From Streptomyces albofaciens JCM 4342 (GTDB lineage Bacteria > Actinomycetota > Actinomycetes > Streptomycetales > Streptomycetaceae), in contig NZ_PDCM01000001.1 of the NCBI RefSeq assembly GCF_008634025.1, positions 4,682,501-4,746,500 on the forward strand: a stretch of 64,000 nt of DNA, given 5' to 3'. Positions 1 through 64,000 of the stretch are shown here, one piece after another (within the stretch, counting starts at the first letter, position 1; each line of letters begins with the position of its first letter). The translations under genes and the position numbers were made by a program. A model generated the notes under the pieces. The model had not been told where the DNA came from, ran no database searches, and was given only the letters and a program-made list of their open reading frames with translations.

Positions 1-9
1 TTCTCGATC

Positions 10-546
10 ATGGCGAACAGTGGACTGTGGATCGGCGTCCTCACCGCGTTGACCGCTCTCGGAGCCAGCTACATCACCGCACGGGCAACCTCGCGCGCGG
101 CGCTGACCCAGGCCCGGACGACCACGATGGCGGAAGCCCTACGTGAACAGCGGGACCGACGCCGGTCCACCTACCGGGAGATGATGCGCTGCGCTCACGC
201 CTTCTCCGAGATCACCTGGCAGATCGACGATGTCGACGCGGCGCGCGACCGTGGCAGCAAGGACCGCATCCTGGCGGAGATGTACGAACGCATCGGCCCG
301 GCCATCGGGAACATGAACAAGGCAACCCACGAGGTCCGGCTCGACGGCCCGGCCGAGGTCTCCGCCGCGGCGGAGCGGGTACGACAGATGGCGCGACGCG
401 TACAGCCGCTGCTCAAGGCACTCATCGGTGCGGAGAATCCCGAGCGGAGGCACGAATACGACGCCGCTTACCTGGAATTCCGGGATGCCTACATCACGTT
501 CATCGGCCAGGCGAGACAGGCGCTGGAAGTCAAGGACGAAGGATAG
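10..546 (+). CDS. Hypothetical N-terminally membrane-anchored protein
   Basis: A 178-residue protein of unknown function. Residues about 5-23 form one hydrophobic segment (LWIGVLTALTALGASYITA), followed by a long charged, mostly helical region rich in Arg, Glu and Ala, so it probably sits in the membrane with a cytoplasmic helical body. No catalytic motif is visible. The next gene begins 2 bp after its stop, which suggests co-transcription. The ATG lies only 10 bases into the window, so its promoter cannot be judged. The coding call rests on good codon bias and a coherent transmembrane-plus-helix layout. Confidence 0.75.
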   Translation: MANSGLWIGVLTALTALGASYITARATSRAALTQARTTTMAEALREQRDRRRSTYREMMRCAHAFSEITWQIDDVDAARDRGSKDRILAEMYERIGPAIGNMNKATHEVRLDGPAEVSAAAERVRQMARRVQPLLKALIGAENPERRHEYDAAYLEFRDAYITFIGQARQALEVKDEG

Positions 547-548
547 CG

Positions 549-1376
549 GTGCGGCAGCCGCGCCTCGATAGTCTGCACGGCATGGTCAACTGTTACGCGA
601 GTTCCGACGATGCCGCCGTCGCGATAGCCGGAGCGCGGGCCGGCGCGGACGTGGTCCGCGCCATGTACGGCCAACGGCTCAGCCGAATCGACAAGGGCGC
701 CGGGGATTTCGCCACCGTCGCCGATGTGGAGGCCGAGAAGGCGATCCTCCGCGTCATCCGTGCCGCACGGCCCGATGACGCGGTGCTCGGAGAGGAAGGC
801 GGACAGCAGGGTGCCGCCGACGCTGTGCGTCAGTGGTTGGTGGATCCCCTGTGCGGCACGCTGAACTACGCTGTCGGCAATATGCTGGTGGCCGTCAATG
901 TGGCGCTGCGCGACGGGGCGGCTGCGGTGGCCGACCCGTTCGGCGGCGAGGTCTTCTTCACCGATGGGAAGACCGCCCGAGTACGGCAGGACGGGACCGA
1001 CGACACGCTTCTGACGCCCACGCCCGCCACCCGGCTGGTGGACGTCAATCTGGATCCGCCGTTCCCGAGCGCGCCGGAATTCCGGGCCGTGGATCTGCTG
1101 GCCCACCCCGAGTTCATGGCACGTTTCCGGCCGCGCGTCGTTTCCACGTCGCTGGCGCTGGCCTGGGTCGCGGCCGGAAAGCGCGCCGCGTATGTCACCG
1201 ACGGCGGCGACCTGTCCGCGAGCGTGCATTTCGCGGCCGGTATCGCCGTGTGCCGGGCTGCCGGCTGCGTGGTCACCGGAATCGACGGTGCCCCGGTCGG
1301 TGGGGCGGGCCGTGGGCTTGTGGCCGCCGCCGACGAGGAAACCCACGGGCTGTTGATGTCGATGATGCGTGGCTGA
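549..1376 (+). CDS. Inositol monophosphatase-family protein with altered active site
   Basis: The fold family is Mg-dependent phosphatases (inositol monophosphatase/CysQ/FBPase). Visible landmarks are DFATVADVEAEKAI (about residues 53-66), the metal-ligand motif GEEGG (81-85) and VDPLCGTLNYA (98-108). In active enzymes the last motif reads DPxDGT; here Cys102 replaces the second Asp, which binds metal and positions the nucleophile. The C-terminal WDxAAG motif is also degenerate (SVHFAAGIAVCRAAG, with VH in place of WD). It may therefore be a pseudo-phosphatase or a subfamily with other chemistry. The GTG at 549 is the longest start; an in-frame ATG at 582 is an alternative. It sits 2 bp after the preceding gene. 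Confidence 0.8.
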   Translation: MRQPRLDSLHGMVNCYASSDDAAVAIAGARAGADVVRAMYGQRLSRIDKGAGDFATVADVEAEKAILRVIRAARPDDAVLGEEGGQQGAADAVRQWLVDPLCGTLNYAVGNMLVAVNVALRDGAAAVADPFGGEVFFTDGKTARVRQDGTDDTLLTPTPATRLVDVNLDPPFPSAPEFRAVDLLAHPEFMARFRPRVVSTSLALAWVAAGKRAAYVTDGGDLSASVHFAAGIAVCRAAGCVVTGIDGAPVGGAGRGLVAAADEETHGLLMSMMRG

Positions 1377-1484
1377 AGCCGGTGCGGCGGCCGGATGGGT
1401 TCACCGGCCCAGGTCAGGCCGTGAGGTCTGGTGCCGGGAACAATTCCGTTGTGGTGACGGAAGTGGATCCATAAGGTCACCGGT

Positions 1485-1847
1485 ATGTCTTTGCGTCCTC
1501 GAATGCGTCAAGCCCTGCGGGAAGCCATGAGCGCCCGTGACAAAACCGCGGTGAGTGCCCTGCGTTCGACTCTTGCCGCGCTGGACAACGCCGAAGCGGT
1601 ACCTGCGGAAGCATCCGAGCAGCGCGGCTTGGCCCTTGAGCAATTGCCGGTCGGGGCCGGCGCCACGGAAGTGGCGCGGCGCGAACTCAGTGAGGGCCAT
1701 GCCATGGACATCGTCCGGTCGGAGGCCGATGAACGACTCGCGGTGGCGGCACAGTTGACGTCACCCGCGCACGCCGCCAGGGCGGCGCGGCTGCGCGAGG
1801 AGGCCGCCGTACTGCTGCGCCTCCTCGACGGAGCCGACGCCGCGTAG
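1485..1847 (+). CDS. GatB/YqeY-domain-like small protein
   Basis: A 120-residue protein resembling the N-terminal part of YqeY/GatB-tail proteins: an opening of the type MSLRPRMRQALREAMSARDK, then a helix with ALRSTLAALDNAEAV, then a second helical half rich in Ala, Arg and Glu. YqeY domains are implicated in tRNA-dependent amidotransferase systems, but free-standing actinobacterial versions have no settled function. The protein is slightly shorter than typical 145-150-residue YqeY. The ATG at 1485 fits the family start. It is a separate unit, about 110 bp after the phosphatase-like gene. Confidence 0.75.
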   Translation: MSLRPRMRQALREAMSARDKTAVSALRSTLAALDNAEAVPAEASEQRGLALEQLPVGAGATEVARRELSEGHAMDIVRSEADERLAVAAQLTSPAHAARAARLREEAAVLLRLLDGADAA

Positions 1848-1958
1848 CACTTCCGCTCAGCACCTCGGTCTCGCACTCTCGCTCCGAGTCCGGCAGCGCG
1901 GTCGGCGTCGGTCAGCCGATGGGATTGACGAAGGCGACGGGGTGGGTGGTGCCGTCCG

Positions 1959-2113
1959 CCCCGCCCCGTCCCGTCCCGTCCCGTCCCGCCCGACGAGATC
2001 ACCCCCCCTGCCCCTGAAGTAGCCCTGGGCCCGCTGACCCACCACACCGCCGCTTTCTGCTGCCCGTATGAGACCACGTACGAGGCCACGTACGAGGCCA
2101 TGTACGAGGCCCA
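1959..2113. repeat. Simple repeats in the gap 1848-2182: CCCGT run and 12-bp tandem array
   Basis: The 335-bp gap between two convergent genes holds no supportable gene. It contains a pentamer run (repeats of CCCGT, about 1964-1988) and four head-to-tail copies of a 12-mer of the form GTACGAGGCCAC at 2066-2077, 2078-2089, 2090-2101 and 2102-2113; the first copy is the most diverged. These are read directly from the sequence and no function is evident. Confidence 0.8.
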
Positions 2114-2182
2114 CGCCCGGAGGCTATGCGGAACGTCGTGCCGCACCGCTCCTTCCGCGTACGGCACCGGAAAGAAGAGCCG

Positions 2183-3490
2183 TCACCGCGTGCGGCCGCC
2201 CGCGCGAGGACGTGCGTGCTGGAAGGCGGCCCGGAGCTCGGTGACCAGCAGATCCGGCTGTTCCAAGCCGGGGAAGTGGCCGCCGCGGTCCATCTCGTGC
2301 CACGAGCGGAGGTCGAGGTAGCGGCGCTCGGCCCAGCGCCGGGCCGTCGGCCACGGCTCGGCCGGGAACAGCGAACAGGCGGTGGGCACCGTCACCGGCT
2401 GCGCGTTCTCCTCTTCGGCGCTGCGGGGCACCCACCGCATGGTCTCCCAGTACCAGCGGGCGCTGGAGGCGCCGGTCCCGGTCAGCCAGTACAGGGCGAT
2501 GTTCTCCACCTGCTGCGTCATGCTCACCCCGCCGCCGGCCTCCGGCCGGGTGTCCGCGTAGGCGATGAACTTCTCGCCGAGCCACGCCGCCAAGCCGGCG
2601 GGGGAGTCGAGCAGCGAGTAGCCGAGCGTCTGCGGGCGCGTCGCCATGATCATTCCGAAGCCGTAGCCGTCCGCGAGATGGGTGTCGCGCCGTTCCAGCA
2701 TGCGTTGTTCCGCCGGGTCCGTCGTGGCCCGGTCTGCGGGCAGGGGAGAGGCGAGCGGCATCGTCAGGTGCAGACCGGCGACGCGTTCGGGCACCTGGCG
2801 CGCCAGTTCCGTACTGACGTACGCGCCCCAGTCCCCGCCGTGCGCGCCGAACTGCTCGTAACCGAGCGCGGTCATCAACTCGGCCCAGGCCCGTGCCGTA
2901 CGGGCGGGCTGCCAGCCGCGCTCGCGCGGACGCTCGCTGAACCCGAATCCCGGCAGTGCCGGTACGACCACGTGGAAGGCGTCGGTGGCCGAACCGCCAT
3001 GGGCGACGGGATCGGTGAGCGGCCCGAGGACGTCCTGGAATTCGAGTACGGAGCCCGGCCAGCCGTGGGTCAGCACCAAGGGGAGCGCCGTGGGCTCGGG
3101 CGAGCGCACGTGCCAGAACGCGATGTCCAGGCCGTCCAGGCGGGCGCGGTAGTGGGGCAGCGCGTTCCAGCGGGCTTCGGTGGCCCGCCAGTCGTGCCGG
3201 CGCCAGGTGTCCAGCAAGGCCCCCAGCCGGTCGAGTTCGATGCCCTGCGTCGCGTCCGGCACCGTTTCGCGCTCGGGGAGCCGGATGTCGTCGAGACGAG
3301 AACGCAGGAGCGACAACTCGCGGTCGGGGATGTGGATGGGGTAGGGGGCTATGCGTTCGTCCTGCTCGCTGTGCTCGTACCGATCGTTCAGCTCGCCGTG
3401 CTTGCTGTGTTTGCCGTGCTCGCTGTGCTTGCTGCGCTCGCTCTGCTTGTTCTGCTTGTTCTCGGGCGTTGTGGTCACGTTTTCAGGCAT
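2183..3490 (-). CDS. Epoxide hydrolase (EHN-domain alpha/beta hydrolase)
   Basis: A soluble epoxide hydrolase of the microsomal-EH-like family, opening epoxides to diols. An N-terminal EHN region (residues about 50-160) is followed by the oxyanion-hole motif HGWPGS (142-147), the nucleophile motif GGDWG (Asp220) and the C-terminal catalytic His in RGGHFPGLE (about His405). The first 45 residues are an unusual hydrophilic tail of Lys-His-Ser/Glu-His-Gly near-repeats absent from the paralogue at 31523, probably a low-complexity extension; the conserved domain starts near RIAPYPIHIPD. The gene lies 59 bp downstream of the co-directional AraC-type regulator, suggesting an operon or local control. 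The substrate cannot be read from sequence. Confidence 0.9.
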   Translation of the reverse strand: MPENVTTTPENKQNKQSERSKHSEHGKHSKHGELNDRYEHSEQDERIAPYPIHIPDRELSLLRSRLDDIRLPERETVPDATQGIELDRLGALLDTWRRHDWRATEARWNALPHYRARLDGLDIAFWHVRSPEPTALPLVLTHGWPGSVLEFQDVLGPLTDPVAHGGSATDAFHVVVPALPGFGFSERPRERGWQPARTARAWAELMTALGYEQFGAHGGDWGAYVSTELARQVPERVAGLHLTMPLASPLPADRATTDPAEQRMLERRDTHLADGYGFGMIMATRPQTLGYSLLDSPAGLAAWLGEKFIAYADTRPEAGGGVSMTQQVENIALYWLTGTGASSARWYWETMRWVPRSAEEENAQPVTVPTACSLFPAEPWPTARRWAERRYLDLRSWHEMDRGGHFPGLEQPDLLVTELRAAFQHARPRAGGRTR

Positions 3491-3549
3491 GGTCGAAACC
3501 CTAGGTACGGGAAACGCCCTGTCCCATGCCTGAGATTGCCGCGAAGCGG

Positions 3550-4455
3550 TCAGGAATTGCGGTACGTGGAGGGGCGGGTGCCCGTGTGGCGCAGGAACGC
3601 CGTCGACAGGGTGCCGGGGTCGGCGAATCCGCAGAGCGGCGCGATCCGGGCGACCGTGAAGTCGGTTTCCTTCAGCAGGCGTTTCGCCTCTTCGATGCGC
3701 AGGTGGGTGAGGAACCGGTGGGGTGTTTGTCCTGTGGCCCGGCGGAATACGCGCACGAGGTGGAAGACGCTCAGATGCACCTCGTCCGCGATGTCGGCCA
3801 GCGTGAGCGGTTCGGCCAGCCGGTCACGCATCAGCGTGATCGCCGCGCGGACGCGCGCGTCCTCCCGCCCGTCCTCCCGTGGCCCGGGTACCTTCCGGCC
3901 CAGGGCCCGGGAATGCCGGGTGATCAGGTGTACGGCCAGGAAGGCGGCCGAGGCCTCGGCGTACAGGTCTCCGGTCTCCTCCGCCGAGCCGACGGCACGG
4001 ACCGCCTCCACCAGGAGAGGGTCCCCGGCGGCCACCGAGGCCGACATGGCTTCGTAGTCCACGGCGCGGCCTCCCAATTGCGCCGCGGTCCGTTCGACCG
4101 TGCCGCGCGGGATGTGGACCTGAAGGCTGCGCAACGGCCCCTCCCCGCGATAGCGGCGGAGGGCGGCCTGGTCCGGAACCCCCAGTTCGAGCCGGCCCGG
4201 CGCCCAGATGTGGCGGTGCCACCGGCCCCCGGCCCGCGTCTCCATCTCGGCCCGGCCTCCCACGGGCAGAACCAGGTGCAGATCCGCCGCAGCCGGCAAC
4301 TCCATGCGCTCCACCACCGGGACGTGGTGGAACCGTTGGACGAGCAACGACTGCCAGCCGGCGTCCTCCCAACTGCAATGCGTCCGCCGGACGTATGCGT
4401 CCATGTCGAACCCGGCATAGGGCTGGAGATCGAAATGAGCCGAATCGAACACCAT
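3550..4455 (-). CDS. AraC-family transcriptional regulator
   Basis: A 301-residue regulator. The N-terminal half is a cupin-like sensor (LVLPVGGRAEMETRAGG...WAPGRLELGVPDQ). The C-terminal 100 residues carry the double helix-turn-helix: first helix pair around LTLADIADEVHLSVFHLVRVFRR, second around FTVARIAPLCGFADPGTLSTAF, then the usual HTGTRPSTYR ending. It lies immediately upstream of the epoxide hydrolase on the same strand and probably controls it. The ATG at 4455 begins just where recognizable protein sequence starts. Confidence 0.92.
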   Translation of the reverse strand: MVFDSAHFDLQPYAGFDMDAYVRRTHCSWEDAGWQSLLVQRFHHVPVVERMELPAAADLHLVLPVGGRAEMETRAGGRWHRHIWAPGRLELGVPDQAALRRYRGEGPLRSLQVHIPRGTVERTAAQLGGRAVDYEAMSASVAAGDPLLVEAVRAVGSAEETGDLYAEASAAFLAVHLITRHSRALGRKVPGPREDGREDARVRAAITLMRDRLAEPLTLADIADEVHLSVFHLVRVFRRATGQTPHRFLTHLRIEEAKRLLKETDFTVARIAPLCGFADPGTLSTAFLRHTGTRPSTYRNS

Positions 4456-4498
4456 GGGCCGAGACTAATGGAGTCCTGGGCCCGCTGAATGGACGGCG

Positions 4499-4580
4499 AG
4501 TCGGCGAAACGGCAAGTCGGCAAGTTGCTGGGTCGGCAGGTCGGTAGGTCGCCAGGAAGTCGGCAAGTCGTCGGCACGAC
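4499..4580. repeat. Degenerate GTCGGCAAG-type short repeats between AraC and MFS genes
   Basis: The roughly 190-bp gap contains at least six imperfect copies of a GTCGGCAAG/GTCGGTAGG word spaced 8-17 bp apart. They may be replication-slippage products; I see no coding or regulatory logic. Confidence 0.6.
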
Positions 4581-4647
4581 GGGACGGCAGGAAGACGGGA
4601 GCCAGGACGACGGAACCCGCATTCGCGGTCCCGAACGCTCATCCTCC

Positions 4648-6120
4648 CTACCTGTCCGCCCTCGTACCCGTACTCGCACCCGCGTCTGCACTCGCACCCG
4701 CACCTGTGCCCGCCGAGCCGACGCCGGACATCCCCGTACGACGGGTCGTCGCCCACAGGATCAGGGCGGCGAGGCTGAACAAGGCTCCGAGGGCCGTTAC
4801 GGCCGGCCAGCCCGCCGTCGCGTAGGCGAGGGAGGAGCCGAGGGCGCCGAGGCTGCTGCCCGCCGAGTAGAAGACCATGTAGCCGCCGATGATCCTGCTG
4901 CCCGCGTCGGGTCGGACGGCGTGGATCAAGGTCTGGTTGGTGACGTGGACGGCCTGCACGGCGAAGTCCAGCAGGACGGCGCCGATCGCCAGCGCCCACA
5001 GCGATTGCCGGGTCAGGGCGATCGGGAGCCAGGACAACGCCAGCAGGGCGAGGCCGACACCGGTCGTACGCTGGGCGAACCCTCGGTCGTTCCAGCGTCC
5101 GGCCACTCCGGCGGCGACGGCCCCCGCCGCCCCCGCGAGCCCGAACGCGCCGATCGCGGTGTGCGACAGCGACCACGGCGGATCGCTCAGGGGCTGCGCC
5201 ATGCCGCTCCACAGCGTGCTGAAGGCCGCGAACACCAGCAGGGCGAGCGCGCCCCGGATCCGCAGCAGCGGGTGGCGGGCGAACAGGGTGACGGTCGAAG
5301 CCACCAGCCGCCCGTACGACGTCTCGCGCACCCCGGCGGACGGCGCGCCAGGGGCCAGGCCACGACGTAGCCGACCGGGACGCAGCCAGCGAAGACCGGG
5401 ACGTATCCGGGGATGACCAGGACGTACCTGAGGAAGACCAGAACGCACCTGGGGAAGACCAGAACGTACCCGGGGATGACCAGGACGTACCTGGGGAAGA
5501 ACGCGATGGAGCAGCAAGGCGAAGACGGCGATGATGCCCGCGGCCGCCAAGTAGACCGCACGCCAGCCGGCGAGGTCGGCGAGGGCGCCGGCGGCGGCGC
5601 GGGCCAGCAGGATTCCGGTGACGATGCCGCCGGTGACCGTTCCGACGGCGCGGCCGCGCCGGGCGGGTGGGGTCAGGGCGGCAGCCGCCGCGACCATCGT
5701 CTGGGCGACTACGGCGAGCAGCCCGACCACGGCGAGCGCGCCGAGCAGCGCCGCCACGCCCGGCGCCAGCCCGGCGGCCAGCAGCGCGAGTGCGAGCAGC
5801 CCGAGCTGACCGGTGACCAGCCGTCGATGGTCGAGCAGGTCGCCGAGCGGTACGAGCGTCAGCAGGCCCACCGCGTAGCCGAGTTGCGTCACGGTGACGA
5901 TCGCGCCGAGCAGCCCGGAGCCGAGCGCGAAGCGCTCCCCGAGGGTCACCAGCAGGGGCTGGGCGAAATAGACGGTGGCGACGGAGCTGCCGCAAGCCAG
6001 GGCGAGCAGGGGCACGAGCCGGGCGGGCGGCGATGCGTCCGGCCGTAACGACGCGGCATGCGCCTCGCGCCCGCCGGTGCCGCTGCACCCACCCACCGCA
6101 CCGGAGTGCTGGACCGCCAT
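4648..6120 (-). CDS. MFS transporter with heptad-repeat insertion in central loop
   Basis: A major facilitator, probably a 12-TM drug or metabolite exporter of about 490 residues. The N-terminal half shows alternating hydrophobic helices and the motif LGDLLDHRRLVTGQ between TM2 and TM3, the classic MFS loop signature. The central loop between TM6 and TM7 is expanded by six tandem 7-residue units of the type LPQVRPG/HPRVRSG, encoded by 21-bp DNA repeats at about 5395-5500. The C-terminal tail is Gly/Ala/Ser/Thr-rich. The ATG at 6120 is chosen because it precedes the first coherent sequence; the frame stays open upstream but is noncoding there. It diverges from the HxlR gene across a 172-bp region with a good palindrome. 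Confidence 0.88.
   Translation of the reverse strand: MAVQHSGAVGGCSGTGGREAHAASLRPDASPPARLVPLLALACGSSVATVYFAQPLLVTLGERFALGSGLLGAIVTVTQLGYAVGLLTLVPLGDLLDHRRLVTGQLGLLALALLAAGLAPGVAALLGALAVVGLLAVVAQTMVAAAAALTPPARRGRAVGTVTGGIVTGILLARAAAGALADLAGWRAVYLAAAGIIAVFALLLHRVLPQVRPGHPRVRSGLPQVRSGLPQVRPGHPRIRPGLRWLRPGRLRRGLAPGAPSAGVRETSYGRLVASTVTLFARHPLLRIRGALALLVFAAFSTLWSGMAQPLSDPPWSLSHTAIGAFGLAGAAGAVAAGVAGRWNDRGFAQRTTGVGLALLALSWLPIALTRQSLWALAIGAVLLDFAVQAVHVTNQTLIHAVRPDAGSRIIGGYMVFYSAGSSLGALGSSLAYATAGWPAVTALGALFSLAALILWATTRRTGMSGVGSAGTGAGASADAGASTGTRADR
5397..5502. repeat. 21-bp minisatellite inside MFS gene
   Basis: About five copies of a 21-bp unit of consensus ACGTACCTGGGGAAGACCAG plus one base. The unit is a multiple of three, so copy number can change without breaking the reading frame. 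It encodes the 7-residue repeats in the exporter's central cytoplasmic loop. Confidence 0.9.
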
Positions 6121-6150
6121 ATCGACACACCTTTCGCTCACGAACGGTTT

Positions 6151-6195
6151 CAACTTGCTACCGGCGAGACAGTAGTCGTGCGCGGTAGCATGTTG
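6151..6195. promoter_or_regulatory. Candidate HxlR operator between MFS and HxlR genes
   Basis: Two inverted arms, CAACTTGCTACCG (6151-6163) and CGGTAGCATGTTG (6183-6195), match at 12 of 13 positions with a 19-bp spacer. They sit midway between the divergent starts at 6120 and 6293, where an autoregulating HxlR protein controlling the exporter would be expected to bind. The symmetry is seen; the binding is inferred. Confidence 0.6.
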
Positions 6196-6292
6196 CAACC
6201 AGCCTCGGAATCCTGAAGCCCTACGGATTCGGGGAGTTGATCCCTGGAGAAGGCCGGGGAATGACGGAATGGGAAGAGATGAGGAGTTGCAC

Positions 6293-6790
6293 ATGGTCGC
6301 CCGCACTCGTTTCGACGCCGACCCCTGCCCCGTCGCCCGGTCGGTGAACGCCATCGGCGACTGGTGGTCGCTGCTGATCGTGCGGGACGCCTTCGACGGC
6401 AGCCGCCGCTTCGGCGAGTTCCGGCGCAGCCTCGGCATCGCCAAGAACATCCTGGCGGCGCGGCTGCGCGCGCTGGAGCAGGCCGGGGTGTTGCGCGGCG
6501 TACCCGCGCCGGACGGCGGGGCCCACCGCGAATACGTCCTCACCGACAAGGGCCGTGCCTTGTTCCCGGTGATCGTCGCCCTGCGCCAGTGGGGCGAGGA
6601 CGAGTGCTTCACCCCCGACGAGGACCACTCCCGCCTGCTGGACCGCCGGACCGGCAGCCCGCTGCGCCGCTTGCAGATCCGGGCGGCGGACGGACGGGTC
6701 GTAGGGCCGGAGGACACGGTCGTGGAGAAGGTGCGGGAGACGGAGAGCACCGAGAAGCCGAACCCGGCGGCGGCGGGAGGGGACCGCTGA
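6293..6790 (+). CDS. HxlR-family winged-helix regulator
   Basis: A small winged-helix regulator. The diagnostic HxlR block is present: CPVARSVNAIGDWWSLLIV, then RRFGEFRRSLGIAKNILAARL (recognition region) and the wing REYVLTDKGRALFPV. The C-terminal 40 residues are a charged extension without clear structure. I chose the ATG at 6293 rather than the one at 6269 because GAGGAG lies 6 bp upstream. It is divergent from the MFS exporter and probably represses it in response to its substrate. Confidence 0.9.
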   Translation: MVARTRFDADPCPVARSVNAIGDWWSLLIVRDAFDGSRRFGEFRRSLGIAKNILAARLRALEQAGVLRGVPAPDGGAHREYVLTDKGRALFPVIVALRQWGEDECFTPDEDHSRLLDRRTGSPLRRLQIRAADGRVVGPEDTVVEKVRETESTEKPNPAAAGGDR

Positions 6791-7157
<367 letters not shown>

Positions 7158-7706
7158 ATGACCACCGAGCACCCGGACGTACACCTGCCGACCGTGTCCG
7201 CCCTCTCCCTCCTCCTGGGCGCCGTTCCGCTGATGCCCTGGATGGTCACCGACATCGCCGCACTTGGGCAGCCCGCCGCGTCGGCACTGATCGCCTGGCT
7301 GAGTCTGGTCCCCACCGCCCTGGCATACTGACTGTTCTCCGCCGGCATCCCCTCCACCAGCGCGGCTACCGTGGGCGCCCTCAGCCCTGCCGAACCCCTC
7401 GCGGCGTCCTGCCTCGGCTTCTTGGTCCTGCACGAGCACCTCACCCCCACCGCCGTCCTCGGCAGCCTGCTGCTCATGGACGGACTGGCCGCAGCCCGCC
7501 TGCCCACCTCCCGCGCACGGTCCGCGACGGGCCCCAGTCCCGGACACCAGCCGCAAGCCCCGGACACCAGCCGCAAAGCAGCCGCGCCTGACGTCCAAAA
7601 GGTACGGTCAGCTGTCTCACGTCCTGCCACAAGAGCACCGCGGGTAGCTCTTCGTACCGTCAGTTGGCCCATTTGCTTCTGTTACATGTACCCGCGCAGT
7701 TGGTGA
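7158..7706 (+). pseudogene. EamA/DMT-type transporter, truncated with internal stop
   Basis: The sequence matches the C-terminal EamA repeat of drug/metabolite transporters: a helix with LSLLLGAVPLMPWM, then LSLVPTALAY followed by an in-frame TGA at 7329, where the family has Trp. Reading resumes in the same frame with LFSAGIPSTSAATVGALSPAEP and LGFLVLHEHLTPTAVLGSLLL. The N-terminal EamA repeat is absent. Truncation plus one nonsense change make it non-functional as a full transporter. The final 50 codons before 7706 no longer resemble the family. Confidence 0.75.
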
Positions 7707-7734
7707 GATCGGCTGTCCGCCCAAGGACACCGAC

Positions 7735-7755
7735 ATGAAGGAGTACCTTCCTTGA
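7735..7755 (+). other. Six-codon ORF overlapping the start of the PLD-like gene
   Basis: ATG-AAG-GAG-TAC-CTT-CCT-TGA. It contains the Shine-Dalgarno sequence (AAGGAG) of the next gene, and its TGA overlaps the next gene's TTG start by two bases. This could be coincidence or a translational-coupling device; no ribosome site of its own is obvious. Confidence 0.35.
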
Positions 7756-8741
7756 CCACTCACCTTCGACGTGTCACCGGCCCGCGGAGGGTACTGGCGC
7801 TGATGGCGGCCCTGTGCGCGATCATCGGGGTCACCGCGCTCGGTACGACCCCGGCGGCAGCGGCCGACCAGCGTCACGCGATCTACGCCATCGCGCACCG
7901 GGTCGACACCCTGGACGGCGTGGACGCCGCACTCAACCACGGCGCCAACGGCATCGAGATCGACGTCTGCGCCTGGTGGAACCCGAACGAATGGCGCGCG
8001 TATCACGACTGTTCCTCGGCCGGTGAGAACCGGCGGGGCCCCAGCTTCGACAGCATGATCGACCGCATCCTCTCCCACGTCAACGCAGGGCGCCGGCTGG
8101 CGCTGGTCTGGCTGGACATCAAGGACCCGAACTACTGCGGAGAAGCGCAGAACCGTACGTGCAGCGTCGCCGGGCTGCACGACAAGGCGCAGCGGCTGAC
8201 AGCTGCCGGGATCCAGGTGCTCTACGGGTTCTACGAGTACCACGGCGGCAACACCCCGGACGTCGGCGGCAGGGGCTGGCAGAGCCTGGCCAACAAGCTC
8301 GGAAAACTGGAGGGCATCACGACCACCGGGTCCCGCGACCAGGTGCGCAGCGCCTACAACCGGTTCGGTGCCGGCTTCCCGAACGGCCGCCGGGTGATGG
8401 ACTACGGCGACAACAAGATCTCCAACGGGTTCGGCAACTGCACGGAAGCCGATCGCGCCACGTGTGCGGAACTGAAGAAGGGCGCCGCGGACCGTGCCGC
8501 CGGCCAGCTCGCGGCCACGCTGTCCTGGACGACCACCTACAACGACCCGTGGTACGTCGACAAGCTCCTGGGCGACGCGCGCGTGGACGGCATCATCGCG
8601 GGTTACGCCAACTCCACCGGAGAGCGCGAGTACGACAACGGCTGGCAGTGCGCCAACGCGATCAACGCCATCCGTGACTGGGTGAACCGCCACGGCGCCA
8701 CCCACCGCATGGCCAACAGCGGTGACCGCCTGTTCAAGTAA
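7752..8741 (+). CDS. Secreted sphingomyelinase D / phospholipase D-like enzyme
   Basis: A secreted TIM-barrel phosphodiesterase of the spider-venom SMaseD / corynebacterial PLD type, acting on sphingomyelin or lysophospholipids. A signal peptide with an Ala-rich cleavage region (TTPAAAA/DQ, about residue 38) is followed by IYAIAHRVDTLDGVD (first catalytic His), GANGIEIDV (Mg-binding Glu and Asp) and EWRAYHDC (second His). Several Cys could form disulfides. A late SWTTTYNDPWYVDKL segment recalls the family tail. The TTG at 7752 has AAGGAG 8 bp upstream and the expected Arg-rich n-region; no better ATG exists. The gene stands alone and ends in a strong terminator. Confidence 0.88.
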   Translation: MTTHLRRVTGPRRVLALMAALCAIIGVTALGTTPAAAADQRHAIYAIAHRVDTLDGVDAALNHGANGIEIDVCAWWNPNEWRAYHDCSSAGENRRGPSFDSMIDRILSHVNAGRRLALVWLDIKDPNYCGEAQNRTCSVAGLHDKAQRLTAAGIQVLYGFYEYHGGNTPDVGGRGWQSLANKLGKLEGITTTGSRDQVRSAYNRFGAGFPNGRRVMDYGDNKISNGFGNCTEADRATCAELKKGAADRAAGQLAATLSWTTTYNDPWYVDKLLGDARVDGIIAGYANSTGEREYDNGWQCANAINAIRDWVNRHGATHRMANSGDRLFK

Positions 8742-8785
8742 TCAACGCGGTCTCGGGCCGGGGCCGTACCCCTCCCACGCTCTTC

Positions 8786-8817
8786 AAGCCGTCGGCCGGT
8801 GCCCCGGCCGACGGCTT
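8786..8817 (+). terminator. Perfect 14-bp hairpin terminator after PLD-like gene
   Basis: Arms AAGCCGTCGGCCGG (8786-8799) and CCGGCCGACGGCTT (8804-8817) pair perfectly around a TGCC loop, 44 bp after the stop codon. There is no U-tract, as is common for Streptomyces terminators. Confidence 0.85.
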
Positions 8818-8914
8818 TCCTCTACTGCGCCCCGGTGCGGCCCAGTGCAACACCCAGGCAGGACGAGGCATTGACCGGGCGGCGGCGGGTCACCTCCGGG
8901 ACCGGCCAACGCAC

Positions 8915-9350
8915 TCAGGTCGTACGGTGGATAAGAAGGACGTGATCGGTGACCTCGGCGGTGAGCCCGCCCGGCCCGGTCGCGATCCGGCGGGGAGCTC
9001 GGCCCGCTCGACCGGCCATACCGCCGAGTCCAGACCGATGCCTTCGGCGACCTCCCGCGGACCCGGGTACCGAAGGTCGGGATCCTGGACCCACGACCAC
9101 GGCGCGGTCGAGCCATGGTCGACGACCAGCAGCCGTCCGCCCGGGCGCAGTGCGTGCGCCGCCGAGCGCAGGACGGTGGCGCGGTCCAGGGTGAAGGGGG
9201 TGTGCAGAGAGTGGGACCTGACACTGTCCCCCGGGCGAGGCGGCCGAGTTCGACGCCTCCCCGCCGCACTGGCCGGGGAGCACCGACGGTGGCGTGGTCG
9301 AGCTGCTCATCCTGTTCGGTCTTCAAGGGGTGCGTGAGCATGTACGTACG
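8915..9350 (-). pseudogene. SAM-dependent methyltransferase relic
   Basis: Reading the minus strand from about 9350, fragments of a class I methyltransferase appear in different frames: LSAHPL/HSLHTPFTLDRATVLRSAA, then ALRPGGRLLVVDHGS (the typical post-motif-I to motif-III region) and DPDLRYPGPREVAEGIG, and a last GGLTAEVTDHVLLIHRTT before the stop at 8915. At least two frame changes are needed and the N-terminal SAM-binding motif is missing. No intact start or ribosome site is visible. Confidence 0.65.
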
Positions 9351-9393
9351 CACCCTCAGCCTGCTCCGCGCGGTCGTCTCAGGGTGACGGGTA

Positions 9394-9487
9394 GGGGCGA
9401 ACCGACGGGAGGTTCCGAGCGGGGCGAACCGACGGGAATCTCCGAGCGGGGAGTGCCGCGGGCGAGGTTCCGAGCGGGGAGCCGCGG
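9394..9487. repeat. 27-bp tandem repeat, three copies
   Basis: Units starting GGGGCGAACCGACGGGA at 9394 and 9421 and a more diverged unit at 9448, each ending TTCCGAGC or CTCCGAGC, followed by a partial copy. The array lies in the 280-bp gap before the nitroreductase, which holds no supportable gene. Confidence 0.85.
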
Positions 9488-9633
9488 GGAGGGGGCCTCA
9501 GTCGTGGTGCTGCCCGATCCCGGAGGAAGGATGGCTCTGAGAAGATCGTGAACAGCCGTGGTCGCTGCGGCCGGCCTTGGGAGGGCCCGGCCGTGACGCC
9601 CATGCACTCAGCCGCACGTACCGAGGACCTGTG

Positions 9634-10185
9634 ATGGACGTACCACCTTCCCCCGCCGTCTCGATGCTGCCGATGCTGACGTCCATGAGGGCGAAGCGGT
9701 GGTTCACCGATACGCCGGTCGCTGACGAGGAGCTGCGCCAGGTGCTGGAGGCCGGGCGCTGGACCGGCTCGGCCCGCAACCGTCAGCCCTGGCGGTTCGT
9801 GGTGGTCCGCAGCCGCGCCGTCCGTCAGCAGCTCGCGAGTCTGGGCGCCTACGCCGGGCACCTCGCCACAGCACCCGTGGTGATCGCGCTGGGCGTCGAA
9901 GAGGACGCAGGGGGAGAGGACGCCCAGTTCGACGCGGGCCGCGCCGCGCAGAACATGATGCTCGCTGCCCACCTCCAGGGCCTCGGCAGCTGCCCGGCCT
10001 CGTTCTTCCCCGCGGCCAACGCCGACCGGGCAAGCCGCATCTGCGGACTGACGCCCCCGTGGCGCGTACGTACCGCGCTGTCCATCGGGCATCCCGCCCC
10101 GCCACCTGCCGGCACGTCCGCGATCCCCACCGGGCGTCTGCCTCTGTCCCAACTCGTCACGGAGATCTCCGAACCGCGTCACTGA
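9634..10185 (+). CDS. Nitroreductase-family protein
   Basis: An FMN-dependent nitroreductase-fold protein of about 183 residues. Visible features are the N-terminal MLTSMRAKRWFTDTPVADEEL (FMN-contact Arg-Ala-Lys-Arg region), GRWTGSARNRQPWRFVVVRS (the family's S-x-x-N-x-Q-P-W motif) and DAGRAAQNMMLAAHLQGLGSC (dimer helix with the ALGLGSC-like turn). The ATG at 9634 was chosen over upstream in-frame codons because GAGG lies about 8 bp before it and the family starts there. The reductive substrate is unknown and the gene is monocistronic. Confidence 0.9.
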   Translation: MDVPPSPAVSMLPMLTSMRAKRWFTDTPVADEELRQVLEAGRWTGSARNRQPWRFVVVRSRAVRQQLASLGAYAGHLATAPVVIALGVEEDAGGEDAQFDAGRAAQNMMLAAHLQGLGSCPASFFPAANADRASRICGLTPPWRVRTALSIGHPAPPPAGTSAIPTGRLPLSQLVTEISEPRH

Positions 10186-10379
10186 CCGGCGTGTGCGTCT
10201 TCGCGGCCGGCATCAGGGAGGCTCGTTCCGGCCACCCCGGGGCTGCTCCGCTTGTACGGTGCCCCCACGCGGCCAGCGGGGGAGTGCGGCGCGGAGGTCA
10301 GCCCCCGATCTGCCGCGCTCCGCACTCGCCGCGCTGGCGCCGGCACTTGATGCCGCCGAGAAGCCCCGGGAAGTATCGG

Positions 10380-10545
10380 CCGGTTGAAACGTCCCGGTGG
10401 GTTGGAATGCCCGGTGGGTTGGAACGACCGGCGGGTCGAAACGTCCCGGCGGGTTAGAACGTCCTGGCGGGTTGGAACGTTCCGGCGGGTTGGACCGTCC
10501 GTAGGGTTGATACATCCCGGCGAGTTGAGACTTCCTGGCTGGTTG
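10380..10545. repeat. 17-18-bp minisatellite, about nine copies
   Basis: Imperfect head-to-tail copies of GTTGGAACGTCCCGGCGG fill 10380-10545 in the 486-bp gap between the nitroreductase and the next gene. Copies drift gradually, with the downstream units the most diverged. There are no spacers between repeats, so it is not a CRISPR array. No reading frame or hairpin explains it. Confidence 0.9.
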
Positions 10546-10671
10546 GGGCGCCCGCCCAAGGCCGGCGCGGACCGTCGGCGCCGTCGTCCGGGACGGGGAG
10601 CGGGCGCGGGCGGGGTGCGCGGGCCTCGTACGGACACTGCTACAGCCGGCCGTCTCGTATCGGTGACCTGA

Positions 10672-10947
10672 TCACGTATGCCCGGCGAGTTGAAGCATCT
10701 GGACCCTTCCGTTGCCTCCTCCGTCGTCGAGAACCAGGAAGGTGGCGCGTGAGCCCTGGCTCAGGCGGATCTGGAACTGATCGCCCTGCAACCTCTTGTA
10801 GTTCGTGTCTCCGGCTCTCGCGGCTGCCTGGGCGGGGTGAAGTCCGTCGTTCTGGATCGCGTTCTGGAAGATGTCGAACTTTTCCTGCTCGGAATTGGTG
10901 AGCTGCCCGACGACTTCCATGCGACTCTTGTCGAACGTCCAGGGCAT
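10672..10947 (-). CDS. Small hypothetical protein with RelE/ParE-like C-terminus
   Basis: A 91-residue protein. Its C-terminal 40 residues, around YKRLQGDQFQIRLSQGSR and ATFLVLDD...VQMLQLAGHT, follow the beta-strand pattern of RelE/ParE-type folds (K-L-x-G-x-x-x-x-I-R-L-S ... V-x-x-V-G-H). The N-terminal half is helical (NSEQEKFDIFQNAIQND). It starts 7 bp after the co-directional 82-residue gene, so the two form an operon. A toxin-antitoxin or partner-protein role is possible but not shown. Confidence 0.7.
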   Translation of the reverse strand: MPWTFDKSRMEVVGQLTNSEQEKFDIFQNAIQNDGLHPAQAAARAGDTNYKRLQGDQFQIRLSQGSRATFLVLDDGGGNGRVQMLQLAGHT

Positions 10948-10954
10948 GGTATGC

Positions 10955-11203
10955 CTATTCCGTCGTTACGGTGATGTCTTCGAGCGTCAGGTTTTTGACT
11001 GCCAGTTCTACGCCGCCGAAGGAGCGCTCGAACTCATTTCGCCCCACCCTGAGGGCGTTGACCTCGGTCGCGGACCCACCGGCTGTCATCTCGAAGTTTC
11101 CGTCGGCCTTGCAGTCGACGATCACCTTGGTCTGCCTGCCGAAGGCCCAGGTGGGGATGTGGGCCTGCACTTCCTGCGGTGCCAGGCGATAAGGACCGGC
11201 CAT
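10955..11203 (-). CDS. Hypothetical 82-residue beta-rich protein
   Basis: No recognized family. The sequence alternates short strands (TKVIVDCKADGNFEMT, GVELAVKNLTLEDITVTTE), suggesting a small beta-sandwich. The ATG at 11203 is supported by GGAGG 8 bp upstream. It is the first gene of a two-gene unit with the RelE-like 10672-10947 gene. Confidence 0.7.
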   Translation of the reverse strand: MAGPYRLAPQEVQAHIPTWAFGRQTKVIVDCKADGNFEMTAGGSATEVNALRVGRNEFERSFGGVELAVKNLTLEDITVTTE

Positions 11204-11434
11204 GGGGAGGACCTCCCGTGATTGTCGAATGTACTTATTCTCATCACCTGTTACCCGGCACGGACGAGGAATCCACGCCAAAGGTCTTGATCCCTGCGGT
11301 GAATCGTTTTCCTCGTACGCGTTCGACTGCATTTCCGTATGGTCCGGTGATTTCCGTATGGTCCAGTGCTGCCGGTCTGGGGCAGGCCTTGGCGCTCGCC
11401 TCACGGACGAATCCAGACCGGAGCGGAAGCTTTC

Positions 11435-11480
11435 GAAACGCCTGTCGCGTATATTCGTGCGACTGGGTGCGGTGCCGCCA
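11435..11480 (+). promoter_or_regulatory. Degenerate third copy of the PhyH/FAD promoter-operator element
   Basis: GAAACGCCTGTCGCGTATAT (11435-11454) matches the FAD-gene site with four mismatches in 20, and the next 26 bases up to GGTGCCGCCA also match the stretch upstream of the FAD gene with about five mismatches. No gene is apparent to its right within the 11204-11627 gap, which I find otherwise empty, so it may be a promoter orphaned by deletion. Confidence 0.5.
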
Positions 11481-11627
11481 ACTGCTGTACCCCGGACGGT
11501 TGGTGGTTGGCGAAGCACGCGACAGGTTCGGTGGCCGGACCTGTACGGGCGAGGCGTTCGGCCGCTCCATGGAGGGCTACACGGGCGGCGGGCTCGTGGG
11601 TCGGCCACCGGGCGGCGGACTCGTGGC

Positions 11628-12299
11628 TCAGGCGCCGGACGTGTGGCGCGCGCCCGGGGGCGGGGAGATCAACGTGATGGCGGCGTCGAGGAGGGTCTGG
11701 ACCCGGGATGCCGTGAACCTCGTGGGCTCGATGGGGAACATCATCATCCAGCCGTCGCCGATGGCGGCGAGCTGGTCGGCGAGCAGGTCGGCGGGGATGT
11801 CGTCGCGAACGGTCCCCTGCGCTTGCCCGGTCGTGAGGAGCGCGGCGAGCGCGTCGCGGTGACGGGCGTAGCGCCGCTCGATGGCGGCGGCGAAGGCCGG
11901 TTCGTACCGTGCGTGGGCCAGCAGCTGGGACATCACGGGCCAGAACTCGGGGTCGTCGGTGGTCCGGGACAGCCACCGTTCCAGGATCGCCCGGATGTCG
12001 GGCCGGGGCCTGCCGGGCGCGAGCATCGCGTCGAAACTGTCGAACCGGCTTTCGGCCAGCGCGGTGACCAGCTCCTCCTTGTTGGCGAAGTAGTACGTCA
12101 CCGCTCCGGTCGTGCAGCCCGCGCGCTGGGCCACCTTGCGCAGTGAGGTGTTGGCGTAGCCCTCCCGCGCGATCACCGAGGCCGCCGCCTTCAACAGCTC
12201 GGCCCGCTTGGCTTCGCGGTCACCCGCCGGGCGGCCACGCCGCGCGGGCGCTCCGGCTGCGCCATCGCTGAGCGGTCGTCGGGTTGCGTTCTCGGGCAT
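11628..12299 (-). CDS. TetR-family repressor, probable local regulator
   Basis: A 223-residue TetR protein. The N-terminal DNA-binding domain is clear: KRAELLKAAASVIAREGYAN, TSLRKVAQRAGCTTGAVTYY and FANKEELVTAL. The C-terminal ligand domain ends ALLTTGQAQGTVRDDIPADLLADQL, resembling BetI/TetR_C_6-type regulators. The ATG at 12299 is preferred over the GTG at 12317 because it begins the coherent basic N-terminus. It diverges from the dioxygenase gene, with a shared operator candidate between them. Confidence 0.9.
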   Translation of the reverse strand: MPENATRRPLSDGAAGAPARRGRPAGDREAKRAELLKAAASVIAREGYANTSLRKVAQRAGCTTGAVTYYFANKEELVTALAESRFDSFDAMLAPGRPRPDIRAILERWLSRTTDDPEFWPVMSQLLAHARYEPAFAAAIERRYARHRDALAALLTTGQAQGTVRDDIPADLLADQLAAIGDGWMMMFPIEPTRFTASRVQTLLDAAITLISPPPGARHTSGA

Positions 12300-12313
12300 C
12301 CCCCGATTCTGCC

Positions 12314-12344
12314 ACACAATTATCGTAACGACTGTTGTGTAAAT
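12314..12344. promoter_or_regulatory. Candidate TetR operator upstream of the dioxygenase
   Basis: GTAACGACTGTTGTGTAAAT (12325-12344) lies 52 bp before the dioxygenase ATG, and ACACAA/TTGTGT arms (from 12314) give outer dyad symmetry. A near-identical 20-mer stands 61 bp before the FAD oxidoreductase ATG at 18137. The same orientation and similar distance suggest a common promoter and repressor site; the TetR next door is the natural candidate. Confidence 0.65.
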
Positions 12345-12396
12345 GCTCGGGGCTCGCTACGGTCCTTCCACCACCTGACATACGGGAGGAACGCTC

Positions 12397-13227
12397 ATGC
12401 AGGAGTCAGTACGGGAAGCCTTCCGCAACGACGGCGCCGTCCTTCTCGAAGGCTGCCTCGACGAGGCGCAGTTGGCGCGCTGCCGCGAGGCGTTCGACTG
12501 GGCCGTCGCTCACCCCGGGCCCAACGCGTCGCGGATGTTCGACGGAACCGAGCAGCAATCGCACGTCGACAACGCCAACCCGCTCGCCAAGCTCCGGCTG
12601 GACGCGCTGGTGTCGTCGCTGCCGTTCGGCCGGCTGTTCGCCGACCTGTGGGGCTCGGAACACGTGTGGTACTTCGCCGAGGAGATATTCCTCAAGGCCG
12701 GTGGCCGAGGGGGCCGCACGGCCTGGCACCAGGACACCGCGTACCTGCCGTGGGCCGGTGAGCACTGGGGCAACGCGTGGATCAGCTTCCAGGCGCTCCC
12801 CGCGGCGAACTCGCTGGAGATCATCCGCGGCTCCCACCGCGGCCCCCAGTACGACGGGACCACCTTCGCCAACCCCGACGACCCGACCGAACCCCTGCAC
12901 GGCGGCGGCGCGCTGCCGCGCCTGCCGGACATCGACGCCGAACTCGCGCGCGACCCCGGCGCCTACGACGTGCTCTCCTGGGCGACCGAACCCGGTGATG
13001 CCGTCGCGCTCCACCCCCGCTCGCTGCACGGCGGCGCGCGCGTCGACGCCGCGTGCCCGGACCGCCACACGCTGGTCCTGCGCTTCTTCGGCGACGACGC
13101 CACGTTCCGGCCCCTCCCTCAGGAGAACAGGCACTTCGCCCGCAACGGCATTCTCTTCGTCGAGGAGATGGCGAAGCTGAACCCGGGAGATCCGTTCCGC
13201 TCGTCGGTCTTCCGGCAACTCCTTTGA
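12397..13227 (+). CDS. PhyH-type Fe(II)/2-oxoglutarate dioxygenase
   Basis: A phytanoyl-CoA dioxygenase-family oxygenase of 276 residues. The iron-binding facial triad is visible: His and Asp in AWHQDTAYLPW, and the distal His in ALHPRSLHGG; the Arg in HTLVLRFFGDD probably binds 2-oxoglutarate. The start is supported by GGGAGG about 7 bp upstream. It is followed about 90 bp later by a RidA-like gene, and its promoter motif is shared with the FAD oxidoreductase gene. Together they look like a degradative module for an amine or hydroxylated substrate; the substrate is unknown. Confidence 0.9.
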   Translation: MQESVREAFRNDGAVLLEGCLDEAQLARCREAFDWAVAHPGPNASRMFDGTEQQSHVDNANPLAKLRLDALVSSLPFGRLFADLWGSEHVWYFAEEIFLKAGGRGGRTAWHQDTAYLPWAGEHWGNAWISFQALPAANSLEIIRGSHRGPQYDGTTFANPDDPTEPLHGGGALPRLPDIDAELARDPGAYDVLSWATEPGDAVALHPRSLHGGARVDAACPDRHTLVLRFFGDDATFRPLPQENRHFARNGILFVEEMAKLNPGDPFRSSVFRQLL

Positions 13228-13319
13228 CAGCGTCTCTTTCTCTGTCAGCTCCTCTGAAAGCTCCCTTGAAAGCTCGTTTGACAGCTCCTCTGACCAGGCA
13301 CGGCCAGGAGGGATGCGAT

Positions 13320-13748
13320 ATGAAGCGTCAATTGATCAACCCGCCCGCGACCGGAGCGCTGTACGAGAGGTTGCACTTCTCGCAGGCGACCCGCGTCGGC
13401 GACATGATCTGGGTGTCGGGCCAGGTCGGTGTCGACCCCACCACCATGTCCCCCGCCGTTGGTATGGACGCCCAGGCCCGGCTCGCCTTCGAGGGCGTAC
13501 GGACCGTCCTCGAAGCCGCGGGAGCGGGCCTGCGCGACATCGTCGAGCTGACCACGTACCACACCGACCTTCGAGGCGATATGCCGGTCTTCAGCCGGGT
13601 CAAGGACGAGTACCTCACCGACCGATATCCGTCGTGGACCGCGGTCGGGGTGTCCCAGCTGGCGCTCCCCGAACTGCTGGTCGAAATTCGCGCGGTCGCG
13701 GTGGCCGGGAGCGGCGACCGCACAGGCATCGTCACCAGTCGAACGTGA
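13320..13748 (+). CDS. RidA/YjgF-family protein
   Basis: A 142-residue Rid-superfamily protein. Landmarks are HFSQATRVGDMIWVSGQVGVDP, the helix FEGVRTVLEAAGAGLRDIVELTTYHTD, and the final strands WTAVGVSQLALPELLVEIRAVAVAG. In classical RidA enamine deaminases an Arg precedes the last strand pair and the end reads VEIEAIA; here PSWTAVGV and VEIRAVA differ, so a non-deaminase Rid subgroup is likely. AGGAGGG lies about 7 bp before the ATG. It follows the dioxygenase on the same strand, consistent with a pathway yielding imine or enamine intermediates from the FAD oxidase. Confidence 0.9.
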   Translation: MKRQLINPPATGALYERLHFSQATRVGDMIWVSGQVGVDPTTMSPAVGMDAQARLAFEGVRTVLEAAGAGLRDIVELTTYHTDLRGDMPVFSRVKDEYLTDRYPSWTAVGVSQLALPELLVEIRAVAVAGSGDRTGIVTSRT

Positions 13749-13836
13749 GCACGTCCGGAGTACGGCGCGATTCTGCGCTCGGAAGGAAAGCCCTGACGGA
13801 GATTTCCTTCCTCTTCGACCACGACCGAGATACGCA

Positions 13837-13880
13837 TCAACCGCGGCCGGGACACGCCTCAACCGCGGCCGGGACACGCC
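13837..13880. repeat. Exact 22-bp direct duplication
   Basis: TCAACCGCGGCCGGGACACG followed by CC occurs twice back to back (13837-13858 and 13859-13880) in the 215-bp gap after the RidA-like gene. No hairpin or gene accounts for it. Confidence 0.9.
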
Positions 13881-13963
13881 CTTAACGCCGCCACTCAGGG
13901 CTCCGGGTACTCGGAACCTTTAACATCAACCAGGTCCTGCCCCTTCAGCGCCGCTGAGCGCCC

Positions 13964-14716
13964 ATGAGTGCCATGAGTGCCCATGCGCCCATCAATGCCC
14001 TTCAGCGCCGTTCCCGTCGTTCTCTGACCGTCCGGAGAGGCTCGTCCGTGCATCGCTGGCTATCCGAAGGGCGCCGATCGGCGGTGAGCCTGGTCATTGC
14101 GGTGTGCACGGCAGTGGTCCTTCCCATGGACAGCGTCGTGCGGATTTCGGCAATGGACGTCGGCGTGTTCGTACTGTTCGCCTATCTGGTCCCTTACCTC
14201 GCGATCACCTTGACCGCTTTCCTGCGCGTCGCTCCGGAGCGGGTCCGCTCGTGGGCACACCGCGAAGCCCGTGGCACGTTCATGCAGCGTTACGTCCTCG
14301 GGACCGCGCCCGGACCAGGGGCGTCGCTCTTCATCGCGGCCGCCGCGCTGGTGGTGGCGGTGGTGTGGCTTCCCGGCCGCCTCGCCACCACATTCTCCGC
14401 CCTTCCTCGTACGCTGATGGCTTTCGCTCTCGTGGTCGTCGCCTGGATCTGCGTGGTCGTGGCCTTCGCGGTCACCTTCCAGGCCGACAATCTCGTGGAG
14501 GACGAGCGAGCGCTCGACTTTCCCGGAGAAGGGACTCCGGCCTGGGCCGACTACGTCTATTTCGCCTTGGCGGCGATGACGACGTTCGGCACCACCGATG
14601 TCAACGTGACGTCACGGGACATGCGCCGGACCGTGGCGGCGAATACGGTCATCGCCTTCGTCTTCAACACCGTCACGGTCGCAAGCCTCGTATCCGCACT
14701 AGAGGCTGTCCCGTAA
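13964..14716 (+). CDS. DUF1345 membrane protein, stop codon supplied by IS end
   Basis: A four- to five-helix inner-membrane protein of the DUF1345 family (function unknown). The family block is clear: [40 protein letters not shown] and [11 protein letters not shown]. The insertion sequence entered at CTAG (14699-14702), so the protein now ends ...SALEAVP using the IS terminus for its last codons and stop. Joining the flanks across the IS gives ...SALGGG and a TAG at 16733-16735, so the native end was only one residue shorter. The protein is probably still functional. The exact start is uncertain; ATG at 13964 or the next one at 13973 are options. Confidence 0.85.
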
Positions 14717-15140
14717 ATCACCAGGGACGTGCAGGTTGAGCTGCTCGTTTGCTTGTCATCCGGTGAGGGTCAGGTTGTGCAGGCGGGCGATGCCGAGCAT
14801 GGCGTGGTGGGCGCCGTGGCCTCTGAGGCGGCAGTCGCGCAGGATCTTCCAGCTCTTCATGTGAGCGAAGGCGTGCTCGACGCGGGCACGGACCTTGCGG
14901 TGGGAGGCGTTGTGCTCTTCCTTCCAGGCGGGCAGTTCTTCGTCCTTGCGCCGGCGGTAGTGCGGGATGGTCAAGCCGGTACCGCGGTAGCCGCCGTCTG
15001 CGATCACCATGGGGGTGGTGCCGACGGCAGCCTTCGCGCCGGAGTCCTCCCAGGCCCGGCAGTCGTTGCGGTTGCCGGGCAGCGGCTTGCCGACGGCGAC
15101 GACCAGGCAGGAGTCGGCGTCGATGACGACCTGATGGTTA

Positions 15141-16286
15141 CTGAGGTTGTCCGGGTGTTGTCGTAAGGGCTGACTTCTGGTGATCGTCGCAGTAGGCCGA
15201 AGTCATGAGGTATCCGCAAGGCGGTGGCCTGACGGCTGAGCGGCGGGCGTTTCGCGAGCGCATCCGGATGGATGCGGCCGCGATGTTCGCCGCCGGGCAG
15301 GCCAGTGATGTGATCGCGAAGCGGCTGCGGGTCAGCGTCCGCTCGGTACAGCGGTGGCGCCGGATCTGGCAGGACACGGGGCGGCAGGGCTTGCGCTCGC
15401 AAGGGCCGGCAGCCCGGCCAGCACTGAGCGAAGCCTTGTTCTCGGTGCTGGAGCAGGAACTGGCCAAGGGGCCGGTGGCGCATGGCTGGCCGGACCAGAC
15501 CTGGACCCTGGCACGGATCCGCACGCTCATCGGACGCCGGTTCCACAAGAGCTTCACCCTCTCGGGTATCGCGAAGATGCTGCGGCGGCACGGCTGGTCC
15601 CATCAGGTGCCGGCCCGGCGGGCGCTGGAGCGCGATGAGGAGGCGGTGGCCGGCTGGGTGAAGGACACGTGGCCCACGGTGGAAGCGGTGCGGCGGCGCT
15701 CGGGGCCTGGCTGTGCTTCGAGGATGAGGCCGGCTTCTCGGTGACGCCGCCCATCCGCCGCACCTGGGCCCAGCGCGGCCACACGCCGCTCATCCGGGTC
15801 CGGGGACGTTCCCAGCGCCGCTTTTCGATCGCCGCTTTGGCCTGCTACCGCCCCGGCCGACGCTCCCGCCTGATCTATAGGCCCAAGCGGCACGGCAACG
15901 TCAAGGAGGCCAGGCGCCGCAGCTTCACCTGGAGCGATTACCGTGACCTGCTCATCGCAGCCCACCAGCAGCTGGGCGGCCCGATCGCCGTCGTCTGGGA
16001 CAACCTGAACGTGCACAAGGACGCCCGACTGCGGGCTTTCATCGACAGCCGAGACTGGATCACCGTTCACTACCTGCCGCCCTACGCTCCCGACCTCAAC
16101 CCCGTCGAAGGCATCTGGTCCCTTCTGCGTCGCAGATGCCAGGCCAATGCCGCCTTCACCGATCCCGACGACCTCATGCAGGCCCTCCGCCGCGGCCTGC
16201 GCCAGCTCCAGCACCGCAGCGACGTCATCGACAGCTGCCTCGCCGCAACAGGACTGCCTTTAACGACAACACCCGGACAACCTCAG
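15141..16286. mobile_element. IS630-family insertion sequence nested in the IS5 element
   Basis: The terminal inverted repeats are excellent: CTGAGGTTGTCCGGGTGTTG from 15141 and its complement ending at 16286, extending further to about 24 bp. TA dinucleotides at 15139-15140 and 16287-16288 flank it, the expected IS630/Tc1-type target duplication. Length is 1146 bp. Confidence 0.93.
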
Positions 16287-16289
16287 TAG
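15205..16289 (+). CDS. IS630-family transposase in two overlapping frames
   Basis: The first frame (15205 to about 15700) encodes the helix-turn-helix part: FAAGQASDVIAKRLRVSVRS and VQRWRRIWQDTG. The second frame (from about 15690 to 16289) encodes the DDE domain: WLCFEDEAGFSVTPP (first Asp), VVWDNLNVHKDAR (second Asp) and YLPPYAPDLNPVEGIW (Glu). A -1 shift in the GC-rich overlap around 15690-15705 joins them. Many actinobacterial IS630 copies have this two-frame arrangement, so it may be programmed frameshifting rather than a mutation. The second frame runs into the right inverted repeat for its last codons. Confidence 0.85.
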
Positions 16290-16802
16290 TGGAGTAACGG
16301 TAGTTCTTGCTGGAGGCGGCCACGGCCCGGTCGCGGGTGGGGACCAGCGTGCCGTCCACGATGAGCACGGTGTTCTTGCGGAACCGCCGCCGGGGTTGGA
16401 GGGCGAGAGCCGGTCCGAGGTGGCCGACGATCCGGTCGGCCGCGGACTTGGAGATGCCGAAGAGCGGGGCGAGTTGGCGCAGGGTGAGGTTGGTGCGCCA
16501 GTACGCGGCCACCAGCAGCACCCGGTCCTCAAGCGGCAACGACCACGGCCGGCCCTTGCGGACCGGATCGGCGCCCTCGCGCCGCAACGCGGTGATCAGC
16601 TTGTTGAACTGCCGTGGGCTCAGCCCGGTGAACGGACCTATCCACGAGGGATCCGACGCCTTGATCACACCAGCCACGGCAAGATCGTCTCACCTCTGAC
16701 CGGCAGTTACGGGACAGCCTCTAGGCGGCGGCTAGCATTCCAGCGGTAACGGTACGGCGTACAGCGTATGGCGTGACAATGTGCGCCCGCGACGGGCCAC
16801 CT

Positions 16803-18137
16803 TCAGACCCTGCGGCGGTGAAAACGGTCCGAGATGCGGTCGATCGTCCAAGCGGCGTGCAGCGTCGGCGTGCTGAGGACGGACGGGGCGAACCGTGGCC
16901 GCGCACGCCACACGGAGGCGAGGTCTTCGTGCATCCGGTCGCCGGCGAGGCGGTCGGCGAGCAGGGTTCCGAGATACGGGGACTGGGCGAGGCCGTGGCC
17001 GTTGCAGCCGATGGCGTAGAAGACGTTCCGCGTCGCCTCCCCGGCGACCGGCAGCAGCGACGGTGTCATCGCGATCCACCCGCCCCACGCCCGTTGCGGC
17101 GCGACGTCGCGGAGTGACGGGAACCGCTCGTGGAAGCCGCGGACGAGGTCCGATACGACCGCGTCGTCCGGCTCCCGGGCGCCCAGTGCTCCCGGCGCTG
17201 TGCGCAGCCGACGGGTTCCGAACATGATCGTGCCGCGTGGTGTGGGCCGGTAGTTCTCCAGGATCGTGTGCGGGGTGATGATGCCGACGTGCCTCGTCCA
17301 GCCGGTCGCGGCCAGCCGTTCGGCGTCGACCGGTTCGGTTTCGACCAAGCTGGTCCAGACCGGCGTGACCATTCGCCTCGGGGCGATCGCGAGGTCCCGG
17401 GAGTAGGCGTTGGTGGCGAGCAGGACGCGCTCGGCGTGGACGCGGCCGCTGGTCGTGCTGACGACGGCTCCCGAAGCGTGGGGGTCGACCGCGCGCACGG
17501 CGGTCCGCTCGTACACGCGTACGTCCGATGCAAGAAGCGCCTCGCGCAGGCCGAGCGCGAACTTCCCGGGGTTCAGCAGTCCGCCGGCACGCTCGAAGAC
17601 GCCGCCGAGAAACGTCTTCGGCAGGCCGAAGCCGCGGCCCTCGACGAACTCGACGTCCGCCCCCGCGCCTCGCAGGATCTCGGCGTTCCGTTTGGTGCGC
17701 CGCAGCTGTCCGGGGGAGACGGCGGCGATGACGTTGCCCGTCGGCTCGTAGTCGCAGGCGATGGCGAGCCGTGCGATCAGCTCTTCGGTGAAACGGGCCG
17801 CCCTGTCCGCGTAGCGGACGAGCCCCGGCAGTCGGCGAGGGTACAGCGTGTTCAGGAGCTGCGGGTCGCCTGCCAGCGCGTTCGACAGGTAACCGGCGTT
17901 GCGCGAGCTGCCGCCCCATCCGCAGAAGCCGGACTCCAGCAGGACGACATCGGCGCCGCGGTCGGCCAGCCGGAGCGCCGCCGCCATGCCGGCGTAGCCG
18001 CCCCCGACCACGGCGATGTCGCACGTGAGCTCCCCTTCCAGCATCGGCGCGAAGTCGGTGGGCCGCTCGGCCCAGCCGCTGAACGCCGAATACGCCACGC
18101 CGGTGGAGCCGGCCACGCTCGCTGCAACGTCGTACAT
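16803..18137 (-). CDS. FAD-dependent amine/amino-acid oxidoreductase (DAO family)
   Basis: A 444-residue flavoprotein of the glycine/D-amino-acid oxidase superfamily, similar in layout to gamma-glutamylputrescine oxidoreductases. The Rossmann motif is CDIAVVGGGYAGMAAALRLA with the ribose-binding Glu in VVLLES; GGSSRNAGYLSN is the second FAD contact typical of the PuuB group; the C-terminal FAD motif is YAIGCNGHGLAQSPYLG. It would oxidize an amine or amino acid with O2. ATG at 18137 starts MYDVAAS; GGGAG lies about 12 bp upstream, a rather long spacing. It shares its promoter motif with the dioxygenase gene, so both probably belong to one regulon. Confidence 0.92.
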   Translation of the reverse strand: MYDVAASVAGSTGVAYSAFSGWAERPTDFAPMLEGELTCDIAVVGGGYAGMAAALRLADRGADVVLLESGFCGWGGSSRNAGYLSNALAGDPQLLNTLYPRRLPGLVRYADRAARFTEELIARLAIACDYEPTGNVIAAVSPGQLRRTKRNAEILRGAGADVEFVEGRGFGLPKTFLGGVFERAGGLLNPGKFALGLREALLASDVRVYERTAVRAVDPHASGAVVSTTSGRVHAERVLLATNAYSRDLAIAPRRMVTPVWTSLVETEPVDAERLAATGWTRHVGIITPHTILENYRPTPRGTIMFGTRRLRTAPGALGAREPDDAVVSDLVRGFHERFPSLRDVAPQRAWGGWIAMTPSLLPVAGEATRNVFYAIGCNGHGLAQSPYLGTLLADRLAGDRMHEDLASVWRARPRFAPSVLSTPTLHAAWTIDRISDRFHRRRV

Positions 18138-18197
18138 GTCGATCTTGGTCTCCCGTCCAGAGTGCTGAGGATGGCGGCACCGTATCGAGTCGCGCGA

Positions 18198-18217
18198 ATT
18201 TACACAACAGGCGTTAC
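18198..18217 (-). promoter_or_regulatory. Candidate TetR operator upstream of the FAD oxidoreductase
   Basis: Read on the minus strand, GTAACGCCTGTTGTGTAAAT matches the dioxygenase site at 12325-12344 in 19 of 20 positions. It is 61 bp before the FAD gene ATG. The similarity continues weakly into the leader (CGAT/CGCT-ACGGT). Confidence 0.65.
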
Positions 18218-18423
18218 GGGAATGGTTGCCCGTGTGTTCGGGAGCGGATCGGGTCGTGGCATTGATCGGTGGCAGAGCGGTGGCGGATCGGGTGGTGGCA
18301 TCGGGCGGCGGCGTCGAGGGTGGTGGAGTAGTCGGGGGCAGTACGCGCTCGCGAGTGCTCGCGATTTGCGCCTGGTTGATGGTTGTGGCCCGCCGGCCAC
18401 GGTCGGTGCGCCCGAGGTGGTAG

Positions 18424-19008
18424 GTGCGGGGTACGGTCCGCGCCGGACGGCGGTGCGAGGGCGAGCGGGCGGCCTGGTTCCTGTGCCGGCTGGTTGCCAT
18501 GGGCCTCCGGCAGAGCCTGGTGGACGACGATCGGGCCGCGGAGTCGGTGCGGAACATCGTCTATGTGTCCAACTTCGCCGGGCTGCGCACAACGTTTCTG
18601 GACCTGTACTGCAAGGAAGGCTCCCACCCCTATATGGAGCTGGAACGCATGAGCAACGGCGTGCTGTCCCATTCCACGGTCAGCCGCTTCGTCAGCGGGG
18701 TGACCGGTCGGCCCAGCCGGCAGTTCGTCCTCGCTTCCGCCCGGGTGTGCGGTATGCGGGGCGTGGCCCCCAACGAGTGGGCCAGGCATGGAGCCGGGCG
18801 GAGGAATGCCGACTGGAAGACCCGCGCAGAGCTCTCTGCCGTAACGCCGAGTGGGACCGTCAGCGTCGAGCATCAGAGAATGGGAGCTGGGGCATGGATG
18901 GCCTTCAGGAGGTGCACGCGTCACTACCGGTGTCCGGCGGGAGCCGGAGTACTTCGCCAGAATCTGCATACCGGCCTGAAGGGCTCGGTTCGCCGATTCG
19001 GACGATAA
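18424..19008 (+). CDS. Helix-turn-helix protein, possibly truncated
   Basis: Residues around FLDLYCKEGSHPYMELERMS, then NGVLSHSTVSRFVSGVTGRP and FVLASARVCGM form the N-terminal HTH typical of large Streptomyces regulators and XRE-like proteins (ELERRS...LSRSTVSDLLxG...VxAFVRACG). After about residue 130 the sequence is Arg-rich and unlike the family, so the downstream sensor or ATPase part seems lost. GTG at 18424 is the longest start; ATG at 18499 is an alternative. The cytochrome P450 gene begins 480 bp downstream on the same strand, but no link is evident. The gap 18230-18423 shows only a GCATCGGGCGGCGGC-like repeat and no gene. Confidence 0.55.
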   Translation: MRGTVRAGRRCEGERAAWFLCRLVAMGLRQSLVDDDRAAESVRNIVYVSNFAGLRTTFLDLYCKEGSHPYMELERMSNGVLSHSTVSRFVSGVTGRPSRQFVLASARVCGMRGVAPNEWARHGAGRRNADWKTRAELSAVTPSGTVSVEHQRMGAGAWMAFRRCTRHYRCPAGAGVLRQNLHTGLKGSVRRFGR

Positions 19009-19488
19009 GGCCGGCGGACCAGCGGATGCGGGAGGCCGCAGACGTTGGGTGCTGAGGCGGTGCTGAGGCGGGCGGCACCTGGTCCGCTGGGTGCCGTCAG
19101 CCCGCGACAAGGGCCGAACCGGCGGCATTCAATCTGAATTCCTCACCCGGCCGTGAGGACCAGGCCCGTCACGCAAGCAGCTCGACAGACCCACTGCTCC
19201 GGTACTGAACTCGCCAACTGGACCGCTCCGGGAGCCATGCTCCTGGCCGTCGCAGGGCAGAGAGCCGCTCTCCGGGCTGGCGGTTCTCCGGACGGGCGGT
19301 GCAGGTCACGTCGGCGACGGGAGTTCGAGCGGTCGCGTCGGCGGGTGGTGGGGCCGAGTGTCCGGTGTGTTCACCTTTACGAGTGGAGTGACGCCCTTGC
19401 GGCATTGGGGACGGTTGTCGCTGGGCAAACACCCGGCACGGGCGGCGGATTGTGTGCCCGGATGACGGCCCTGGGGGGAGGGCGTGCG

Positions 19489-20646
19489 GTGAGCGTGAGA
19501 GAAATGCGCCGATTCCGGCGTGATCCGCTTCAATACATCGAAGACTGCGCACGCCGGAGCCCGGTGGAGGTGTTCCGGCTCCCGTGGGGCGCCTGGTGCG
19601 TGAGGGACACCGATCTGGCGCTCACGGTGTTGCGCGACCCGGCCTTCCACAGCGGCATGTCCACCTTCTTCGGGGACATGCTGCCTTCGCGAACCGCCCA
19701 GATCGCCCTCGGCCGCGCCGTCCGGGACCTGATGCGGGCGCACCTGCCCACCTGCCGTCAGCGAGTGGCCGAGGCCGCAGCCGGGCTCGGCCCGGTCAGC
19801 CAGTGGCCCGAAGCCGGGCCGCTGCTGGTGTACCGGTGTACGGCGGACGTGCTGCTGCACCCCGGTGTCCCACCGGCACTACGGCGGCAGATGGCACAGG
19901 CCGTGTCGGCCGGGCTGACCGCCCGCCAGCCGTACAAGCGACAACGGGCACGGGCGGAACTGCTGCGCCCCAGACTTCTGGCCTCGATCACCGGACATGT
20001 CCGCAGCCGCCGGATGCACAGTCCCGCAGCGGGCGAGCCGCAGGACCTGCTGGACGCCGTGATCGGAGCCTGCCCCGAGAGGCTCACTGATCGGACCGTG
20101 GCAGGCCTTTACGTGCTGCTGTTCCAGTCGATCGTAGGCAACATCGGCTATGCGGTGGCGTGGTCGCTGCTGCTGGCCTGTCTCCACCACCCACCCGGCC
20201 CGCCATGGCCGTGGCCCGCCGAATGGCTGGTGCGCGAGGCCGCTCGCCACCGCCCGTTCGTCTGGATGGTCGGCCGACGCGTCCCCCACCCCCTCGAATT
20301 CGGCGGCCTCCCGTTCTCAGCAGGCACGATCCTGTCGGTCAGTCCCTATCTCCTGCACCACGACTCGCACCGTTGGGACCGACCCGAGACGTTCCGCCCC
20401 GAACGCTGGAACGAACCAGGCGGGCAAGGCCCCTACCTCCCCTTCAGCGCCGGCCCTTTCACCTGCGCCGGCGCGGCCGTCGCGCACAGCCTGATCACCG
20501 AGGCGGTCACCGCCCTGTCACAGGACGCCCGCCTGACCGTCAACGGCGGCGATGCCCGGCCCCTGGTGTCCGGCTCTGTCCTGCCCCGCCCCTTCACCCT
20601 GCGCCGCGCCCTCAAGGCCCCCGCCCGGCTCGCGTTGATGAGATGA
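19489..20646 (+). CDS. Cytochrome P450 next to a micro-peptide gene
   Basis: A 385-residue bacterial P450. The heme loop is FSAGPFTCAGAAVA with Cys326; the K-helix ExxR is EAAR (Glu250-Arg253), followed by PFVWMVGRRVPHPLEFGG and the meander FRPERWNEPG. The I helix reads LYVLLFQSIVGNIGYAVAW and lacks the usual acid-alcohol pair (E/D-T), a trait also seen in P450s that couple aromatic rings rather than hydroxylate. The GTG at 19489 is chosen because GGGGGGAGGG lies 6 bp before it; upstream in-frame sequence is not P450-like. Sixteen bases after the stop a 23-residue aromatic-rich peptide gene starts, and a perfect terminator closes the pair, so the enzyme is a candidate peptide-crosslinking P450. 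No ferredoxin is nearby. Confidence 0.92.
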   Translation: MSVREMRRFRRDPLQYIEDCARRSPVEVFRLPWGAWCVRDTDLALTVLRDPAFHSGMSTFFGDMLPSRTAQIALGRAVRDLMRAHLPTCRQRVAEAAAGLGPVSQWPEAGPLLVYRCTADVLLHPGVPPALRRQMAQAVSAGLTARQPYKRQRARAELLRPRLLASITGHVRSRRMHSPAAGEPQDLLDAVIGACPERLTDRTVAGLYVLLFQSIVGNIGYAVAWSLLLACLHHPPGPPWPWPAEWLVREAARHRPFVWMVGRRVPHPLEFGGLPFSAGTILSVSPYLLHHDSHRWDRPETFRPERWNEPGGQGPYLPFSAGPFTCAGAAVAHSLITEAVTALSQDARLTVNGGDARPLVSGSVLPRPFTLRRALKAPARLALMR

Positions 20647-20661
20647 GGGGAGGTGAATGAC

Positions 20662-20733
20662 ATGATCGCTGCTATCCGACGCATCCTCTGGAACAAGCCC
20701 GCCAGTTACTGGGAGCCGAATGTCTGGCTCTGA
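20662..20733 (+). CDS. Candidate RiPP precursor peptide for the adjacent P450
   Basis: A 23-codon gene. The ATG at 20662 has GGGGAGG with an 8-bp spacing, an ideal ribosome site, and lies 15 bp after the P450 stop. The peptide opens with a short amphipathic basic segment (MIAAIRRILWNKP) and ends with ASYWEPNVWL, giving Trp10, Tyr16, Trp17 and Trp22 plus Pro13 and Pro19. A perfect 17-bp hairpin terminator begins 17 bp after the stop. Very short aromatic-rich precursors beside a lone P450 are the hallmark of biarylitide-, cittilin- and tryptorubin-type peptides. The C-terminus matches neither the M-x-Y-x-H biarylitide core nor the WYIWY tryptorubin core. A GTG at 20653 is in frame but poorly placed for translation. 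Confidence 0.72.
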   Translation: MIAAIRRILWNKPASYWEPNVWL

Positions 20734-20750
20734 CAGTCCCGGTTTGCCCT

Positions 20751-20789
20751 GGTGGCCCGCGCGCCATGGCCAATGGCGCGCGGGCCACC
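20751..20789 (+). terminator. Perfect 17-bp hairpin terminator after P450/peptide pair
   Basis: Arms GGTGGCCCGCGCGCCAT (20751-20767) and ATGGCGCGCGGGCCACC (20773-20789) pair without mismatch around GGCCA. Its position right after the 23-codon gene supports that gene being the last cistron of the transcript. The remaining gap to 21113 shows no gene. Confidence 0.9.
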
Positions 20790-21113
20790 TGAACGTATCG
20801 ACCCTGCTCATCGTCCCCGTCGGCGCATGGCGCATCGGCGCATTCGCCGATGCCCGTACGGGCTGAGGGGCCCAGAACGGCAGCAGTGGACACCTCGCAC
20901 CTCGCGCCGTTCGCTGGACGAGACTGACTGGGTTTTTTGAGAGGCGTTGAAGGTGTTTCCGAATCTCCGCCGGGATGCCGTTACATCACTTGTGTTGATT
21001 GTTGTTGTCTGAGCCTTCGAAGTTAAGTCGGACCTTGTCGGCATTCCTCCGGCTGGTATGTAAGAAGAAGACCGAACTATGCGGGAAAGACGCTGTCGAA
21101 GGAGGGATGGGAC

Positions 21114-21536
21114 ATGCTGATGCGTACGGATCCCTTCCGTGAGCTCGACCGGCTCGTCGAGCGTGTCCGGGGCACGGCCGCGCATCCGGCCGGCATGCCG
21201 CTGGACGCCTGGCGTGAGGGAGACGGCTTCTTCGTGGAGCTGGACCTGCCGGGTGTGGACCCGGAGTCCATCGATCTCGATGTCGAGCGGAACGTCCTGA
21301 CCGTGAAGGCCGAACGCAAGCCGGCGTACGGCGAGAACACCGAGACGGTGATCACCGAGCGGCCCGTGGGGATGTTCAGCCGGCAGCTGTTCCTCGGCGA
21401 GACCCTCGACACCCAGAAGATCGAAGCCTCCTATGAGGCGGGCGTGCTGAAGCTACGCGTCCCGGTCACCGAGCAGGCCAAGCCGCGCAAGATCGCCATC
21501 AGCGGCGGCGGTGACCGCAAGGAACTGGGCAGCTGA
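21114..21536 (+). CDS. Small heat-shock protein (Hsp20/alpha-crystallin)
   Basis: A 140-residue ATP-independent holdase. The alpha-crystallin domain is clear: [53 protein letters not shown], and the diagnostic A-x-x-x-G-V-L form in [12 protein letters not shown]. The C-terminal KPRKIAIS tail recalls the I-x-I oligomerization motif. The ATG at 21114 has GGAGG 8 bp upstream. The AT-richer stretch at about 20925-21060 upstream probably holds the promoter. I could not find a convincing HAIR or RheA-type operator, so the heat-shock regulator is unassigned. Confidence 0.95.
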
Positions 21537-21678
21537 CGGCGGCAAGCCACGCCTGCCGGGCCCCGGGCGGGTCATGCCCCGGGGCCCTGACGCCGTCCAG
21601 GACGCCCATCGGCCGCCTGCGCTGTCGTGAGCACGCCGGCACGGCCCGCGTCCCACCCGCCATCCCGGCTCCATCGCC

Positions 21679-21741
21679 TACGAGGAGAGCTTGCACACCT
21701 ACGGAGAGAGCTCGCACGCATACGAGGAGAGCCTGCACGCC
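21679..21741. repeat. 21-bp tandem repeat, three copies
   Basis: Units beginning TACGAGGAGAGC or TACGGAGAGAGC at 21679, 21700 and 21721. The array lies in the convergent gap 21537-21960, which otherwise contains no supportable gene. Confidence 0.85.
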
Positions 21742-21960
21742 CGTGGACAGGAGCTGTATCGCCCGCTGCGTCGAGCCGCAAGGCGCCGACCGGCATACCG
21801 AGGAGATGCGCGAGCGCTTCACGTCCCCGGCCGACCGCGAGCGGTCTTCCGTATGTCCGTATGTCCTTCCGGCTCCCGATGCCCGGGGGCGTTGCCGGGG
21901 CCGGGCCGTCCGCCGTGCCCCGATCGGCGCACGAGGCGCGGCGGACCGGATCGCGGTGGC

Positions 21961-22971
21961 TCACATCTCGAAGACGATACGTGCCTTGATCTGCCCGTTC
22001 AGGACTTCGGCGATGGACTCGTTGACGGTCTCCAGCGGCCGGGTCTCATAGATCACCTTGGTGCGTCCTGCGGCGTGGAGCCGGAAGACCTCGGCCAGGT
22101 CCTGGCGGGTGCCGACGATGGAGCCGATGACGGACGTGCCGTTGAGGACGGTGTCGAAGATCGGCACGCTGATGGTGCCCCCGGCGGGCAGGGCGACCAT
22201 GACCAGCTTGCCGCCGCGCCGCAGTCCGCCGTAGACGGAGGCGAACGCCTGCTCGTTCACGGCCAGTGCGATCGCGGCGTGCGCGCCGCCGTGCCGCTTG
22301 AGCACCTCGGCCGGGTCCTCCTTGCGGGCGTTGATGAGGATGTCCGCACCGAGTTCCCGGGCGAGTTCGAGTTTGTCGTCGGTGATGTCGATCGCGGCGA
22401 CGGTGGCCCCGGCGATTTTCGCGTACTGCACGGCCAGGTGGCCGAGTCCGCCGACGCCGGAGATGGCCACCAGCTGGGCCGGACGGACACCGGCGACCTT
22501 CAGCGCCTTGTACGTGGTGACGCCGGCACACGTCAGTGGCGCGGCGTCACGCGGGTCGATGCCGTCGGGGACCACAGCGGCGAAGCCGGCCGGTGCGAGC
22601 ATCTTCTCGGCGTAACCGCCGTCCACGCTGTAGCCGGTGTTCTGCTGCTGTTCGCACAGGGTCTCCCAGCCGGAGAGGCAGTGCTCGCAGCGCCCGCAGG
22701 CCCAGCCCAGCCAGGGCACGGCCACCCGTTGCCCGATCTCCAGGTGGGTCACTCCGTCACCGAGCGCCTCGACAGTGCCGACGCCCTCGTGGCCGGGGAC
22801 GAACGGCGGGGTCGGCTTGACCGGCCAGTCGCCGTGCGCAGCGTGGATATCGGTGTGGCACAGTCCGGACGCCTCCACCCGGATGCGGACCTGGCCGGGG
22901 CCGGGCTGCGGGTCCGGGCGCTCCTCGATCACCAGCGGCTCGCCGAAGGACCGGACGACTGCTGCCTTCAT
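21961..22971 (-). CDS. adhP: Zinc-dependent alcohol dehydrogenase, AdhP type
   Basis: A medium-chain NAD-dependent alcohol dehydrogenase of about 336 residues. Catalytic zinc ligands: Cys in ASGLCHTDIHAAHGDW, His-Glu in PFVPGHEGVGTV, and Cys in the later LTCAGVTTYKAL region. The structural zinc site is CGRCEHCLSGWETLC. The Rossmann motif is ISGVGGLGHLAVQYAK with Asp in AAIDITDDK favouring NAD. The ATG at 22971 has GAGGAG 6 bp upstream; the preceding GTG is less likely. It is monocistronic. A relic of a carboxylic acid reductase lies upstream, which could once have supplied aldehydes. Confidence 0.93.
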   Translation of the reverse strand: MKAAVVRSFGEPLVIEERPDPQPGPGQVRIRVEASGLCHTDIHAAHGDWPVKPTPPFVPGHEGVGTVEALGDGVTHLEIGQRVAVPWLGWACGRCEHCLSGWETLCEQQQNTGYSVDGGYAEKMLAPAGFAAVVPDGIDPRDAAPLTCAGVTTYKALKVAGVRPAQLVAISGVGGLGHLAVQYAKIAGATVAAIDITDDKLELARELGADILINARKEDPAEVLKRHGGAHAAIALAVNEQAFASVYGGLRRGGKLVMVALPAGGTISVPIFDTVLNGTSVIGSIVGTRQDLAEVFRLHAAGRTKVIYETRPLETVNESIAEVLNGQIKARIVFEM

Positions 22972-23459
22972 CACTGGCTCCTCAAAACTGTTCGGTGCGG
23001 TGTGGGTTCAGCGTCGGCCGCGTCCCGGTGTCACGACAGGTACTGGAAGTCTTCACCGGTTGGGCCGGTCGGCCCTGAGTCACAGGGAACCGGCCTACGG
23101 ATTCGGGCGGAGCGCTTCTGGCGGGACACGTCGGCGAGGCGCTACGGACCCGACTTACACCCCTGAGGACCGGTTGCAGGGTCAGCCACCGTCGGTTGGG
23201 TTGTGGTCGGGCGGAGTCCTTGTCAACGATCTCCTGATCCCGGCAGTCGTGATCATCCTGGCCGTGCGGTCCCGGCGCCTGGCTGCCGCACCCCGACCGG
23301 CCGGCTCGCTCGCCGCCTGAGACCGCGGGAGCTGTTCTCGCGATGGCGGCTGCGGCTCCTGCCCCTGCGGTCGACACCGTCGACACCGCCGACGCCCCGC
23401 CGGCTTCGGTGCGGGCCCATCGCGGCGGGTGCTGGCCGGCGGCGGCCAGATGAGGAGAC

Positions 23460-24240
23460 GGTAGCCGGAAAAGAGCCGGTCGGACGTGACCAGCAGTTCG
23501 CCCCTGGGGTGCGATGAGTCGCTTTGGAAGTATCCCAGCTCGGGCACGTCCGCCAGTTTGTGGTCGGTCACCGGCAGGCTCACCACCCGGCCATCGAGCG
23601 AGACGATGCCGGCTTCCGTCGACCCGTAACCGTTGAGCAGCCTGACGTGCAGGCACTTCTCGACGCATGCCGTCGTCTCCGCGCTCAGCGGGGCCGAGGC
23701 GCTGACGGCCCACAGGAGTCGGCCGCCCAGCACCGTCTCCCGCAGTTCCTCCTGTACGCGCTCCGCGTGCTCGGCCGCATCTCCTGCCGTCCCGGCATCG
23801 TTCCGGCGGGCCAACTCGCTCCGGTAGCGCTGGAAGAGCATGTCGCAGATGCGGGGCACCATGACGAACTCGGTGGGGCGGAACAGGGGGATGTCCTCGA
23901 AGAGCGTCGACAGGTCGCCCGATGCCGCGAAGCAGGCGAGGCCTCCCTTGGCGAGCCTGCCGAACAGCACCCCCCGCCCCATCATGTGGCTCAGCGGCAG
24001 GTAGTTGAGCACGATGGACGGCCGCACCCCTTGGCCGGGCACGAAGTCGACCCAGAACTGCCGGACAAGACGCTCGGTGTACATGGCGCCCTTGGGGGTG
24101 CCCGTACTTCCCGAGGTGTAGACCAGCGAGCCGAGCGAGTCGGCCGTCGTCCCCTCGGGGCTCCGGGGGACCGGTGGCAGAGCCCGGCCTCGCACGATCA
24201 CCGACGCCAGTGTGTCCAGGGTGACACCTCGGCCCTGCGC
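23460..24240 (-). pseudogene. Carboxylic acid reductase adenylation-domain relic
   Basis: About 260 residues matching the middle of the CAR adenylation domain: SLVYTSGSTGTPKGAMYTER (AMP-binding P-loop), IVLNYLPLSHMMGRGVLFGR, FAASGDLSTLFEDIPLFRPT, LLNGYGSTEAGIVSLDGR and PELGYFQSDSSHPRGELLV. The match breaks off at LFSGY; the frame remains open to 23182 but is no longer family-like. The N-terminal part and the downstream carrier and reductase domains (full CAR is about 1150 residues) are missing. Deletions on both sides killed it. Confidence 0.85.
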
Positions 24241-24551
24241 CGCGTTCGTGCGGGACCGTCACTCGCCTGGGGAACGTGCGGCATGCACCGGCGGATCGTG
24301 TGAGCGAAGTCGGCTGGGGCCAGGCCCCCCTCCTTGACGCCTTGGAGACCATCCAGCCCTTGGCGTGCACCGGTTCGAAGGGGACCGTCCGGGGCTGGCT
24401 CACCGGGTCACTGACAAAGGGCCGGTATACCCGGTGTCGGGAGAGTCGAATTCATGGAACGCGCCGAGTGGGTGCACGGCATCGTCCCGGCGGTGTCGTC
24501 CGCTCCCGGATGATGTCATCCGCTCCTGGGAGCTTCGGCACGTCGCCGGTG

Positions 24552-25145
24552 TCAGCCGGTTTGCAGACCGTCGAGAAGAACGGTCAGCACCAAGTGGTGG
24601 CCGTGCGCGGGATCAGGGTCGAGTCCCAGCACGCATCCCTGTACCGCTGGGGCGCCGGTCAGCCGCAGCACTTCCTGCCAGGCCAGGTCCCGGCGTAGAC
24701 GTCCCTGGTCCTGAGCGCGTTCGATGACCTTCCGGGTGAGGTCGAGGAGCTCGTGGCGCTGCTGGGCGACAGCGGGCCCGCCGTGCTGGTCCAGGGAGCC
24801 GGACAGTCCCGCGTTCTGAGCGGTGCGCAGGGCCAGGCCGGTGAACAGCAACGAGAAGCCCTCCCAGGCGTCATCGCAGTCCAGAGCCTGGTGTGCGGTG
24901 TCGATCAGTTCGGTGAGGATGTCGCTCAGCACCGCCGCCATGAGCTGGTCGCGTTCGGGGTAGCGCCGGTAGACGGTGCCCACACCGACGCCGGCCTCCC
25001 GAGCGATCTCGTGGTAGCTCACGTCCAGCCCGGCAGAGGCGACGGCGCGACGCGCGGCCGCGAGAACCCGCGCGGCATTGCGCTGGGCGTCGGCGCGCAC
25101 GGGCGTCGTCCCCTGGGTCGTCGCAGACCGCTCCGTGTTCATCAC
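24552..25145 (-). CDS. TetR-family regulator
   Basis: A 197-residue TetR protein with HTH sequence AGLDVSYHEIAREAGVGVGT and VYRRYPERDQL, and a C-terminal ligand domain (LLFTGLALRTAQNAGLSGSL). It diverges from two SDR genes across about 100 bp containing two palindromes, so it probably represses that operon and itself. ATG at 25145 or 25142. Confidence 0.9.
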   Translation of the reverse strand: MMNTERSATTQGTTPVRADAQRNAARVLAAARRAVASAGLDVSYHEIAREAGVGVGTVYRRYPERDQLMAAVLSDILTELIDTAHQALDCDDAWEGFSLLFTGLALRTAQNAGLSGSLDQHGGPAVAQQRHELLDLTRKVIERAQDQGRLRRDLAWQEVLRLTGAPAVQGCVLGLDPDPAHGHHLVLTVLLDGLQTG

Positions 25146-25163
25146 CCCATCGTATCCATAAGT

Positions 25164-25220
25164 GGACAGCTTCTGTCCGCCTCCTCTACTCTCACGGAAA
25201 CGGACAAGATTGGTCCGTTT
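25164..25220. promoter_or_regulatory. Two palindromes between TetR and SDR genes
   Basis: GGACAG-CTT-CTGTCC (25164-25178) and AAACGGAC-AAGATTG-GTCCGTTT (25198-25220) are perfect inverted repeats sharing GGAC half-sites. They occupy the divergent region between 25145 and 25248, where a TetR dimer would be expected to bind. Confidence 0.65.
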
Positions 25221-25247
25221 GTTTGGCTCGTGCGAGAGGTGCGCAGC

Positions 25248-26080
25248 ATGGGGTCCCGTGTATGGCTGGTCACCGGCGCGTCCGGCGCGTCCGGCGGGTT
25301 GGGCGCGTCCGGCGGGTTGGGTCAGGCCCTGGTCAGTGAGGGTCTGAGTTCAGGTGAGCGGGTGATCGCGGTCACGCGCGACGACGAGCCGCTGCTACCG
25401 CTGACCGCCGCCTTCCCGGGTGTCTGCGCACCGTGAGCGTGGACATCGCCGACGCCAGTACGCCGCGTCCGGTACTGGATGACGCGATCACCGGGTTCGG
25501 CCGCCCCGACGTCGTCGTCAACCGCGCTGGCGGGCCCCTTCGAGGAACTGGACGACACGGAACTGCGCGCCCAGTTCGCAGGAACTTCTGCGCCGCCGCC
25601 AACGTCCTGCGCGCCGCTCTGCCCCACCTGCGCGCGGCAAAAGCGGGCCGTGTGCTGCAGATTAGCTCGCCGGCAGGGCAGATCGGTACCCCGGGGATGA
25701 GCGCCTGCACGGCCGGCAGGCACGCCCTCGAAGGTCTGAGCGTCTCACTGGCCGCCGAACTCACCCCGCTGAGCATCCGGACGACGATCGTGGAGCCCGG
25801 AGCAGCCCGCACCGGCTTCCGCGCCAACTGGGCGAGCCGGCTGCCCGGCAGCCCCGCCCTCCCCGATTACCTCCCGTGCACGAAGCACTGGCGCGCTCCG
25901 CCGACGCCGCGGCAAGGCAGGGCGGCGACCCGCCCGTACGGCCCAGGCCCTTATCGCCCTCGCCGACATGCCGAGCCCCCGCTGTGCCTTCCCCTTCGGC
26001 AGCGCCGCCCTCGCCGGCATCGAGAACGCCCGCAGCGACCAACGCAAAGAGCTGCGCCGATTCGCGCCCCTGAGCGCTTC
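25248..26080 (+). pseudogene. Short-chain dehydrogenase, frameshifted
   Basis: Starts MGSRVWLVTGAS, but the Gly-rich cofactor loop has been expanded by an exact 18-bp duplication (25284-25301 and 25302-25319), giving GASGGLGASGGLGQAL. A frame change at about 25435 leads into SVDIADASTPRPVLDDAITG; another follows FGRPDVVVNRAGGP; the frame recovers at NVLRAALPHLRAAKAGRVLQ and ISSPAGQIGTPGMS, where the catalytic Tyr position reads ACTAGRHALEG instead of YxxxK. It is dead on three counts. The next, intact SDR follows directly. Confidence 0.8.
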
Positions 26081-26106
26081 CACCGACCACACAAAGGCAA
26101 TCTGAC

Positions 26107-26883
26107 ATGCCCGAGCACCGCACCACCAGCCGTTTCGCCGTCGTCACCGGCGGCAGCGAGGGCCTGGGCCTGGCCATCGCCGAAGCCCTCGCCCGTGACG
26201 GAGCGGACCTGATTCTCATCGCCCGCAACCGCGACAAGCTCAAGACCGCCGCCGAGGCACTCGGCCGGCACGGCACCGTCGTGCACACCGTCCCCGCGGA
26301 TCTCTCCGCGCCCGATGCCCCCGCCCAAATCGCCGCGCACATCGCAAACCTGACCGACCGGGTCGACACCCTCGTCAACAACGTCGGCACCGCACACTTC
26401 GCCTCCCTTGCCGACACCACGGTCGACGAGATGAACACCATGTGGCACCTCAACGTCCAGGTGCCGCTGCTGCTCAGCCAGCAACTCCTGCCCGCCCTCG
26501 TGAACGCTCGGGGAAGCATCATCAACATCAGCAGCTACTGGGCCCGCAAAATGGTCGCCGGCCGTCATGCGGCCGCCTACTCCGCCACCCGCGGAGCGCT
26601 CAACTCCCTCACCCGGGCGCTGGCCAGTGAACTCGGCCCCCAAGGAGTCCGTGTCAACGCCATCGCGCCCGGCGCCGTCCGCACGCCCAAGTACGAACGC
26701 TCCTACCTCGCCCCCATGACCGCAGAAGAACGCACCGCACACGACGAGCAGATCGAGCACTCCTACCCCCTGGGACGCCTGGGCACTGCCCAAGACATCG
26801 CCACCGCGGCCGCCTACCTGGCCTCCGCCCAGTGGACCACCGGCACCATCCTCGCCGTCGACGGCGGACTCACCACCCGCTGA
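26107..26883 (+). CDS. Short-chain dehydrogenase/reductase with YxxxR motif
   Basis: A 258-residue classical SDR: cofactor motif VVTGGSEGLGLAIAEAL (TGxxxGxG), ARNRDK (basic residues favouring NADP), NNVGTA in the fourth strand, catalytic Ser in INISSYWARK, and YSATRGALNSLTRALASELG. In the last motif the usual Y-x-x-x-K is Y-x-x-x-R, so the general-base Lys is replaced. The family end LAVDGGLTTR is intact. The protein may have weakened or altered catalysis. It lies in an operon-like position behind the dead SDR and under the divergent TetR. Confidence 0.92.
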   Translation: MPEHRTTSRFAVVTGGSEGLGLAIAEALARDGADLILIARNRDKLKTAAEALGRHGTVVHTVPADLSAPDAPAQIAAHIANLTDRVDTLVNNVGTAHFASLADTTVDEMNTMWHLNVQVPLLLSQQLLPALVNARGSIINISSYWARKMVAGRHAAAYSATRGALNSLTRALASELGPQGVRVNAIAPGAVRTPKYERSYLAPMTAEERTAHDEQIEHSYPLGRLGTAQDIATAAAYLASAQWTTGTILAVDGGLTTR

Positions 26884-26902
26884 CTCACCATCCGATGACT
26901 TC

Positions 26903-27073
26903 TGCAAGCTTCCTACCTGGCTCAACGCCGTGAACGACCAGGTCGCGGGCATCGGGCAGATGGACGTGCCGGGCACCCCGCGCGACTCCCCGCACATCCT
27001 TGACACGCTGCTGAACCTGGACGCCGGAGTGAAGCCGGAGATGGTGGCCACCGGCAACGCCTCGTACTCCCGT
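26903..27073 (+). pseudogene. Tn3-family transposase relic, left part
   Basis: An open stretch reads CKLPTWLNAVNDQVAGIGQM then DVPGTPRDSPHILDTLLNL and GVKPEMVATGNASYS, which is the catalytic region of Tn3 TnpA (VVAGTPRDSLxxLD...T-D-x-A-S-Y-S-D). The catalytic Asp position in the last motif has become Gly-Asn. The coding sequence stops abruptly and its continuation is found about 1.76 kb downstream after an IS110 element. Confidence 0.8.
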
Positions 27074-27147
27074 ACCCTTCAAGCAGGCTCGATCGGGCAC
27101 GAGTGGCAGCCCCGGGAAACCGGTGCCGCTACTCGCCCTCGCTGCTA

Positions 27148-27488
27148 ATTAAGAGCTGCGATCAGGATCGCTACAGTACGGGCGTGCAGGTGGGCACCCG
27201 GTCGAGCTGTAAGCTGCGCGTCCAGTCAGGAAGGCTGGATGCGACTCGTAGCAGCCTGCCCATCAAAGGGCTCTTCACGACTCCGTCGGCCGGCCTTCCG
27301 GACGCCCCGTAACTGCTGATTAAGAGTGGCGACTCGATCGCTCGTACGGACTTGCTGACGGGTGTCCCGACTGTCTGATAGTCGTTGCACCGGTAGCCAC
27401 GAAGGCTGGGTGCGACTCTCGTACTCCTGCCCGTCATGGGGCTCATGTCGACTCCGTCGGCCAGTCTTCTGGTCACCCGCCATAACTG
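27148..27488 (+). repeat. Two tandem 170-bp modules, candidate IS110 bridge-RNA units
   Basis: Module A (27148-27318) and module B (27319-27488) each begin ATTAAGAG and end with TAACTG. Their 3' halves are conserved (AAGGCTGG-TGCGACTC, then CTGCCC-TCA--GGGCTC, then CGACTCCGTCGGCC), while the 5' halves diverge except GATCGCT/CGTACGG. A third partial start at 27489 repeats the B sequence CGATCGCTCGTACGGACTTG before the transposase gene. About 170 nt is close to the known bridge-RNA size; RNA function is inferred. Confidence 0.7.
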
Positions 27489-27576
27489 ATTAAGAGCTGC
27501 GGCCTCGATCGCTCGTACGGACTTGTTTCAGGGGTGACCTGGCACTTCCTGTTCGTGTTCGATCTGGAGAGGCGAG

Positions 27577-28818
27577 ATGACGCAACGGCCGCCACAGGTA
27601 TGGGCCGGGATCGACGTAGGGAAAGGGCATCACTGGATCACCGTGGTCAATGCCGATGGCGACCCACTGTGGAACCGCAAGGTGATCAACTCCGAAACCG
27701 ACATCCTGGGCGTATTCGGTGAGGTTATGGACGCAGCCGACCACGTAACGTGGGCACTTGACCTCGTCGACGGGCCAGCAGCATTGCTGCTGGAGACCCT
27801 GGCCAACCATGGGCAGAGGACCCGGTACGTCACCGGGTCAAAGTTCGCAGCGTTCAAGAAGAGCTTCAGCGGCCAGGGCAAGTCCGACTTGAAGGACTCC
27901 TACGTCATCGCCGAGTTCGCCCGCTGTCTCCGGCGGCAGACAGTTCCCGTGCCAGCGCCTCCGAGGGTCACCAAGGAACTCTCCCTGATCCTCTCCCACC
28001 GCAATGGCCTCTCAGTCGAACGCACCAGAACCATCAACCGCATGAGGGCCATGCTCACCAGCATCTTCCCAGAACTGGAGCGGTCCTTCGACTTCGCCCG
28101 ATCAGACGGCCCGCTGGTCTTGCTTTCCGGGTACCAGACACCTGGGGCCATTCGGCGGATGGGCGAGAGCAGGCTCACAACCTGGCTCGCCAAGCGCGGT
28201 GTGAGAAAAGCGGCAGCCATCGCAGAGAAGGCAGTGACGGCCGCTAAGGCACAGGACTCAGCTATCAATGGAGAGGACCTGGCGGCCGAGCTGGTAGCCG
28301 AACTCGCCCAGAAGGTCACGCAGATGAACTTCCGCCTGAAGGAACTGGAAGCCAAGATCAGGGAGATTCTCTCTCAGCATCCCCAGGCTCCTATCGTCCT
28401 TTCCATGCCGGGCTTCGGTGAGCTCCTTGCGGCTGAGCTTCTCGCAGCGATCGGTGATATTTCCAGGTTCCCGAGTGCTGGGCGGCTCGCTGTCGCATCA
28501 GGAATGGCACCCGTCTCCAGGGACTCCGGTTCGAACACGGGGAACCGCCAGCGCCCTACCCAGTACAGCCGACCCCTTCAACGGGCCTTCTTCATGTCCA
28601 GCCAGTCCGCGTGCCTGACCGCGGGGACGTGGGAGCAGGAGATGTACCTGCGCAAGTACCAGGGCTACACGCACGACCGAGGCCGCCACAAGAAGGCCGT
28701 CATCGCTGTTGCCCGTCAACGCGTCTCCATCCTGTGGGCCATGCTCAGGGACGGTCGGCTCTATGAGAGGGAGTACAACCCCCGCGAGAAGGCGGCTGGC
28801 GAGGCTCAGGCGGCTTGA
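27577..28818 (+). CDS. IS110-family DEDD transposase
   Basis: A full-length 413-residue recombinase. The N-terminal RuvC-like DEDD domain starts WAGIDVGKGHHWITVVN (first Asp) and includes KSDLKDSYVIAEFARCLRR with the later acidic residues. The C-terminal Tnp20 domain has VLSMPGFGELLAAELLAAIG and the Ser-containing LAVASGMAPVSRDSG motif. The gene ends near the right boundary of the element. GGAGAGGCGAG precedes the ATG. No frameshift or missing motif is visible, so it may be active with a bridge RNA from its left end. Confidence 0.93.
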   Translation: MTQRPPQVWAGIDVGKGHHWITVVNADGDPLWNRKVINSETDILGVFGEVMDAADHVTWALDLVDGPAALLLETLANHGQRTRYVTGSKFAAFKKSFSGQGKSDLKDSYVIAEFARCLRRQTVPVPAPPRVTKELSLILSHRNGLSVERTRTINRMRAMLTSIFPELERSFDFARSDGPLVLLSGYQTPGAIRRMGESRLTTWLAKRGVRKAAAIAEKAVTAAKAQDSAINGEDLAAELVAELAQKVTQMNFRLKELEAKIREILSQHPQAPIVLSMPGFGELLAAELLAAIGDISRFPSAGRLAVASGMAPVSRDSGSNTGNRQRPTQYSRPLQRAFFMSSQSACLTAGTWEQEMYLRKYQGYTHDRGRHKKAVIAVARQRVSILWAMLRDGRLYEREYNPREKAAGEAQAA

Positions 28819-28834
28819 CTTAACTCATTAAGAG

Positions 28835-28985
28835 TCGATATGGTCTTCGGCCTGTTCTCCCTGCTCGGCTACAACTTCTCCCCGCGCTTCAAGGACCTGG
28901 CCGACCAGCGGTTCCGGCGCGCGGAGATGCCCGGCATCACCACCGGCGGCTACGGGCCGCTGGAGGGGTTGGCGCGGGGGACCGC
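28835..28985 (+). pseudogene. Tn3-family transposase relic, right part
   Basis: Continues the TnpA match broken at 27073: MVFGLFSLLGYNFSPRFKDL, then ADQRFRRAEMPGITTGGYGP and LEGLARG. The match stops at about 28985, where a different relic begins on the other strand. The remainder of TnpA (over 100 residues) is missing. Confidence 0.85.
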
Positions 28986-29230
28986 GTGAACCTGAACAAG
29001 GTCACGGTGCCGGGCACTTGCACGGGCGCGTGCCCCAGCGTGTCCCAGCCGCTGCGGCGCCAGTCCAGCGCCCCGTCGGGGGCGGTCACCTGCTGGGCGA
29101 AGACCCGCTCGCCGACCACGGTGACGCGTACGTCGGCGGCCTTGGGAATCCCGGCCTGGAACAGGTGCGCGGTCACGGCCAGGGAGTGCTCGGCGGCGAA
29201 CTTGGCCGCGGCCTCGGAGTCGTTGGTCAC
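28986..29230 (-). pseudogene. ATP-grasp RiPP maturase relic (graspetide type)
   Basis: About 80 residues match the central to C-terminal portion of ATP-grasp peptide maturases: TNDSEAAAKFAAEHSLA, then HLFQAGIPKAADVRVTVVGE and RVFAQQVTAP...LDWRR. In full enzymes a catalytic stretch separates the first two blocks; here it is deleted. The right-hand end of the Tn3 relic abuts the lost C-terminus at 28985. No precursor gene is visible nearby. Confidence 0.7.
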
Positions 29231-29259
29231 GTAAGGAACGGAGATCTTGCGGTCTCAGG

Positions 29260-29289
29260 CCTGCATCGCGGCTTTCGCTGCGATGCAGG
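29260..29289. terminator. Hairpin between ATP-grasp relic and CGNR gene
   Basis: Arms CCTGCATCGC (29260-29269) and GCGATGCAGG (29280-29289) pair perfectly. It lies 100 bp beyond the stop of the leftward CGNR gene and could end its transcript. Confidence 0.5.
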
Positions 29290-29388
29290 GTGCATCGCGA
29301 GGAACGCCTTCGGAGGCTCGAACGAGTTCGTCAATGGGCGGGCTCGGAGGAAACCCGGAGTCGGCCCGGCAGGGGCGGGCGTCGGCGC

Positions 29389-29973
29389 TCAATGCGGGCT
29401 GCGTCGGCTCCGGTAGGCCGCGACGCTGGCCCGGTGTGCGCAGGTTCGGGTGCAGTACTGCTTCGAGCCGTTGCGCGAGAGGTCCACGAAGGTGGCCCGG
29501 CAGGTCGGCCCGGCACATACGCCGAGACGAGCGGGACCGAGCGTGGCGATCACGGAAGCCAGTGCGCTGAGCGTGGTCGCGGCAAGGTGCGCCGCGCAGC
29601 GGTCGGTATCGGACGTCACCTCGGTCCACCAGCGGCTGTCCTCGTGGCGCAGTACCGGGGTGGCGCGGCTGCGGCGCAGACCCTCGTTGATCAGCGCCGC
29701 GGCTTCGACCGCGTCCGTGTTCGCCCGTTCGAGCGCCTCACGCACCGTCTCGCGCAACGCGCGGACTTCCGCCAGGTCGGCGCGGGTGAGATGCCGCGGA
29801 CCGGTACTTCGGTTCGCGGCCGAACGCGGAGGCTCGGCCGCGGGGTGGTCGTCAAGGAAGTCCCGGAGCTGCTCCACGGTCTCCAGCGCGTCCTCTCCCT
29901 TGACCGGCCTCAAGGTGTTGGCCAGGTCGACGGCCGTCTGGACCACCAGTGGACTGTAATACGCATCCCGCAT
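29389..29973 (-). CDS. CGNR zinc-finger protein, probable regulator
   Basis: A 194-residue protein of the ABATE/CGNR family. The N-terminal ABATE-like part is YYSPLVVQTAVDLANTL and LRDFLDDHP; the C-terminal finger is VCAGPTCRATFVDLSRNGSK and QYCTRTCAHRASVAAYRSR, with the paired Cys of the zinc site. The literal CGNR is here replaced by YCTRTC. Such proteins are stress-response transcription factors. ATG at 29973 is preferred because GAGGAG lies 9 bp upstream. It is divergent from the MFS exporter at 30025 and probably controls it. Confidence 0.88.
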   Translation of the reverse strand: MRDAYYSPLVVQTAVDLANTLRPVKGEDALETVEQLRDFLDDHPAAEPPRSAANRSTGPRHLTRADLAEVRALRETVREALERANTDAVEAAALINEGLRRSRATPVLRHEDSRWWTEVTSDTDRCAAHLAATTLSALASVIATLGPARLGVCAGPTCRATFVDLSRNGSKQYCTRTCAHRASVAAYRSRRSPH

Positions 29974-30024
29974 TTGACGTGTCTCCTCACTGCTCCGTAG
30001 CGTTACACGCAAAGGAGCTTTCGC

Positions 30025-31470
30025 ATGTCACAACATACCCGGCAGGGAACGACACCGCAGACGAGCCCGCCTGGAGGTACTCCGGCACCGGGGCGAACGG
30101 ACGCCCCGGACGGGCGTCGGCTGGGGCTGACTTTGGGAATGCTGGTGCTGCCGATGTACGTGGCACTGGGAGCACCGTCGGTGGCCTTACCGGCCGTCGG
30201 CCGCGCACTCGCGGTGCCGTTCGGGGCCACCGCATGGATTCTCGCCGCGTGGTCGCTGACCTCCGCGCTCGCGATGCCGGTCGCGGGTCGGCTGCTGGTC
30301 CGCTGGAGCCCCTTCCAGGTCCTGGTCGCCGGGGTCATGGCGCTCGCCGCGGGCTCCGCGCTCGCCGGAGCCGGGCCGGCACTGTCCGTCGTGATCGTCG
30401 GCCGACTGATCGGCGGCGCTGGGGCGGGCGCGACGGTGATCGCCGTCTTTGCCGCGGCCACCGCCCTTCCCCGGCGCCAACGGATCCGCGTCCTGGGAAT
30501 CATCGCGGCGGCCAGCGCGACGGCGTCGGGGTGCGGGACACTGATCGGCGGGGTGGTGACCGCATGGCTCGGGTGGCGTGCCGTGCTCGCGATCCCGGTC
30601 CTCGCGCTGCCCCTTCTGCTGGCCGCACTGCCGAGCAGGCGCGCGCTGACGCGGAGCGGTGGCGGCGAGCGAAACGGCTTGACCGAGCGATTCGACATCG
30701 TCGGCGCGGCCGTACTGTCGGTACTCGCCGGCTCCTTGATCACGTTGTTGCAGGCACACTCGGTCGGCCTGCCCGCCCCGGTCACGCTCGTCGTGGCCGC
30801 CGCCGGGGCGCTCGCCGCCGTGGGACTGTGGTGGCGCGTGCGCAGCACGCCCGACGGGTTCGTGCCGCGGCGGGTGATCGCATCCCGCGGCTTCCTGGCG
30901 GCCGGGCTCATCGGCGGGACCGTCTTCGCCGGCTACTACGGGGTGCTGTTCCGCGCCCCGTCCCTGATCGAGCAGGCCACGGGCGGTGGCCCCCTGGAAG
31001 CCGGCGTGCTCCTGGTCCCGGCTGCCGCCTGCTCGGTGCCGGCCGGGCGGCTGGTCGGCACCTTCACCGACCGGTTCACCGGCTGGCAGGTGTCGGCCGG
31101 GCTTGCGGCACTCACCGTCATCGGCGTGCTCGTGGTCGCGGTCGCCACCGCGCCGGTCCCGATCGTCCTCGGCACGGCCCTGACCGTGTGCGGGTTCGCC
31201 GGCGCCCAAGCCGTACTGGTGAGCCTCGCGCCGGACCTGGTCGCCGCGGACGACCGCCACACCGCACAGGGCCTGGTCAACTTCATGAACGTCCTGGGCG
31301 GCGGGATCGGTCCGGCCGCTGTCGCAGGTCTGTCCGGCGTCGTGCCGGCGCCGATGGCCCTCGCCGTGCTCGCGGCGCTTCCCCTGTCCGGACTCGTCCT
31401 CAGCCTGACCCGGCGCCCTACCGCCGACCGCCGCCCTGAACCCGGTGCCACGCGTGGGAGCCCGCGCTGA
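30025..31470 (+). CDS. MFS exporter, DHA2-like
   Basis: A 481-residue major facilitator, likely with 14 helices. The first helix pair and motif C-like Gly/Pro-rich segments are visible (LGMLVLPMYVALGAPSVALP, VGRLIGGAGAGATVIAVFAA, SATASGCGTLIGGVVTAWLG). A drug:proton antiport role is likely. The N-terminus is a 30-residue hydrophilic tail. The next gene, an epoxide hydrolase, starts about 50 bp downstream on the same strand, and the CGNR regulator is divergent, so the three form a module parallel to the AraC/EH/MFS/HxlR region at 2-7 kb. Confidence 0.92.
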   Translation: MSQHTRQGTTPQTSPPGGTPAPGRTDAPDGRRLGLTLGMLVLPMYVALGAPSVALPAVGRALAVPFGATAWILAAWSLTSALAMPVAGRLLVRWSPFQVLVAGVMALAAGSALAGAGPALSVVIVGRLIGGAGAGATVIAVFAAATALPRRQRIRVLGIIAAASATASGCGTLIGGVVTAWLGWRAVLAIPVLALPLLLAALPSRRALTRSGGGERNGLTERFDIVGAAVLSVLAGSLITLLQAHSVGLPAPVTLVVAAAGALAAVGLWWRVRSTPDGFVPRRVIASRGFLAAGLIGGTVFAGYYGVLFRAPSLIEQATGGGPLEAGVLLVPAAACSVPAGRLVGTFTDRFTGWQVSAGLAALTVIGVLVVAVATAPVPIVLGTALTVCGFAGAQAVLVSLAPDLVAADDRHTAQGLVNFMNVLGGGIGPAAVAGLSGVVPAPMALAVLAALPLSGLVLSLTRRPTADRRPEPGATRGSPR

Positions 31471-31522
31471 CAGCCCACCTGCATCTGATACGACAACGCC
31501 TCGACCAGCAAGGAGCCTTGCC

Positions 31523-32644
31523 ATGGCCGCCGAGCCATTCGAAGTGAGCATCACCGAAGCCGAGATCGAGGACCTGCGTGAACGATTGCGACGGACCCGG
31601 TGGCCCGAGCGCGAGCCGGTGGACGACTGGTCACAGGGGCTGCCGCTGGCGTACGCGCAGGAGCTGTGCCGCAGCTGGGCCGAGGACTACGACTTCGGGT
31701 TCGCCGAGCGGCTGAACGTCTTCCCGCAGTACCGCGACACCATCGACGGGCTGGGTCTCCACTTCCTGCACGTCCGCTCGCCGGAGCCGGATGCGTTCCC
31801 GCTCGTGCTCACGCACGGGTGGCCGGGTTCGGTGCTCGAATTCCTGGAGGTCCTCGGCCCGCTGACCGACCCCCGCGCGCACGGCGGTGACCCGGCGGAC
31901 GCGTTCCACGTGGTCGCGCCGTCGTTGCCCGGGTACGGCTGGAGCGACAAGCCGTCGACGACCGGGTGGGGCATCACTCGCACCGCGCGCGCCTGGGACA
32001 CCTTGATGGTCTCGCTGGGTTACGAACGGTACGGCGCGCAGGGCGGCGACTGGGGTTCGGCGGTGTCCGGGGCGCTGGGCGAGGTGGCGCCCGAGCGGGT
32101 CGTCGGCGTCCACCTGAACCTGGGATCCGTGGCGGCGGGCACGTTCGACGACCCGACGCCCGCGGAGCTGGCGAATCTGGAGGCCGAGAAGGAGATGCAG
32201 CGTACCGGCCGGGGGTACTCGGCGATCCAGGCTACCCGGCCGCAGACGCTCGGCTACGGCCTCACCGACTCCCCGGCGGGGCAGGCCGCCTGGATCGCCG
32301 AGAAGTTCTGGGCGTGGACGGACAACGACGGCCATCCCGAGGACGCATTGTCGCGGCAGACAATACTCGACGAAATCTCGGTCTATTGGTTCACCGCGTC
32401 GGCCACATCGTCGGCGCGCCTGTACTGGGAGAGCTTCGCCCACTTCCGGGACAAGGTGACCGCGCCATCCGGGCTGTCGGTCTACCCGCGCGACATCACC
32501 CGCCCGTCGAGGCGGGAGGCCGAGCTGCGGTTCACCGACTTGCGCTGGTTCGAGGAACTGCCGCACGGCGGCCACTTCGCCGCGCTGGAGCGGCCGGAGT
32601 CGCTGGTCGAGCAGGTGCGCGGGTTCTTCCGCCTGTTCCGCTGA
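31523..32644 (+). CDS. Epoxide hydrolase, second copy of the family
   Basis: A 373-residue EHN-type epoxide hydrolase: N-terminal LRRTRWPEREPVDDWSQGLP, oxyanion motif HGWPGSVLEFLEVLGPLTDP, nucleophile Asp in AQGGDWGSAVSG, and catalytic His in HGGHFAALERP. It is clearly homologous to the 2183-3490 protein over the whole domain but lacks that protein's Lys/His-rich N-terminal tail. ATG at 31523 follows AAGGAG with about 7-bp spacing. It probably shares a transcript with the upstream MFS gene. Confidence 0.93.
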   Translation: MAAEPFEVSITEAEIEDLRERLRRTRWPEREPVDDWSQGLPLAYAQELCRSWAEDYDFGFAERLNVFPQYRDTIDGLGLHFLHVRSPEPDAFPLVLTHGWPGSVLEFLEVLGPLTDPRAHGGDPADAFHVVAPSLPGYGWSDKPSTTGWGITRTARAWDTLMVSLGYERYGAQGGDWGSAVSGALGEVAPERVVGVHLNLGSVAAGTFDDPTPAELANLEAEKEMQRTGRGYSAIQATRPQTLGYGLTDSPAGQAAWIAEKFWAWTDNDGHPEDALSRQTILDEISVYWFTASATSSARLYWESFAHFRDKVTAPSGLSVYPRDITRPSRREAELRFTDLRWFEELPHGGHFAALERPESLVEQVRGFFRLFR

Positions 32645-33001
32645 CTGTCCGTGCCATCCCCCGGGAAACCCGCGCCCGGGAGATGGTCCTGTCCGTCCCC
32701 CGGGGCAACGGCAAAACGACGGCCGGGAGGCACGCCGCAAGGGGGAGGCACGCCGCAAGGGGGAGGTGCGCCGGGGCGACGGCGCCGGCTGGCCGAAATC
32801 TACGTGCGCCGCACGCCGGCCGCTCCGAAACGCTGGTGCCCGGACCACGGCTCTTTAGCGTGTCCGCGCCACACTTAACCCGCCACCGCCACGCCATCAC
32901 ACGGCCGAGCCGCCTGTCCGGCCCCGCCCCCGGCACGCGGCCGCCCGCGCGGTGCAGTTCCGCGTACGACGTCCCGGACGACATGGCCCACTGCTGGAGG
33001 A
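32645..33001. other. Noncoding interval with short tandem repeat
   Basis: No gene is supported. A 16-bp duplication (GGGAGGCACGCCGCAA, at about 32727 and 32743, plus a partial copy) is the only structure noted. Confidence 0.5.
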
Positions 33002-34776
33002 ATGATGCGCACGGCTGGCAGGAGACGGCCTTTCCGTGCACTCGCTCGCGGAACCAGCCTGGCCACGGTGCTCGGCGTGTTCGCCGGGGCCGTCCTGACC
33101 CTGATGTCCGCGGCCCCTGTCGCCGAGACGTTCGGATCGTGGCCCGGACGCGAACACTCCGGCATCACCGTGCCGCGCTGGGCTGCCCGCAAAGCGGTAC
33201 GGGCCGTGACTACTGCTTCGACTCCCGATCGCTGACCGTCCTCGCGGGCGGTGGCGGCCCCGTGGACAACCCCGACTTCTGCGGCGCGGTCGGCTGGCCG
33301 GACAACGTCGTCAAGCCGGGCGGCGCGGACGGCCCCGAGGCCCACTGCGACAACGCGGACTACCTCGATCCGTCCTACAACGGCGGCCGCGCCTACCCGC
33401 TGACCCGTGACCAGGCGACCAGCGCGCTGCTGTCCTGCGTACGGCACGCCCGGCAGGGGTTCACCAGCGCGATCGACTCCGCCGCCGACCTGCTCGATGT
33501 CCACAACCGGCTCAAGACCGGACCGGAGTTCGACCGGGCCAAGCGCACTGTTCTGTACAACTGGGGCCGTCTGCTGCACGCGGTGCAGGACTTCTCCTCC
33601 CACTCCAACTGGGCCGACGCCCCCGCGCCGGATCTCCCTCTCGGGACCGCCAACCCGCCCGGCCTGAACATGCCCCGGCCCGCCCAGCTGTTCAACTTCC
33701 TCGCTCCCGAGCCGTCCCCCGCCTCCGTGCCCCGTGACCTGACCACCGGCTGCTACTACCTGGACCCCGACCACCCGAACCGCTGCCAGGGACACGTACG
33801 CCACGGCGCACCGCTCAACGGGGAGGACACGGGTCTGAACAAGGACGGCGGGAAGATCGACCCCAGGACCGGGCAGACCTCCGGGCCGAGCACGTACCGG
33901 GGCAAGACCGGCCGGAACTTCGACCAGGCGGTACGGGCCGCGATCACCGACACCCGCCTGCAATGGGTCGACCTGCGGCAGGGACTGGAGAACCGCTACA
34001 CCAACCCCGGCCAGGCATGGCTGATGGCGTGCGCGCTGCTGCGCGACGCCCCGCACACCGAATGCGCACCGGGCCGGGCCCCGGCGCCGTCCGGTGCGCG
34101 CACCCCGGCCAAGGGCACCACCGTCGCCGACGGCGCCGCACCGGACTGCGGCGTGCACTGGCAGCAGCCCGGCGGGCCGTACACCACGGTCTTCATGCAG
34201 TACGTCAACTGCTCCAGCAGCCCGCAGACCATGGCCCCGTACGCCACGGGAGCCGCCGGCTCGCCCGACTCCCGCTATACGTTCGGACGCGTGTGCCGCA
34301 CGATCGCGCCGGGCTGGGCGACCTCGTGGGTGATCGACCCCTCCTACTTCCCGCCGGAGAACACCACCCTGCAAACGGTGGCGCACTGCTGGAGCCCCGC
34401 CGCGACTGCCGCCTCCCCTCCGTTGCGCCCGCCGGCCTCCTCGACTGCCGACCCCGGCGCACGCATCGGGCCATCGCCGGGGCCCTCGCTTACGGGAGGC
34501 GAAGAGCGCCGTGCTGCCGCGCCGCCGCCGTGCGGGACGAGCTGGAGCCAGCCCGGCGGTACGGGCACCACGGTCCTCATCGACTACGTCAACTGCCTCG
34601 GCGTACCGGCTCTGATCGCCCCGCTGGCCATCGGGGCCGGACCCGATTCCCGCTACAGCTACACCGAAGCGGCCCAGTACGTCGCTCCAGGAGGCGCCAC
34701 GGCACACTTCCGCATCACGCCACCGCAGTTCCCACCGGAGCCGACCAACCTCCAGTGGATCACCCGGGTAATCTGA
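33002..34776 (+). pseudogene. Secreted CinY-like protein, one frameshift
   Basis: A signal peptide begins at 33002 (MMRTAGRRRPFRALARGTSL, hydrophobic core VFAGAVLTLMSAAPVAET), but that frame closes at 33235. The rest of the protein continues in the -1 frame from about 33185 to 34776: RDYCFDSRSLTVLAGGGG, LSCVRHARQGFTSAIDSAAD, then the hallmark NWGRLLHAVQDFSSHSNWAD with conserved His/Asp of the CinY and phospholipase-C-like fold. Two related Cys-containing C-terminal modules follow (CGVHWQQPGGPYTTVFMQYV and CGTSWSQPGGTGTTVLIDYV). One missing base near 33180 would explain the break; a sequencing error is possible. Confidence 0.8.
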
Positions 34777-34943
34777 CGGGCCGACGGCCAACGCGCCACG
34801 GTCGACGACGCCGAAGCGCTTGTGCGCCGCTACTGAGTCATCAGGGCCGGGGATGTGACCACCGAGCCCGTCACGTACTGGTGTCTACGACGACGGCGCC
34901 GTGTACGGCCCCAACCGCCCCAGCAAAAGTGAAGACACCGAGC

Positions 34944-35294
34944 ATGGCCACGAAGAAGCCGTCGAAGCCGTGGCTCGTCCGGTACACCACCCCGGGCGGA
35001 CCGACCGTGCAGAAGTACCGCTCAGAGCCCGATACTCACCGAGCAATCGGCAAGGAGCGGGACCAGATCGCTGACGGCTCCAGTCGCGTTCAGAAGTTCA
35101 TTGACCCCTTTGAACCGGATGTTCAGGCCCCACTTGGTGATCTCTATTGCGTCTTTCGCGACCGAGTCATTCGGTCCGATCCATGGGACCGGCTCGTGGC
35201 AGAATGTCCGCATGATGCTGACCAGAAAGGGCGATGCCGCGTAGGCGCCCGAAGGCCGTCCGTACTGAGCGATGGCGGCCCCGTAAGCATGTGA
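34944..35294 (+). CDS. Small hypothetical protein, mobile-element associated
   Basis: A 116-residue protein. The first 50 residues (MATKKPSKPWLVRYTTPGGP and VQKYRSE...IGKERDQIADGS) resemble small basic proteins common in actinobacterial integrative elements. The second half shows no similarity I recognize and may be read-through after a truncation. It overlaps the start of the following gene by 61 bp, which argues for an altered 3' end. The ribosome site is weak. Confidence 0.5.
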   Translation: MATKKPSKPWLVRYTTPGGPTVQKYRSEPDTHRAIGKERDQIADGSSRVQKFIDPFEPDVQAPLGDLYCVFRDRVIRSDPWDRLVAECPHDADQKGRCRVGARRPSVLSDGGPVSM

Positions 35295-35656
35295 TGGTGC
35301 ACCGTATCCGCGGTGTCTCTGCTCGAACCCGGGCGGCCGTTCGCCGCGTGGAGGACGAGCGGCTGGGTCGTCCGGACCTTGTCTTTGACGCGTTGTCCCG
35401 CTTCGAGCGGGTGTTCAGGCAGCCAGGGCGGTTGCTGAACGCGTCGGAGGTCTGGCAGCCGGGCTTGGAGATTGAGGACGCCCGCGATGACTTGGATGAG
35501 GTCATGCGCCACCTCCCGCGCGGTGCCCGGATCGATCTGGGCCGACTGGTCGCCCGGATCGATGCCGAATTCGAGCGTCGCACTCTTCCGGATCCTGGCT
35601 GGGCGCCCGAGTGGACAGCGGGTCGTTGGTGGTGGTGGAGAATCCGGGAGCGTTGA
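35234..35656 (+). CDS. Hypothetical basic protein
   Basis: A 140-residue protein, very Arg-rich at the start (MPRRRPKAVRTERWRPRKHV), then acidic helices (VFDALSRFERVFRQPGRLLN; DDLDEVMRHLPRG). Unknown function. It overlaps the next gene by 46 bp, a sign of translational coupling or of one wrong start. Confidence 0.55.
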   Translation: MPRRRPKAVRTERWRPRKHVMVHRIRGVSARTRAAVRRVEDERLGRPDLVFDALSRFERVFRQPGRLLNASEVWQPGLEIEDARDDLDEVMRHLPRGARIDLGRLVARIDAEFERRTLPDPGWAPEWTAGRWWWWRIRER

Positions 35657-36150
35657 GCTTGGCGCTCACCCATCCGCTGGCCATCAGTGATCGGCGGATC
35701 CGGTTCGTTGCTGTTCGGTCCGGGCCCGGGGCAGGCGAGCTGGTAGGAGTCGGCGCTGGGCGGCCCCATCTCGGGCTGCGTGCACCAGTGCACGACGGAT
35801 CGCGATGGTTCGGCTGGACCGACCCGGACAAGCCCGCCTGGACGCTTGCGATATGCGGCCTCCACGACGGCGCCTGGTACCTGTCACAGGCGTGGAACAC
35901 CGAGCCGGTCCGCTGCTGCGTCCTGCCCCTGGGACATTCGGGTGCGCACCTGCGGGCCCCGGCCCGTGCTCAGGGCGGTGAATTACCGGTGCCTGCCATG
36001 GACCGCAGCCTTTTCGCCGCACTGCGCTGCCGCTTGGGATACCCGCAATGGCTGCGCCCACCCACTACTGCCGTGAGATCCCCGTCAGGACAGCCGGTAT
36101 CCGCCGGCCCGGGTGCGGACGGGCGCCGCCGGCCGCCGGTCCGCCCGTGA
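35611..36150 (+). CDS. Hypothetical protein
   Basis: A 179-residue protein of unknown function, rich in Gly, Trp and His in its middle (GLRAPVHDGSRWFGWTDPDK, GLHDGAWYLSQAWNTEPVRC). GTG at 35611 is the longest start, but later GTG codons at 35629-35635 would shorten the overlap. The last 40 residues are low complexity and may not be genuine. Confidence 0.5.
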   Translation: MDSGSLVVVENPGALSLALTHPLAISDRRIRFVAVRSGPGAGELVGVGAGRPHLGLRAPVHDGSRWFGWTDPDKPAWTLAICGLHDGAWYLSQAWNTEPVRCCVLPLGHSGAHLRAPARAQGGELPVPAMDRSLFAALRCRLGYPQWLRPPTTAVRSPSGQPVSAGPGADGRRRPPVRP

Positions 36151-36273
36151 CAGTACACCCGTCGAATCCGGCAGCGTTCGCGCCTGGCTGGTGCCGCAGA
36201 AGGGGGCCAACGGCGCCTGCCGGCCGTTCTGGTGTACTGGCTGCCAGCGGCGAGAAGGCGGCGGAGGAGCGCG

Positions 36274-36570
36274 GTGGACAGCACGGGGTGGGAGCAGGCA
36301 AAGGAGGACGAGGCGGAGCAATCTGCCGAGGCCCGGCCGAATCCCCAGGCAGCGGCCGAGGCGCTCTACATCAAGGCAGCTCTGCGGGCCGTAGCTCACG
36401 GCAGACGCAACCGCACCTCATCGGAGCCACTGCCGCGCAAACCACTGGTGAACACCGAAGACGAAGCGCGCTGGTGGGTGCAGATCCAGCGCGAGTACTC
36501 GGCTGTTTCGCCGCGCCTGGCCGAAGAACTGCTGCAATCCGTCAGTCCGGTGCCCACGGAAACGTCGTAG
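36274..36570 (+). CDS. Hypothetical acidic/helical protein
   Basis: A 98-residue protein. GTG at 36274 has GGAGGAG 4-6 bp upstream. The sequence is helical and Glu/Ala-rich (EQAKEDEAEQSAEARPNPQA, RWWVQIQREYSAVSPRLAEE). No family is recognized. Confidence 0.6.
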   Translation: MDSTGWEQAKEDEAEQSAEARPNPQAAAEALYIKAALRAVAHGRRNRTSSEPLPRKPLVNTEDEARWWVQIQREYSAVSPRLAEELLQSVSPVPTETS

Positions 36571-36677
36571 GACGTGCCGGACGACCCGCGGCCAGCCCGG
36601 CCGACGCGCCGGCGACCTCGGCCCCGGGCAGCCCAGCACATCAGTACCGCAAGACCGACAACGAGGAGCCCCTCCGT

Positions 36678-37148
36678 ATGAACGCCGAACAGGCCTGTGA
36701 CCGCATAGCCTCCATCCGGAGGGACGGAAGCAGCGTGACCGATCCAGCCGAACTGGATGAGGTGTGGGCGGCACTGGACACCGTGCGCCCCGAGGACATC
36801 CTCGGAGCCTGGAAAGGCACCAGAATCAAGAGTGGTCACCGGGTGGAAGAGATGCTCGGCCGGATTCGCTGGTACGGCAAGACCTTCCATTCCACCGGCC
36901 GTGCCGAGCCTTTGATCTGCCGTGACGAGCACGGCGCGCTGTACTCGAATGCCGAGCTGGCCAAAGGCGAGGCGAGCCTTTGGATGGTGGAGTTCCGTGG
37001 CGAGGCGACCGCCACCATGGTCTATGACGGCCAACCCGTGCTCGACCATTTCAAGCGGGTCGACGGCGACACCCTCCTCGGCGTGATGAACGGCAAGAAC
37101 GTCCTGGACAACGGCCATCACTTCTACTTCATTCTCGAACGTCCCTGA
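36678..37148 (+). CDS. GXWXG/DUF4334-domain protein
   Basis: A 156-residue protein with the family's signature LGAWKGTRIKSGHRVEEML, followed by RIRWYGKTFHST and, in the DUF4334 half, LWMVEFRGEATATMVYDGQP and VDGDTLLGVMNGK. The fold is thought to be a small beta-barrel and may bind hydrophobic ligands; the function is not established. ATG at 36678 is the natural start. About 100 bp downstream lies a co-directional zinc alcohol dehydrogenase, and this family often neighbours dehydrogenases. Confidence 0.9.
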   Translation: MNAEQACDRIASIRRDGSSVTDPAELDEVWAALDTVRPEDILGAWKGTRIKSGHRVEEMLGRIRWYGKTFHSTGRAEPLICRDEHGALYSNAELAKGEASLWMVEFRGEATATMVYDGQPVLDHFKRVDGDTLLGVMNGKNVLDNGHHFYFILERP

Positions 37149-37249
37149 AACGCCCTGCCTCATCCCACGGGCACCACGCTCCAGGGCAGACGCCCTCCCA
37201 GCCGTCCGGGCAATACCGGCACGGCGGACACCACACGAGGAAGACACGC

Positions 37250-38344
37250 ATGCGCATACAGGCAGCACTGGTGGAGACTCCCGGCGGCCCTTTCACCGTC
37301 CACGAGGCCGACCTTGAGGAGCCGAGGCCGGACGAGATCCTCGTGCGGATCACTGCTTCAGGCATCTGCCACACCGACCTCAGCATGCGGCAGGTCTGGC
37401 CGCCGGGGCGTCTGCCCATGGTCTTCGGCCACGAGGGTGCCGGTGTCCTCGAGGCGGTGGGGGAGGCGGTGACCAGCGTCGCTCCCGGTGACACCGTGTG
37501 CCTGACTTACCGAAGCTGCAGCGTCTGCGAACAGTGTGCGACAGGGGAGCCCGCCTACTGCGAGCATTCGGCTTCCCTGAACGCCGGTGGTTCCCGTCCG
37601 GACGGCAGCTCGCCCCTGTCGTACACGGACGGTAGCCCGGTCTACGGCAGCTTCTTCGGCCAGTCCGCCTTTGCCTCGCACTGCCTCACCACAGAGAGCA
37701 ACACCGTCAAAATCCCCGCGGACATACCCGCAGCCGTGGCCGCCCCCCTGGGATGCAGTGTCCAGACCGGCGTGGAGACAGTACGTACGGTTCTGCGTCC
37801 GGCAGCGGGCACCACGCTGGCCGTCTTCGGCGCCGGCAGCGTCGGCCTCAGTGCCGTCATGGCGGCAGTCGCCGAGGACTGTCCGGTCATCGCCGTCGAC
37901 CCCATCGCCTCGCGGCGCGCGCTGGCCCAGGACCTCGGCGCCGCGGCGGCTCTCGATCCCACCACCGAAGACGATGTGGCGTCGGCCCTGCGCGACCTCA
38001 CCGGCGGAGGGCCGCACTGCGCCATGGACACGACTGGCAAGTCGACGGTGGTGTCCCAGGCCATCACAGCCCTGCGCAAGCGCGGCACGCTCGCCCTGGT
38101 CGGAATCGGAAAGGCCGAGTTCGACACCATGCCGGTCATGACGAAGGGCATCACGATCCGGGGCGTGACCGAAGGTGACGCCGTGCCGGCCCGGACCATT
38201 CCGCAACTGATCGACCTCTACCGGCAGGGCCGGCTCCCGCTGGATAAACTCATCACCGAGTTCCGCTTCACCGACATCGAGGCAGCCGCCGAAGCAGCAC
38301 TGCGGAAGAGCGTGGTCAAGCCTGTCCTCACCGCATCTCACTGA
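37250..38344 (+). CDS. Zinc-dependent aryl-alcohol-type dehydrogenase
   Basis: A 364-residue MDR alcohol dehydrogenase closest in layout to benzyl/aryl alcohol dehydrogenases. Catalytic zinc: Cys in ASGICHTDLSMRQ, His-Glu in VFGHEGAGVLEAVGE, Cys in APLGCSVQTGVETV. Structural zinc: CSVCEQCATGEPAYCE. Rossmann motif: LAVFGAGSVGLSAVMAA, with Asp in VIAVDPIASRR favouring NAD. It follows the GXWXG gene by about 100 bp and probably shares its transcript. Confidence 0.92.
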   Translation: MRIQAALVETPGGPFTVHEADLEEPRPDEILVRITASGICHTDLSMRQVWPPGRLPMVFGHEGAGVLEAVGEAVTSVAPGDTVCLTYRSCSVCEQCATGEPAYCEHSASLNAGGSRPDGSSPLSYTDGSPVYGSFFGQSAFASHCLTTESNTVKIPADIPAAVAAPLGCSVQTGVETVRTVLRPAAGTTLAVFGAGSVGLSAVMAAVAEDCPVIAVDPIASRRALAQDLGAAAALDPTTEDDVASALRDLTGGGPHCAMDTTGKSTVVSQAITALRKRGTLALVGIGKAEFDTMPVMTKGITIRGVTEGDAVPARTIPQLIDLYRQGRLPLDKLITEFRFTDIEAAAEAALRKSVVKPVLTASH

Positions 38345-38360
38345 TTCCTCATGTCGTCTG

Positions 38361-38452
38361 TCACACAGCGAGGGCGACGGGCGGCGTGGATTCGTAGCAC
38401 CGTCCGTCGCGCAGAAGGGCCCGGAAGACGTTGACGCGGCGGTGGGCAAGAG
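38361..38452 (-). pseudogene. IS110-family transposase C-terminal scrap
   Basis: The minus strand reads VLALAHRRVNVFRALLRDGR then CYESTPPVA before a stop at 38361, which is the ending of IS110-type transposases (ARRRVNVLWAMLRDGRxYEP). Only about 30 codons remain; no element ends are visible. Confidence 0.65.
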
Positions 38453-38499
38453 CGAGGACTACTTGGATGTGGCAAGCACCTCCTGCCGAAACTGGCCCC

Positions 38500-39336
38500 A
38501 TGAACAGGACAACGAGAGAAGCACTACCGGAAGGAGGACTCGTCCTGGCTGTGCCCGACGGCTGGCAGGGGCCGCCCTCACTGCGTTTCGAGCGACCGGC
38601 GGGTCGCCACTGGGTTCTCCGGCAGGGCGAACGGACGCTGATCGTGGCCCGGGCGGAGGGCGACGGCTGCTGTCGCGACCTCCGCCTTCGCCGCCTGTCC
38701 GGTTACCGTTCCCCGCTGCCGCCGGTGAGCGCCGCGGCGATGAGGGCCGGGGGCAACTGGCCTCACCGGTACGCGCGGTGGCTGGAGGACACCAAGTGCG
38801 GCCCACTGCACCACGGGCGCTGGCGGCTGTCCCAACAGAAGGCCTTCCCACCAGCTGTCTGGAGCTGCGACCTCGTTCGGGACTGGCCGGACACCACCCT
38901 GGAAATGCTCTGCGGAGGCGGCTGGCACGGTGTCCTGCCACTGCGCCCACTCCCAGTACCGGACACTGCCCGCGTGAAGGCATACCGCAAGCACGCCCGC
39001 GAGAACACCCTGGCCCCCGTCCTGCTGTGGTGGGTGTCTTTCCTGGACGGCTGGCTGCTCCTCGACGGCCACGGCCGGGCCGCGGCCGCGCTGGCCGAAG
39101 GCACCCAGCCGGCCTGCGTGGAACTGACTCGCGTACCCGACGACGCCGACTGGCGGGCGAACGCCGTAAGCGTCACCGAGGCATACGAGGAACGAGTAGC
39201 GCGCCTCAGCGCGCACCGGGCAGGTCCGCACATCGAGCGCCAAAGGCAAGCGCTGGAGCGGGGCTATGCCGATGTCCTCTCCACACTGCCGTATGACCCG
39301 GCCACCACAGTGATCTTCGACCATCCCGGCGACTGA
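38500..39336 (+). CDS. Hypothetical protein
   Basis: A 278-residue soluble protein of unknown function, rich in Trp and Arg. A ParB-like or kinase-like relation cannot be shown; the most structured segment is LLWWVSFLDGWLLLDGHGRA then AAALAEGTQPACVELTRV, and the end is YDPATTVIFDHPGD. ATG at 38500 lacks a clear ribosome site. The codon bias is good throughout. Confidence 0.65.
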   Translation: MNRTTREALPEGGLVLAVPDGWQGPPSLRFERPAGRHWVLRQGERTLIVARAEGDGCCRDLRLRRLSGYRSPLPPVSAAAMRAGGNWPHRYARWLEDTKCGPLHHGRWRLSQQKAFPPAVWSCDLVRDWPDTTLEMLCGGGWHGVLPLRPLPVPDTARVKAYRKHARENTLAPVLLWWVSFLDGWLLLDGHGRAAAALAEGTQPACVELTRVPDDADWRANAVSVTEAYEERVARLSAHRAGPHIERQRQALERGYADVLSTLPYDPATTVIFDHPGD

Positions 39337-39339
39337 CGA

Positions 39340-40240
39340 CGGGGCATCGTGCTTGCTGCACGCTTTGAACGGCAGATACGGCCGTGTACCGGGCAAAGGC
39401 CAAGACAGCGCCACGCTGCCGACGGCGAGACGGAACACGACACGGAACGGCGCGTCGACGAGCGTACAGCCGGTATACCACGGTTGCGTCCCGCGCCGCT
39501 GCCCCGCATTCAGGTCGCGGTGACCGCGGTTCTGCCGCCAGCCGACCGTACGCAGTGCTACCGCGAGACGGGCGAGGCCGACGAAATTGAGCCGCTGGTC
39601 CTGCTGCGCCGCTGGTGGCTGCGGGCCCGCCTGTACGCCGACCCGCTTGCCGGACGACAGTACGGACATCGAATCCGGCACCGCCCCCGGGCACCCGGCT
39701 GGTGCCGCGCTGCGCCAGGCCGCCGCCGACCGCGAGACGAGCGCCGGTGAGTGGATGGCATCCCCAGGCCCGGCGGGGAGGCAGGCGTGGACCGTATCCG
39801 GCTCTCGCCCGCCATGCTGCCGCTGCTGGGCCCGGCCGTGTCCGCGAGCGTGTTCTCGGCGGTGGCCAACTGCTGGCCGAACTGCGCGCCGAATGGCAGC
39901 GACGGACCGGGCAATGGCGCCAGGAGAACCCGGAGCTCGCCGCGGACATCGCCCGGGTGGCCGCCGAGCTGCGACAGGCGTAGTCGTGCCCGCCACCCCC
40001 GGACGACTCCCTGTATGTACCGAACATGCCAGCCCCTTGGATACCTGGGCATGGGGCTCCGGCAGGTACTTCGCCCGGCACGCTCATTCGGCACCCGAGA
40101 CAACCGGAGGCCGTTGCGCGGCGAGGGCGGCCGGCCAGGGCGCGCTTCTGCGTCCGTGCGTCGAGGAGGCGGGGTCGGCTGTGAGCGAAGCTCGGTGGGG
40201 GACAGCTCGGCCACCGGGCTGTCAGACCCGCCGCCTATGG
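39340..40240. other. Decayed interval without supportable gene
   Basis: Short coding-like pieces appear on the plus strand in different frames: RETGEADEIEPLVLLRRWW (about 39568), GEAGVDRIRLSPAMLPLLGP (about 39775) and LLAELRAEWQRRTGQW ending in a stop at 39983. None has a start or a recognizable family, so I treat the interval as remains of one or two genes. Confidence 0.5.
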
Positions 40241-40247
40241 TCTGCGC

Positions 40248-40898
40248 ATGACTTCAATGGATCTTGCTTCGTTCGATCAGGCGTGGGACCGCTTGGAATC
40301 CTGGCTGATTGCCCACTCACCTGCGGATCACGCCGCGCTTCGGCCCCCGGCCGCTGCCACGGAGATCGCCGCGGTGGAGGAACAGCTGGGCTTCGCCCTC
40401 CATCCTCAGCTCAGGAGGCTGCTGGAGCGGCGCAACGGCGTTGCCGAGCCGGAGCAGGACGGCGGCCCGGTGGCGGGAGTCTTCCCGGCCGGAGGCATCC
40501 TGCCGCTGAGCCACCGGCTCCTGTCCACCGCGGAGATCCCCTCGGCGCACGAGGTTCTCGTGGAGGTCCATGAGGACCACGTCGCCCCCTACCTCACGGA
40601 TGACGAGGATGCCGAAGAGGTCGCCGGCCATCTGCACCGGTGCGTGCCCTTCGCGCTGCCCAACGACGGAGGCGTGGCGTTCATCGACCATCAGCCCGGC
40701 CCCACATACGGACATGTGGTTGAGATGGGCATTGGCTCCGGCGATCTGGACGGCACTCTCTGGGGCCCGAGCCTGGCTGAGTTCGCCGGGGCGGTGACCG
40801 ATGCGCTGGAGACAGGCACTGCGTTCCTGTCCTACTGGCCCACCACCTTCGCGCACTCCTCTGGCCGAAGCTGCATCGACTGGGAGGTCCGTTCGTAG
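40248..40898 (+). CDS. SMI1/KNR4 (SUKH-1) family protein
   Basis: A 216-residue protein of the SUKH superfamily, typical of immunity proteins for contact-dependent or polymorphic toxins. The signature helix and strand are present: AAATEIAAVEEQLGFALHPQ, LRRLLERRNGVAEPEQ, and later VAFIDHQPGPTYGHVVEMGI. No toxin gene is recognizable next to it, so it may be an orphan immunity gene. Confidence 0.88.
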   Translation: MTSMDLASFDQAWDRLESWLIAHSPADHAALRPPAAATEIAAVEEQLGFALHPQLRRLLERRNGVAEPEQDGGPVAGVFPAGGILPLSHRLLSTAEIPSAHEVLVEVHEDHVAPYLTDDEDAEEVAGHLHRCVPFALPNDGGVAFIDHQPGPTYGHVVEMGIGSGDLDGTLWGPSLAEFAGAVTDALETGTAFLSYWPTTFAHSSGRSCIDWEVRS

Positions 40899-40984
40899 CG
40901 CACCGAGCTGCGCGGTCTGCTTCCTTCGGCGCGGCCGTCGCGGATCTCGCGCACGGCCGGTCGGCGCGGTCGCTCCCGGCCGTC

Positions 40985-41432
40985 CCCAGATGGCAGGCAG
41001 GAAGCGGCCGCCTGACCGCCTTCACTTCGGCCAGGGCCGTGTACGACGTCCAGGAGCCGGCCCATGCCCACGTGGTCGCCGTCCGGCGAGCGGGCTGTGG
41101 CCACCTGGGCGTGGACACCAGGACGGCGGAGGCGTCCGTACCCGGCCTGCTCCGTGCTTCGACGGTCGGTATGTCGTGCGGCACGTCGCGGTGGCGAGCA
41201 TCGCGGCGGCCCCTGGCGAGGACGTGACCCGAGCCCTGTTCCGGGAGCACGTCGGGTCCGACGGGTACCTCCTGGCCGATGCCGTCGGTTGCCGGCCGCC
41301 CAGGCCGAGGCCCTGCTGAAGGGCGCGGCCGACAAGCCGGTCTGCCGCGTGGAACCGGCGGCGCTCGCGGACGCCGTCGACATCGTGAACGCCTATGCAA
41401 GAATCGCGTACACCGTCGCGGACCTGACGTAG
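40985..41432 (+). pseudogene. Decayed gene of unknown family
   Basis: Three coherent pieces lie in successive frames: VYDVQEPAHAHVVAVRRAG (about 41039), RYVVRHVAVASIAAAPGEDV through ALFREHVGSDGYLLADAVG (about 41165-41290) and AAQAEALLKGAADKPVCRVE with DAVDIVNAYARIAYTVADLT (to 41432). Two frameshifts separate them. The family is not recognized. Confidence 0.45.
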
Positions 41433-41574
41433 CTGCACGATGAGGCGGCGGCCACGTCCACCAAGAGGTGGGGCCGTGCCCCTTGGTGCTGTTCCCCGGA
41501 CCCGGGCCGCGAGCAGATCGACGCCGAGCCCGACATGGCCGCCGAGTGGCCGATGTGGCCGTAGCGTCAGGGTT

Positions 41575-41976
41575 CTACGGGGAGACGACTGCAGCAGCGT
41601 CCGTTGCTGTGTCCTGGCGGTACGCGTCTGCTGTGTCCTGGCGGTACGCGTCGAGGAGCCGGAAGAATTCCTGGACCGGGGTGGAGCCGGTGGGAGTGTT
41701 GCGCTCGATGTCAGAGGCCCAGCCGAGCGGGCTGTTGCCATCGAGGTGCTTTCCGAGCCATTGGCTGAATGCCCCGCCATGCCAGAAGTCGCAAGGGTCG
41801 TCGACGGAGTGTACGGCGACGGCAACCTGGTAGCCGACGAGGATGGCCTGCAAATGGTGAAGCGATCCGCCCGGCAGCCACATGCCGGGCCGCAAGCGGA
41901 CTTGCTCAAGGAAGTCGTACACGTCCGTGCAGTCGCGCCAGTGCTTGACAGCTCGGGGTTTGTCCTCGGTCGGCAT
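41575..41976 (-). CDS. Hypothetical protein with C-terminal duplication
   Basis: A 133-residue protein with a well-structured core: DVYDFLEQVRLRPGMWLPGG, SLHHLQAILVGYQVAVAVHS and DFWHGGAFSQWLGKHL. Proteins of this type are widespread in Streptomyces but uncharacterized. An exact in-frame 24-bp duplication (41606-41629 and 41630-41653) repeats ADAYRQDT near the C-terminus. ATG at 41976 is chosen at MPTEDKPRAV. Confidence 0.7.
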   Translation of the reverse strand: MPTEDKPRAVKHWRDCTDVYDFLEQVRLRPGMWLPGGSLHHLQAILVGYQVAVAVHSVDDPCDFWHGGAFSQWLGKHLDGNSPLGWASDIERNTPTGSTPVQEFFRLLDAYRQDTADAYRQDTATDAAAVVSP

Positions 41977-41986
41977 GCACACGAGC

Positions 41987-42730
41987 CTACGTGCGGCAGT
42001 CATGGCCGTTGGACGTGCCATACGTGACAGCCCCGCCGACCACGTCGTTAATCTGCTGTGACCCCTGCGCCCCGCCGGTGACGTACACCGTGGGCAAGGC
42101 ACGGTCGAAGCCGAGCCCCCAGGGCGGCCACGGCCTTGTCCGGATGTCCGGCCAGCACCTCCGGGCGCATGGGGTTCCCGGTGACCACCTCAAGCGGGCG
42201 CACGCTCTCGGGCAGGAGCGGCACACTCGACTCCGAGGACACTGTGATCCGCGAGGTACTGCCGGCCAGCCTGCGGTTGGCGAGCCCGAGCCGTACGGTC
42301 TGCTCGTGCAGTACCAGCGGTACCTTGCACATCCGGACGGCAAGTCCGGTCGGCACTGCCACGTAGCCGCCCGTTGCGAGCACCACGTGCGGCTGGAACC
42401 TTACGACCGCTGTGCGCGCCTGAGCAACACCGAGCGGCACGCGCGCCATGTCCCGCTCATTCGCGGGCGACACCATCTTCAACGGATTCGATGAACGCCT
42501 CACCTTGCCGGTGGCCACAGCGGTGAACGCGATCCCTTCCGCGCCGGCAACGCGTGCCTCCAGACTGTCGGCACTGCCGATCCACAGCACATCGAGCGAG
42601 CGTCCCTGCGCCGTCAATCGCTCCCGCAGCGTACGGATCGCGGTGAGAGCCGGGTAGGTATGCCCGCCGGTGCCTCCCCCCCCGCCGCGATCAGACGGAA
42701 GGCTGCGGGGAGCCGAGAGGGGGCGTCCAC
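41987..42730 (-). pseudogene. MurG-like glycosyltransferase relic
   Basis: The N-terminal GGTGGHTYPALTAIRTLRE motif (about 42685-42625) is characteristic of MurG-type transferases. The match continues with LDVLWIGSADSLEARVAGAE, ARTAVVRFQPHVVLATGGYV, VPLVLHEQTVRLGLANRRLA and VVTGNPMRPEV. A frameshift in a C/G homopolymer (about 42676-42690) and another at about 42115 (before LPTVYVTGGAQGSQQIND) break it, and the C-terminal third is missing. Confidence 0.8.
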
Positions 42731-42856
42731 ACGAGGCACCCTAGCGGCCCGAGCGGCCCTCTGGTTTCGATGGTCCGGGCGGGCGGGTGGGCGGCAAGCG
42801 TGGCGAAAGCGCGGCGGTAACGGAACCTGCTAGGGGAGCGGCGCGTCGTAGAGATC

Positions 42857-43852
42857 ATGACAGACAGCGGCGCCATGTCCATTGACGAGCTCTCCCGGTC
42901 CTGGGAAGAGATACAGGAGGAGTGCGAGGAGTTCCGCAACAGCCGGTACGACCGGACGGTCCTGGACTGCGCCGCCCGGCTCGCCGCGGAACCCGGCGGT
43001 ACGTCGGCGTATGTGTGGACGCTCGGCCTGGTGCTGATGGCCCGCTACGTCGCCTGGGCCCCGGGTGAGGGCGTTGTACCGCAGGTCATGGCCGCTTTGG
43101 AGGCCACCGACACGGCACTGCGCGACCGGGCCTGCGATCATGAATCCCACCCGTACTCCGGCCATGCCGAACGGGACGACGCCGACCTTGCTCAGCTGCT
43201 GCCCGAGCTCGCCGACGAGACGGTCGAGTGGCGGATGGACCAGCCCCGGGACCAGTGGCGCTGCCCGCGCAACGTGGCTGGGTTCGCACGGATCGCCATG
43301 GACATCATCGACCCGGGATCGGTCGAAGATGTGCCGCCCCGCCTGCCCGTGGACGCCGTGGACACCATGGACACGCTGGCGGCGCTGCTGCACGGATACC
43401 CGAAGCCATGGACCGACGTCGAAGAGGAGATCACCTCGCACGCGAGGGGCCTCTCCTACGCGGAGGGCGAGGACCGTGCCGGGCGTCTGCTGGTCGTCCG
43501 GGCGCTGACCTGGTACGCCGTCTCCGACATGATGCGGAGCAAGGCGGTCCTGGACGAGCTGATCAAGGCGGTGGAGAAGACGCTGCCGCACGTCGTCGGA
43601 GCCTCCTGCACCCACGACTGGCATGCGACACTACCCGCCAGTGCCCCGGATGCCGCCGAGTTCGGCATTCTCCTGAGCAGCCGGGGCGGGCGGCGCCTGT
43701 ACGAGCGAAGCGTCGAGTCGGGCCGCGGCGCTCCGCTGGAGAGGGTGGTGTGCCCCGCCTTCATGGCTGAGGTAGCTCAGCAGACCCTGAAGCTGCTGCG
43801 CGAGCGGCGCGACGCCCTCACGCACGCCGGAGCCGCTCCGACCGACCGCTGA
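42857..43852 (+). CDS. Hypothetical 331-residue protein
   Basis: An acidic, mostly helical protein of unknown function. No motif is recognized. The most distinctive segments are DELSRSWEEIQEECEEFRNS and AEFGILLSSRGGRRLYERSV. The ATG at 42857 is the first codon giving good codon bias. It stands alone, divergent from the MurG relic. Confidence 0.7.
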   Translation: MTDSGAMSIDELSRSWEEIQEECEEFRNSRYDRTVLDCAARLAAEPGGTSAYVWTLGLVLMARYVAWAPGEGVVPQVMAALEATDTALRDRACDHESHPYSGHAERDDADLAQLLPELADETVEWRMDQPRDQWRCPRNVAGFARIAMDIIDPGSVEDVPPRLPVDAVDTMDTLAALLHGYPKPWTDVEEEITSHARGLSYAEGEDRAGRLLVVRALTWYAVSDMMRSKAVLDELIKAVEKTLPHVVGASCTHDWHATLPASAPDAAEFGILLSSRGGRRLYERSVESGRGAPLERVVCPAFMAEVAQQTLKLLRERRDALTHAGAAPTDR

Positions 43853-43859
43853 CTGACCG

Positions 43860-44981
43860 CCGGCACACGTTCGAGGCACCGTTTTACCGACTTGCGGCTT
43901 AGCGTTCATACACCGCTCGTCTCAGCGCCCTGGCGACCGGGTGGCGCGTCGGTCAGCGCACCTCGTCCTTCAGGAGACCGGTCACCGCTGCACCCTTCCA
44001 GGTGGTCGCAGACGACGAGCGTGTCGGGGCGGGTGTGGATGGTGCGCCTGTCCCCCTACGGCCGTCCTTCCGCCGGTGCGGTGCGGCTCTCCTGCTCCCG
44101 CCCGGCCTGCCCCGACCAGCGCATTTCCCAGGGCGCGGCGGCCGGGCACAAGGCCGTGGCCACACACGTCAACAGGCACCTGGCACACCCCGACCCCGGC
44201 CCCGACCCCGACGCCGGACGTCGCAGCGGGCCATGGGCTGTCGGCGCGGGCGGTGCGCTGCGGGGCCCGGTGGTCCTGGCGGTCGACCCCCGTCGCGATC
44301 CTCGCCCGCCGAGCACGCCGGGGATGGATCACGTTGGCGCGGTTCTCGCACCCGGCCCCGGTGCCCAGCCGGCCCCCGTTGTCGCGGCGCCGGTCCGAGC
44401 AGGACGGCCGCTGACCAGTCCCCGTCGGATCAGCCAATCGTACGGGCCGGTGACCGAGGCCTCGCCACCGGTCTCCGCCGGCTGGCGCGGCCTCCGGCCG
44501 CTCCAGCAGACCCTCCAAGCGTGCCAACTTCGCCTTCGCGGCCGCCTTCACCTGGTTCTGCTGCCAGCCCGACAGACGCTCCCGCAGCCAGGCCACCAGC
44601 CTCTGAGTCTCCCGCAGACGACCTGGCCACCGTAATCCGGGGTGACATCGTAGCTCGAATTGTGCGGCGCTCTGCTGGCTGACCTGTGAACTGGCCAGGC
44701 CATAACAGGCGGATGCCATGCCCGTCGCATCAATGCCATCATTGATCCGGTCTTCGTCAACTTCCTTTTCCATCCTTTACCGGGAACGAGTGAGTTACGA
44801 CAAGGAGAGATTGCGACATGCTGCTCTGTGTCGCCATGGGCTTGATCACAAGGTGATCGATTGAGCAGCTCCATGCGGGGGTGCTAGCTTCACTCCGCAC
44901 GTCGGCCGTAACGCAGGAAAATAGCCCGGCGGCATAAACTTCAAAACAGAACAATTGGTGGGGGTAATGATGTGATCTCGG
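43860..44981. other. Interval without supportable gene, coding relics likely
   Basis: The minus strand at about 44640-44480 contains a coherent stretch RETQRLVAWLRERLSGWQQN then KAKLARLEGLLERPEAAP, and further left CSDRRRDNGGRLGTGAGCEN then VIHPRRARRARIA, resembling a small Cys-containing mobile-element protein in more than one frame. The plus strand at about 44080-44190 contains RPACPDQ...AGHKAVATHVNRHLAH. I cannot assign either. GACCCC-type repeats occur near 44190-44215. Confidence 0.4.
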
Positions 44982-45389
44982 ATGCGTGCTGCCGTCATGG
45001 CCACAGCGGTGGCTCGTGCGCTTGCTGCTGTAATCTCGCCTGCATCAGCTGCGGCAAATGTCAGCGGCCCGGATAGTCCGCGTAACGGAAACCCGGGAGG
45101 GGGTCAGCGCTGCACAACGCTCAGCAACGGCGTGCTGATCGTTCGCAGCACCGGAAGTGGAAAAGACGTATCGGTCGAGTATTTCCGGGAGCGTGGCGGT
45201 GCCCTCGCCGCCCGTCTTGGATGGGAACGCAATGGCAGCAACACGTGGGAAGGATGGAGGAACATGAACGCCGCACCCCTCTACTACTCGCAGCAGTGGG
45301 GCACGGCCAAGAGCTGCTCGCCCTTCATAGGCAAGCTGAACACGAAGGGCGGCGACACCTTCTCCACACCGCCGCTTCCCCAGTGCTGA
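44982..45389 (+). CDS. Small secreted protein
   Basis: A 135-residue exported protein. The signal peptide is short (hydrophobic AVMATAVARALAAVISPASA with an Ala-x-Ala site near residue 25). The mature part has two Cys, one near residue 45 (GQRCTTLSNGVLIVRSTGSG) and one in AKSCSPF, plus a terminal Cys, suggesting disulfides. The function is unknown. Lower GC than its neighbours and an AT-rich upstream (44880-44960) are notable. Confidence 0.75.
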   Translation: MRAAVMATAVARALAAVISPASAAANVSGPDSPRNGNPGGGQRCTTLSNGVLIVRSTGSGKDVSVEYFRERGGALAARLGWERNGSNTWEGWRNMNAAPLYYSQQWGTAKSCSPFIGKLNTKGGDTFSTPPLPQC

Positions 45390-45413
45390 CTTCCGCTGAT
45401 CACTGACGGCTTG

Positions 45414-45440
45414 AGGGCCCGCCTGCCAAGGCGGGCCCTT
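45414..45440 (+). terminator. Hairpin terminator after secreted protein gene
   Basis: AGGGCCCGCCT pairs with AGGCGGGCCCT around a GCCA loop, 25 bp after the stop codon. Confidence 0.75.
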
Positions 45441-45466
45441 GCCCGTCCCCCACAGAAAACATCACG

Positions 45467-46777
45467 ATGCTCACCGCTGTCTTCCGCGGCCACGAAGGCT
45501 TCATCGCTGCCGCGATAATCATCAGCTTCCTCGCGGCTGCCGTTACCTACAGTGTCGTCCGCCGTCGGGCGCGCCGTCCGCTAATTGTCTCCTTGTGGGC
45601 CGCGTCCGTCGTGTCCATCGGATCCTTGACGTTCTGGATCGATGGAGGCGAGGCCCTGGCCACCTGCATGGTCAACAAAGATGTCCTGGAGCCTTTCACC
45701 ACGGTGCAGGGGCTGCTCAACGTGGCCATGCTCCTCCCCTTCGGTCTGCTCGGTGTGCTTGCCACCCGCCGCCTGCCGCTCATGGCAGCTCTCAGCATTC
45801 TGTTCCCCGCGTTGATCGAGATCGCGCAGGCGGTGGTGCCCTTCGTCAGCCGGCTTTGTGACACCAGCGACCTGGTAGCCAATACCGCGGGTGCCTTGGT
45901 CGGTACCGGAGCGGGCTACGCCGTTAACCGGCTCATCCGTACCCCGCCGGCAGCCACGACGGGGAGGCACTATGTGGCCTGCGTAGCGGGGGCGCTGGTC
46001 CTGGCTGGCATGGCTGCTGGCTTCATCACGCCTGTTGTGGCCACGCAGGCAGAGACCGATGTCGCGGCTGGAACCGAGCAGGAAAAGGCCATCACCGGCG
46101 CACTTCGTGATGCCTTCGGTGGCCGGTACACACCGAAATCGGTGACGTTTACGCCTGGCGAGGGCGGCGTCGGGACGGTGATGGCAAACTTCCCCCAAGG
46201 CGCTGCCGAGCTGACCTGGCCCAGCAGGGAGCAGCTCGCGGTCAACCTCGTACCCGAAAAGGTCGAGCCAGGCAACTCCTTTCCCGTGCCCAGCGCCGCA
46301 GGCCCCGTCGCCGATAACCAAGGCGCTGAGCGCGTCGCAGTAGCCTATGCACGCCAGTTCGCCCCATGGGGGCTCAAAGAATCCGAAATAACGGTGCGGC
46401 GTATCGATGAAAAAGCGAACCTTGGATGGCTGGTCAGCTGGCGTCGATGGCGAGGAGAAATTCTGCTGCCCATGCGGCTGGATGTGGTGATCCAGCCCAG
46501 TGGACGCTTGAGTGATCTCATTTCCCGCAACGTCGACGCCTTTGACCTTCCCGATGTCAAAGTCGGCGAAGAACGGGCCTGGAAGATCCTCGAAAAGCAA
46601 ACCGGCCACCAGGGCAGCACCATTGAACATGACGAGGCAGTGCTGCTGGCCGAACGTCGGGACGGTGCGTGGCGTGTTCATTGGCGCCTCGGCATCAAAA
46701 ACGGACAGAGTGTGACTACCAGGGTCGTCGACGCCACCACCGGGACCGTCCATAAGCCCCGGCAACCCGGCATGTGA
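45467..46777 (+). CDS. VanZ-domain membrane protein with extracytoplasmic C-terminus
   Basis: The first 200 residues are a VanZ-like domain with five hydrophobic helices; signature segments are GLLNVAMLLPFGLLGVLATR, FPALIEIAQAVVPFVSR and DTSDLVANTAGALVGTGAGY. After the last helix (VACVAGALVLAGMAAGFITP) a soluble region of about 230 residues follows, probably outside the membrane, with strands such as MRLDVVIQPSGRLSDLIS and WRVHWRLGIKNGQSVTTRVV. Its duplicated appearance resembles PepSY-like folds, but that is tentative. VanZ homologues are linked to glycopeptide resistance; the function here is unknown. Confidence 0.85.
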   Translation: MLTAVFRGHEGFIAAAIIISFLAAAVTYSVVRRRARRPLIVSLWAASVVSIGSLTFWIDGGEALATCMVNKDVLEPFTTVQGLLNVAMLLPFGLLGVLATRRLPLMAALSILFPALIEIAQAVVPFVSRLCDTSDLVANTAGALVGTGAGYAVNRLIRTPPAATTGRHYVACVAGALVLAGMAAGFITPVVATQAETDVAAGTEQEKAITGALRDAFGGRYTPKSVTFTPGEGGVGTVMANFPQGAAELTWPSREQLAVNLVPEKVEPGNSFPVPSAAGPVADNQGAERVAVAYARQFAPWGLKESEITVRRIDEKANLGWLVSWRRWRGEILLPMRLDVVIQPSGRLSDLISRNVDAFDLPDVKVGEERAWKILEKQTGHQGSTIEHDEAVLLAERRDGAWRVHWRLGIKNGQSVTTRVVDATTGTVHKPRQPGM

Positions 46778-47196
46778 ACCTTGCGTGAACCGATGCGGAG
46801 TTTACCGACCTCGATTACATGGGTTCCATCATCGATTACTATCACCATCTCGCGGGGGAGGCCTCTGGTACGAACTCCCAGGGGCCTCCTGGCCGAGCGC
46901 GTCATCTCTTCTTGCGCGTGCACGCGCGGAGACGCTCAAAAACCGTCGAGCTCCGTACGGCGGGCCTCTGGGGCCGATGGCAGCACGAAGTCCGAGGCCA
47001 CGGGGCTCCGGGCTCCCCGAGGTACAACGGCCCGCCCCGGGCAACGGATGCGAGCCGGTGCGGGGCGACGTGCGTGACCGCAACCGTGCTCCTCTTCCAC
47101 CCGGTCAAGCGCCCGGGATGAGTCCTCCGCACACAGCGCGATCGTAGAGTCGCTGGACCCATTCGTTGGCACCGGGACCGGGACCGGGATCGGCGG
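46778..47196. other. Interval without supportable gene
   Basis: No family-like open frame or clear regulatory structure was found. A frame starting at 46819 (MGSIIDYYHHLAGEASG) is open for 100 codons but turns into Arg-rich, shadow-like sequence. Confidence 0.5.
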
Positions 47197-47421
47197 TCAG
47201 GACGGGGCTCGGGGCGGTCTCATGAGGTGCAGTAGCGACCCGGCGACGCCGAAGCAGTCGTCCGGGCCGAAGCAGGAGACGAGGGCCCGGGCCTCTTCGT
47301 CCGTGACGGGTTCCACGATGGCTTCGAGTTGCCGGACCCGCCTCTCGATCGCTTCTTCGCTCGCGTCCCAGTCAGGCAGCAGGCCGTCGGCGACAAACGC
47401 CAGCACTTCGGATCTCATCAA
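47197..47421 (-). CDS. Small hypothetical protein
   Basis: A 74-residue acidic protein with coherent helices (ASEEAIERRVRQLEAIVEPV) and a Cys-containing segment ARALVSCFGPDDCFGVAGSL. The length and composition resemble small immunity-like orphans. No family is assigned. Confidence 0.6.
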   Translation of the reverse strand: MMRSEVLAFVADGLLPDWDASEEAIERRVRQLEAIVEPVTDEEARALVSCFGPDDCFGVAGSLLHLMRPPRAPS

Positions 47422-47439
47422 AACATGGTCGGCTGCTGC

Positions 47440-47673
47440 TGCGACCTGACGGCTGCCGGCTGGGCCGTCGCCACCGAAGACGCCTACCGGCCCCTGCCGC
47501 CGCCCGACGACACCGCCTGGCAGCGCCCGCCGGGCCTGCGCGGCGATCTATTCGCCACCGTCAGCGAGGTCCGCCGGGGCGGCGGCCACCTCACTCGCCT
47601 GCAGCCGCCCGCCTACCGCGCGGCGGTCCGCGCCGCCCTGGCCGACGCCGCGCACATCTGGGCGGACACCTGA
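47440..47673 (+). pseudogene. C-terminal gene fragment of unknown family
   Basis: The frame reads LTAAGWAVATEDAYRPLPPP then DLFATVSEVRRGGGHLTRLQ and YRAAVRAALADAAHIWADT before a stop at 47673. It looks like the end of a larger protein; its start is missing or lies in unrelated upstream sequence. Confidence 0.45.
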
Positions 47674-47876
47674 GGCCCGCGCACCTGGCCGTGCTCCTCG
47701 ATGTCCCCCCGCCAGGACCTGGGACGGCCAAGAGCCTGCGCGCCGACCGGCTGTACGCCGTGCTGCAACAGAGCACGTCGCCCCGTCGGCGGCCGCCGAC
47801 CCGCATCGGTGGTAGGGCCCTGGCCGCGGCCTACCGCCGTTGGCCCGGATGGGAGCGGGCGTGGCAGTCTGAGGTT

Positions 47877-48383
47877 ATGCGGATTTTGGAAATTATTGTG
47901 CCCTTTGCTCAGTCTGGTCGTATTGGAGCGGCGCGGCCTGGGGCGCACCTTGAGGACGTGGCGCGGGAGTTGGGGGAACCATGGGATCGGGGCACTTCCG
48001 TCGGGGCTGACGGACGGCCGTATCTGTATGCGTACGGCTGCCTGGAGCTCGGTACCTGCCAGGAACACTGTCAGGAGATCCGGTCGGTCATCGTGCAGAC
48101 GGACTGGCCCACGATGGAGTGGCCGGCGCGGGAACAGGGGCGAGTGGAGAGGTTCTCTGGTTTTCCCGCGTACAGCGACGTCGTGCGGGCGCTGGGCGAG
48201 GCCGGTTGTGTTTGGGAGGAGCATGAGCCGCTGACTTTTGATGACCAGCTTGCGATCCGTGTCCCCGCTTCCGGCGCGGAGTTCGTGTTCGCAATGGACG
48301 AGGGGGCGGAGAGGGGGGAGGGAGGCGAGCCCAGGCTTTGTTCCGTGTCGGTGGCTGGGCATCGTCCGCACGCCTGCGGTTAG
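47877..48383 (+). CDS. Hypothetical protein, immunity-like
   Basis: A 168-residue soluble protein starting MRILEIIVPFAQSGRIGAAR. The segments LGEPWDRGTSVGADGRPYLY, YGCLELGTC and SVIVQTDWPTMEW are of a kind common to single-copy Streptomyces proteins that sit near toxin/immunity loci. The ATG has GAGG about 3 bp upstream, which is short. Convergent with the next gene. Confidence 0.7.
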   Translation: MRILEIIVPFAQSGRIGAARPGAHLEDVARELGEPWDRGTSVGADGRPYLYAYGCLELGTCQEHCQEIRSVIVQTDWPTMEWPAREQGRVERFSGFPAYSDVVRALGEAGCVWEEHEPLTFDDQLAIRVPASGAEFVFAMDEGAERGEGGEPRLCSVSVAGHRPHACG

Positions 48384-48391
48384 CTTGGCGT

Positions 48392-48898
48392 TTAATCTCC
48401 TGGGAGGGTTTTGCGCTGAGCGGGAGGAGTCTCCGTGCAGCATTCGGCCTTGATCCGGTCCGCCACCAGGTCGCGGCAGATGACGGTGAGCGTGCCATTC
48501 CAGAACGCGAGCTCGTGGCTGCAGCCGTTCTCGTGGGGCAGGATCTCGTCGAGGATCAGTGTTCCCAGATTCGTCCAGTGGTCGGCTTCGGGAGTTGTGG
48601 TCTTGAAGCTGGAGACGCCTGTGTAGCGGATGACCAGGTCTGCGTCATGTTTCCAGCAGTTGTGCCGGAGCCGAATCTCGACCGCGTCATCAGCGCCTCC
48701 GCCACTCCGGACGTGCTGGAGCTCCAGGTCCTTCACGCATCGCTCGCTGCGGAAGTTGTAGTGGCCCGTATCAGTGGCGAAGGCTCGGGCGCCGGGTGGC
48801 AGGTCGCCGGCAATCGAGGGCAGGTGTTCCAGGTAGCGAGTGGGATCGAGGACATTTGACAGGTCGCCGACCTGCGCATCGAGATTGACGTACTCCAT
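48392..48898 (-). CDS. Hypothetical protein
   Basis: A 168-residue protein with beta-strand-like segments (GHYNFRSERCVKDLELQHVR, DAVEIRLRHNCWKHDADLVI, CSHELAFWNGTLTVICRDLV). Unknown family; possibly immunity-related by its isolated, convergent placement. ATG at 48898 gives MEYVNLDAQVG. Confidence 0.7.
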   Translation of the reverse strand: MEYVNLDAQVGDLSNVLDPTRYLEHLPSIAGDLPPGARAFATDTGHYNFRSERCVKDLELQHVRSGGGADDAVEIRLRHNCWKHDADLVIRYTGVSSFKTTTPEADHWTNLGTLILDEILPHENGCSHELAFWNGTLTVICRDLVADRIKAECCTETPPAQRKTLPGD

Positions 48899-49211
48899 CA
48901 GGCTTTGTTCCCGCTCGTGAGTCTCAATTGGTCGGCCTATCGTCGCACGACAGCCCATGGTCCTGGCCGGGTACGCACGGTGCCGTACTCGGCGTGGGGC
49001 TGCGACGAGGCTTCGTGCCCGCCGTGTGGTGGGCCGGGTGGGCTGATTGCCACCGCAGGGCGCGAACCACCGGCCGCCGGACTGAACCAGTGAGTACTCG
49101 GACCAGCATCATCTCGAAGGCAGTGGTTGATGCGCGCTTATGCGACCGCTCTCCGGTTTCTAGGGATCGGACCACCGGCCGAGTGAGGTCGCCGCCCTGT
49201 GGCTCCTACCG
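48899..49211. other. Interval without supportable gene
   Basis: I see no family-like frame. It contains the end of the leftward P450 relic's region and nothing else I can support. Confidence 0.4.
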
Positions 49212-50094
49212 TCAGCGCATAGCGACCGCTCGGGTGTAATCGGCCAGAGCGCAGAGGGCCGCCAAACCCTGCCTTTCGGGTGCGCGTACGGGACACCCGC
49301 CGAGGTCCGCGTCGGCGGCGGCCGCACGGGGCAGCAGCGGGGACGGGGCTGTGACCCGCAGCAGTTCGCCGACCAGGGTCGGCCGGAGCCGGTCGTCGGC
49401 CGTCTGGTGCCACAGGTGGGCATGGGCGCACCAGGCGACGGCACGGGGGAGGGCCGTGACGGTGGCGTTGACCGCGGCGACGGCGAGCATGGCGCGCAGC
49501 GCCGCATCCTCATGGCGGGTGGCTCCGGGGTGAGCAGGGTCTCCAGGCGCCCGGCCGCCGCGGCTGCGGCCCGTGTGGTGCCGGGCAGGCGGGGACCGGG
49601 CAGGTGGTCGCGGACGGCCGCTGCCGCGGTGCGGGCGGCTGCCTCGGCCGGCTCCTGCGGATCCGTGGCGATACCCAGCAGTGCACCGACGGTGGCTCCG
49701 GCCAGTTCGCGGGCCAGCGGCACCAGGTCGACGGTGCGACCCGCGGCGAGTGGCCCGGTGTGGCGGGACAGCACCTGCTGCCACATCGGGCGCAACCGTT
49801 CCACGCCGGCCGCGCCGAGCCCGGCGGCGACCGCCCGACGGGTAGCGCGGTGCCCGGCGCCTTCCTGGTCGAACAGGGTGGCTCCGTCGGGCAGTCTGCG
49901 GGCGGCGCCCCCGGTGGTGCTGGGCGCGGTGCGGTCCAGCGGAAGGCGGGTGAGGGCCTGCCGGTACGGTTCGGTGCCGTGCACCAGCACGGTGCCGCCC
50001 CCCCCAGCCGGACGACGGGCCGGCGGCGGGTGGCGGCGAGCAGTGTGGTCAGCAGCGGTGGGAGCGGGTGTAGACGCGCAGGTCGCGACGGCAT
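49212..50094 (-). pseudogene. Cytochrome P450 relic
   Basis: The leftward frame starts near 50094 (LLTTLLAATRRRPVVRLGG) and shifts at a C8 homopolymer near 50000 into LVHGTEPYRQALTRLPLDRT, with LFDQEGAGHRATRRAVAAGL (C helix) and LAGATVGALLGI. A second shift near 49530 leads to MLAVAAVNATVTALPRAVAW (I helix region) and the ExxR-like VGELLRVTAPSPLLPRAA. The frame ends at 49212 before any heme-binding Cys loop, so it cannot be functional. It lies last in a leftward operon. Confidence 0.8.
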
Positions 50095-50146
50095 GCTGTG
50101 CGAAGAGCGGATGGGGCGGGGGCGGTGGAAGCGGCGTGGACCGTGG

Positions 50147-50920
50147 TCATCTGGCGTGCACCTCTGTCAGGTTGGCGGGGCAGTAGCGGCGGTCCCAGCA
50201 CCACAACAGGGTTCGCCGGGCGCCCCAGGCCCGCAGCCGGCGCAGGCTGGCCTGCACCACCATCCGCTCGGCGCGGACGATCCGGGCGCTGCGCTCGCGC
50301 GCTCGGTTCAGCAGGACGACATCCTCGGCCGGACCCTCCAATGGGATGCGCGGTGTACCCCCGCATCGCAGGTAGAGGTCGGATGTCATGGCCAGGTTGT
50401 GACCGTGACACAGCACGTAAGGGGCGCGGTAGCGGGGGTGACGGTGGGCAGTGCGGTAGCGCCCGTACACTGCGGTCGTCCGTACCACTGCCGGGAGCAG
50501 GTATCGCTCGGCGAGCGAGGGGACCTCGTCCCGGCGCGGGACGCTGCGGCCGCAGACCATCTCCGCGCCGCGGGCGAACTCCGCCCTGGTCGCCGCGATC
50601 CAGTTCCGGGCGGGCAGGCAGTCGGTATCCGTACGCACCAGCCATCGGGCTCCGCGCGCGATGGCGTACCGGAAGCCTGTGTCGACGGCGGCCCCGGTGC
50701 CCGGCTCGTCCTCGTGGATGAGATGGACGGCGAAGGGCGCGGTGGCGGCGAAGGCGCGGACGCGGGCGGCCGTCGCATCGGTGGACGCGTTGTCGACCAT
50801 GACCAAGGTGAAGCAGGTGTCGCTCTGCGACGCGAGCGCGGCGAGGGTGGCGCCGATCCCGGCCGCCTCGTTGAAGGCCGGCACCACACCCCACAGTGGC
50901 CCGGTGAGTTGTGCGGTCAT
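50147..50920 (-). CDS. Family 2 glycosyltransferase
   Basis: A 257-residue GT-A-fold transferase: WGVVPAFNEAAGIGATLAAL, VMVDNASTDATAARVRAF (the VDNxSxD nucleotide-sugar motif), and ARWLVRTDTDCLPARNWI with the DxD-type metal site. The C-terminal VLLNRARERSARIVRAERMV is an acceptor-side region. Its ATG overlaps the stop of the AMP-ligase by 4 bp, so the two were translationally coupled. It appears to be the only intact gene of the 49.2-53.0 kb operon. Confidence 0.88.
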   Translation of the reverse strand: MTAQLTGPLWGVVPAFNEAAGIGATLAALASQSDTCFTLVMVDNASTDATAARVRAFAATAPFAVHLIHEDEPGTGAAVDTGFRYAIARGARWLVRTDTDCLPARNWIAATRAEFARGAEMVCGRSVPRRDEVPSLAERYLLPAVVRTTAVYGRYRTAHRHPRYRAPYVLCHGHNLAMTSDLYLRCGGTPRIPLEGPAEDVVLLNRARERSARIVRAERMVVQASLRRLRAWGARRTLLWCWDRRYCPANLTEVHAR

Positions 50921-52386
50921 CGCCCGGCTTCTTTCTGGAGGCGGGTGGCGGCGAGCCGGGCCGTGGCGGCACGGTCGGGTTTGCGGGAGCGGCCGAAGAG
51001 CGGGATACCGGCCAGCAGCACCGCGTCCGGCCGGGGGGTGCCCATCCGCGCGAGCGGGCCCGCGAGGGCGGCACGCCGTGCCCGGTCCGCGCCGCGCACC
51101 GGCTGGACGACGGCCATCAGGCGCTCGTCACCGTCGCCGGCCGGTATGCCCACGAGCAGGGCGAGATCGACGCCGGGCTCGTGCACGGCATTCTCGTACA
51201 GGCCGGGACAGATGTTCTCCGCGCACTTGAGCACCATGTCCTTGCACCGGCCCTCCAGCACGATCCGCCCGCTGTCGAGACGGGCCCGATCCCCGGTGGC
51301 GACCCAGGGGGCGGGTGCCTGGCCGACGTAGCGGTGCGGGGCGGCCGGTCCGGACAGCAGCAGCTCACCGCCCGCGTCGGTCTTCGCCTCGACGCCGGGT
51401 TGAGGCTCGCCTACCAGGTCACCCTCCCCGGTGAAGGCCGCCTTGGCCGCCTGCTCGACGGCCGCGGCGGGAAACAGCCCGGTCAGCGCGTACACGCTCC
51501 ACGCCTCGTCGGGCCCTGCGGCCTTGAGGCGGGTGAGCAGGTCGGCGCTGGCCGGGGCCGAACCGGTCCACACCCGCCCGGTGAAGTGGGCCCCCTCCGC
51601 CAGTACGCCGCGCAGCTGCGGCGGCGTCAGGTGCGTGGCCTGAGGAGTGAGCCGGTGCAACTGCCGTGCTGGAAGCCTGGGAGAGCGGGCGGGCAGGGCC
51701 ACCGGCGCGCCGCTCGCCAGGGACGGTGCAAGGACGAAGAAGGTGCCGCCGAGAACGGCTCGGCCCGCCCTCGGCCGTACCAGATCCGTCACGGTGGCCA
51801 TGCCGCGGCGAGCGAGGACCGCGTGTGCACCACGGCACGAGGCCGCGAAGTGGTGCCCGAGGTGAAGACGATGACCGCGTAGCCGTCCTCGTCCAGCGTC
51901 GGAGGCAGACCCGACGTGCGAACATCGGTGTCCAGTACGGGGGCACAGCCGGGCAGCCGTCGGCCGACCGTGGCCACCGGCCCTCCGCGAGGTCCGGCAG
52001 CGCCAGGCGAGCCCGGCGGGCGAGCGGCCGGGCCCAGCTGGCGACCGCCTGGGCCGCGGCATCGGTGAGCACCAGGTCGGGGCGGGCCAGGGCGAGCCGG
52101 GCGTGCAGGACGTCGGGCCCGGCGCCGGGGTCGAGCACCGCTCCCCGTGCACCGAGCCGGTGCACGGCCAGCAGCACGCCCAGTGCCGCGGGACCGGGCC
52201 GGACGGCCACACCGACGGTGCTGCCCCGGCCGATGCCGCGCGCGTACAGGGCCGAGCGAACCGCTCGGCGAGATCGGCCAGGTCGCCGCATACCGCCTTG
52301 GTCCGTACGGCCCTGGAGCGGGTCGTACCCAGGACGGCCGGACGATCAGGGGACCGCCGCAGTGTGTGCATCAGCGCGTCGAGCAT
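50917..52386 (-). pseudogene. AMP-dependent acyl ligase, multiply frameshifted
   Basis: Starts MLDALMHTLRRSPDRPAVLG at 52386. The pieces are in three frames: VGVAVRPGPAALGVLLAVHR and LALARPDLVLTD (about 52230-52030), GYAVIVFTSGTTSRPRAVVH (A3 P-loop, about 51890-51830), then GTFFVLAPSLASGAPVALPA onward in the last frame with GDRARLDSGRIVLEGRCKD (A8) and RSRKPDRAA (A10 Lys region). At least three frameshifts are needed. Start and stop overlap the flanking GT2 genes by 3-4 bp (ATGA), so the operon layout is intact although the gene is dead. Confidence 0.82.
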
Positions 52387-52990
52387 CAGCGAGGGTCCTC
52401 CCCGTGCCGTCCGGGCCCTTGGCCGAGGTACCAGCGGGCGGTGCCGATCAGGCCGTAGGCGCGCAGTCGGCGGGTGGAGTTCTCCACCGCCATGCCGCGG
52501 GCGTGGACGATGGCGGTGGTGTGGCGGCGTACCCGATTCAAGAAGAGCCGATCGGTGGGGGAGGGACGGCGTGGCATTCCGCCGACAGCTTCGTAGAGTT
52601 CGCTGGTGATGGCCATGTTGTTGCCGGCGTGCATTCGGTAGGGCGCGAGATAGCCGTGACGGCGCCGGTGGGCGGGGCGGATGCGGCCGAAGAGCGCGGC
52701 GATGCGGACCAGGCGCGGAAGGCGGCCCGCCCGAGCGGCCCGTGCTCGTCCCGGCGCGCGTCGATGCGCCCGCACACCAGGCCCGCGCCCTGCCGTAGGG
52801 CACCGCGGGCACCGGGTCCAGCCGGGATGCGGCAGGCAGTCAGCAGCCGTGCGGGCCAGCAGCGTCACACCGTGCGCGATGGCGTACCGGAAGCCGTTGT
52901 CGACGGCGCAGCCCACCCCCTTCTCCGGCTCGTGCAGCACATTGTGGTCAAGCCGTGAACGTCGGGAAGCTGTACTGCCCGCAGTCGACG
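52386..52990 (-). pseudogene. Second family 2 glycosyltransferase, frameshifted and truncated
   Basis: Homologous to the 50147-50920 protein: HEPEKGVGCAVDNGFRYAIA, then after two frame changes VCGRIDARRDEHGPLGRAAF, and finally YRMHAGNNMAITSELYEAVG and TDRLFLNRVRRHTTAIVHAR. The N-terminal nucleotide-binding region (PAFNE/DNAS) is missing upstream of about 52990. Its TGA overlaps the ligase ATG. Confidence 0.8.
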
Positions 52991-53329
52991 CGGGCCACTG
53001 TGGCCGTCCCGCAGGCTTACTGAGGTGTGAGGGCGAAGAACACCGGCTGCTGGTGGAGAGGCGAATCTTTGCGGCCCGCCCGGCGCGGACCGTTCAGGGG
53101 GTTTGCGAGCGCGCACCGGCACGTCTCGGTCAGGGCCGTCGGGCAGCCCCGCTGACCGGCGGCATCCCCAGATGCAAAGACCGGTCCTCCGCCACCAAGG
53201 CATCCTGGTCGCTCACGTACGATGCCGTTGCTCGAGCCGACCGGCCTGTTACCGGCTGCTGACCAAGGATCAGGCACCGTGCGAAACCCGAATCGATGAG
53301 GCTTCCGCGGGCGGAGCCGGCTGGATGGC

Positions 53330-53710
53330 CTACCTCTTGTTGTCGGCGAAGCAGACCACGAACGACTCGGTGCCGATCTGTGTGAGGGAGCCCGTCGCGC
53401 CCTTGACATCCGCACACTCAAGGGTGCCGGAGACCCCGCCCTTGACGGTCTTGAGCACCTTGTAGCTGGCGCGGCTGTCCGTGCAGCCGAGCTTGTCGAC
53501 CTTCGGATCCTTCGTGGTCCCCGTGTTCTGGAAACACTCGCCCACCTGCAATGTTCCGGCCTCGTCCGAGGCGTCGTCCGGCAGGAGAACCGCAGCCGCT
53601 ACCACGCCGACGATAACCAAGATCAGCCCCAGCAGCACCAGGCAGCCGCGTGTGCGGTTGGCGGGCTTCACCGAAGCGTTCGGGGCAGACAGAGGCGGCA
53701 GGGCGGACAC
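53330..53710 (-). CDS. LppU/SCO3897-like membrane-anchored protein
   Basis: A 126-residue protein with one transmembrane helix (GCLVLLGLILVIVGVVAAAV, residues about 22-42) and a small extracytoplasmic domain containing four Cys, in VGECFQNTGT, KLGCTDSRAS, GTLECADVKG and SFVVCFADNK, arranged as in LppU-type proteins. The role is unknown. GTG at 53710 with GGAGG about 11 bp upstream is accepted for want of a better start. Confidence 0.8.
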   Translation of the reverse strand: MSALPPLSAPNASVKPANRTRGCLVLLGLILVIVGVVAAAVLLPDDASDEAGTLQVGECFQNTGTTKDPKVDKLGCTDSRASYKVLKTVKGGVSGTLECADVKGATGSLTQIGTESFVVCFADNKR

Positions 53711-53759
53711 GGACAGGGATACCTCCGGTGAGACGAGGGTGAACAGTTTCAGGTGACCC

Positions 53760-54473
53760 TAGCAACACACCTGATGTACCTGCCGCGCCCGGCATCGACG
53801 AAACAGAAGGTCAGGCGGTGGCCCGCCGCGTACGGGCGCGAAGCCGGCGCCCCCGTTGCGACCGGTGCCACGGTGGCGCCGTACGGCCGTAACGCCGGGT
53901 GTATGCGCTCCCCATGCCAATAAATGGTGCTGGGTCGTGGCGCCGTGAAGACAGCTGAACGGGACAACTGCGGAGTGAGGAAGTGTAGCTACCGTTCCGA
54001 CTGCCCGCTCCGTATCGGTCCATGAGCTGACGTAGTCCTGCGGCAGTCCGGGAAAGTCCATGACGTACCGGCCATGCCGTGATGGTGTGCTGGCCAGCGG
54101 CACTCGGTGCCCGCGCGAGCCACGGGCATGCGCGCCATCGGGACGATACCGACTTTCCGGACCACCGAGACGGTTCGAGTCGGCATCCGACGGCGGGTTC
54201 GAAGGAGTTGCGAGCCGACAGCCGGAGCGGGCCGATGCCCGCGTCGGCCAGGAGGTACCGGGCTGCGTCACCGCTACGGCCGCGGCGAACGAGCTCGAAA
54301 GGCTCCCGCTTCCTGGGCGGGCACACCACTCGCCTCCCGTGCAAGGGGCTGTGCCGCCTGGTGTCGGCGACTGCTGACGCGTTCCGTCGTAGTCGCCCGA
54401 CCAGCCGACTTGGCCGTCCCAAGGGCAGCTTACGATGATCCGGAAACTGCAGCACCGGAAATGGGGGGTGTAT
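53760..54473. other. Interval without supportable gene
   Basis: A minus-strand stretch at about 54060-53960 (VMDFPGLPQDYVSSWTDTER) looks coding but has no start and no recognized family. The 53811-54665 frame is long but Arg-rich and covers the WXG100 gene, so I reject it. Confidence 0.4.
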
Positions 54474-54797
54474 ATGGGCAATATCAACATCAATAGCCAT
54501 GCTGTGCGAGCGACGGGCAGTGATATGAGCGCGCTGTCCCGGGAGGTGGCCCGCAAGCTGAACAACTCCCTGGAGGAGAGCCAGGCCACGGGGGTGGCGA
54601 ATTCCGTCTGGGGCTGGGAGTGTGCCCAGCGCCTCAACTCCTGCGCACTGATGTGGGAAGAGCACATGGTGGGTTTGGCGAAAAAGATGGGCGAGCTGGG
54701 TGAGCGGCTGCAGGAAAGCGCCGGCAGCTACGACGCTCGGGACGAGGAAGCCGCTTCACGGCTGCGGCACGGCCTGAACGATCTGGGAAAGGCGTGA
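54474..54797 (+). CDS. WXG100-like protein
   Basis: A 107-residue two-helix hairpin protein: helix 1 around SHAVRATGSDMSALSREVAR, turn with SVWGWECAQRL in place of the canonical WxG, helix 2 around VGLAKKMGELGERLQESAG. Such proteins are secreted by type VII (ESX) systems or serve as partners. The ATG at 54474 has GGGGGG about 5 bp before it. The next gene begins 7 bp after its stop and encodes a second WXG-like protein, now broken. Confidence 0.8.
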   Translation: MGNININSHAVRATGSDMSALSREVARKLNNSLEESQATGVANSVWGWECAQRLNSCALMWEEHMVGLAKKMGELGERLQESAGSYDARDEEAASRLRHGLNDLGKA

Positions 54798-54804
54798 GTG
54801 GCCG

Positions 54805-55454
54805 GTGGTGGACTAAGAGGCCGTCATCAACGCCCGGCCCGAGAAGTGGCGCAAGGCCGCCGAAGAATGGGTGACGCTGGCCAAGCATGCTCTGCGCGCC
54901 GCCCAGGACATCCGGGACAACGGCACCAAGCCGCTGGCGGAGCACTGGAGCGACGAGGTGGGGCAGAAGGCTGCGAAGGACTTCGAGCAACTGGCCGACC
55001 AGCTGGAGTCCGCCTACGACATCCTGCTCGGCGGCAAGATGCTCTGCGAGGCCGTGGCCGACAGCATGGAAACCGCGCTGAGCTCGGCGCGCGAGATCAA
55101 CGAACTCGCACAGCGCCACAACCTGCGCGTCGGCACGGACGGCCTGCCCGAGGGCGCGCCCATGCCTGGCGAGGACCCGGACAAGCTGCACGCCCGCGAG
55201 CAGATCGTCGCACTGCGCGATCATGTGCTGCAGCAGGTCGGTGACAGCAGGCCGGCGACAACGACGACATCGAGAAGGGGAACACCCGCCACGCCGCCAT
55301 CGTCACCGGCGTCATGCCGGACGGCGAGATCAAGTACACCCAGCACAGCGACCCGTATCGCAACGTCAGCCTCGACGGACGCCTGCCCAACACGGAAAAG
55401 GCCGAAGGCCAGCAGAAGGTCCGCATCGTCCGTCCGCATCCAGATTGGTACTGA
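54805..55454 (+). pseudogene. WXG/ESX-type partner gene with nonsense and frameshift
   Basis: Translation from GTG 54805 or 54808 gives VVD and then TAA (54814-54816) where the continuation EAVINARPEKWRKAAEEW suggests an original Tyr. The long helical body follows (LAKHALRAAQDIRDNGTKPL, WSDEVGQKAAKDFEQLADQL). At about 55250 the frame shifts, and the real ending is DIEKGNTRHAAIVTGVMPDG, YTQHSDPYRNVSLDGRLPN, to a stop at 55452. One nonsense codon plus one frameshift make it inactive unless these are sequencing errors. Confidence 0.7.
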
Positions 55455-55458
55455 TCCC

Positions 55459-55893
55459 GTGGCCGAAACCACCCCCCGTGCCCAGGAGCGACCACGGGAC
55501 CCGCTGAGGCGTCGGCGCGCCGCGTTCCTGGGCGTGCCGATATTCACCGTCGCAGCCGTCACCTGTTTCGTCGCGACGCTGGTCGTATCCACACAGCATG
55601 TCCATCACCAGTCCGCCGCCTGCCGGTACATCGCCGTGCCGTGGACCCATTTCGCCTTGGCCTACGGCGGCCTGGCCGCCGCCGTGCTGGCGGTGGCCGC
55701 GCACATCGTGCTCCTCCGCGGTGCGCGGCGCCGCGGAGGCGAACCGGACGCGCGGTGGCGCAGCAGCCTTTCAACCGTGTGTGTCGTCATCGCCGGTCTG
55801 ATGATCGCCCTAACAGCGGTCGTCACTGTCATGACGCATGCGGACGCCGCTGAAACGGCAGCCCACCTCGGCAAGCCTATGTGCGAAGGCTGA
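55459..55893 (+). CDS. Small three-helix membrane protein
   Basis: A 144-residue protein. Hydrophobic segments: VPIFTVAAVTCFVATLVVS, FALAYGGLAAAVLAVAAHIV and LSTVCVVIAGLMIALTAVVT. The GTG at 55459 lies 4 bp after the preceding stop, so it belongs to the WXG100 operon. The role may be linked to the secreted proteins, but no ESX-core motif is present. Confidence 0.7.
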   Translation: MAETTPRAQERPRDPLRRRRAAFLGVPIFTVAAVTCFVATLVVSTQHVHHQSAACRYIAVPWTHFALAYGGLAAAVLAVAAHIVLLRGARRRGGEPDARWRSSLSTVCVVIAGLMIALTAVVTVMTHADAAETAAHLGKPMCEG

Positions 55894-56534
55894 CTGGCCC
55901 ACGTACGGCCTCTTGGTGGGTGTCGGTGGTGGTGAGCGTCGGTGGTACTGGTTGGCAGCTGTCTCGTATCGCTAATCACTGCGCAGGGCCTCGCTGTGAG
56001 GAGTGGGTGATCGGCCGGTAGATGGTGTGTTGTGGCTGGGTGTCCCGTGTTTCTGGTTGGTTCGGGGTGGGTGGGGGAGGGGATGGCTGTTTCGGGATGA
56101 GGTGTTCGGCTGGGCTGGTCAGCAGTGTGTGGAGCGTCGAGCTGGGTGCCTCCTGCTGGTGGCGCTGTGCGCATCAGACCGATGCCCTGCACGGTGACTT
56201 CCTGCTGGCCTTCGTCAATGGCGGGGGCTGCGCTCGAGGTCGTGCTGAGCACTCGTCGCAACAAGAGCGCGCCCAAGCGGCTTCCTGACAGGCCGAAAGC
56301 CTCGTAGTCAGAGACGGGGCACCGACGAGTCCATCTGCGATGGTCGATGTCGTGTGGAGCGGCGTTTCCAGGCCTGAGCCGCGGCGCGCTTGGCGACCGG
56401 CGAACACTGTCGGCCGGATGAGGGCAGGCGGGGGCGGCCTGGCAACGTGGTGAGGGTTGAGGAAGCCTCGGGCAGATGACGAGGGCTGTCGTCCCCAAAC
56501 TGAGCCCGTCCAGCGACGCAGACCGAGGGGGCCG
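55894..56534. other. Interval without supportable gene
   Basis: The region 55930-56160 is unusually T/G-rich (GGTGGGTGGGGGAGGGG-like runs) for this genome, which suggests a foreign or noncoding insert. I find no inverted repeats or family-like frame. Confidence 0.5.
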
Positions 56535-56801
56535 GTGGTTCACAGCCAGATGGTCATTTTGGCAGGCCTAATGGCGTACGGAGTCGCCGGCGCCGCCTTT
56601 TTAGCATTGTGGGGTTTTTCCGCTAAAGATTTTCTGCGAATGGCGCGAAAGACCAACCCGCACATCGATGCGACTGCGCCCGCGGACCTCGCTCTCGTAT
56701 GTTCGCTCTTGTGGGGAGTGGTCTTGGCCTTGTGGCCGTTAGCCGCCCTTGTTGCAGCTCTCGAATGTCTGGCCAACCGTCCGTATTGGGTCACTGCTTG
56801 A
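56535..56801 (+). CDS. Small two-helix membrane protein
   Basis: An 88-residue protein with two hydrophobic helices (MVILAGLMAYGVAGAAFLAL and LALVCSLLWGVVLALWPLAA) joined by a hydrophilic loop (FLRMARKTNPHIDATAPAD). GTG at 56535 or ATG at 56550. The function is unknown. The lower GC at its start differs from the neighbours. Confidence 0.65.
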   Translation: MVHSQMVILAGLMAYGVAGAAFLALWGFSAKDFLRMARKTNPHIDATAPADLALVCSLLWGVVLALWPLAALVAALECLANRPYWVTA

Positions 56802-56824
56802 TTCGGCATCCTGGCCGACCGGGG

Positions 56825-58012
56825 TCAGCATGCCGCCTCCAGCGGGGCGCTGTGGCCGGTCAGCCACCAGCACGTCACCAGCAGCTGGTGCAGGTCGGCG
56901 ATCGCCGTGGCGCTCTGCCCCGGGCCGCCTGCCAGAGAGCTGCGCGGACGGCAGCGGGGTCGATGAGCCCGCTGGTCACGGGCGCACTGGAGGCCATGAG
57001 GGCGTCGAGCCGGTCGTGGTGGCGGGCCAGAGCGGCGATGCGCTGGGCGGTGAACGACCCTTTCGAGCGGCGGGCGGTGAGCCAGGCCGGCAGATGCGGC
57101 AGCGCGGCCCGCAGCAGCGGTTTGTAGGCCACCAGTCCGCGCCGGGCGAGGGCCCGGCGTGGCGAACGCCGCGCGGACGACCTGGTTGTCCAGGTACGGA
57201 TACACCGCTCGCACGCCCAGCGCATCCCCGTACGGCGTCCAGCCGCGGGCCGAGGCGCCGACGGACCGCAAGGCGGCCTACTGGTCGAACTCGTCCGCCT
57301 ACTGCGGCTGCTGGTCACCGGCGTCCTGCCGCAGCTGCAGGGCGACCTGGTGGCGGCCGGAGCCGGTCAGCCAGGACGCCCCGGCACCCAGGCGACACCA
57401 GGACCAGCCAAAGGCGGCGGACCGTAGCGTGAACGGCCCGCGCTCCAGCACCTTGGCGGCACGTTCGAGGGAGCCGGCCCGGCCGAGGGCTGCGGCGTTC
57501 TCCAGCACCTTCCAGTACGGGCCCGGCGCGGTGGTGCGCAGCCGGGCGTACGCCACGGCTTGGCGGTGGGCCTCGCGTCGGCGACCGTCCTGCAGGAGGC
57601 GGACCCAGCAAGCGCTGGTGGCGTCCAGCACAATGTCGCCGCCGTGCCCCGTCAGGTGCAGCGGCAGACCGCGTACCGGGCGCAGGTACGCGGCGTCCAT
57701 GGCATACATCGCCGCCTCCAGACCGGCTCGCTCCCGGTGGGCTGCCCGGCCGGGAAGGAGAACGGCAACTGCTCGTCGGACCCGGCGGCGACGGTGTGCT
57801 CGACGTGTGCTCGGCGACGCGGGCGGCGAAGGTCCGGTCCTCGACGCTGGTGTAGCCATCGGTATACGTGACCGCGTGCACGGGCCCGGCAGCGGTCGCG
57901 AGCACAACGGCCGCCGAAGAGTCCAGCCCGCCGGACAGATCGGCCCCCACCGCCCCGTCGGCGGCGCGGATCCGGTACCGGACCACATCGGTGAACCCAT
58001 CCGGCTCGCCAC
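56825..58012 (-). pseudogene. Lasso-peptide cyclase (asparagine synthetase-like) relic
   Basis: Starting near 58012 the minus strand reads VRYRIRAADGAVGADLSGGL then DSSAAVVLATAAGPVHAVTY, the PP-loop SGGLDSS of asparagine synthetase B homologues. After frame changes come DEQLPFSFPAGQP, YAMDAAYLRPVRGLPLHLTG, HGGDIVLDATSACWVRLLQD and AVYPYLDNQVVRAAFATPGP. The N-terminal glutaminase-like domain is absent. At least four frameshifts. The HLTG-GGD and YPYLD segments are characteristic of lasso macrolactam synthetases; beta-lactam synthetase is an alternative. Confidence 0.75.
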
Positions 58013-58264
58013 ACCGAGTTCTACCGGCTGACCGCCCGTAATCGGGTGTGGCTCGCCCGCCGCATCCTCCCCACCCTGCTGATCCCCGCCAACCTCGTGA
58101 CCTGGGCCGCACTGACGGCATGGCGCGTACGGAGCCGGGACGCCTGGCGAGGCACGGCCTTTGGCTTCCGAGAAGGCCTGCGCACGGACCCCGGCACACG
58201 ATCGCCCATGAGCTGGCGCATCGTCGGACGATTGACACGCGTCGGCCGCCCGCCGATCTTTTGA
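58013..58264 (+). pseudogene. Family 2 glycosyltransferase C-terminal fragment
   Basis: The frame EFYRLTARNRVWLARRILPT through LIPANLVTWAALTAWRVRSR, ending GRLTRVGRPPIF, matches the end of actinobacterial GT2 proteins (FYxxRNRxWLARRxLP...WRxxWRMTRLGRPP). Only about 83 codons remain. The cyclase relic abuts its left end, indicating a deletion or rearrangement junction near 58012. Confidence 0.7.
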
Positions 58265-58419
58265 CCCCCAGAAACGGTTCTCTCAGTCAGACGTCTACGG
58301 CCGACTGCGCGCTCCTGGGGCCAGAACGTGGGTCCAGCTGCCGGTCAGGCCCGGGCGGCGGACGTACAAGGCGGCAGCGGCTCTCGTCAGTCTGGCCTGA
58401 CGAGAGCCGACTTCGCCGT

Positions 58420-58640
58420 GGCAGCAGGTCAGGAGGTAGACCCGGGGCCTGGCGCCGGTCGCGTGAAGGGTGGCGCAGGCCAGCCCGGTGGTCCGGGCAC
58501 CTTCGTACAGTGCCTTGTGAATGACCGCCTCACCACAGCCCCGGCGCCACCACAGCGGATCGGTGGCGACGAACGTAACGAACAGGCGCCCATGCGCTTC
58601 AACCGGGGCGGCGCGCATATCATCAGTTATCAGGCGCTCT
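58420..58640 (-). pseudogene. GNAT acetyltransferase fragment
   Basis: RLFVTFVATDPLWWRRGCGE then AVIHKALYEGARTTGLACAT and LHATGARPRVY is the acetyl-CoA-binding core of a GNAT protein (V-A-T-x-P-x-W-x-x-x-G-x-G-x-A). The N-terminal arm and C-terminal strand are missing. Confidence 0.6.
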
Positions 58641-59022
58641 TCCCCTGAAACCGCCGCGCACTGCCCGCGCGTGGGAGTCGGCTGGAAACGGCCCTGTTCA
58701 CCCTGCCCGCCACCGGCCGCGCCGATCAGCCGGCTCGAACAGGCCCTTGGCCGGGAGCGTGCCGACTTCCGCCACACCCGGCACCAGGCCCTGAGCACCG
58801 GCCTGCTCCCTGCTCTTCGCCGCCGCTGACCCGACCGGCGACCACCTCACCGGCCACGCCCGGGAGCACGCCGATACTCTGGCCTCCTACGCCTACAGCC
58901 TCGCAGGGAAACTCGCCGGCGCCTTGGCGAAGAGGTAGTCGGCGTCGTCCTTGCCGCGGTTGCGGCCGCAAGGCTGGTCGGCCCCACCGCTGCCGTGATG
59001 TGCGAAAAGGAGCCGGCCTCGT
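58641..59022. other. Interval with a probable C-terminal gene scrap
   Basis: The plus strand at about 58815-58938 reads LLFAAADPTGDHLTGHAREH then ADTLASYAYSLAGKLAGALA before a stop, a coherent helical ending without a visible start or family. Nothing else is supported. Confidence 0.4.
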
Positions 59023-59598
59023 ATGACGACCACCGACAGGGCAATGCTGGAGAGCCAGTTCAATGCAGACGAGATAGTCACCCTCCCGGAGGAGGAACTG
59101 GGTGACCTAGGGCATGAGCCCAGCCGGTGTTTCCTGCGTGAGGTGGGGCTCCCGGTCCGCGCCAACCCGTGGTTCGACCTGATCGACAGGTCCGACCTGA
59201 AGCTCAAGAAGGTGGGCGCGTGCTATGACGACCTGAACGCCCGCTGGGGGAACCTTCCCGGCAACGCGGCGGACTGGGTTCTGATTGGCATGGTCCCGTA
59301 TGACGACATCGCCCTCGACGTCGCCACCGGTACCGTCTTGTGCCTCCCCCAGGACGAAGACGAGGTCTACCCGCTCAACAAGGACCTGGCCTCCTTCGCC
59401 CACTTCCTTTACCTGCTGGAGGACGAGCGTCCGAACTACGACGAGGAAGTGAACGAAGACATCAGCCTTGCGAGCGCAGGGGAAGCCGGTCAGCGTCTGG
59501 CCGAGCAGATGCGAGTCATCGACCCGGCAGCCTTGGACATCCCCCACTCCCGTTGGCACGACATCCTGAAATGGGTCTCTGACCCGGACGCCAGGTAA
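59023..59598 (+). CDS. SUKH-4-like immunity protein
   Basis: A 191-residue protein resembling the SUKH-4 group of the SMI1/KNR4 superfamily: IVTLPEEELGDLGHEPSRCF, LREVGLPVRANPWFD, then ADWVLIGMVPYDDIALDVAT and VLCLPQDEDEVYPLNKDLAS with the closing helix FAHFLYLLEDE. SUKH-4 proteins usually neutralize nucleic-acid deaminase toxins. No toxin gene is nearby. The ATG has GGAG about 17 bp upstream, so the ribosome site is unclear. Confidence 0.82.
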   Translation: MTTTDRAMLESQFNADEIVTLPEEELGDLGHEPSRCFLREVGLPVRANPWFDLIDRSDLKLKKVGACYDDLNARWGNLPGNAADWVLIGMVPYDDIALDVATGTVLCLPQDEDEVYPLNKDLASFAHFLYLLEDERPNYDEEVNEDISLASAGEAGQRLAEQMRVIDPAALDIPHSRWHDILKWVSDPDAR

Positions 59599-59790
59599 TC
59601 GACCGCACCAGCGGAACATTGGCTGCGAAGAGTTTCCGTGCCGGGGCTTTCACCCCCACTCGCTCTACAAGCGCCTCACAGCACAGGGGTAGGGCGGCTT
59701 TCGTCGCGGCAGGGGTATGGGTGCCACCGGCTCCCTGTCGGTGAAGCGTTCTGCGGGACGCCCGGCGCGCTTGGCAGTCTTTTGCGCGGC

Positions 59791-59833
59791 GCCGATCCCC
59801 AGCGCCTGCGGGATCGCGGCGCTGGGGATCGGC
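59791..59833. other. Perfect 16-bp inverted repeat
   Basis: GCCGATCCCCAGCGCC (59791-59806) and GGCGCTGGGGATCGGC (59818-59833) pair perfectly around TGCGGGATCGC. It lies 193 bp after the SUKH-4-like gene in a 575-bp gap without a supportable gene, so it could be a distal terminator or part of a structured RNA. Confidence 0.8.
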
Positions 59834-60173
59834 AGTCTGTCCCGCCTTGCCGCCCCGGCCAGCCCGCCCCGGTCCTGGCGCCGTGTCCCAGCACCGTCCG
59901 CCGTGGACCGCCGTCGGCGCTGCCCCGCTGGGTTCCGGCTGTCCAGGAGCCGACGCGGCCGCCGACGCCCAGGTCGATGTGCAGGTGGGCCCAGGCCATC
60001 GCGTCACCGTAACCCTCCTGGTGCAGGGCAAAAGGCCATTGCATCGGTGGGGCCCCGGGGCACCGGCGCCCGGGGCCTTCGTTGGCGGAGCCCAGTGCCT
60101 CAGTGACACCGCCCGCTACCGCTGTAGCAGTGGGAGTAGCCCACGTGGAAGCGGACGCAGGATGCACGGATCC

Positions 60174-61199
60174 TTACGCCTGGGAGCCGGTCCTGCGGCG
60201 ACGTGCGATGACGACGGCCCCGGCACCGGCGAGGACGGCGGCGCCCCCGATGGCGGCAAGGGTGGGCAGCCTGTCCGAGGAGCCGGTTTCCGCGAGCGTG
60301 CCGCTGACCGGGAGCTCGTCATGGCCGCCGTGCGACGCCGTCTGGTTCCCGGCGGTGCCCGGCTTTTCCGACCTGCCCTTGCCGTCCACGGGCTTGCCCT
60401 GGGCATCGTCGACCGGGCCGGGCTTGCTGTGCGGGGAGAGGACGGTGAAGTCGAACTGGCTGATGTTGTCGAAGCCGCACCGGTCGTCCTCGCCGTAGGA
60501 GTACCCGATGGTGAAGAAGTACCCCGTGCCGGCCTTGGCCTTGCCGCCGGCCTTGATGCGCAGCTTGGCGTCCGCGTATTCGCCCGGCTCCAGCCGCTTG
60601 ATGGTGGCGAAATCGTCGCTGTCCTGGAACTTGGCGCCCTCGCCTTCGATGGGCTTCCAGGCGTGTGTCTTCGGGTTGAACCACTGCACCGTGACGTCCA
60701 GTTCGGCGATATCGCTGAGTTTCGGGTCGGCGGTGCCCAGGGAGAGGGAGATGTCGGTCGCCCTCACCGCAATCCTGGAGACGTTGGTGACGCGGTAGGT
60801 GAACTCATGCCAGCCGGAATTGGCGACGATCTTGCTCGGGAGACCGGCCAGCCCCGTCTTGCCGCGGTCTGCATCGAAGATCGGAAAGCAGGAGGTGGAA
60901 CCGGTTTCGGTGGGGGACGGCGTGGTGCTCGGCTTCGCCGCCCCCGAGGCAGTGGGCGTCGGCTCAGCGGCCGGCCGCTTTGCGGCGGCCTCCCCGCTGC
61001 GCATGTCGCCGGCAGCGCTGTCACCGCCGTGGGTGCCGTCGGCGCCGGTTGACGAGGAGGTGGCCGGGGCCGACGCGGAGGGCGTGGCACTGGGCGTCGG
61101 CACCTGGTCCGTCGCAGACGCGGCGGGGGCCGCGAGCAGGGTCAGGGGGCTGATGACGGCCGTGACAACTGCAGTCGCCAGGACACGGTGGAGCTTCAT
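60174..61199 (-). CDS. Cell-wall-anchored surface protein with LAETG sorting signal
   Basis: A 341-residue exported protein. Signal peptide: MKLHRVLATAVVTAVISPLT with the A-x-A region AAPAASA (about residue 29). A Pro/Ser/Thr-rich linker follows, then a folded domain (SGWHEFTYRVTNVSRIAVRA, DVTVQWFNPKTHAWKPIEGE, GYSYGEDDRCGFDNISQFDF) with two Cys. The C-terminus has the sortase motif LAETG, a hydrophobic helix (LAAIGGAAVLAGAGAVVIA) and a basic RRRR tail. LAxTG is the class E sortase signal of Streptomyces (chaplin type). The ATG at 61199 has AAGAAAGG 5 bp upstream. No sortase gene is nearby. Confidence 0.92.
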   Translation of the reverse strand: MKLHRVLATAVVTAVISPLTLLAAPAASATDQVPTPSATPSASAPATSSSTGADGTHGGDSAAGDMRSGEAAAKRPAAEPTPTASGAAKPSTTPSPTETGSTSCFPIFDADRGKTGLAGLPSKIVANSGWHEFTYRVTNVSRIAVRATDISLSLGTADPKLSDIAELDVTVQWFNPKTHAWKPIEGEGAKFQDSDDFATIKRLEPGEYADAKLRIKAGGKAKAGTGYFFTIGYSYGEDDRCGFDNISQFDFTVLSPHSKPGPVDDAQGKPVDGKGRSEKPGTAGNQTASHGGHDELPVSGTLAETGSSDRLPTLAAIGGAAVLAGAGAVVIARRRRTGSQA

Positions 61200-61933
61200 T
61201 GAAACCTTTCTTGGGGAGCCGGACTGACGGCCGACGGTGAGGCAAGCCCGGTACGGCCCCGTGGACGAACAGGTATGTGACCGGCGAGGCCATCGAATGG
61301 TTGTGCGCCGAGCGGACGCGCCCGGTGTGACAGTGCTCACCGGGCGCCCGCAGGTCGGCCCGTCCTCGGGGCGTGGCCTGCCAGAGCCCCGCCTGATCCG
61401 ACGCCTTGGGGCAGGCGCAGTACAGGAGGCGCAAGGCGTGACGCCAGCCGGCCACATGGTTCCCCGCTGGCGGGCGTTCGGAATAGGCCAGGTGGCAACC
61501 GGCAACCGGACGTGGGCGCCGTAGGAGTAGACGATGAAGAGGCGGCGGCTGCTCCGGAACGCGCAACAGATGGATGTTCATAGCTGACCACCGCACTGCG
61601 CTGTGACATAGCCGGTGCGCAGCCCAGGTTCGGGGCGACGGGATACGTACGGTGGCGGCGCACTGTCCGTCTGGGACCGGTTCGGTGGGCGCGGCGGTGG
61701 GCATGATCGTCTTCCTGCGTCCTTGGGCATGACGGACGGAGCAGGGGGCGGGGTGGGTGCGGTCCTCGTTGGCTAGGTGCCGCCAGTAGGCGGTGAAGGC
61801 GCGGTCGCCGTCGGGGAAGGGATGGTCGGGGGCCGCGCGACGGGCTCAGGTGCGCACCGCGAGGTCGCCGTGCGGGTACACCGGCGACTTCGCGGCACCT
61901 CGTGCAGGGCCTCGACGAAATCGTCCAGGCTAA
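61200..61933. other. Interval without supportable gene
   Basis: A minus-strand piece at about 61830-61770 (HPFPDGDRAFTAYWRHLANE) looks like a protein remnant and is followed leftward by unrelated sequence. The IS5 element begins at 61934. I cannot assign the family. Confidence 0.4.
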
Positions 61934-62790
61934 GACGTCATCTCATTTGGCGATTCTGCGGTAGCAGATGAGGGTGCAGGCGATGCTGGTGAAGGCGAGG
62001 AAGTGTGCGGCTTTGCGTTCATAGCGTCGATGGAGGCGGCGGCAGCCGGCGAGCCAGGACATGGGTGCGTTCAATGGTCCAGCGGTGGCGGCCGAGTCGC
62101 TTTGAGGTCTCGATGCCTTTCCGGGCGATGCGGTGGGTGATACCTCGTCGGCGTAACCATCGCCGCAGGTGGTCGTAGTCGTAGCCCTTGTCACCGTGGA
62201 GCTTGCCCGGCCTGCGTCGCCGGGGCCCACGGCGGGAGCGGATCGGCGGTATGCCCTTGACCAGGGGAATCAGGGCTTGGCTGTCATGCAGGTTGGCCGC
62301 GGAAATACCGACGGACAGGGGCAGACCGGTCCGCTCGGTGAGCGAATGGATCTTCGAGCCGAACTTGCCCCGGTCCACAGGATTCGGGCCTGTCAGGTCC
62401 CCCTTTTCAGGGCCCGCAGGTTCACCGAGTCGATCGCACAGCGGGACCAGTCCAGCTCACCACGACAGCCCAGCTCATCGGGGACCGGGCGATGGAGCCC
62501 GGCCCATACCCGCGCCTTCGTCCACTCCGCAAAACGCCGGTGGGCTGTGGCCCCGGACGGCCCGAAGGAGGCGGAAGGCAACTGCTGCCACGTACAGCCC
62601 GACGTGGCTACGAACACGATCGCTGCCAGCACCTCCCGGTCACCGTGCCGGCGCCGCCCACCGCCCTGCGGCCGCGACGGCGCCTCCGGCACCACACGCT
62701 GGAACAGCTCCCACAACTCATCCGGCACCAGCCGCTCAACGATCCCCACCACGCCGACAGCCTACCGAAGCCACCAAATGAGATGACGTC
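61934..62790. mobile_element. IS5-family insertion sequence, 857 bp
   Basis: The ends are perfect inverted repeats, GACGTCATCTCATTTGG (61934-61950) and its complement (62774-62790). The flanks share CTA/TA next to the ends, but the exact target duplication is ambiguous. This element is different from the one at 14703. Confidence 0.85.
61957..62752 (-). pseudogene. IS5-family transposase in two frames, second frame broken
   Basis: The first frame (62393-62752) encodes VERLVPDELWELFQRVVPEA and the HTH/Asp part SGCTWQQLPSASFGPSGATA, ending RCAIDSVNLRALKRG. The second frame (from about 62378) carries DRGKFGSKIHSLTERTGLPL, LHGDKGYDYDHLRRWLRRRG (catalytic Asp) and RWTIERTH (Glu). The A/B junction at 62380-62400 is probably programmed frameshifting. 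A further one-base change near 62070 moves the ending (WLAGCRRLHRRYERKAAHFL) into another frame, so this copy is probably inactive on its own. Confidence 0.8.
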
Positions 62791-62817
62791 TACGAGCCGG
62801 GCCTCTCTGCCGGGGTG

Positions 62818-63255
62818 ATGCCGGTGCAGCGCGAGCTGGTCCCGCCCGGGCCCGACTACCTCGCCCGGCGGGAGGCCTTCGTCCATGAGTACGAAGAGTG
62901 CTTGGAGCGGCGTACGACCGGTTCGGTGCGGACAGCGAGACGCCCGCCCGGACGGTACGCCGTGGTGCGCCGGCCCGAGGGCCTCATCGTGATCGAACGG
63001 CTGGCCACCGTCCGCTACGACGTGTTCGCCGCGTTCGACGGCGAGATCGAGGGCCACTACCTCACCGACATCGCGGAGGCCTGGGAGTACGGGCATGAGC
63101 ACCGACGCAGATCTCCGCCCGGAACAACTCACCGAGCGAGTGCGGTTCGACCTGAAGAGCGCAGGGCTCTCCCTGGCCCCGGAACCCCGGGGCCGCTGGC
63201 GCGGCGCGCCGCTACAACGCCGCCTCGCAGGTCATGCACGCCGCTTTGGGCATGA
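62818..63255 (+). CDS. Hypothetical protein downstream of IS
   Basis: A basic protein of about 145 residues (ATG at 62818; GTG at 62815 also possible). The credible part is LARREAFVHEYEECLERR through VRRPEGLIVIERLATVRYDV and IEGHYLTDIAEAWEYGHE. After about residue 95 the sequence becomes Arg/Pro-rich and overlaps the next gene, so the 3' end may be altered. Its upstream region was replaced by the IS. Confidence 0.5.
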   Translation: MPVQRELVPPGPDYLARREAFVHEYEECLERRTTGSVRTARRPPGRYAVVRRPEGLIVIERLATVRYDVFAAFDGEIEGHYLTDIAEAWEYGHEHRRRSPPGTTHRASAVRPEERRALPGPGTPGPLARRAATTPPRRSCTPLWA

Positions 63256-63334
63256 TCCTCGCCGCGTTCGGCCACCGCATCCCGAACGGGGCTATGGGTC
63301 CGGCTACATCGTCACGACAGCAGGTGCCCCATGA
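63095..63334 (+). pseudogene. Small hypothetical gene with frameshift
   Basis: Starts MSTDADLRPEQLTERVRFDL at 63095. After about residue 36 the coherent sequence is in another frame: RYNAASQVMHAALGMILAAF, then GHRIPNGAMGSGYIVTTAGA before a stop near 63332. A one-base change near 63205 would restore a single frame of about 80 residues. Family unknown. Confidence 0.5.
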
Positions 63335-63857
63335 CCGTCTTTCCCAACTCACTGGTGCGGCGCGCCGACGGCGGCCGCCACCCTTGGCACGCGGCGGCCG
63401 CCAGTCCTCCTTCAGCGTCCTCCGACCCGCTCTGAGGCCGTGGGCCTGATCTCGTCAGGGTGAGTCCGGTGGCTGAGCCCAGCCCACCGAGGAATGCGGC
63501 CAGGGTGCGGCGTTGGCACTCCTCATTGTCGGTCTTCTCCGCCGGATCCGGTCTCTCTTCAGGGCGCCGGAGGCAGGCCGTGCGACCGGGGAAGCCGAGG
63601 CGGGAGGGCGTTAGTGCCGACATTAGATGTCCGTTAGATCGGCACGGCAGGCTCAGGGATGTCCGCTGGGGGACTGGTCCTTTATGGGGCGATCCCCTTC
63701 ATCGTCCTCGTTCGTCTCCACAGTGATCTCTGCTCGGCAAGGACCCGCCGACAGGCCGTCTGTCGAGCCGAGGTCTTACCTGAACCACCCGTATGCGTGC
63801 CGCCGCTGGAGGCACGGCCGCTTGTCCAGCACACCCCTGCCGAAGGACTCAACCGTG
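63335..63857. other. Interval with a possible HTH-protein relic
   Basis: On the minus strand at about 63580-63470, DPAEKTDNEECQRRTLAAFL then GGLGSATG resembles the linker after the HTH in Streptomyces XRE/SARP-like regulators. No full gene is present. Confidence 0.35.
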
Positions 63858-63971
63858 ATGTCAACTCTGCGCGCCGCGCTCGCGCGCATACTGGCAGCTT
63901 CGCTCGCCGTTCTGGCCCTGGCTGGACTGGCTGCCCCCTCCGCCCATGCCGACACGACGCGCGAGCGCTGA
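63858..63971 (+). CDS. Tiny secreted peptide gene
   Basis: A 37-codon gene that is almost entirely signal peptide: MSTLRAALARILAASLAVLA then LAGLAAPSAHA, with a predicted cut after AHA leaving only DTTRER. The ATG has GAAGGA about 9 bp upstream. It may be the start of a larger secreted protein cut short by a premature stop close to the window edge, or a genuine short exported peptide. Confidence 0.55.
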   Translation: MSTLRAALARILAASLAVLALAGLAAPSAHADTTRER

Positions 63972-64000
63972 CATGCGTATATGACGGGTCGTGTGGCGCA

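Follow-up and report, generated by a model that had tools for sequence, protein, structure and literature searches.

A conserved short peptide gene downstream of a cytochrome P450 gene in Streptomyces albofaciens: a candidate P450-modified RiPP locus

Background

Does a very short open reading frame (ORF) that closely follows a cytochrome P450 gene encode the substrate of that enzyme? The question is raised by a locus of Streptomyces albofaciens JCM 4342, within the 64,000-nucleotide stretch of DNA analysed here (hereafter, the window). Among the known peptides with aromatic cross-links, the cihunamides carry a Trp-Trp link at i+3, and the cittilins have a Tyr-rich core and a cittilin-type P450. 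An initial annotation of the window read the locus as a candidate for a P450-modified RiPP. In the present study, we found that the conservation of the gene pair and a constraint specific to the frame of the short ORF support this reading, in which the cross-link itself is predicted.

Results and discussion

The gene pair in the window

The product of the upstream gene (Table 1) matches the Pfam p450 model (E = 2.9e-20) and has both the heme loop FSAGPFTCAG, including C326, and the motif E250-A-A-R253. Residues E250, R253, G322, and C326 are invariant among 22 aligned P450s, namely that of the window and 21 homologues. The acid-alcohol pair is absent from the I-helix stretch SIVGNIGYAVAW, and no such pair was seen in any of the 22 P450s when the alignment was read by eye. 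The intact heme loop and ExxR motif and the lack of the acid-alcohol pair that had been described for this enzyme are borne out. Homologues of the enzyme are about 50-87% identical to it. The nearest solved structure by sequence is PDB 9ulw ('Cytochrome P450'), which is only distantly related (residues 11-375 matched, E = 1.4e-26) and for which a literature search with the code returned no paper.

Table 1. Positions of the features of the P450-peptide locus within the window
Feature	Position	Strand	Basis
Cytochrome P450 gene, predicted peptide cross-linking enzyme	19489..20646	+	GTG start at 19489, TGA stop at 20646 (translation); 385 aa, Pfam p450, homologues, tree
Ribosome-binding site GGGGAGG	20647..20653	+	8 nt before ATG; similar sequence in relatives
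Precursor peptide gene, MIAAIRRILWNKPASYWEPNVWL	20662..20733	+	ATG at 20662, stop at 20731-20733, 23 aa; conserved at P450 3' end, codon test
W17 codon, only invariant residue among aligned precursors	20710..20712	+	34 aligned precursors
W22 codon, second aromatic position	20725..20727	+	Second Trp/Tyr in 54/55 precursors
Perfect 17-bp hairpin with 5-nt loop and no T-run; probable transcript end	20751..20789	+	

The gap of 15 bp between the P450 stop codon and the ATG, the spacing of the GGGGAGG sequence, and the 23-residue peptide ending in ASYWEPNVWL are all as given in the initial annotation. An alternative in-frame start, GTG, is located at 20653. Sequences of the AGGAGG/GGGAGG type occur at the same upstream place in the relatives (upstream bases of 28 listed). 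In MIAAIRRILWNKPASYWEPNVWL, the putative leader comprises about residues 1-14 and the putative core about residues 15-23; the peptide matches no Pfam or NCBIfam model. The downstream sequence, described earlier as a perfect 17-bp terminator, does form a hairpin of 17 consecutive pairs (folding z of -3.4 over 106 nt and -6.1 over 75 nt). However, because it has no T-run and is absent from the listing of a consensus terminator scan, its role as a terminator is only probable. Of 17 relatives, 14 reach a folding z of at most -2 in the 75 nt past the precursor stop codon, and the other three lie above this cut-off (L011, -1.96; L060, -1.79; L046, -0.44).

Conservation of the pair among relatives

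Homologues of the P450 were collected from a Streptomyces sample of 392 genomes (16 with E <= 1e-40, ten of which, the window's included, are at least 51% identical), from a genome contig search (52 loci, some of them remote), and from draws at the level of the class (4 of 394, all in the genus of the window) and the family (18 of 297, including hyalucidin-type loci). We defined the P450 family by a tblastn score of more than 330 bits, which gave 73 fetched loci, 54 of them distinct. Two further loci (L071 and L111), with partial P450 matches, were joined by hand after their precursors had been seen, making 75 loci, of which 56 are distinct.

A short ORF is present at the 3' end of the P450 gene in 53 of the 54 distinct loci defined by score alone, a count from which the two loci added by hand are left out for that reason; with them, the count is 55 of 56. 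In the 54 loci, 52 precursors were recognised by pattern and one (L068) by reading; the exception, from Nocardia transvalensis (L067), keeps the P450 gene and has no recognisable precursor. The loci carry eleven actinobacterial genus names: Streptomyces, Kitasatospora, Embleya, Nocardia, Saccharothrix, Amycolatopsis, Actinosynnema, Saccharopolyspora, Streptoalloteichus, Actinophytocola, and Streptosporangium. The precursors start between -73 and +163 relative to the P450 stop codon, 34 of the 54 listed lying between -4 and +8, and exactly one ORF with the family motif was found in 70 of the 73 fetched loci (repeats included), the other three having none by that pattern. In 33 control loci with remote P450s (below 80 bits), which were treated alike, a downstream ORF of 14-36 aa preceded by a ribosome-binding site occurred in seven, and the family motif, judged by eye, in none; two further controls (L008 and L106) gave no row and were not counted.

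The precursor is intact in four loci whose P450 gene is interrupted or only partly matching (L110, L071, L111, and L051), which may reflect decay or sequencing error. For example, the P450 of L110 has an in-frame stop codon, and in L051 the match breaks off at residue 322 and the precursor begins 163 nt past the stop codon of the P450 frame.

Constraint on the short ORF

Comparison of 17 pairs of relatives gave 57 single-base codon differences in the ORF, of which 33 are synonymous where 26.6% would be expected (p = 6.0e-7); no excess is seen in the +1 frame (18 of 58, expected 31.6%) or the +2 frame (8 of 54, expected 31.1%) of the same pairs. These pairs were re-chosen from the tree and the test was repeated, since some of the pairs in an earlier set of 16 had shared branches; that set gave 36 of 65 synonymous differences (p = 1.2e-6), and 20 of 61 and 5 of 54 in the other frames. 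The ORF has a mean identity of 0.91 in the 16-pair set, compared without gaps, against 0.78 over the preceding 20 nt and 0.48 over the 60 nt that follow the stop codon. Chi-square tests of variable sites by codon position, which had few sites to work on, were not significant in three clades (p = 0.39, 0.81, and 0.14). The short ORF is constrained as a protein, in its own frame only. Two kinds of evidence had been named in advance as speaking against a precursor gene, homologous P450 loci that lack a conserved short ORF and substitutions that disregard codon position; what we found was an ORF kept almost throughout the family and substitutions that respect its reading frame. Thus, it is very likely that the ORF is a conserved protein-coding precursor gene with a dedicated P450.

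Aromatic residues and core types

The precursors are 17-28 aa long and follow the consensus MxAxxRRIFxNKPARxWxxxxWx, in which the Trp at the position of W17 is the sole invariant residue (34 aligned). All but one (L012) of 55 precursors, which comprise 46 distinct sequences, have a second Trp or Tyr two to seven residues after it, at +2 (26), +3 (1), +4 (1), +5 (18), +6 (6), or +7 (2). Many of the long cores have a Pro two residues past the invariant Trp (WEP, WDP, and WNP), which would fit a turn. The initial annotation placed the link among residues 10, 16, 17, and 22. In the clade of the window (seven precursors), W10 is replaced by Arg in four and Y16 by Phe or Leu in two, whereas W17 and W22 are unchanged; this variation in close relatives speaks against residues 10 and 16 and leads us to favour residues 17 and 22. 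Our best guess, which we consider likely, is that the predicted cross-link joins W17 and W22. The choice of a Trp-Trp pair is less certain in WYWY cores, where three aromatic residues compete as partners.

The type of core, short (WxW) or long (W...W/Y), was mapped on the P450 tree for 51 of the 53 family rows, with L012 and L067 left out. Two changes are enough to explain its distribution, and at least 12 are needed in each of 200 shuffles; short and long cores occupy two sides of the tree with a single exception (L057). The supports of this tree were obtained by a quick method and it contains long branches. Such tracking of the P450 phylogeny by the core type is as predicted by co-evolution of enzyme and substrate.

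Genomic neighbourhood

We compared ORFs of at least 90 aa, a size below which genes would be missed, around the P450 gene in 47 loci (the window and 46 others), and no neighbour beyond the P450 is common to the clade. The most widely shared ORFs occur in 8 of the 47, nearly all from one Nocardia group, and other shared groups comprise up to six loci at scattered places. Since no neighbour is common to the clade, the P450 is left as the sole candidate enzyme linked to the precursor, and with so minimal a pair, removal of the leader would be left to an unlinked peptidase. Eight close Nocardia loci (L037-L041, L043, L044, and L070) share an ORF about 1.3-2 kb upstream of the P450 stop codon, which does not occur in the rest of the family.

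Comparison with known families

No NCBIfam model was matched by any of the 29 precursors long enough to be scanned (34 aligned), in agreement with the initial annotation, which recognised no known motif in the core. The most similar family that we found is that of hyalucidin A (NCBIfam NF053510), in which, as here, the P450 gene comes first and a precursor of about 28-30 aa with an aromatic C terminus lies directly downstream. Hence, the enzyme-first order, which had been regarded as unusual, is real and general in the clade but not unique to it. Hyalucidin-type precursors have ...KSxLNxR...WYLYHHI or a close sequence, whereas those of the window family have RRIFxNKPA; the two hyalucidin-type precursors that were scanned match NF053510 (4.6e-10 and 8.4e-9), and none of the 29 scannable window-family precursors does. 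The hyalucidin-type P450s (12 loci) are 32-36% identical to that of the window over the aligned part, and the two groups form separate clades (SH-aLRT 100 each) that meet by long branches, where the tree gives no mutual order. Furthermore, the title of the hyalucidin paper, as cited in PMC13417212, speaks of tandem P450 catalysis, whereas a single P450 is the only clade-wide gene here. Two other loci were noted in this comparison. In Corallococcus sp. CA053C (L077), a myxobacterial precursor with a different core, MKKLARALLTALSIRSKDKTYEWLDYRSI, begins 28 nt past the P450 stop codon and scores just above the cut-off of the hyalucidin model (35.4 against 35). In a genome of the genus of the window (L018, G183), a P450 with 38% identity stands before MRKFIRRLQDVTAKQAWRIW; this peptide, possibly of a further group, fits neither the window family nor the hyalucidin model.

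The atropopeptides (NCBIfam NF038372), as described in PMC11450843, share with the window family the two-gene locus, the small leader, the C-terminal Trp-rich core, and the single P450; a KSLK-type leader motif belongs to their definition (PMC11450843). A scan of loci L001-L107 for KSLK matched L007 and L107 only and none of the listed family precursors. In both of these loci the precursor gene comes before that of the P450, in contrast to its downstream position in the window family. The window P450 is remote in the tree from atropopeptide P450s, two of which were included. As for a Trp at core position 2, another atropopeptide feature, the precursors do have an invariant Trp, whose place in the core depends on a boundary that we infer. 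The window's own genome (9.25 Mb) also carries, as a separate locus, a tryptorubin-type cluster (L007, G000:C2 at about 2.20 Mb), with the precursor MKLINSLKKKMKAEKSLKAYAWYIWY beside its own P450; this precursor ends in AWYIWY and matches NF038372 (E = 4.1e-15), and the P450 matches that of the window with E = 1.2e-6 over residues 179-336. In S. varsoviensis, too, a KSLK precursor (L107) is encoded separately from the member of the window family (L029).

Biarylitides are P450-cross-linked aromatic peptides from a minimal locus (PMC13417212), as is predicted for the product of the window pair, but with a precursor of 5 aa, whereas the window family has 17-28 aa with a conserved leader, and 23 aa in the window itself. 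The cyptides of Nam 2023 (roseovertin, rubrin, and lapparbin), compared here by their descriptions in reviews, likewise have aromatic links made by P450s, Trp-His or Trp-Tyr at i+3 and Tyr-Trp at i+2 (PMC11002830, PMC12299652). According to PMC13417212, 787 P450s were placed by Nam et al. in other classes of cyptides, and Liu 2024 reported 11 classes and 1057 clusters, according to PMC12299652; with so many P450s and clusters, the window family may be among the groups predicted there. The P450 of the published tsukirubin cluster of S. tsukubensis was not found among the drawn genomes (best 64%). Our literature search, to which the surveys Nam 2023, He 2023, Hu 2023, and Liu 2024 were known through citations and reviews, showed no description of the window family in its listings, and a search for WYWY or NKPAR with P450 gave no match. 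By the features compared, the distinction of the family from atropopeptides, hyalucidins, and biarylitides is supported; whether it is undescribed so far is uncertain, and an earlier listing is possible.

Proposed pathway and alternatives

We consider it quite probable, from sequence comparison, that the locus is a two-gene RiPP locus in which the leader docks on the P450, W17 and W22 are cross-linked, and the leader is then trimmed. On the transcript, the P450 would come first and the precursor second. Residues 1-14 (MxAxxRRIFxNKPA) would act as the leader that docks on the P450 and would bring the C-terminal core SYWEPNVWL into the active site, where the enzyme would take two hydrogens and couple the indole of W17 to that of W22 by a C-C or C-N bond, with the W-E/D/N-P turn holding the ring. 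Afterwards, the leader may be trimmed by a housekeeping peptidase. We infer each of these elements, namely the role of the leader, the cross-link, the atoms that it joins, and the cleavage. The gene pair very probably yields a small cross-linked peptide outside the catalogued families tested. It is conceivable, if rather unlikely, that the P450 modifies the peptide otherwise, by a Trp-Tyr link (Y16-W22, or one to the Tyr in WYWY), by several links, or by forming a hyalucidin-like polycycle. A Trp-Tyr link at i+3 is possible in WYWY cores, hyalucidin-type P450s form a neighbouring clade, and the hyalucidin paper, as cited in PMC13417212, names a benzofuranoindoline in its title. However, the substitutions of W10 and Y16 in the clade of the window, where W17 and W22 stay, argue for the Trp-Trp link, as do the several cores that have only two aromatic residues after the leader (WNW, WDW, and WKW).

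That the peptide is instead a translated regulatory or structural partner of the P450, such as a chaperone or a small subunit, and not its substrate, seems improbable. Its gene adjoins the P450 gene, almost always as a single copy, and no shared neighbour for processing or export accompanies it, all of which would suit such a partner; however, the most conserved residues are aromatic side chains near the free C terminus, and their spacing changes with the P450 clade, a pattern that is substrate-like. Moreover, such peptides are substrates in tryptorubin-type systems (PMC11450843). We think it very improbable that the locus is a variant of the tryptorubin-type atropopeptides: one P450 with a small Trp-rich precursor does make a two-gene locus of that kind, and the WYWY cores resemble AWYIWY, but the listed precursors lack the KSLK motif and a match to NF038372, and the two atropopeptide P450s, whose precursors lie upstream, join the tree on a branch of length 3.26. 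A chance reading frame beside an ordinary small-molecule oxidase is scarcely credible. The gene has only 72 bp, alternative frames exist, and the position-wise chi-square tests were not significant, yet the frame is kept across the family, constraint is found in this frame only, and identity drops sharply past the stop codon.

We tentatively suggest that these loci may represent a RiPP family not described before. In it, the invariant Trp would be coupled by a single P450 to another Trp or Tyr, the P450 clade determining the ring size between i+2 and i+7, and the product of the member in the window would be a Trp-Trp macrocycle, W-E-P-N-V-W. This predicted ring is larger than that of the i+3 Trp-Trp link of cihunamides. 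The P450s of such a family would be a natural panel for macrocycles of chosen size. P450 macrocyclases for which a small leader suffices are sought for making rigid cyclic peptides. The family provides about 55 enzymes, each with a matched natural substrate and a ring size predicted by clade, and so a direct way to test which features of the enzyme determine ring size. Because of the small size of the peptide gene and the lack of a Pfam or NCBIfam match to its product, a locus of this kind can look like a lone P450 gene.

Other features of the window

The neighbours of the pair in the window include genes for an FAD oxidoreductase, Hsp20, and an alcohol dehydrogenase. Upstream of the P450 gene, an ORF at 18424-19008 has a weak match to HTH_31, below the cut-off, and is possibly a decayed regulator. 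Further upstream, nested insertion sequences occupy 14699-16724. The outer element has 18-bp perfect inverted repeats, and the inner element (15139-16288), with 26-bp perfect inverted repeats and winged-helix and DDE_3 ORFs, appears to split the DDE transposase gene of the outer one.
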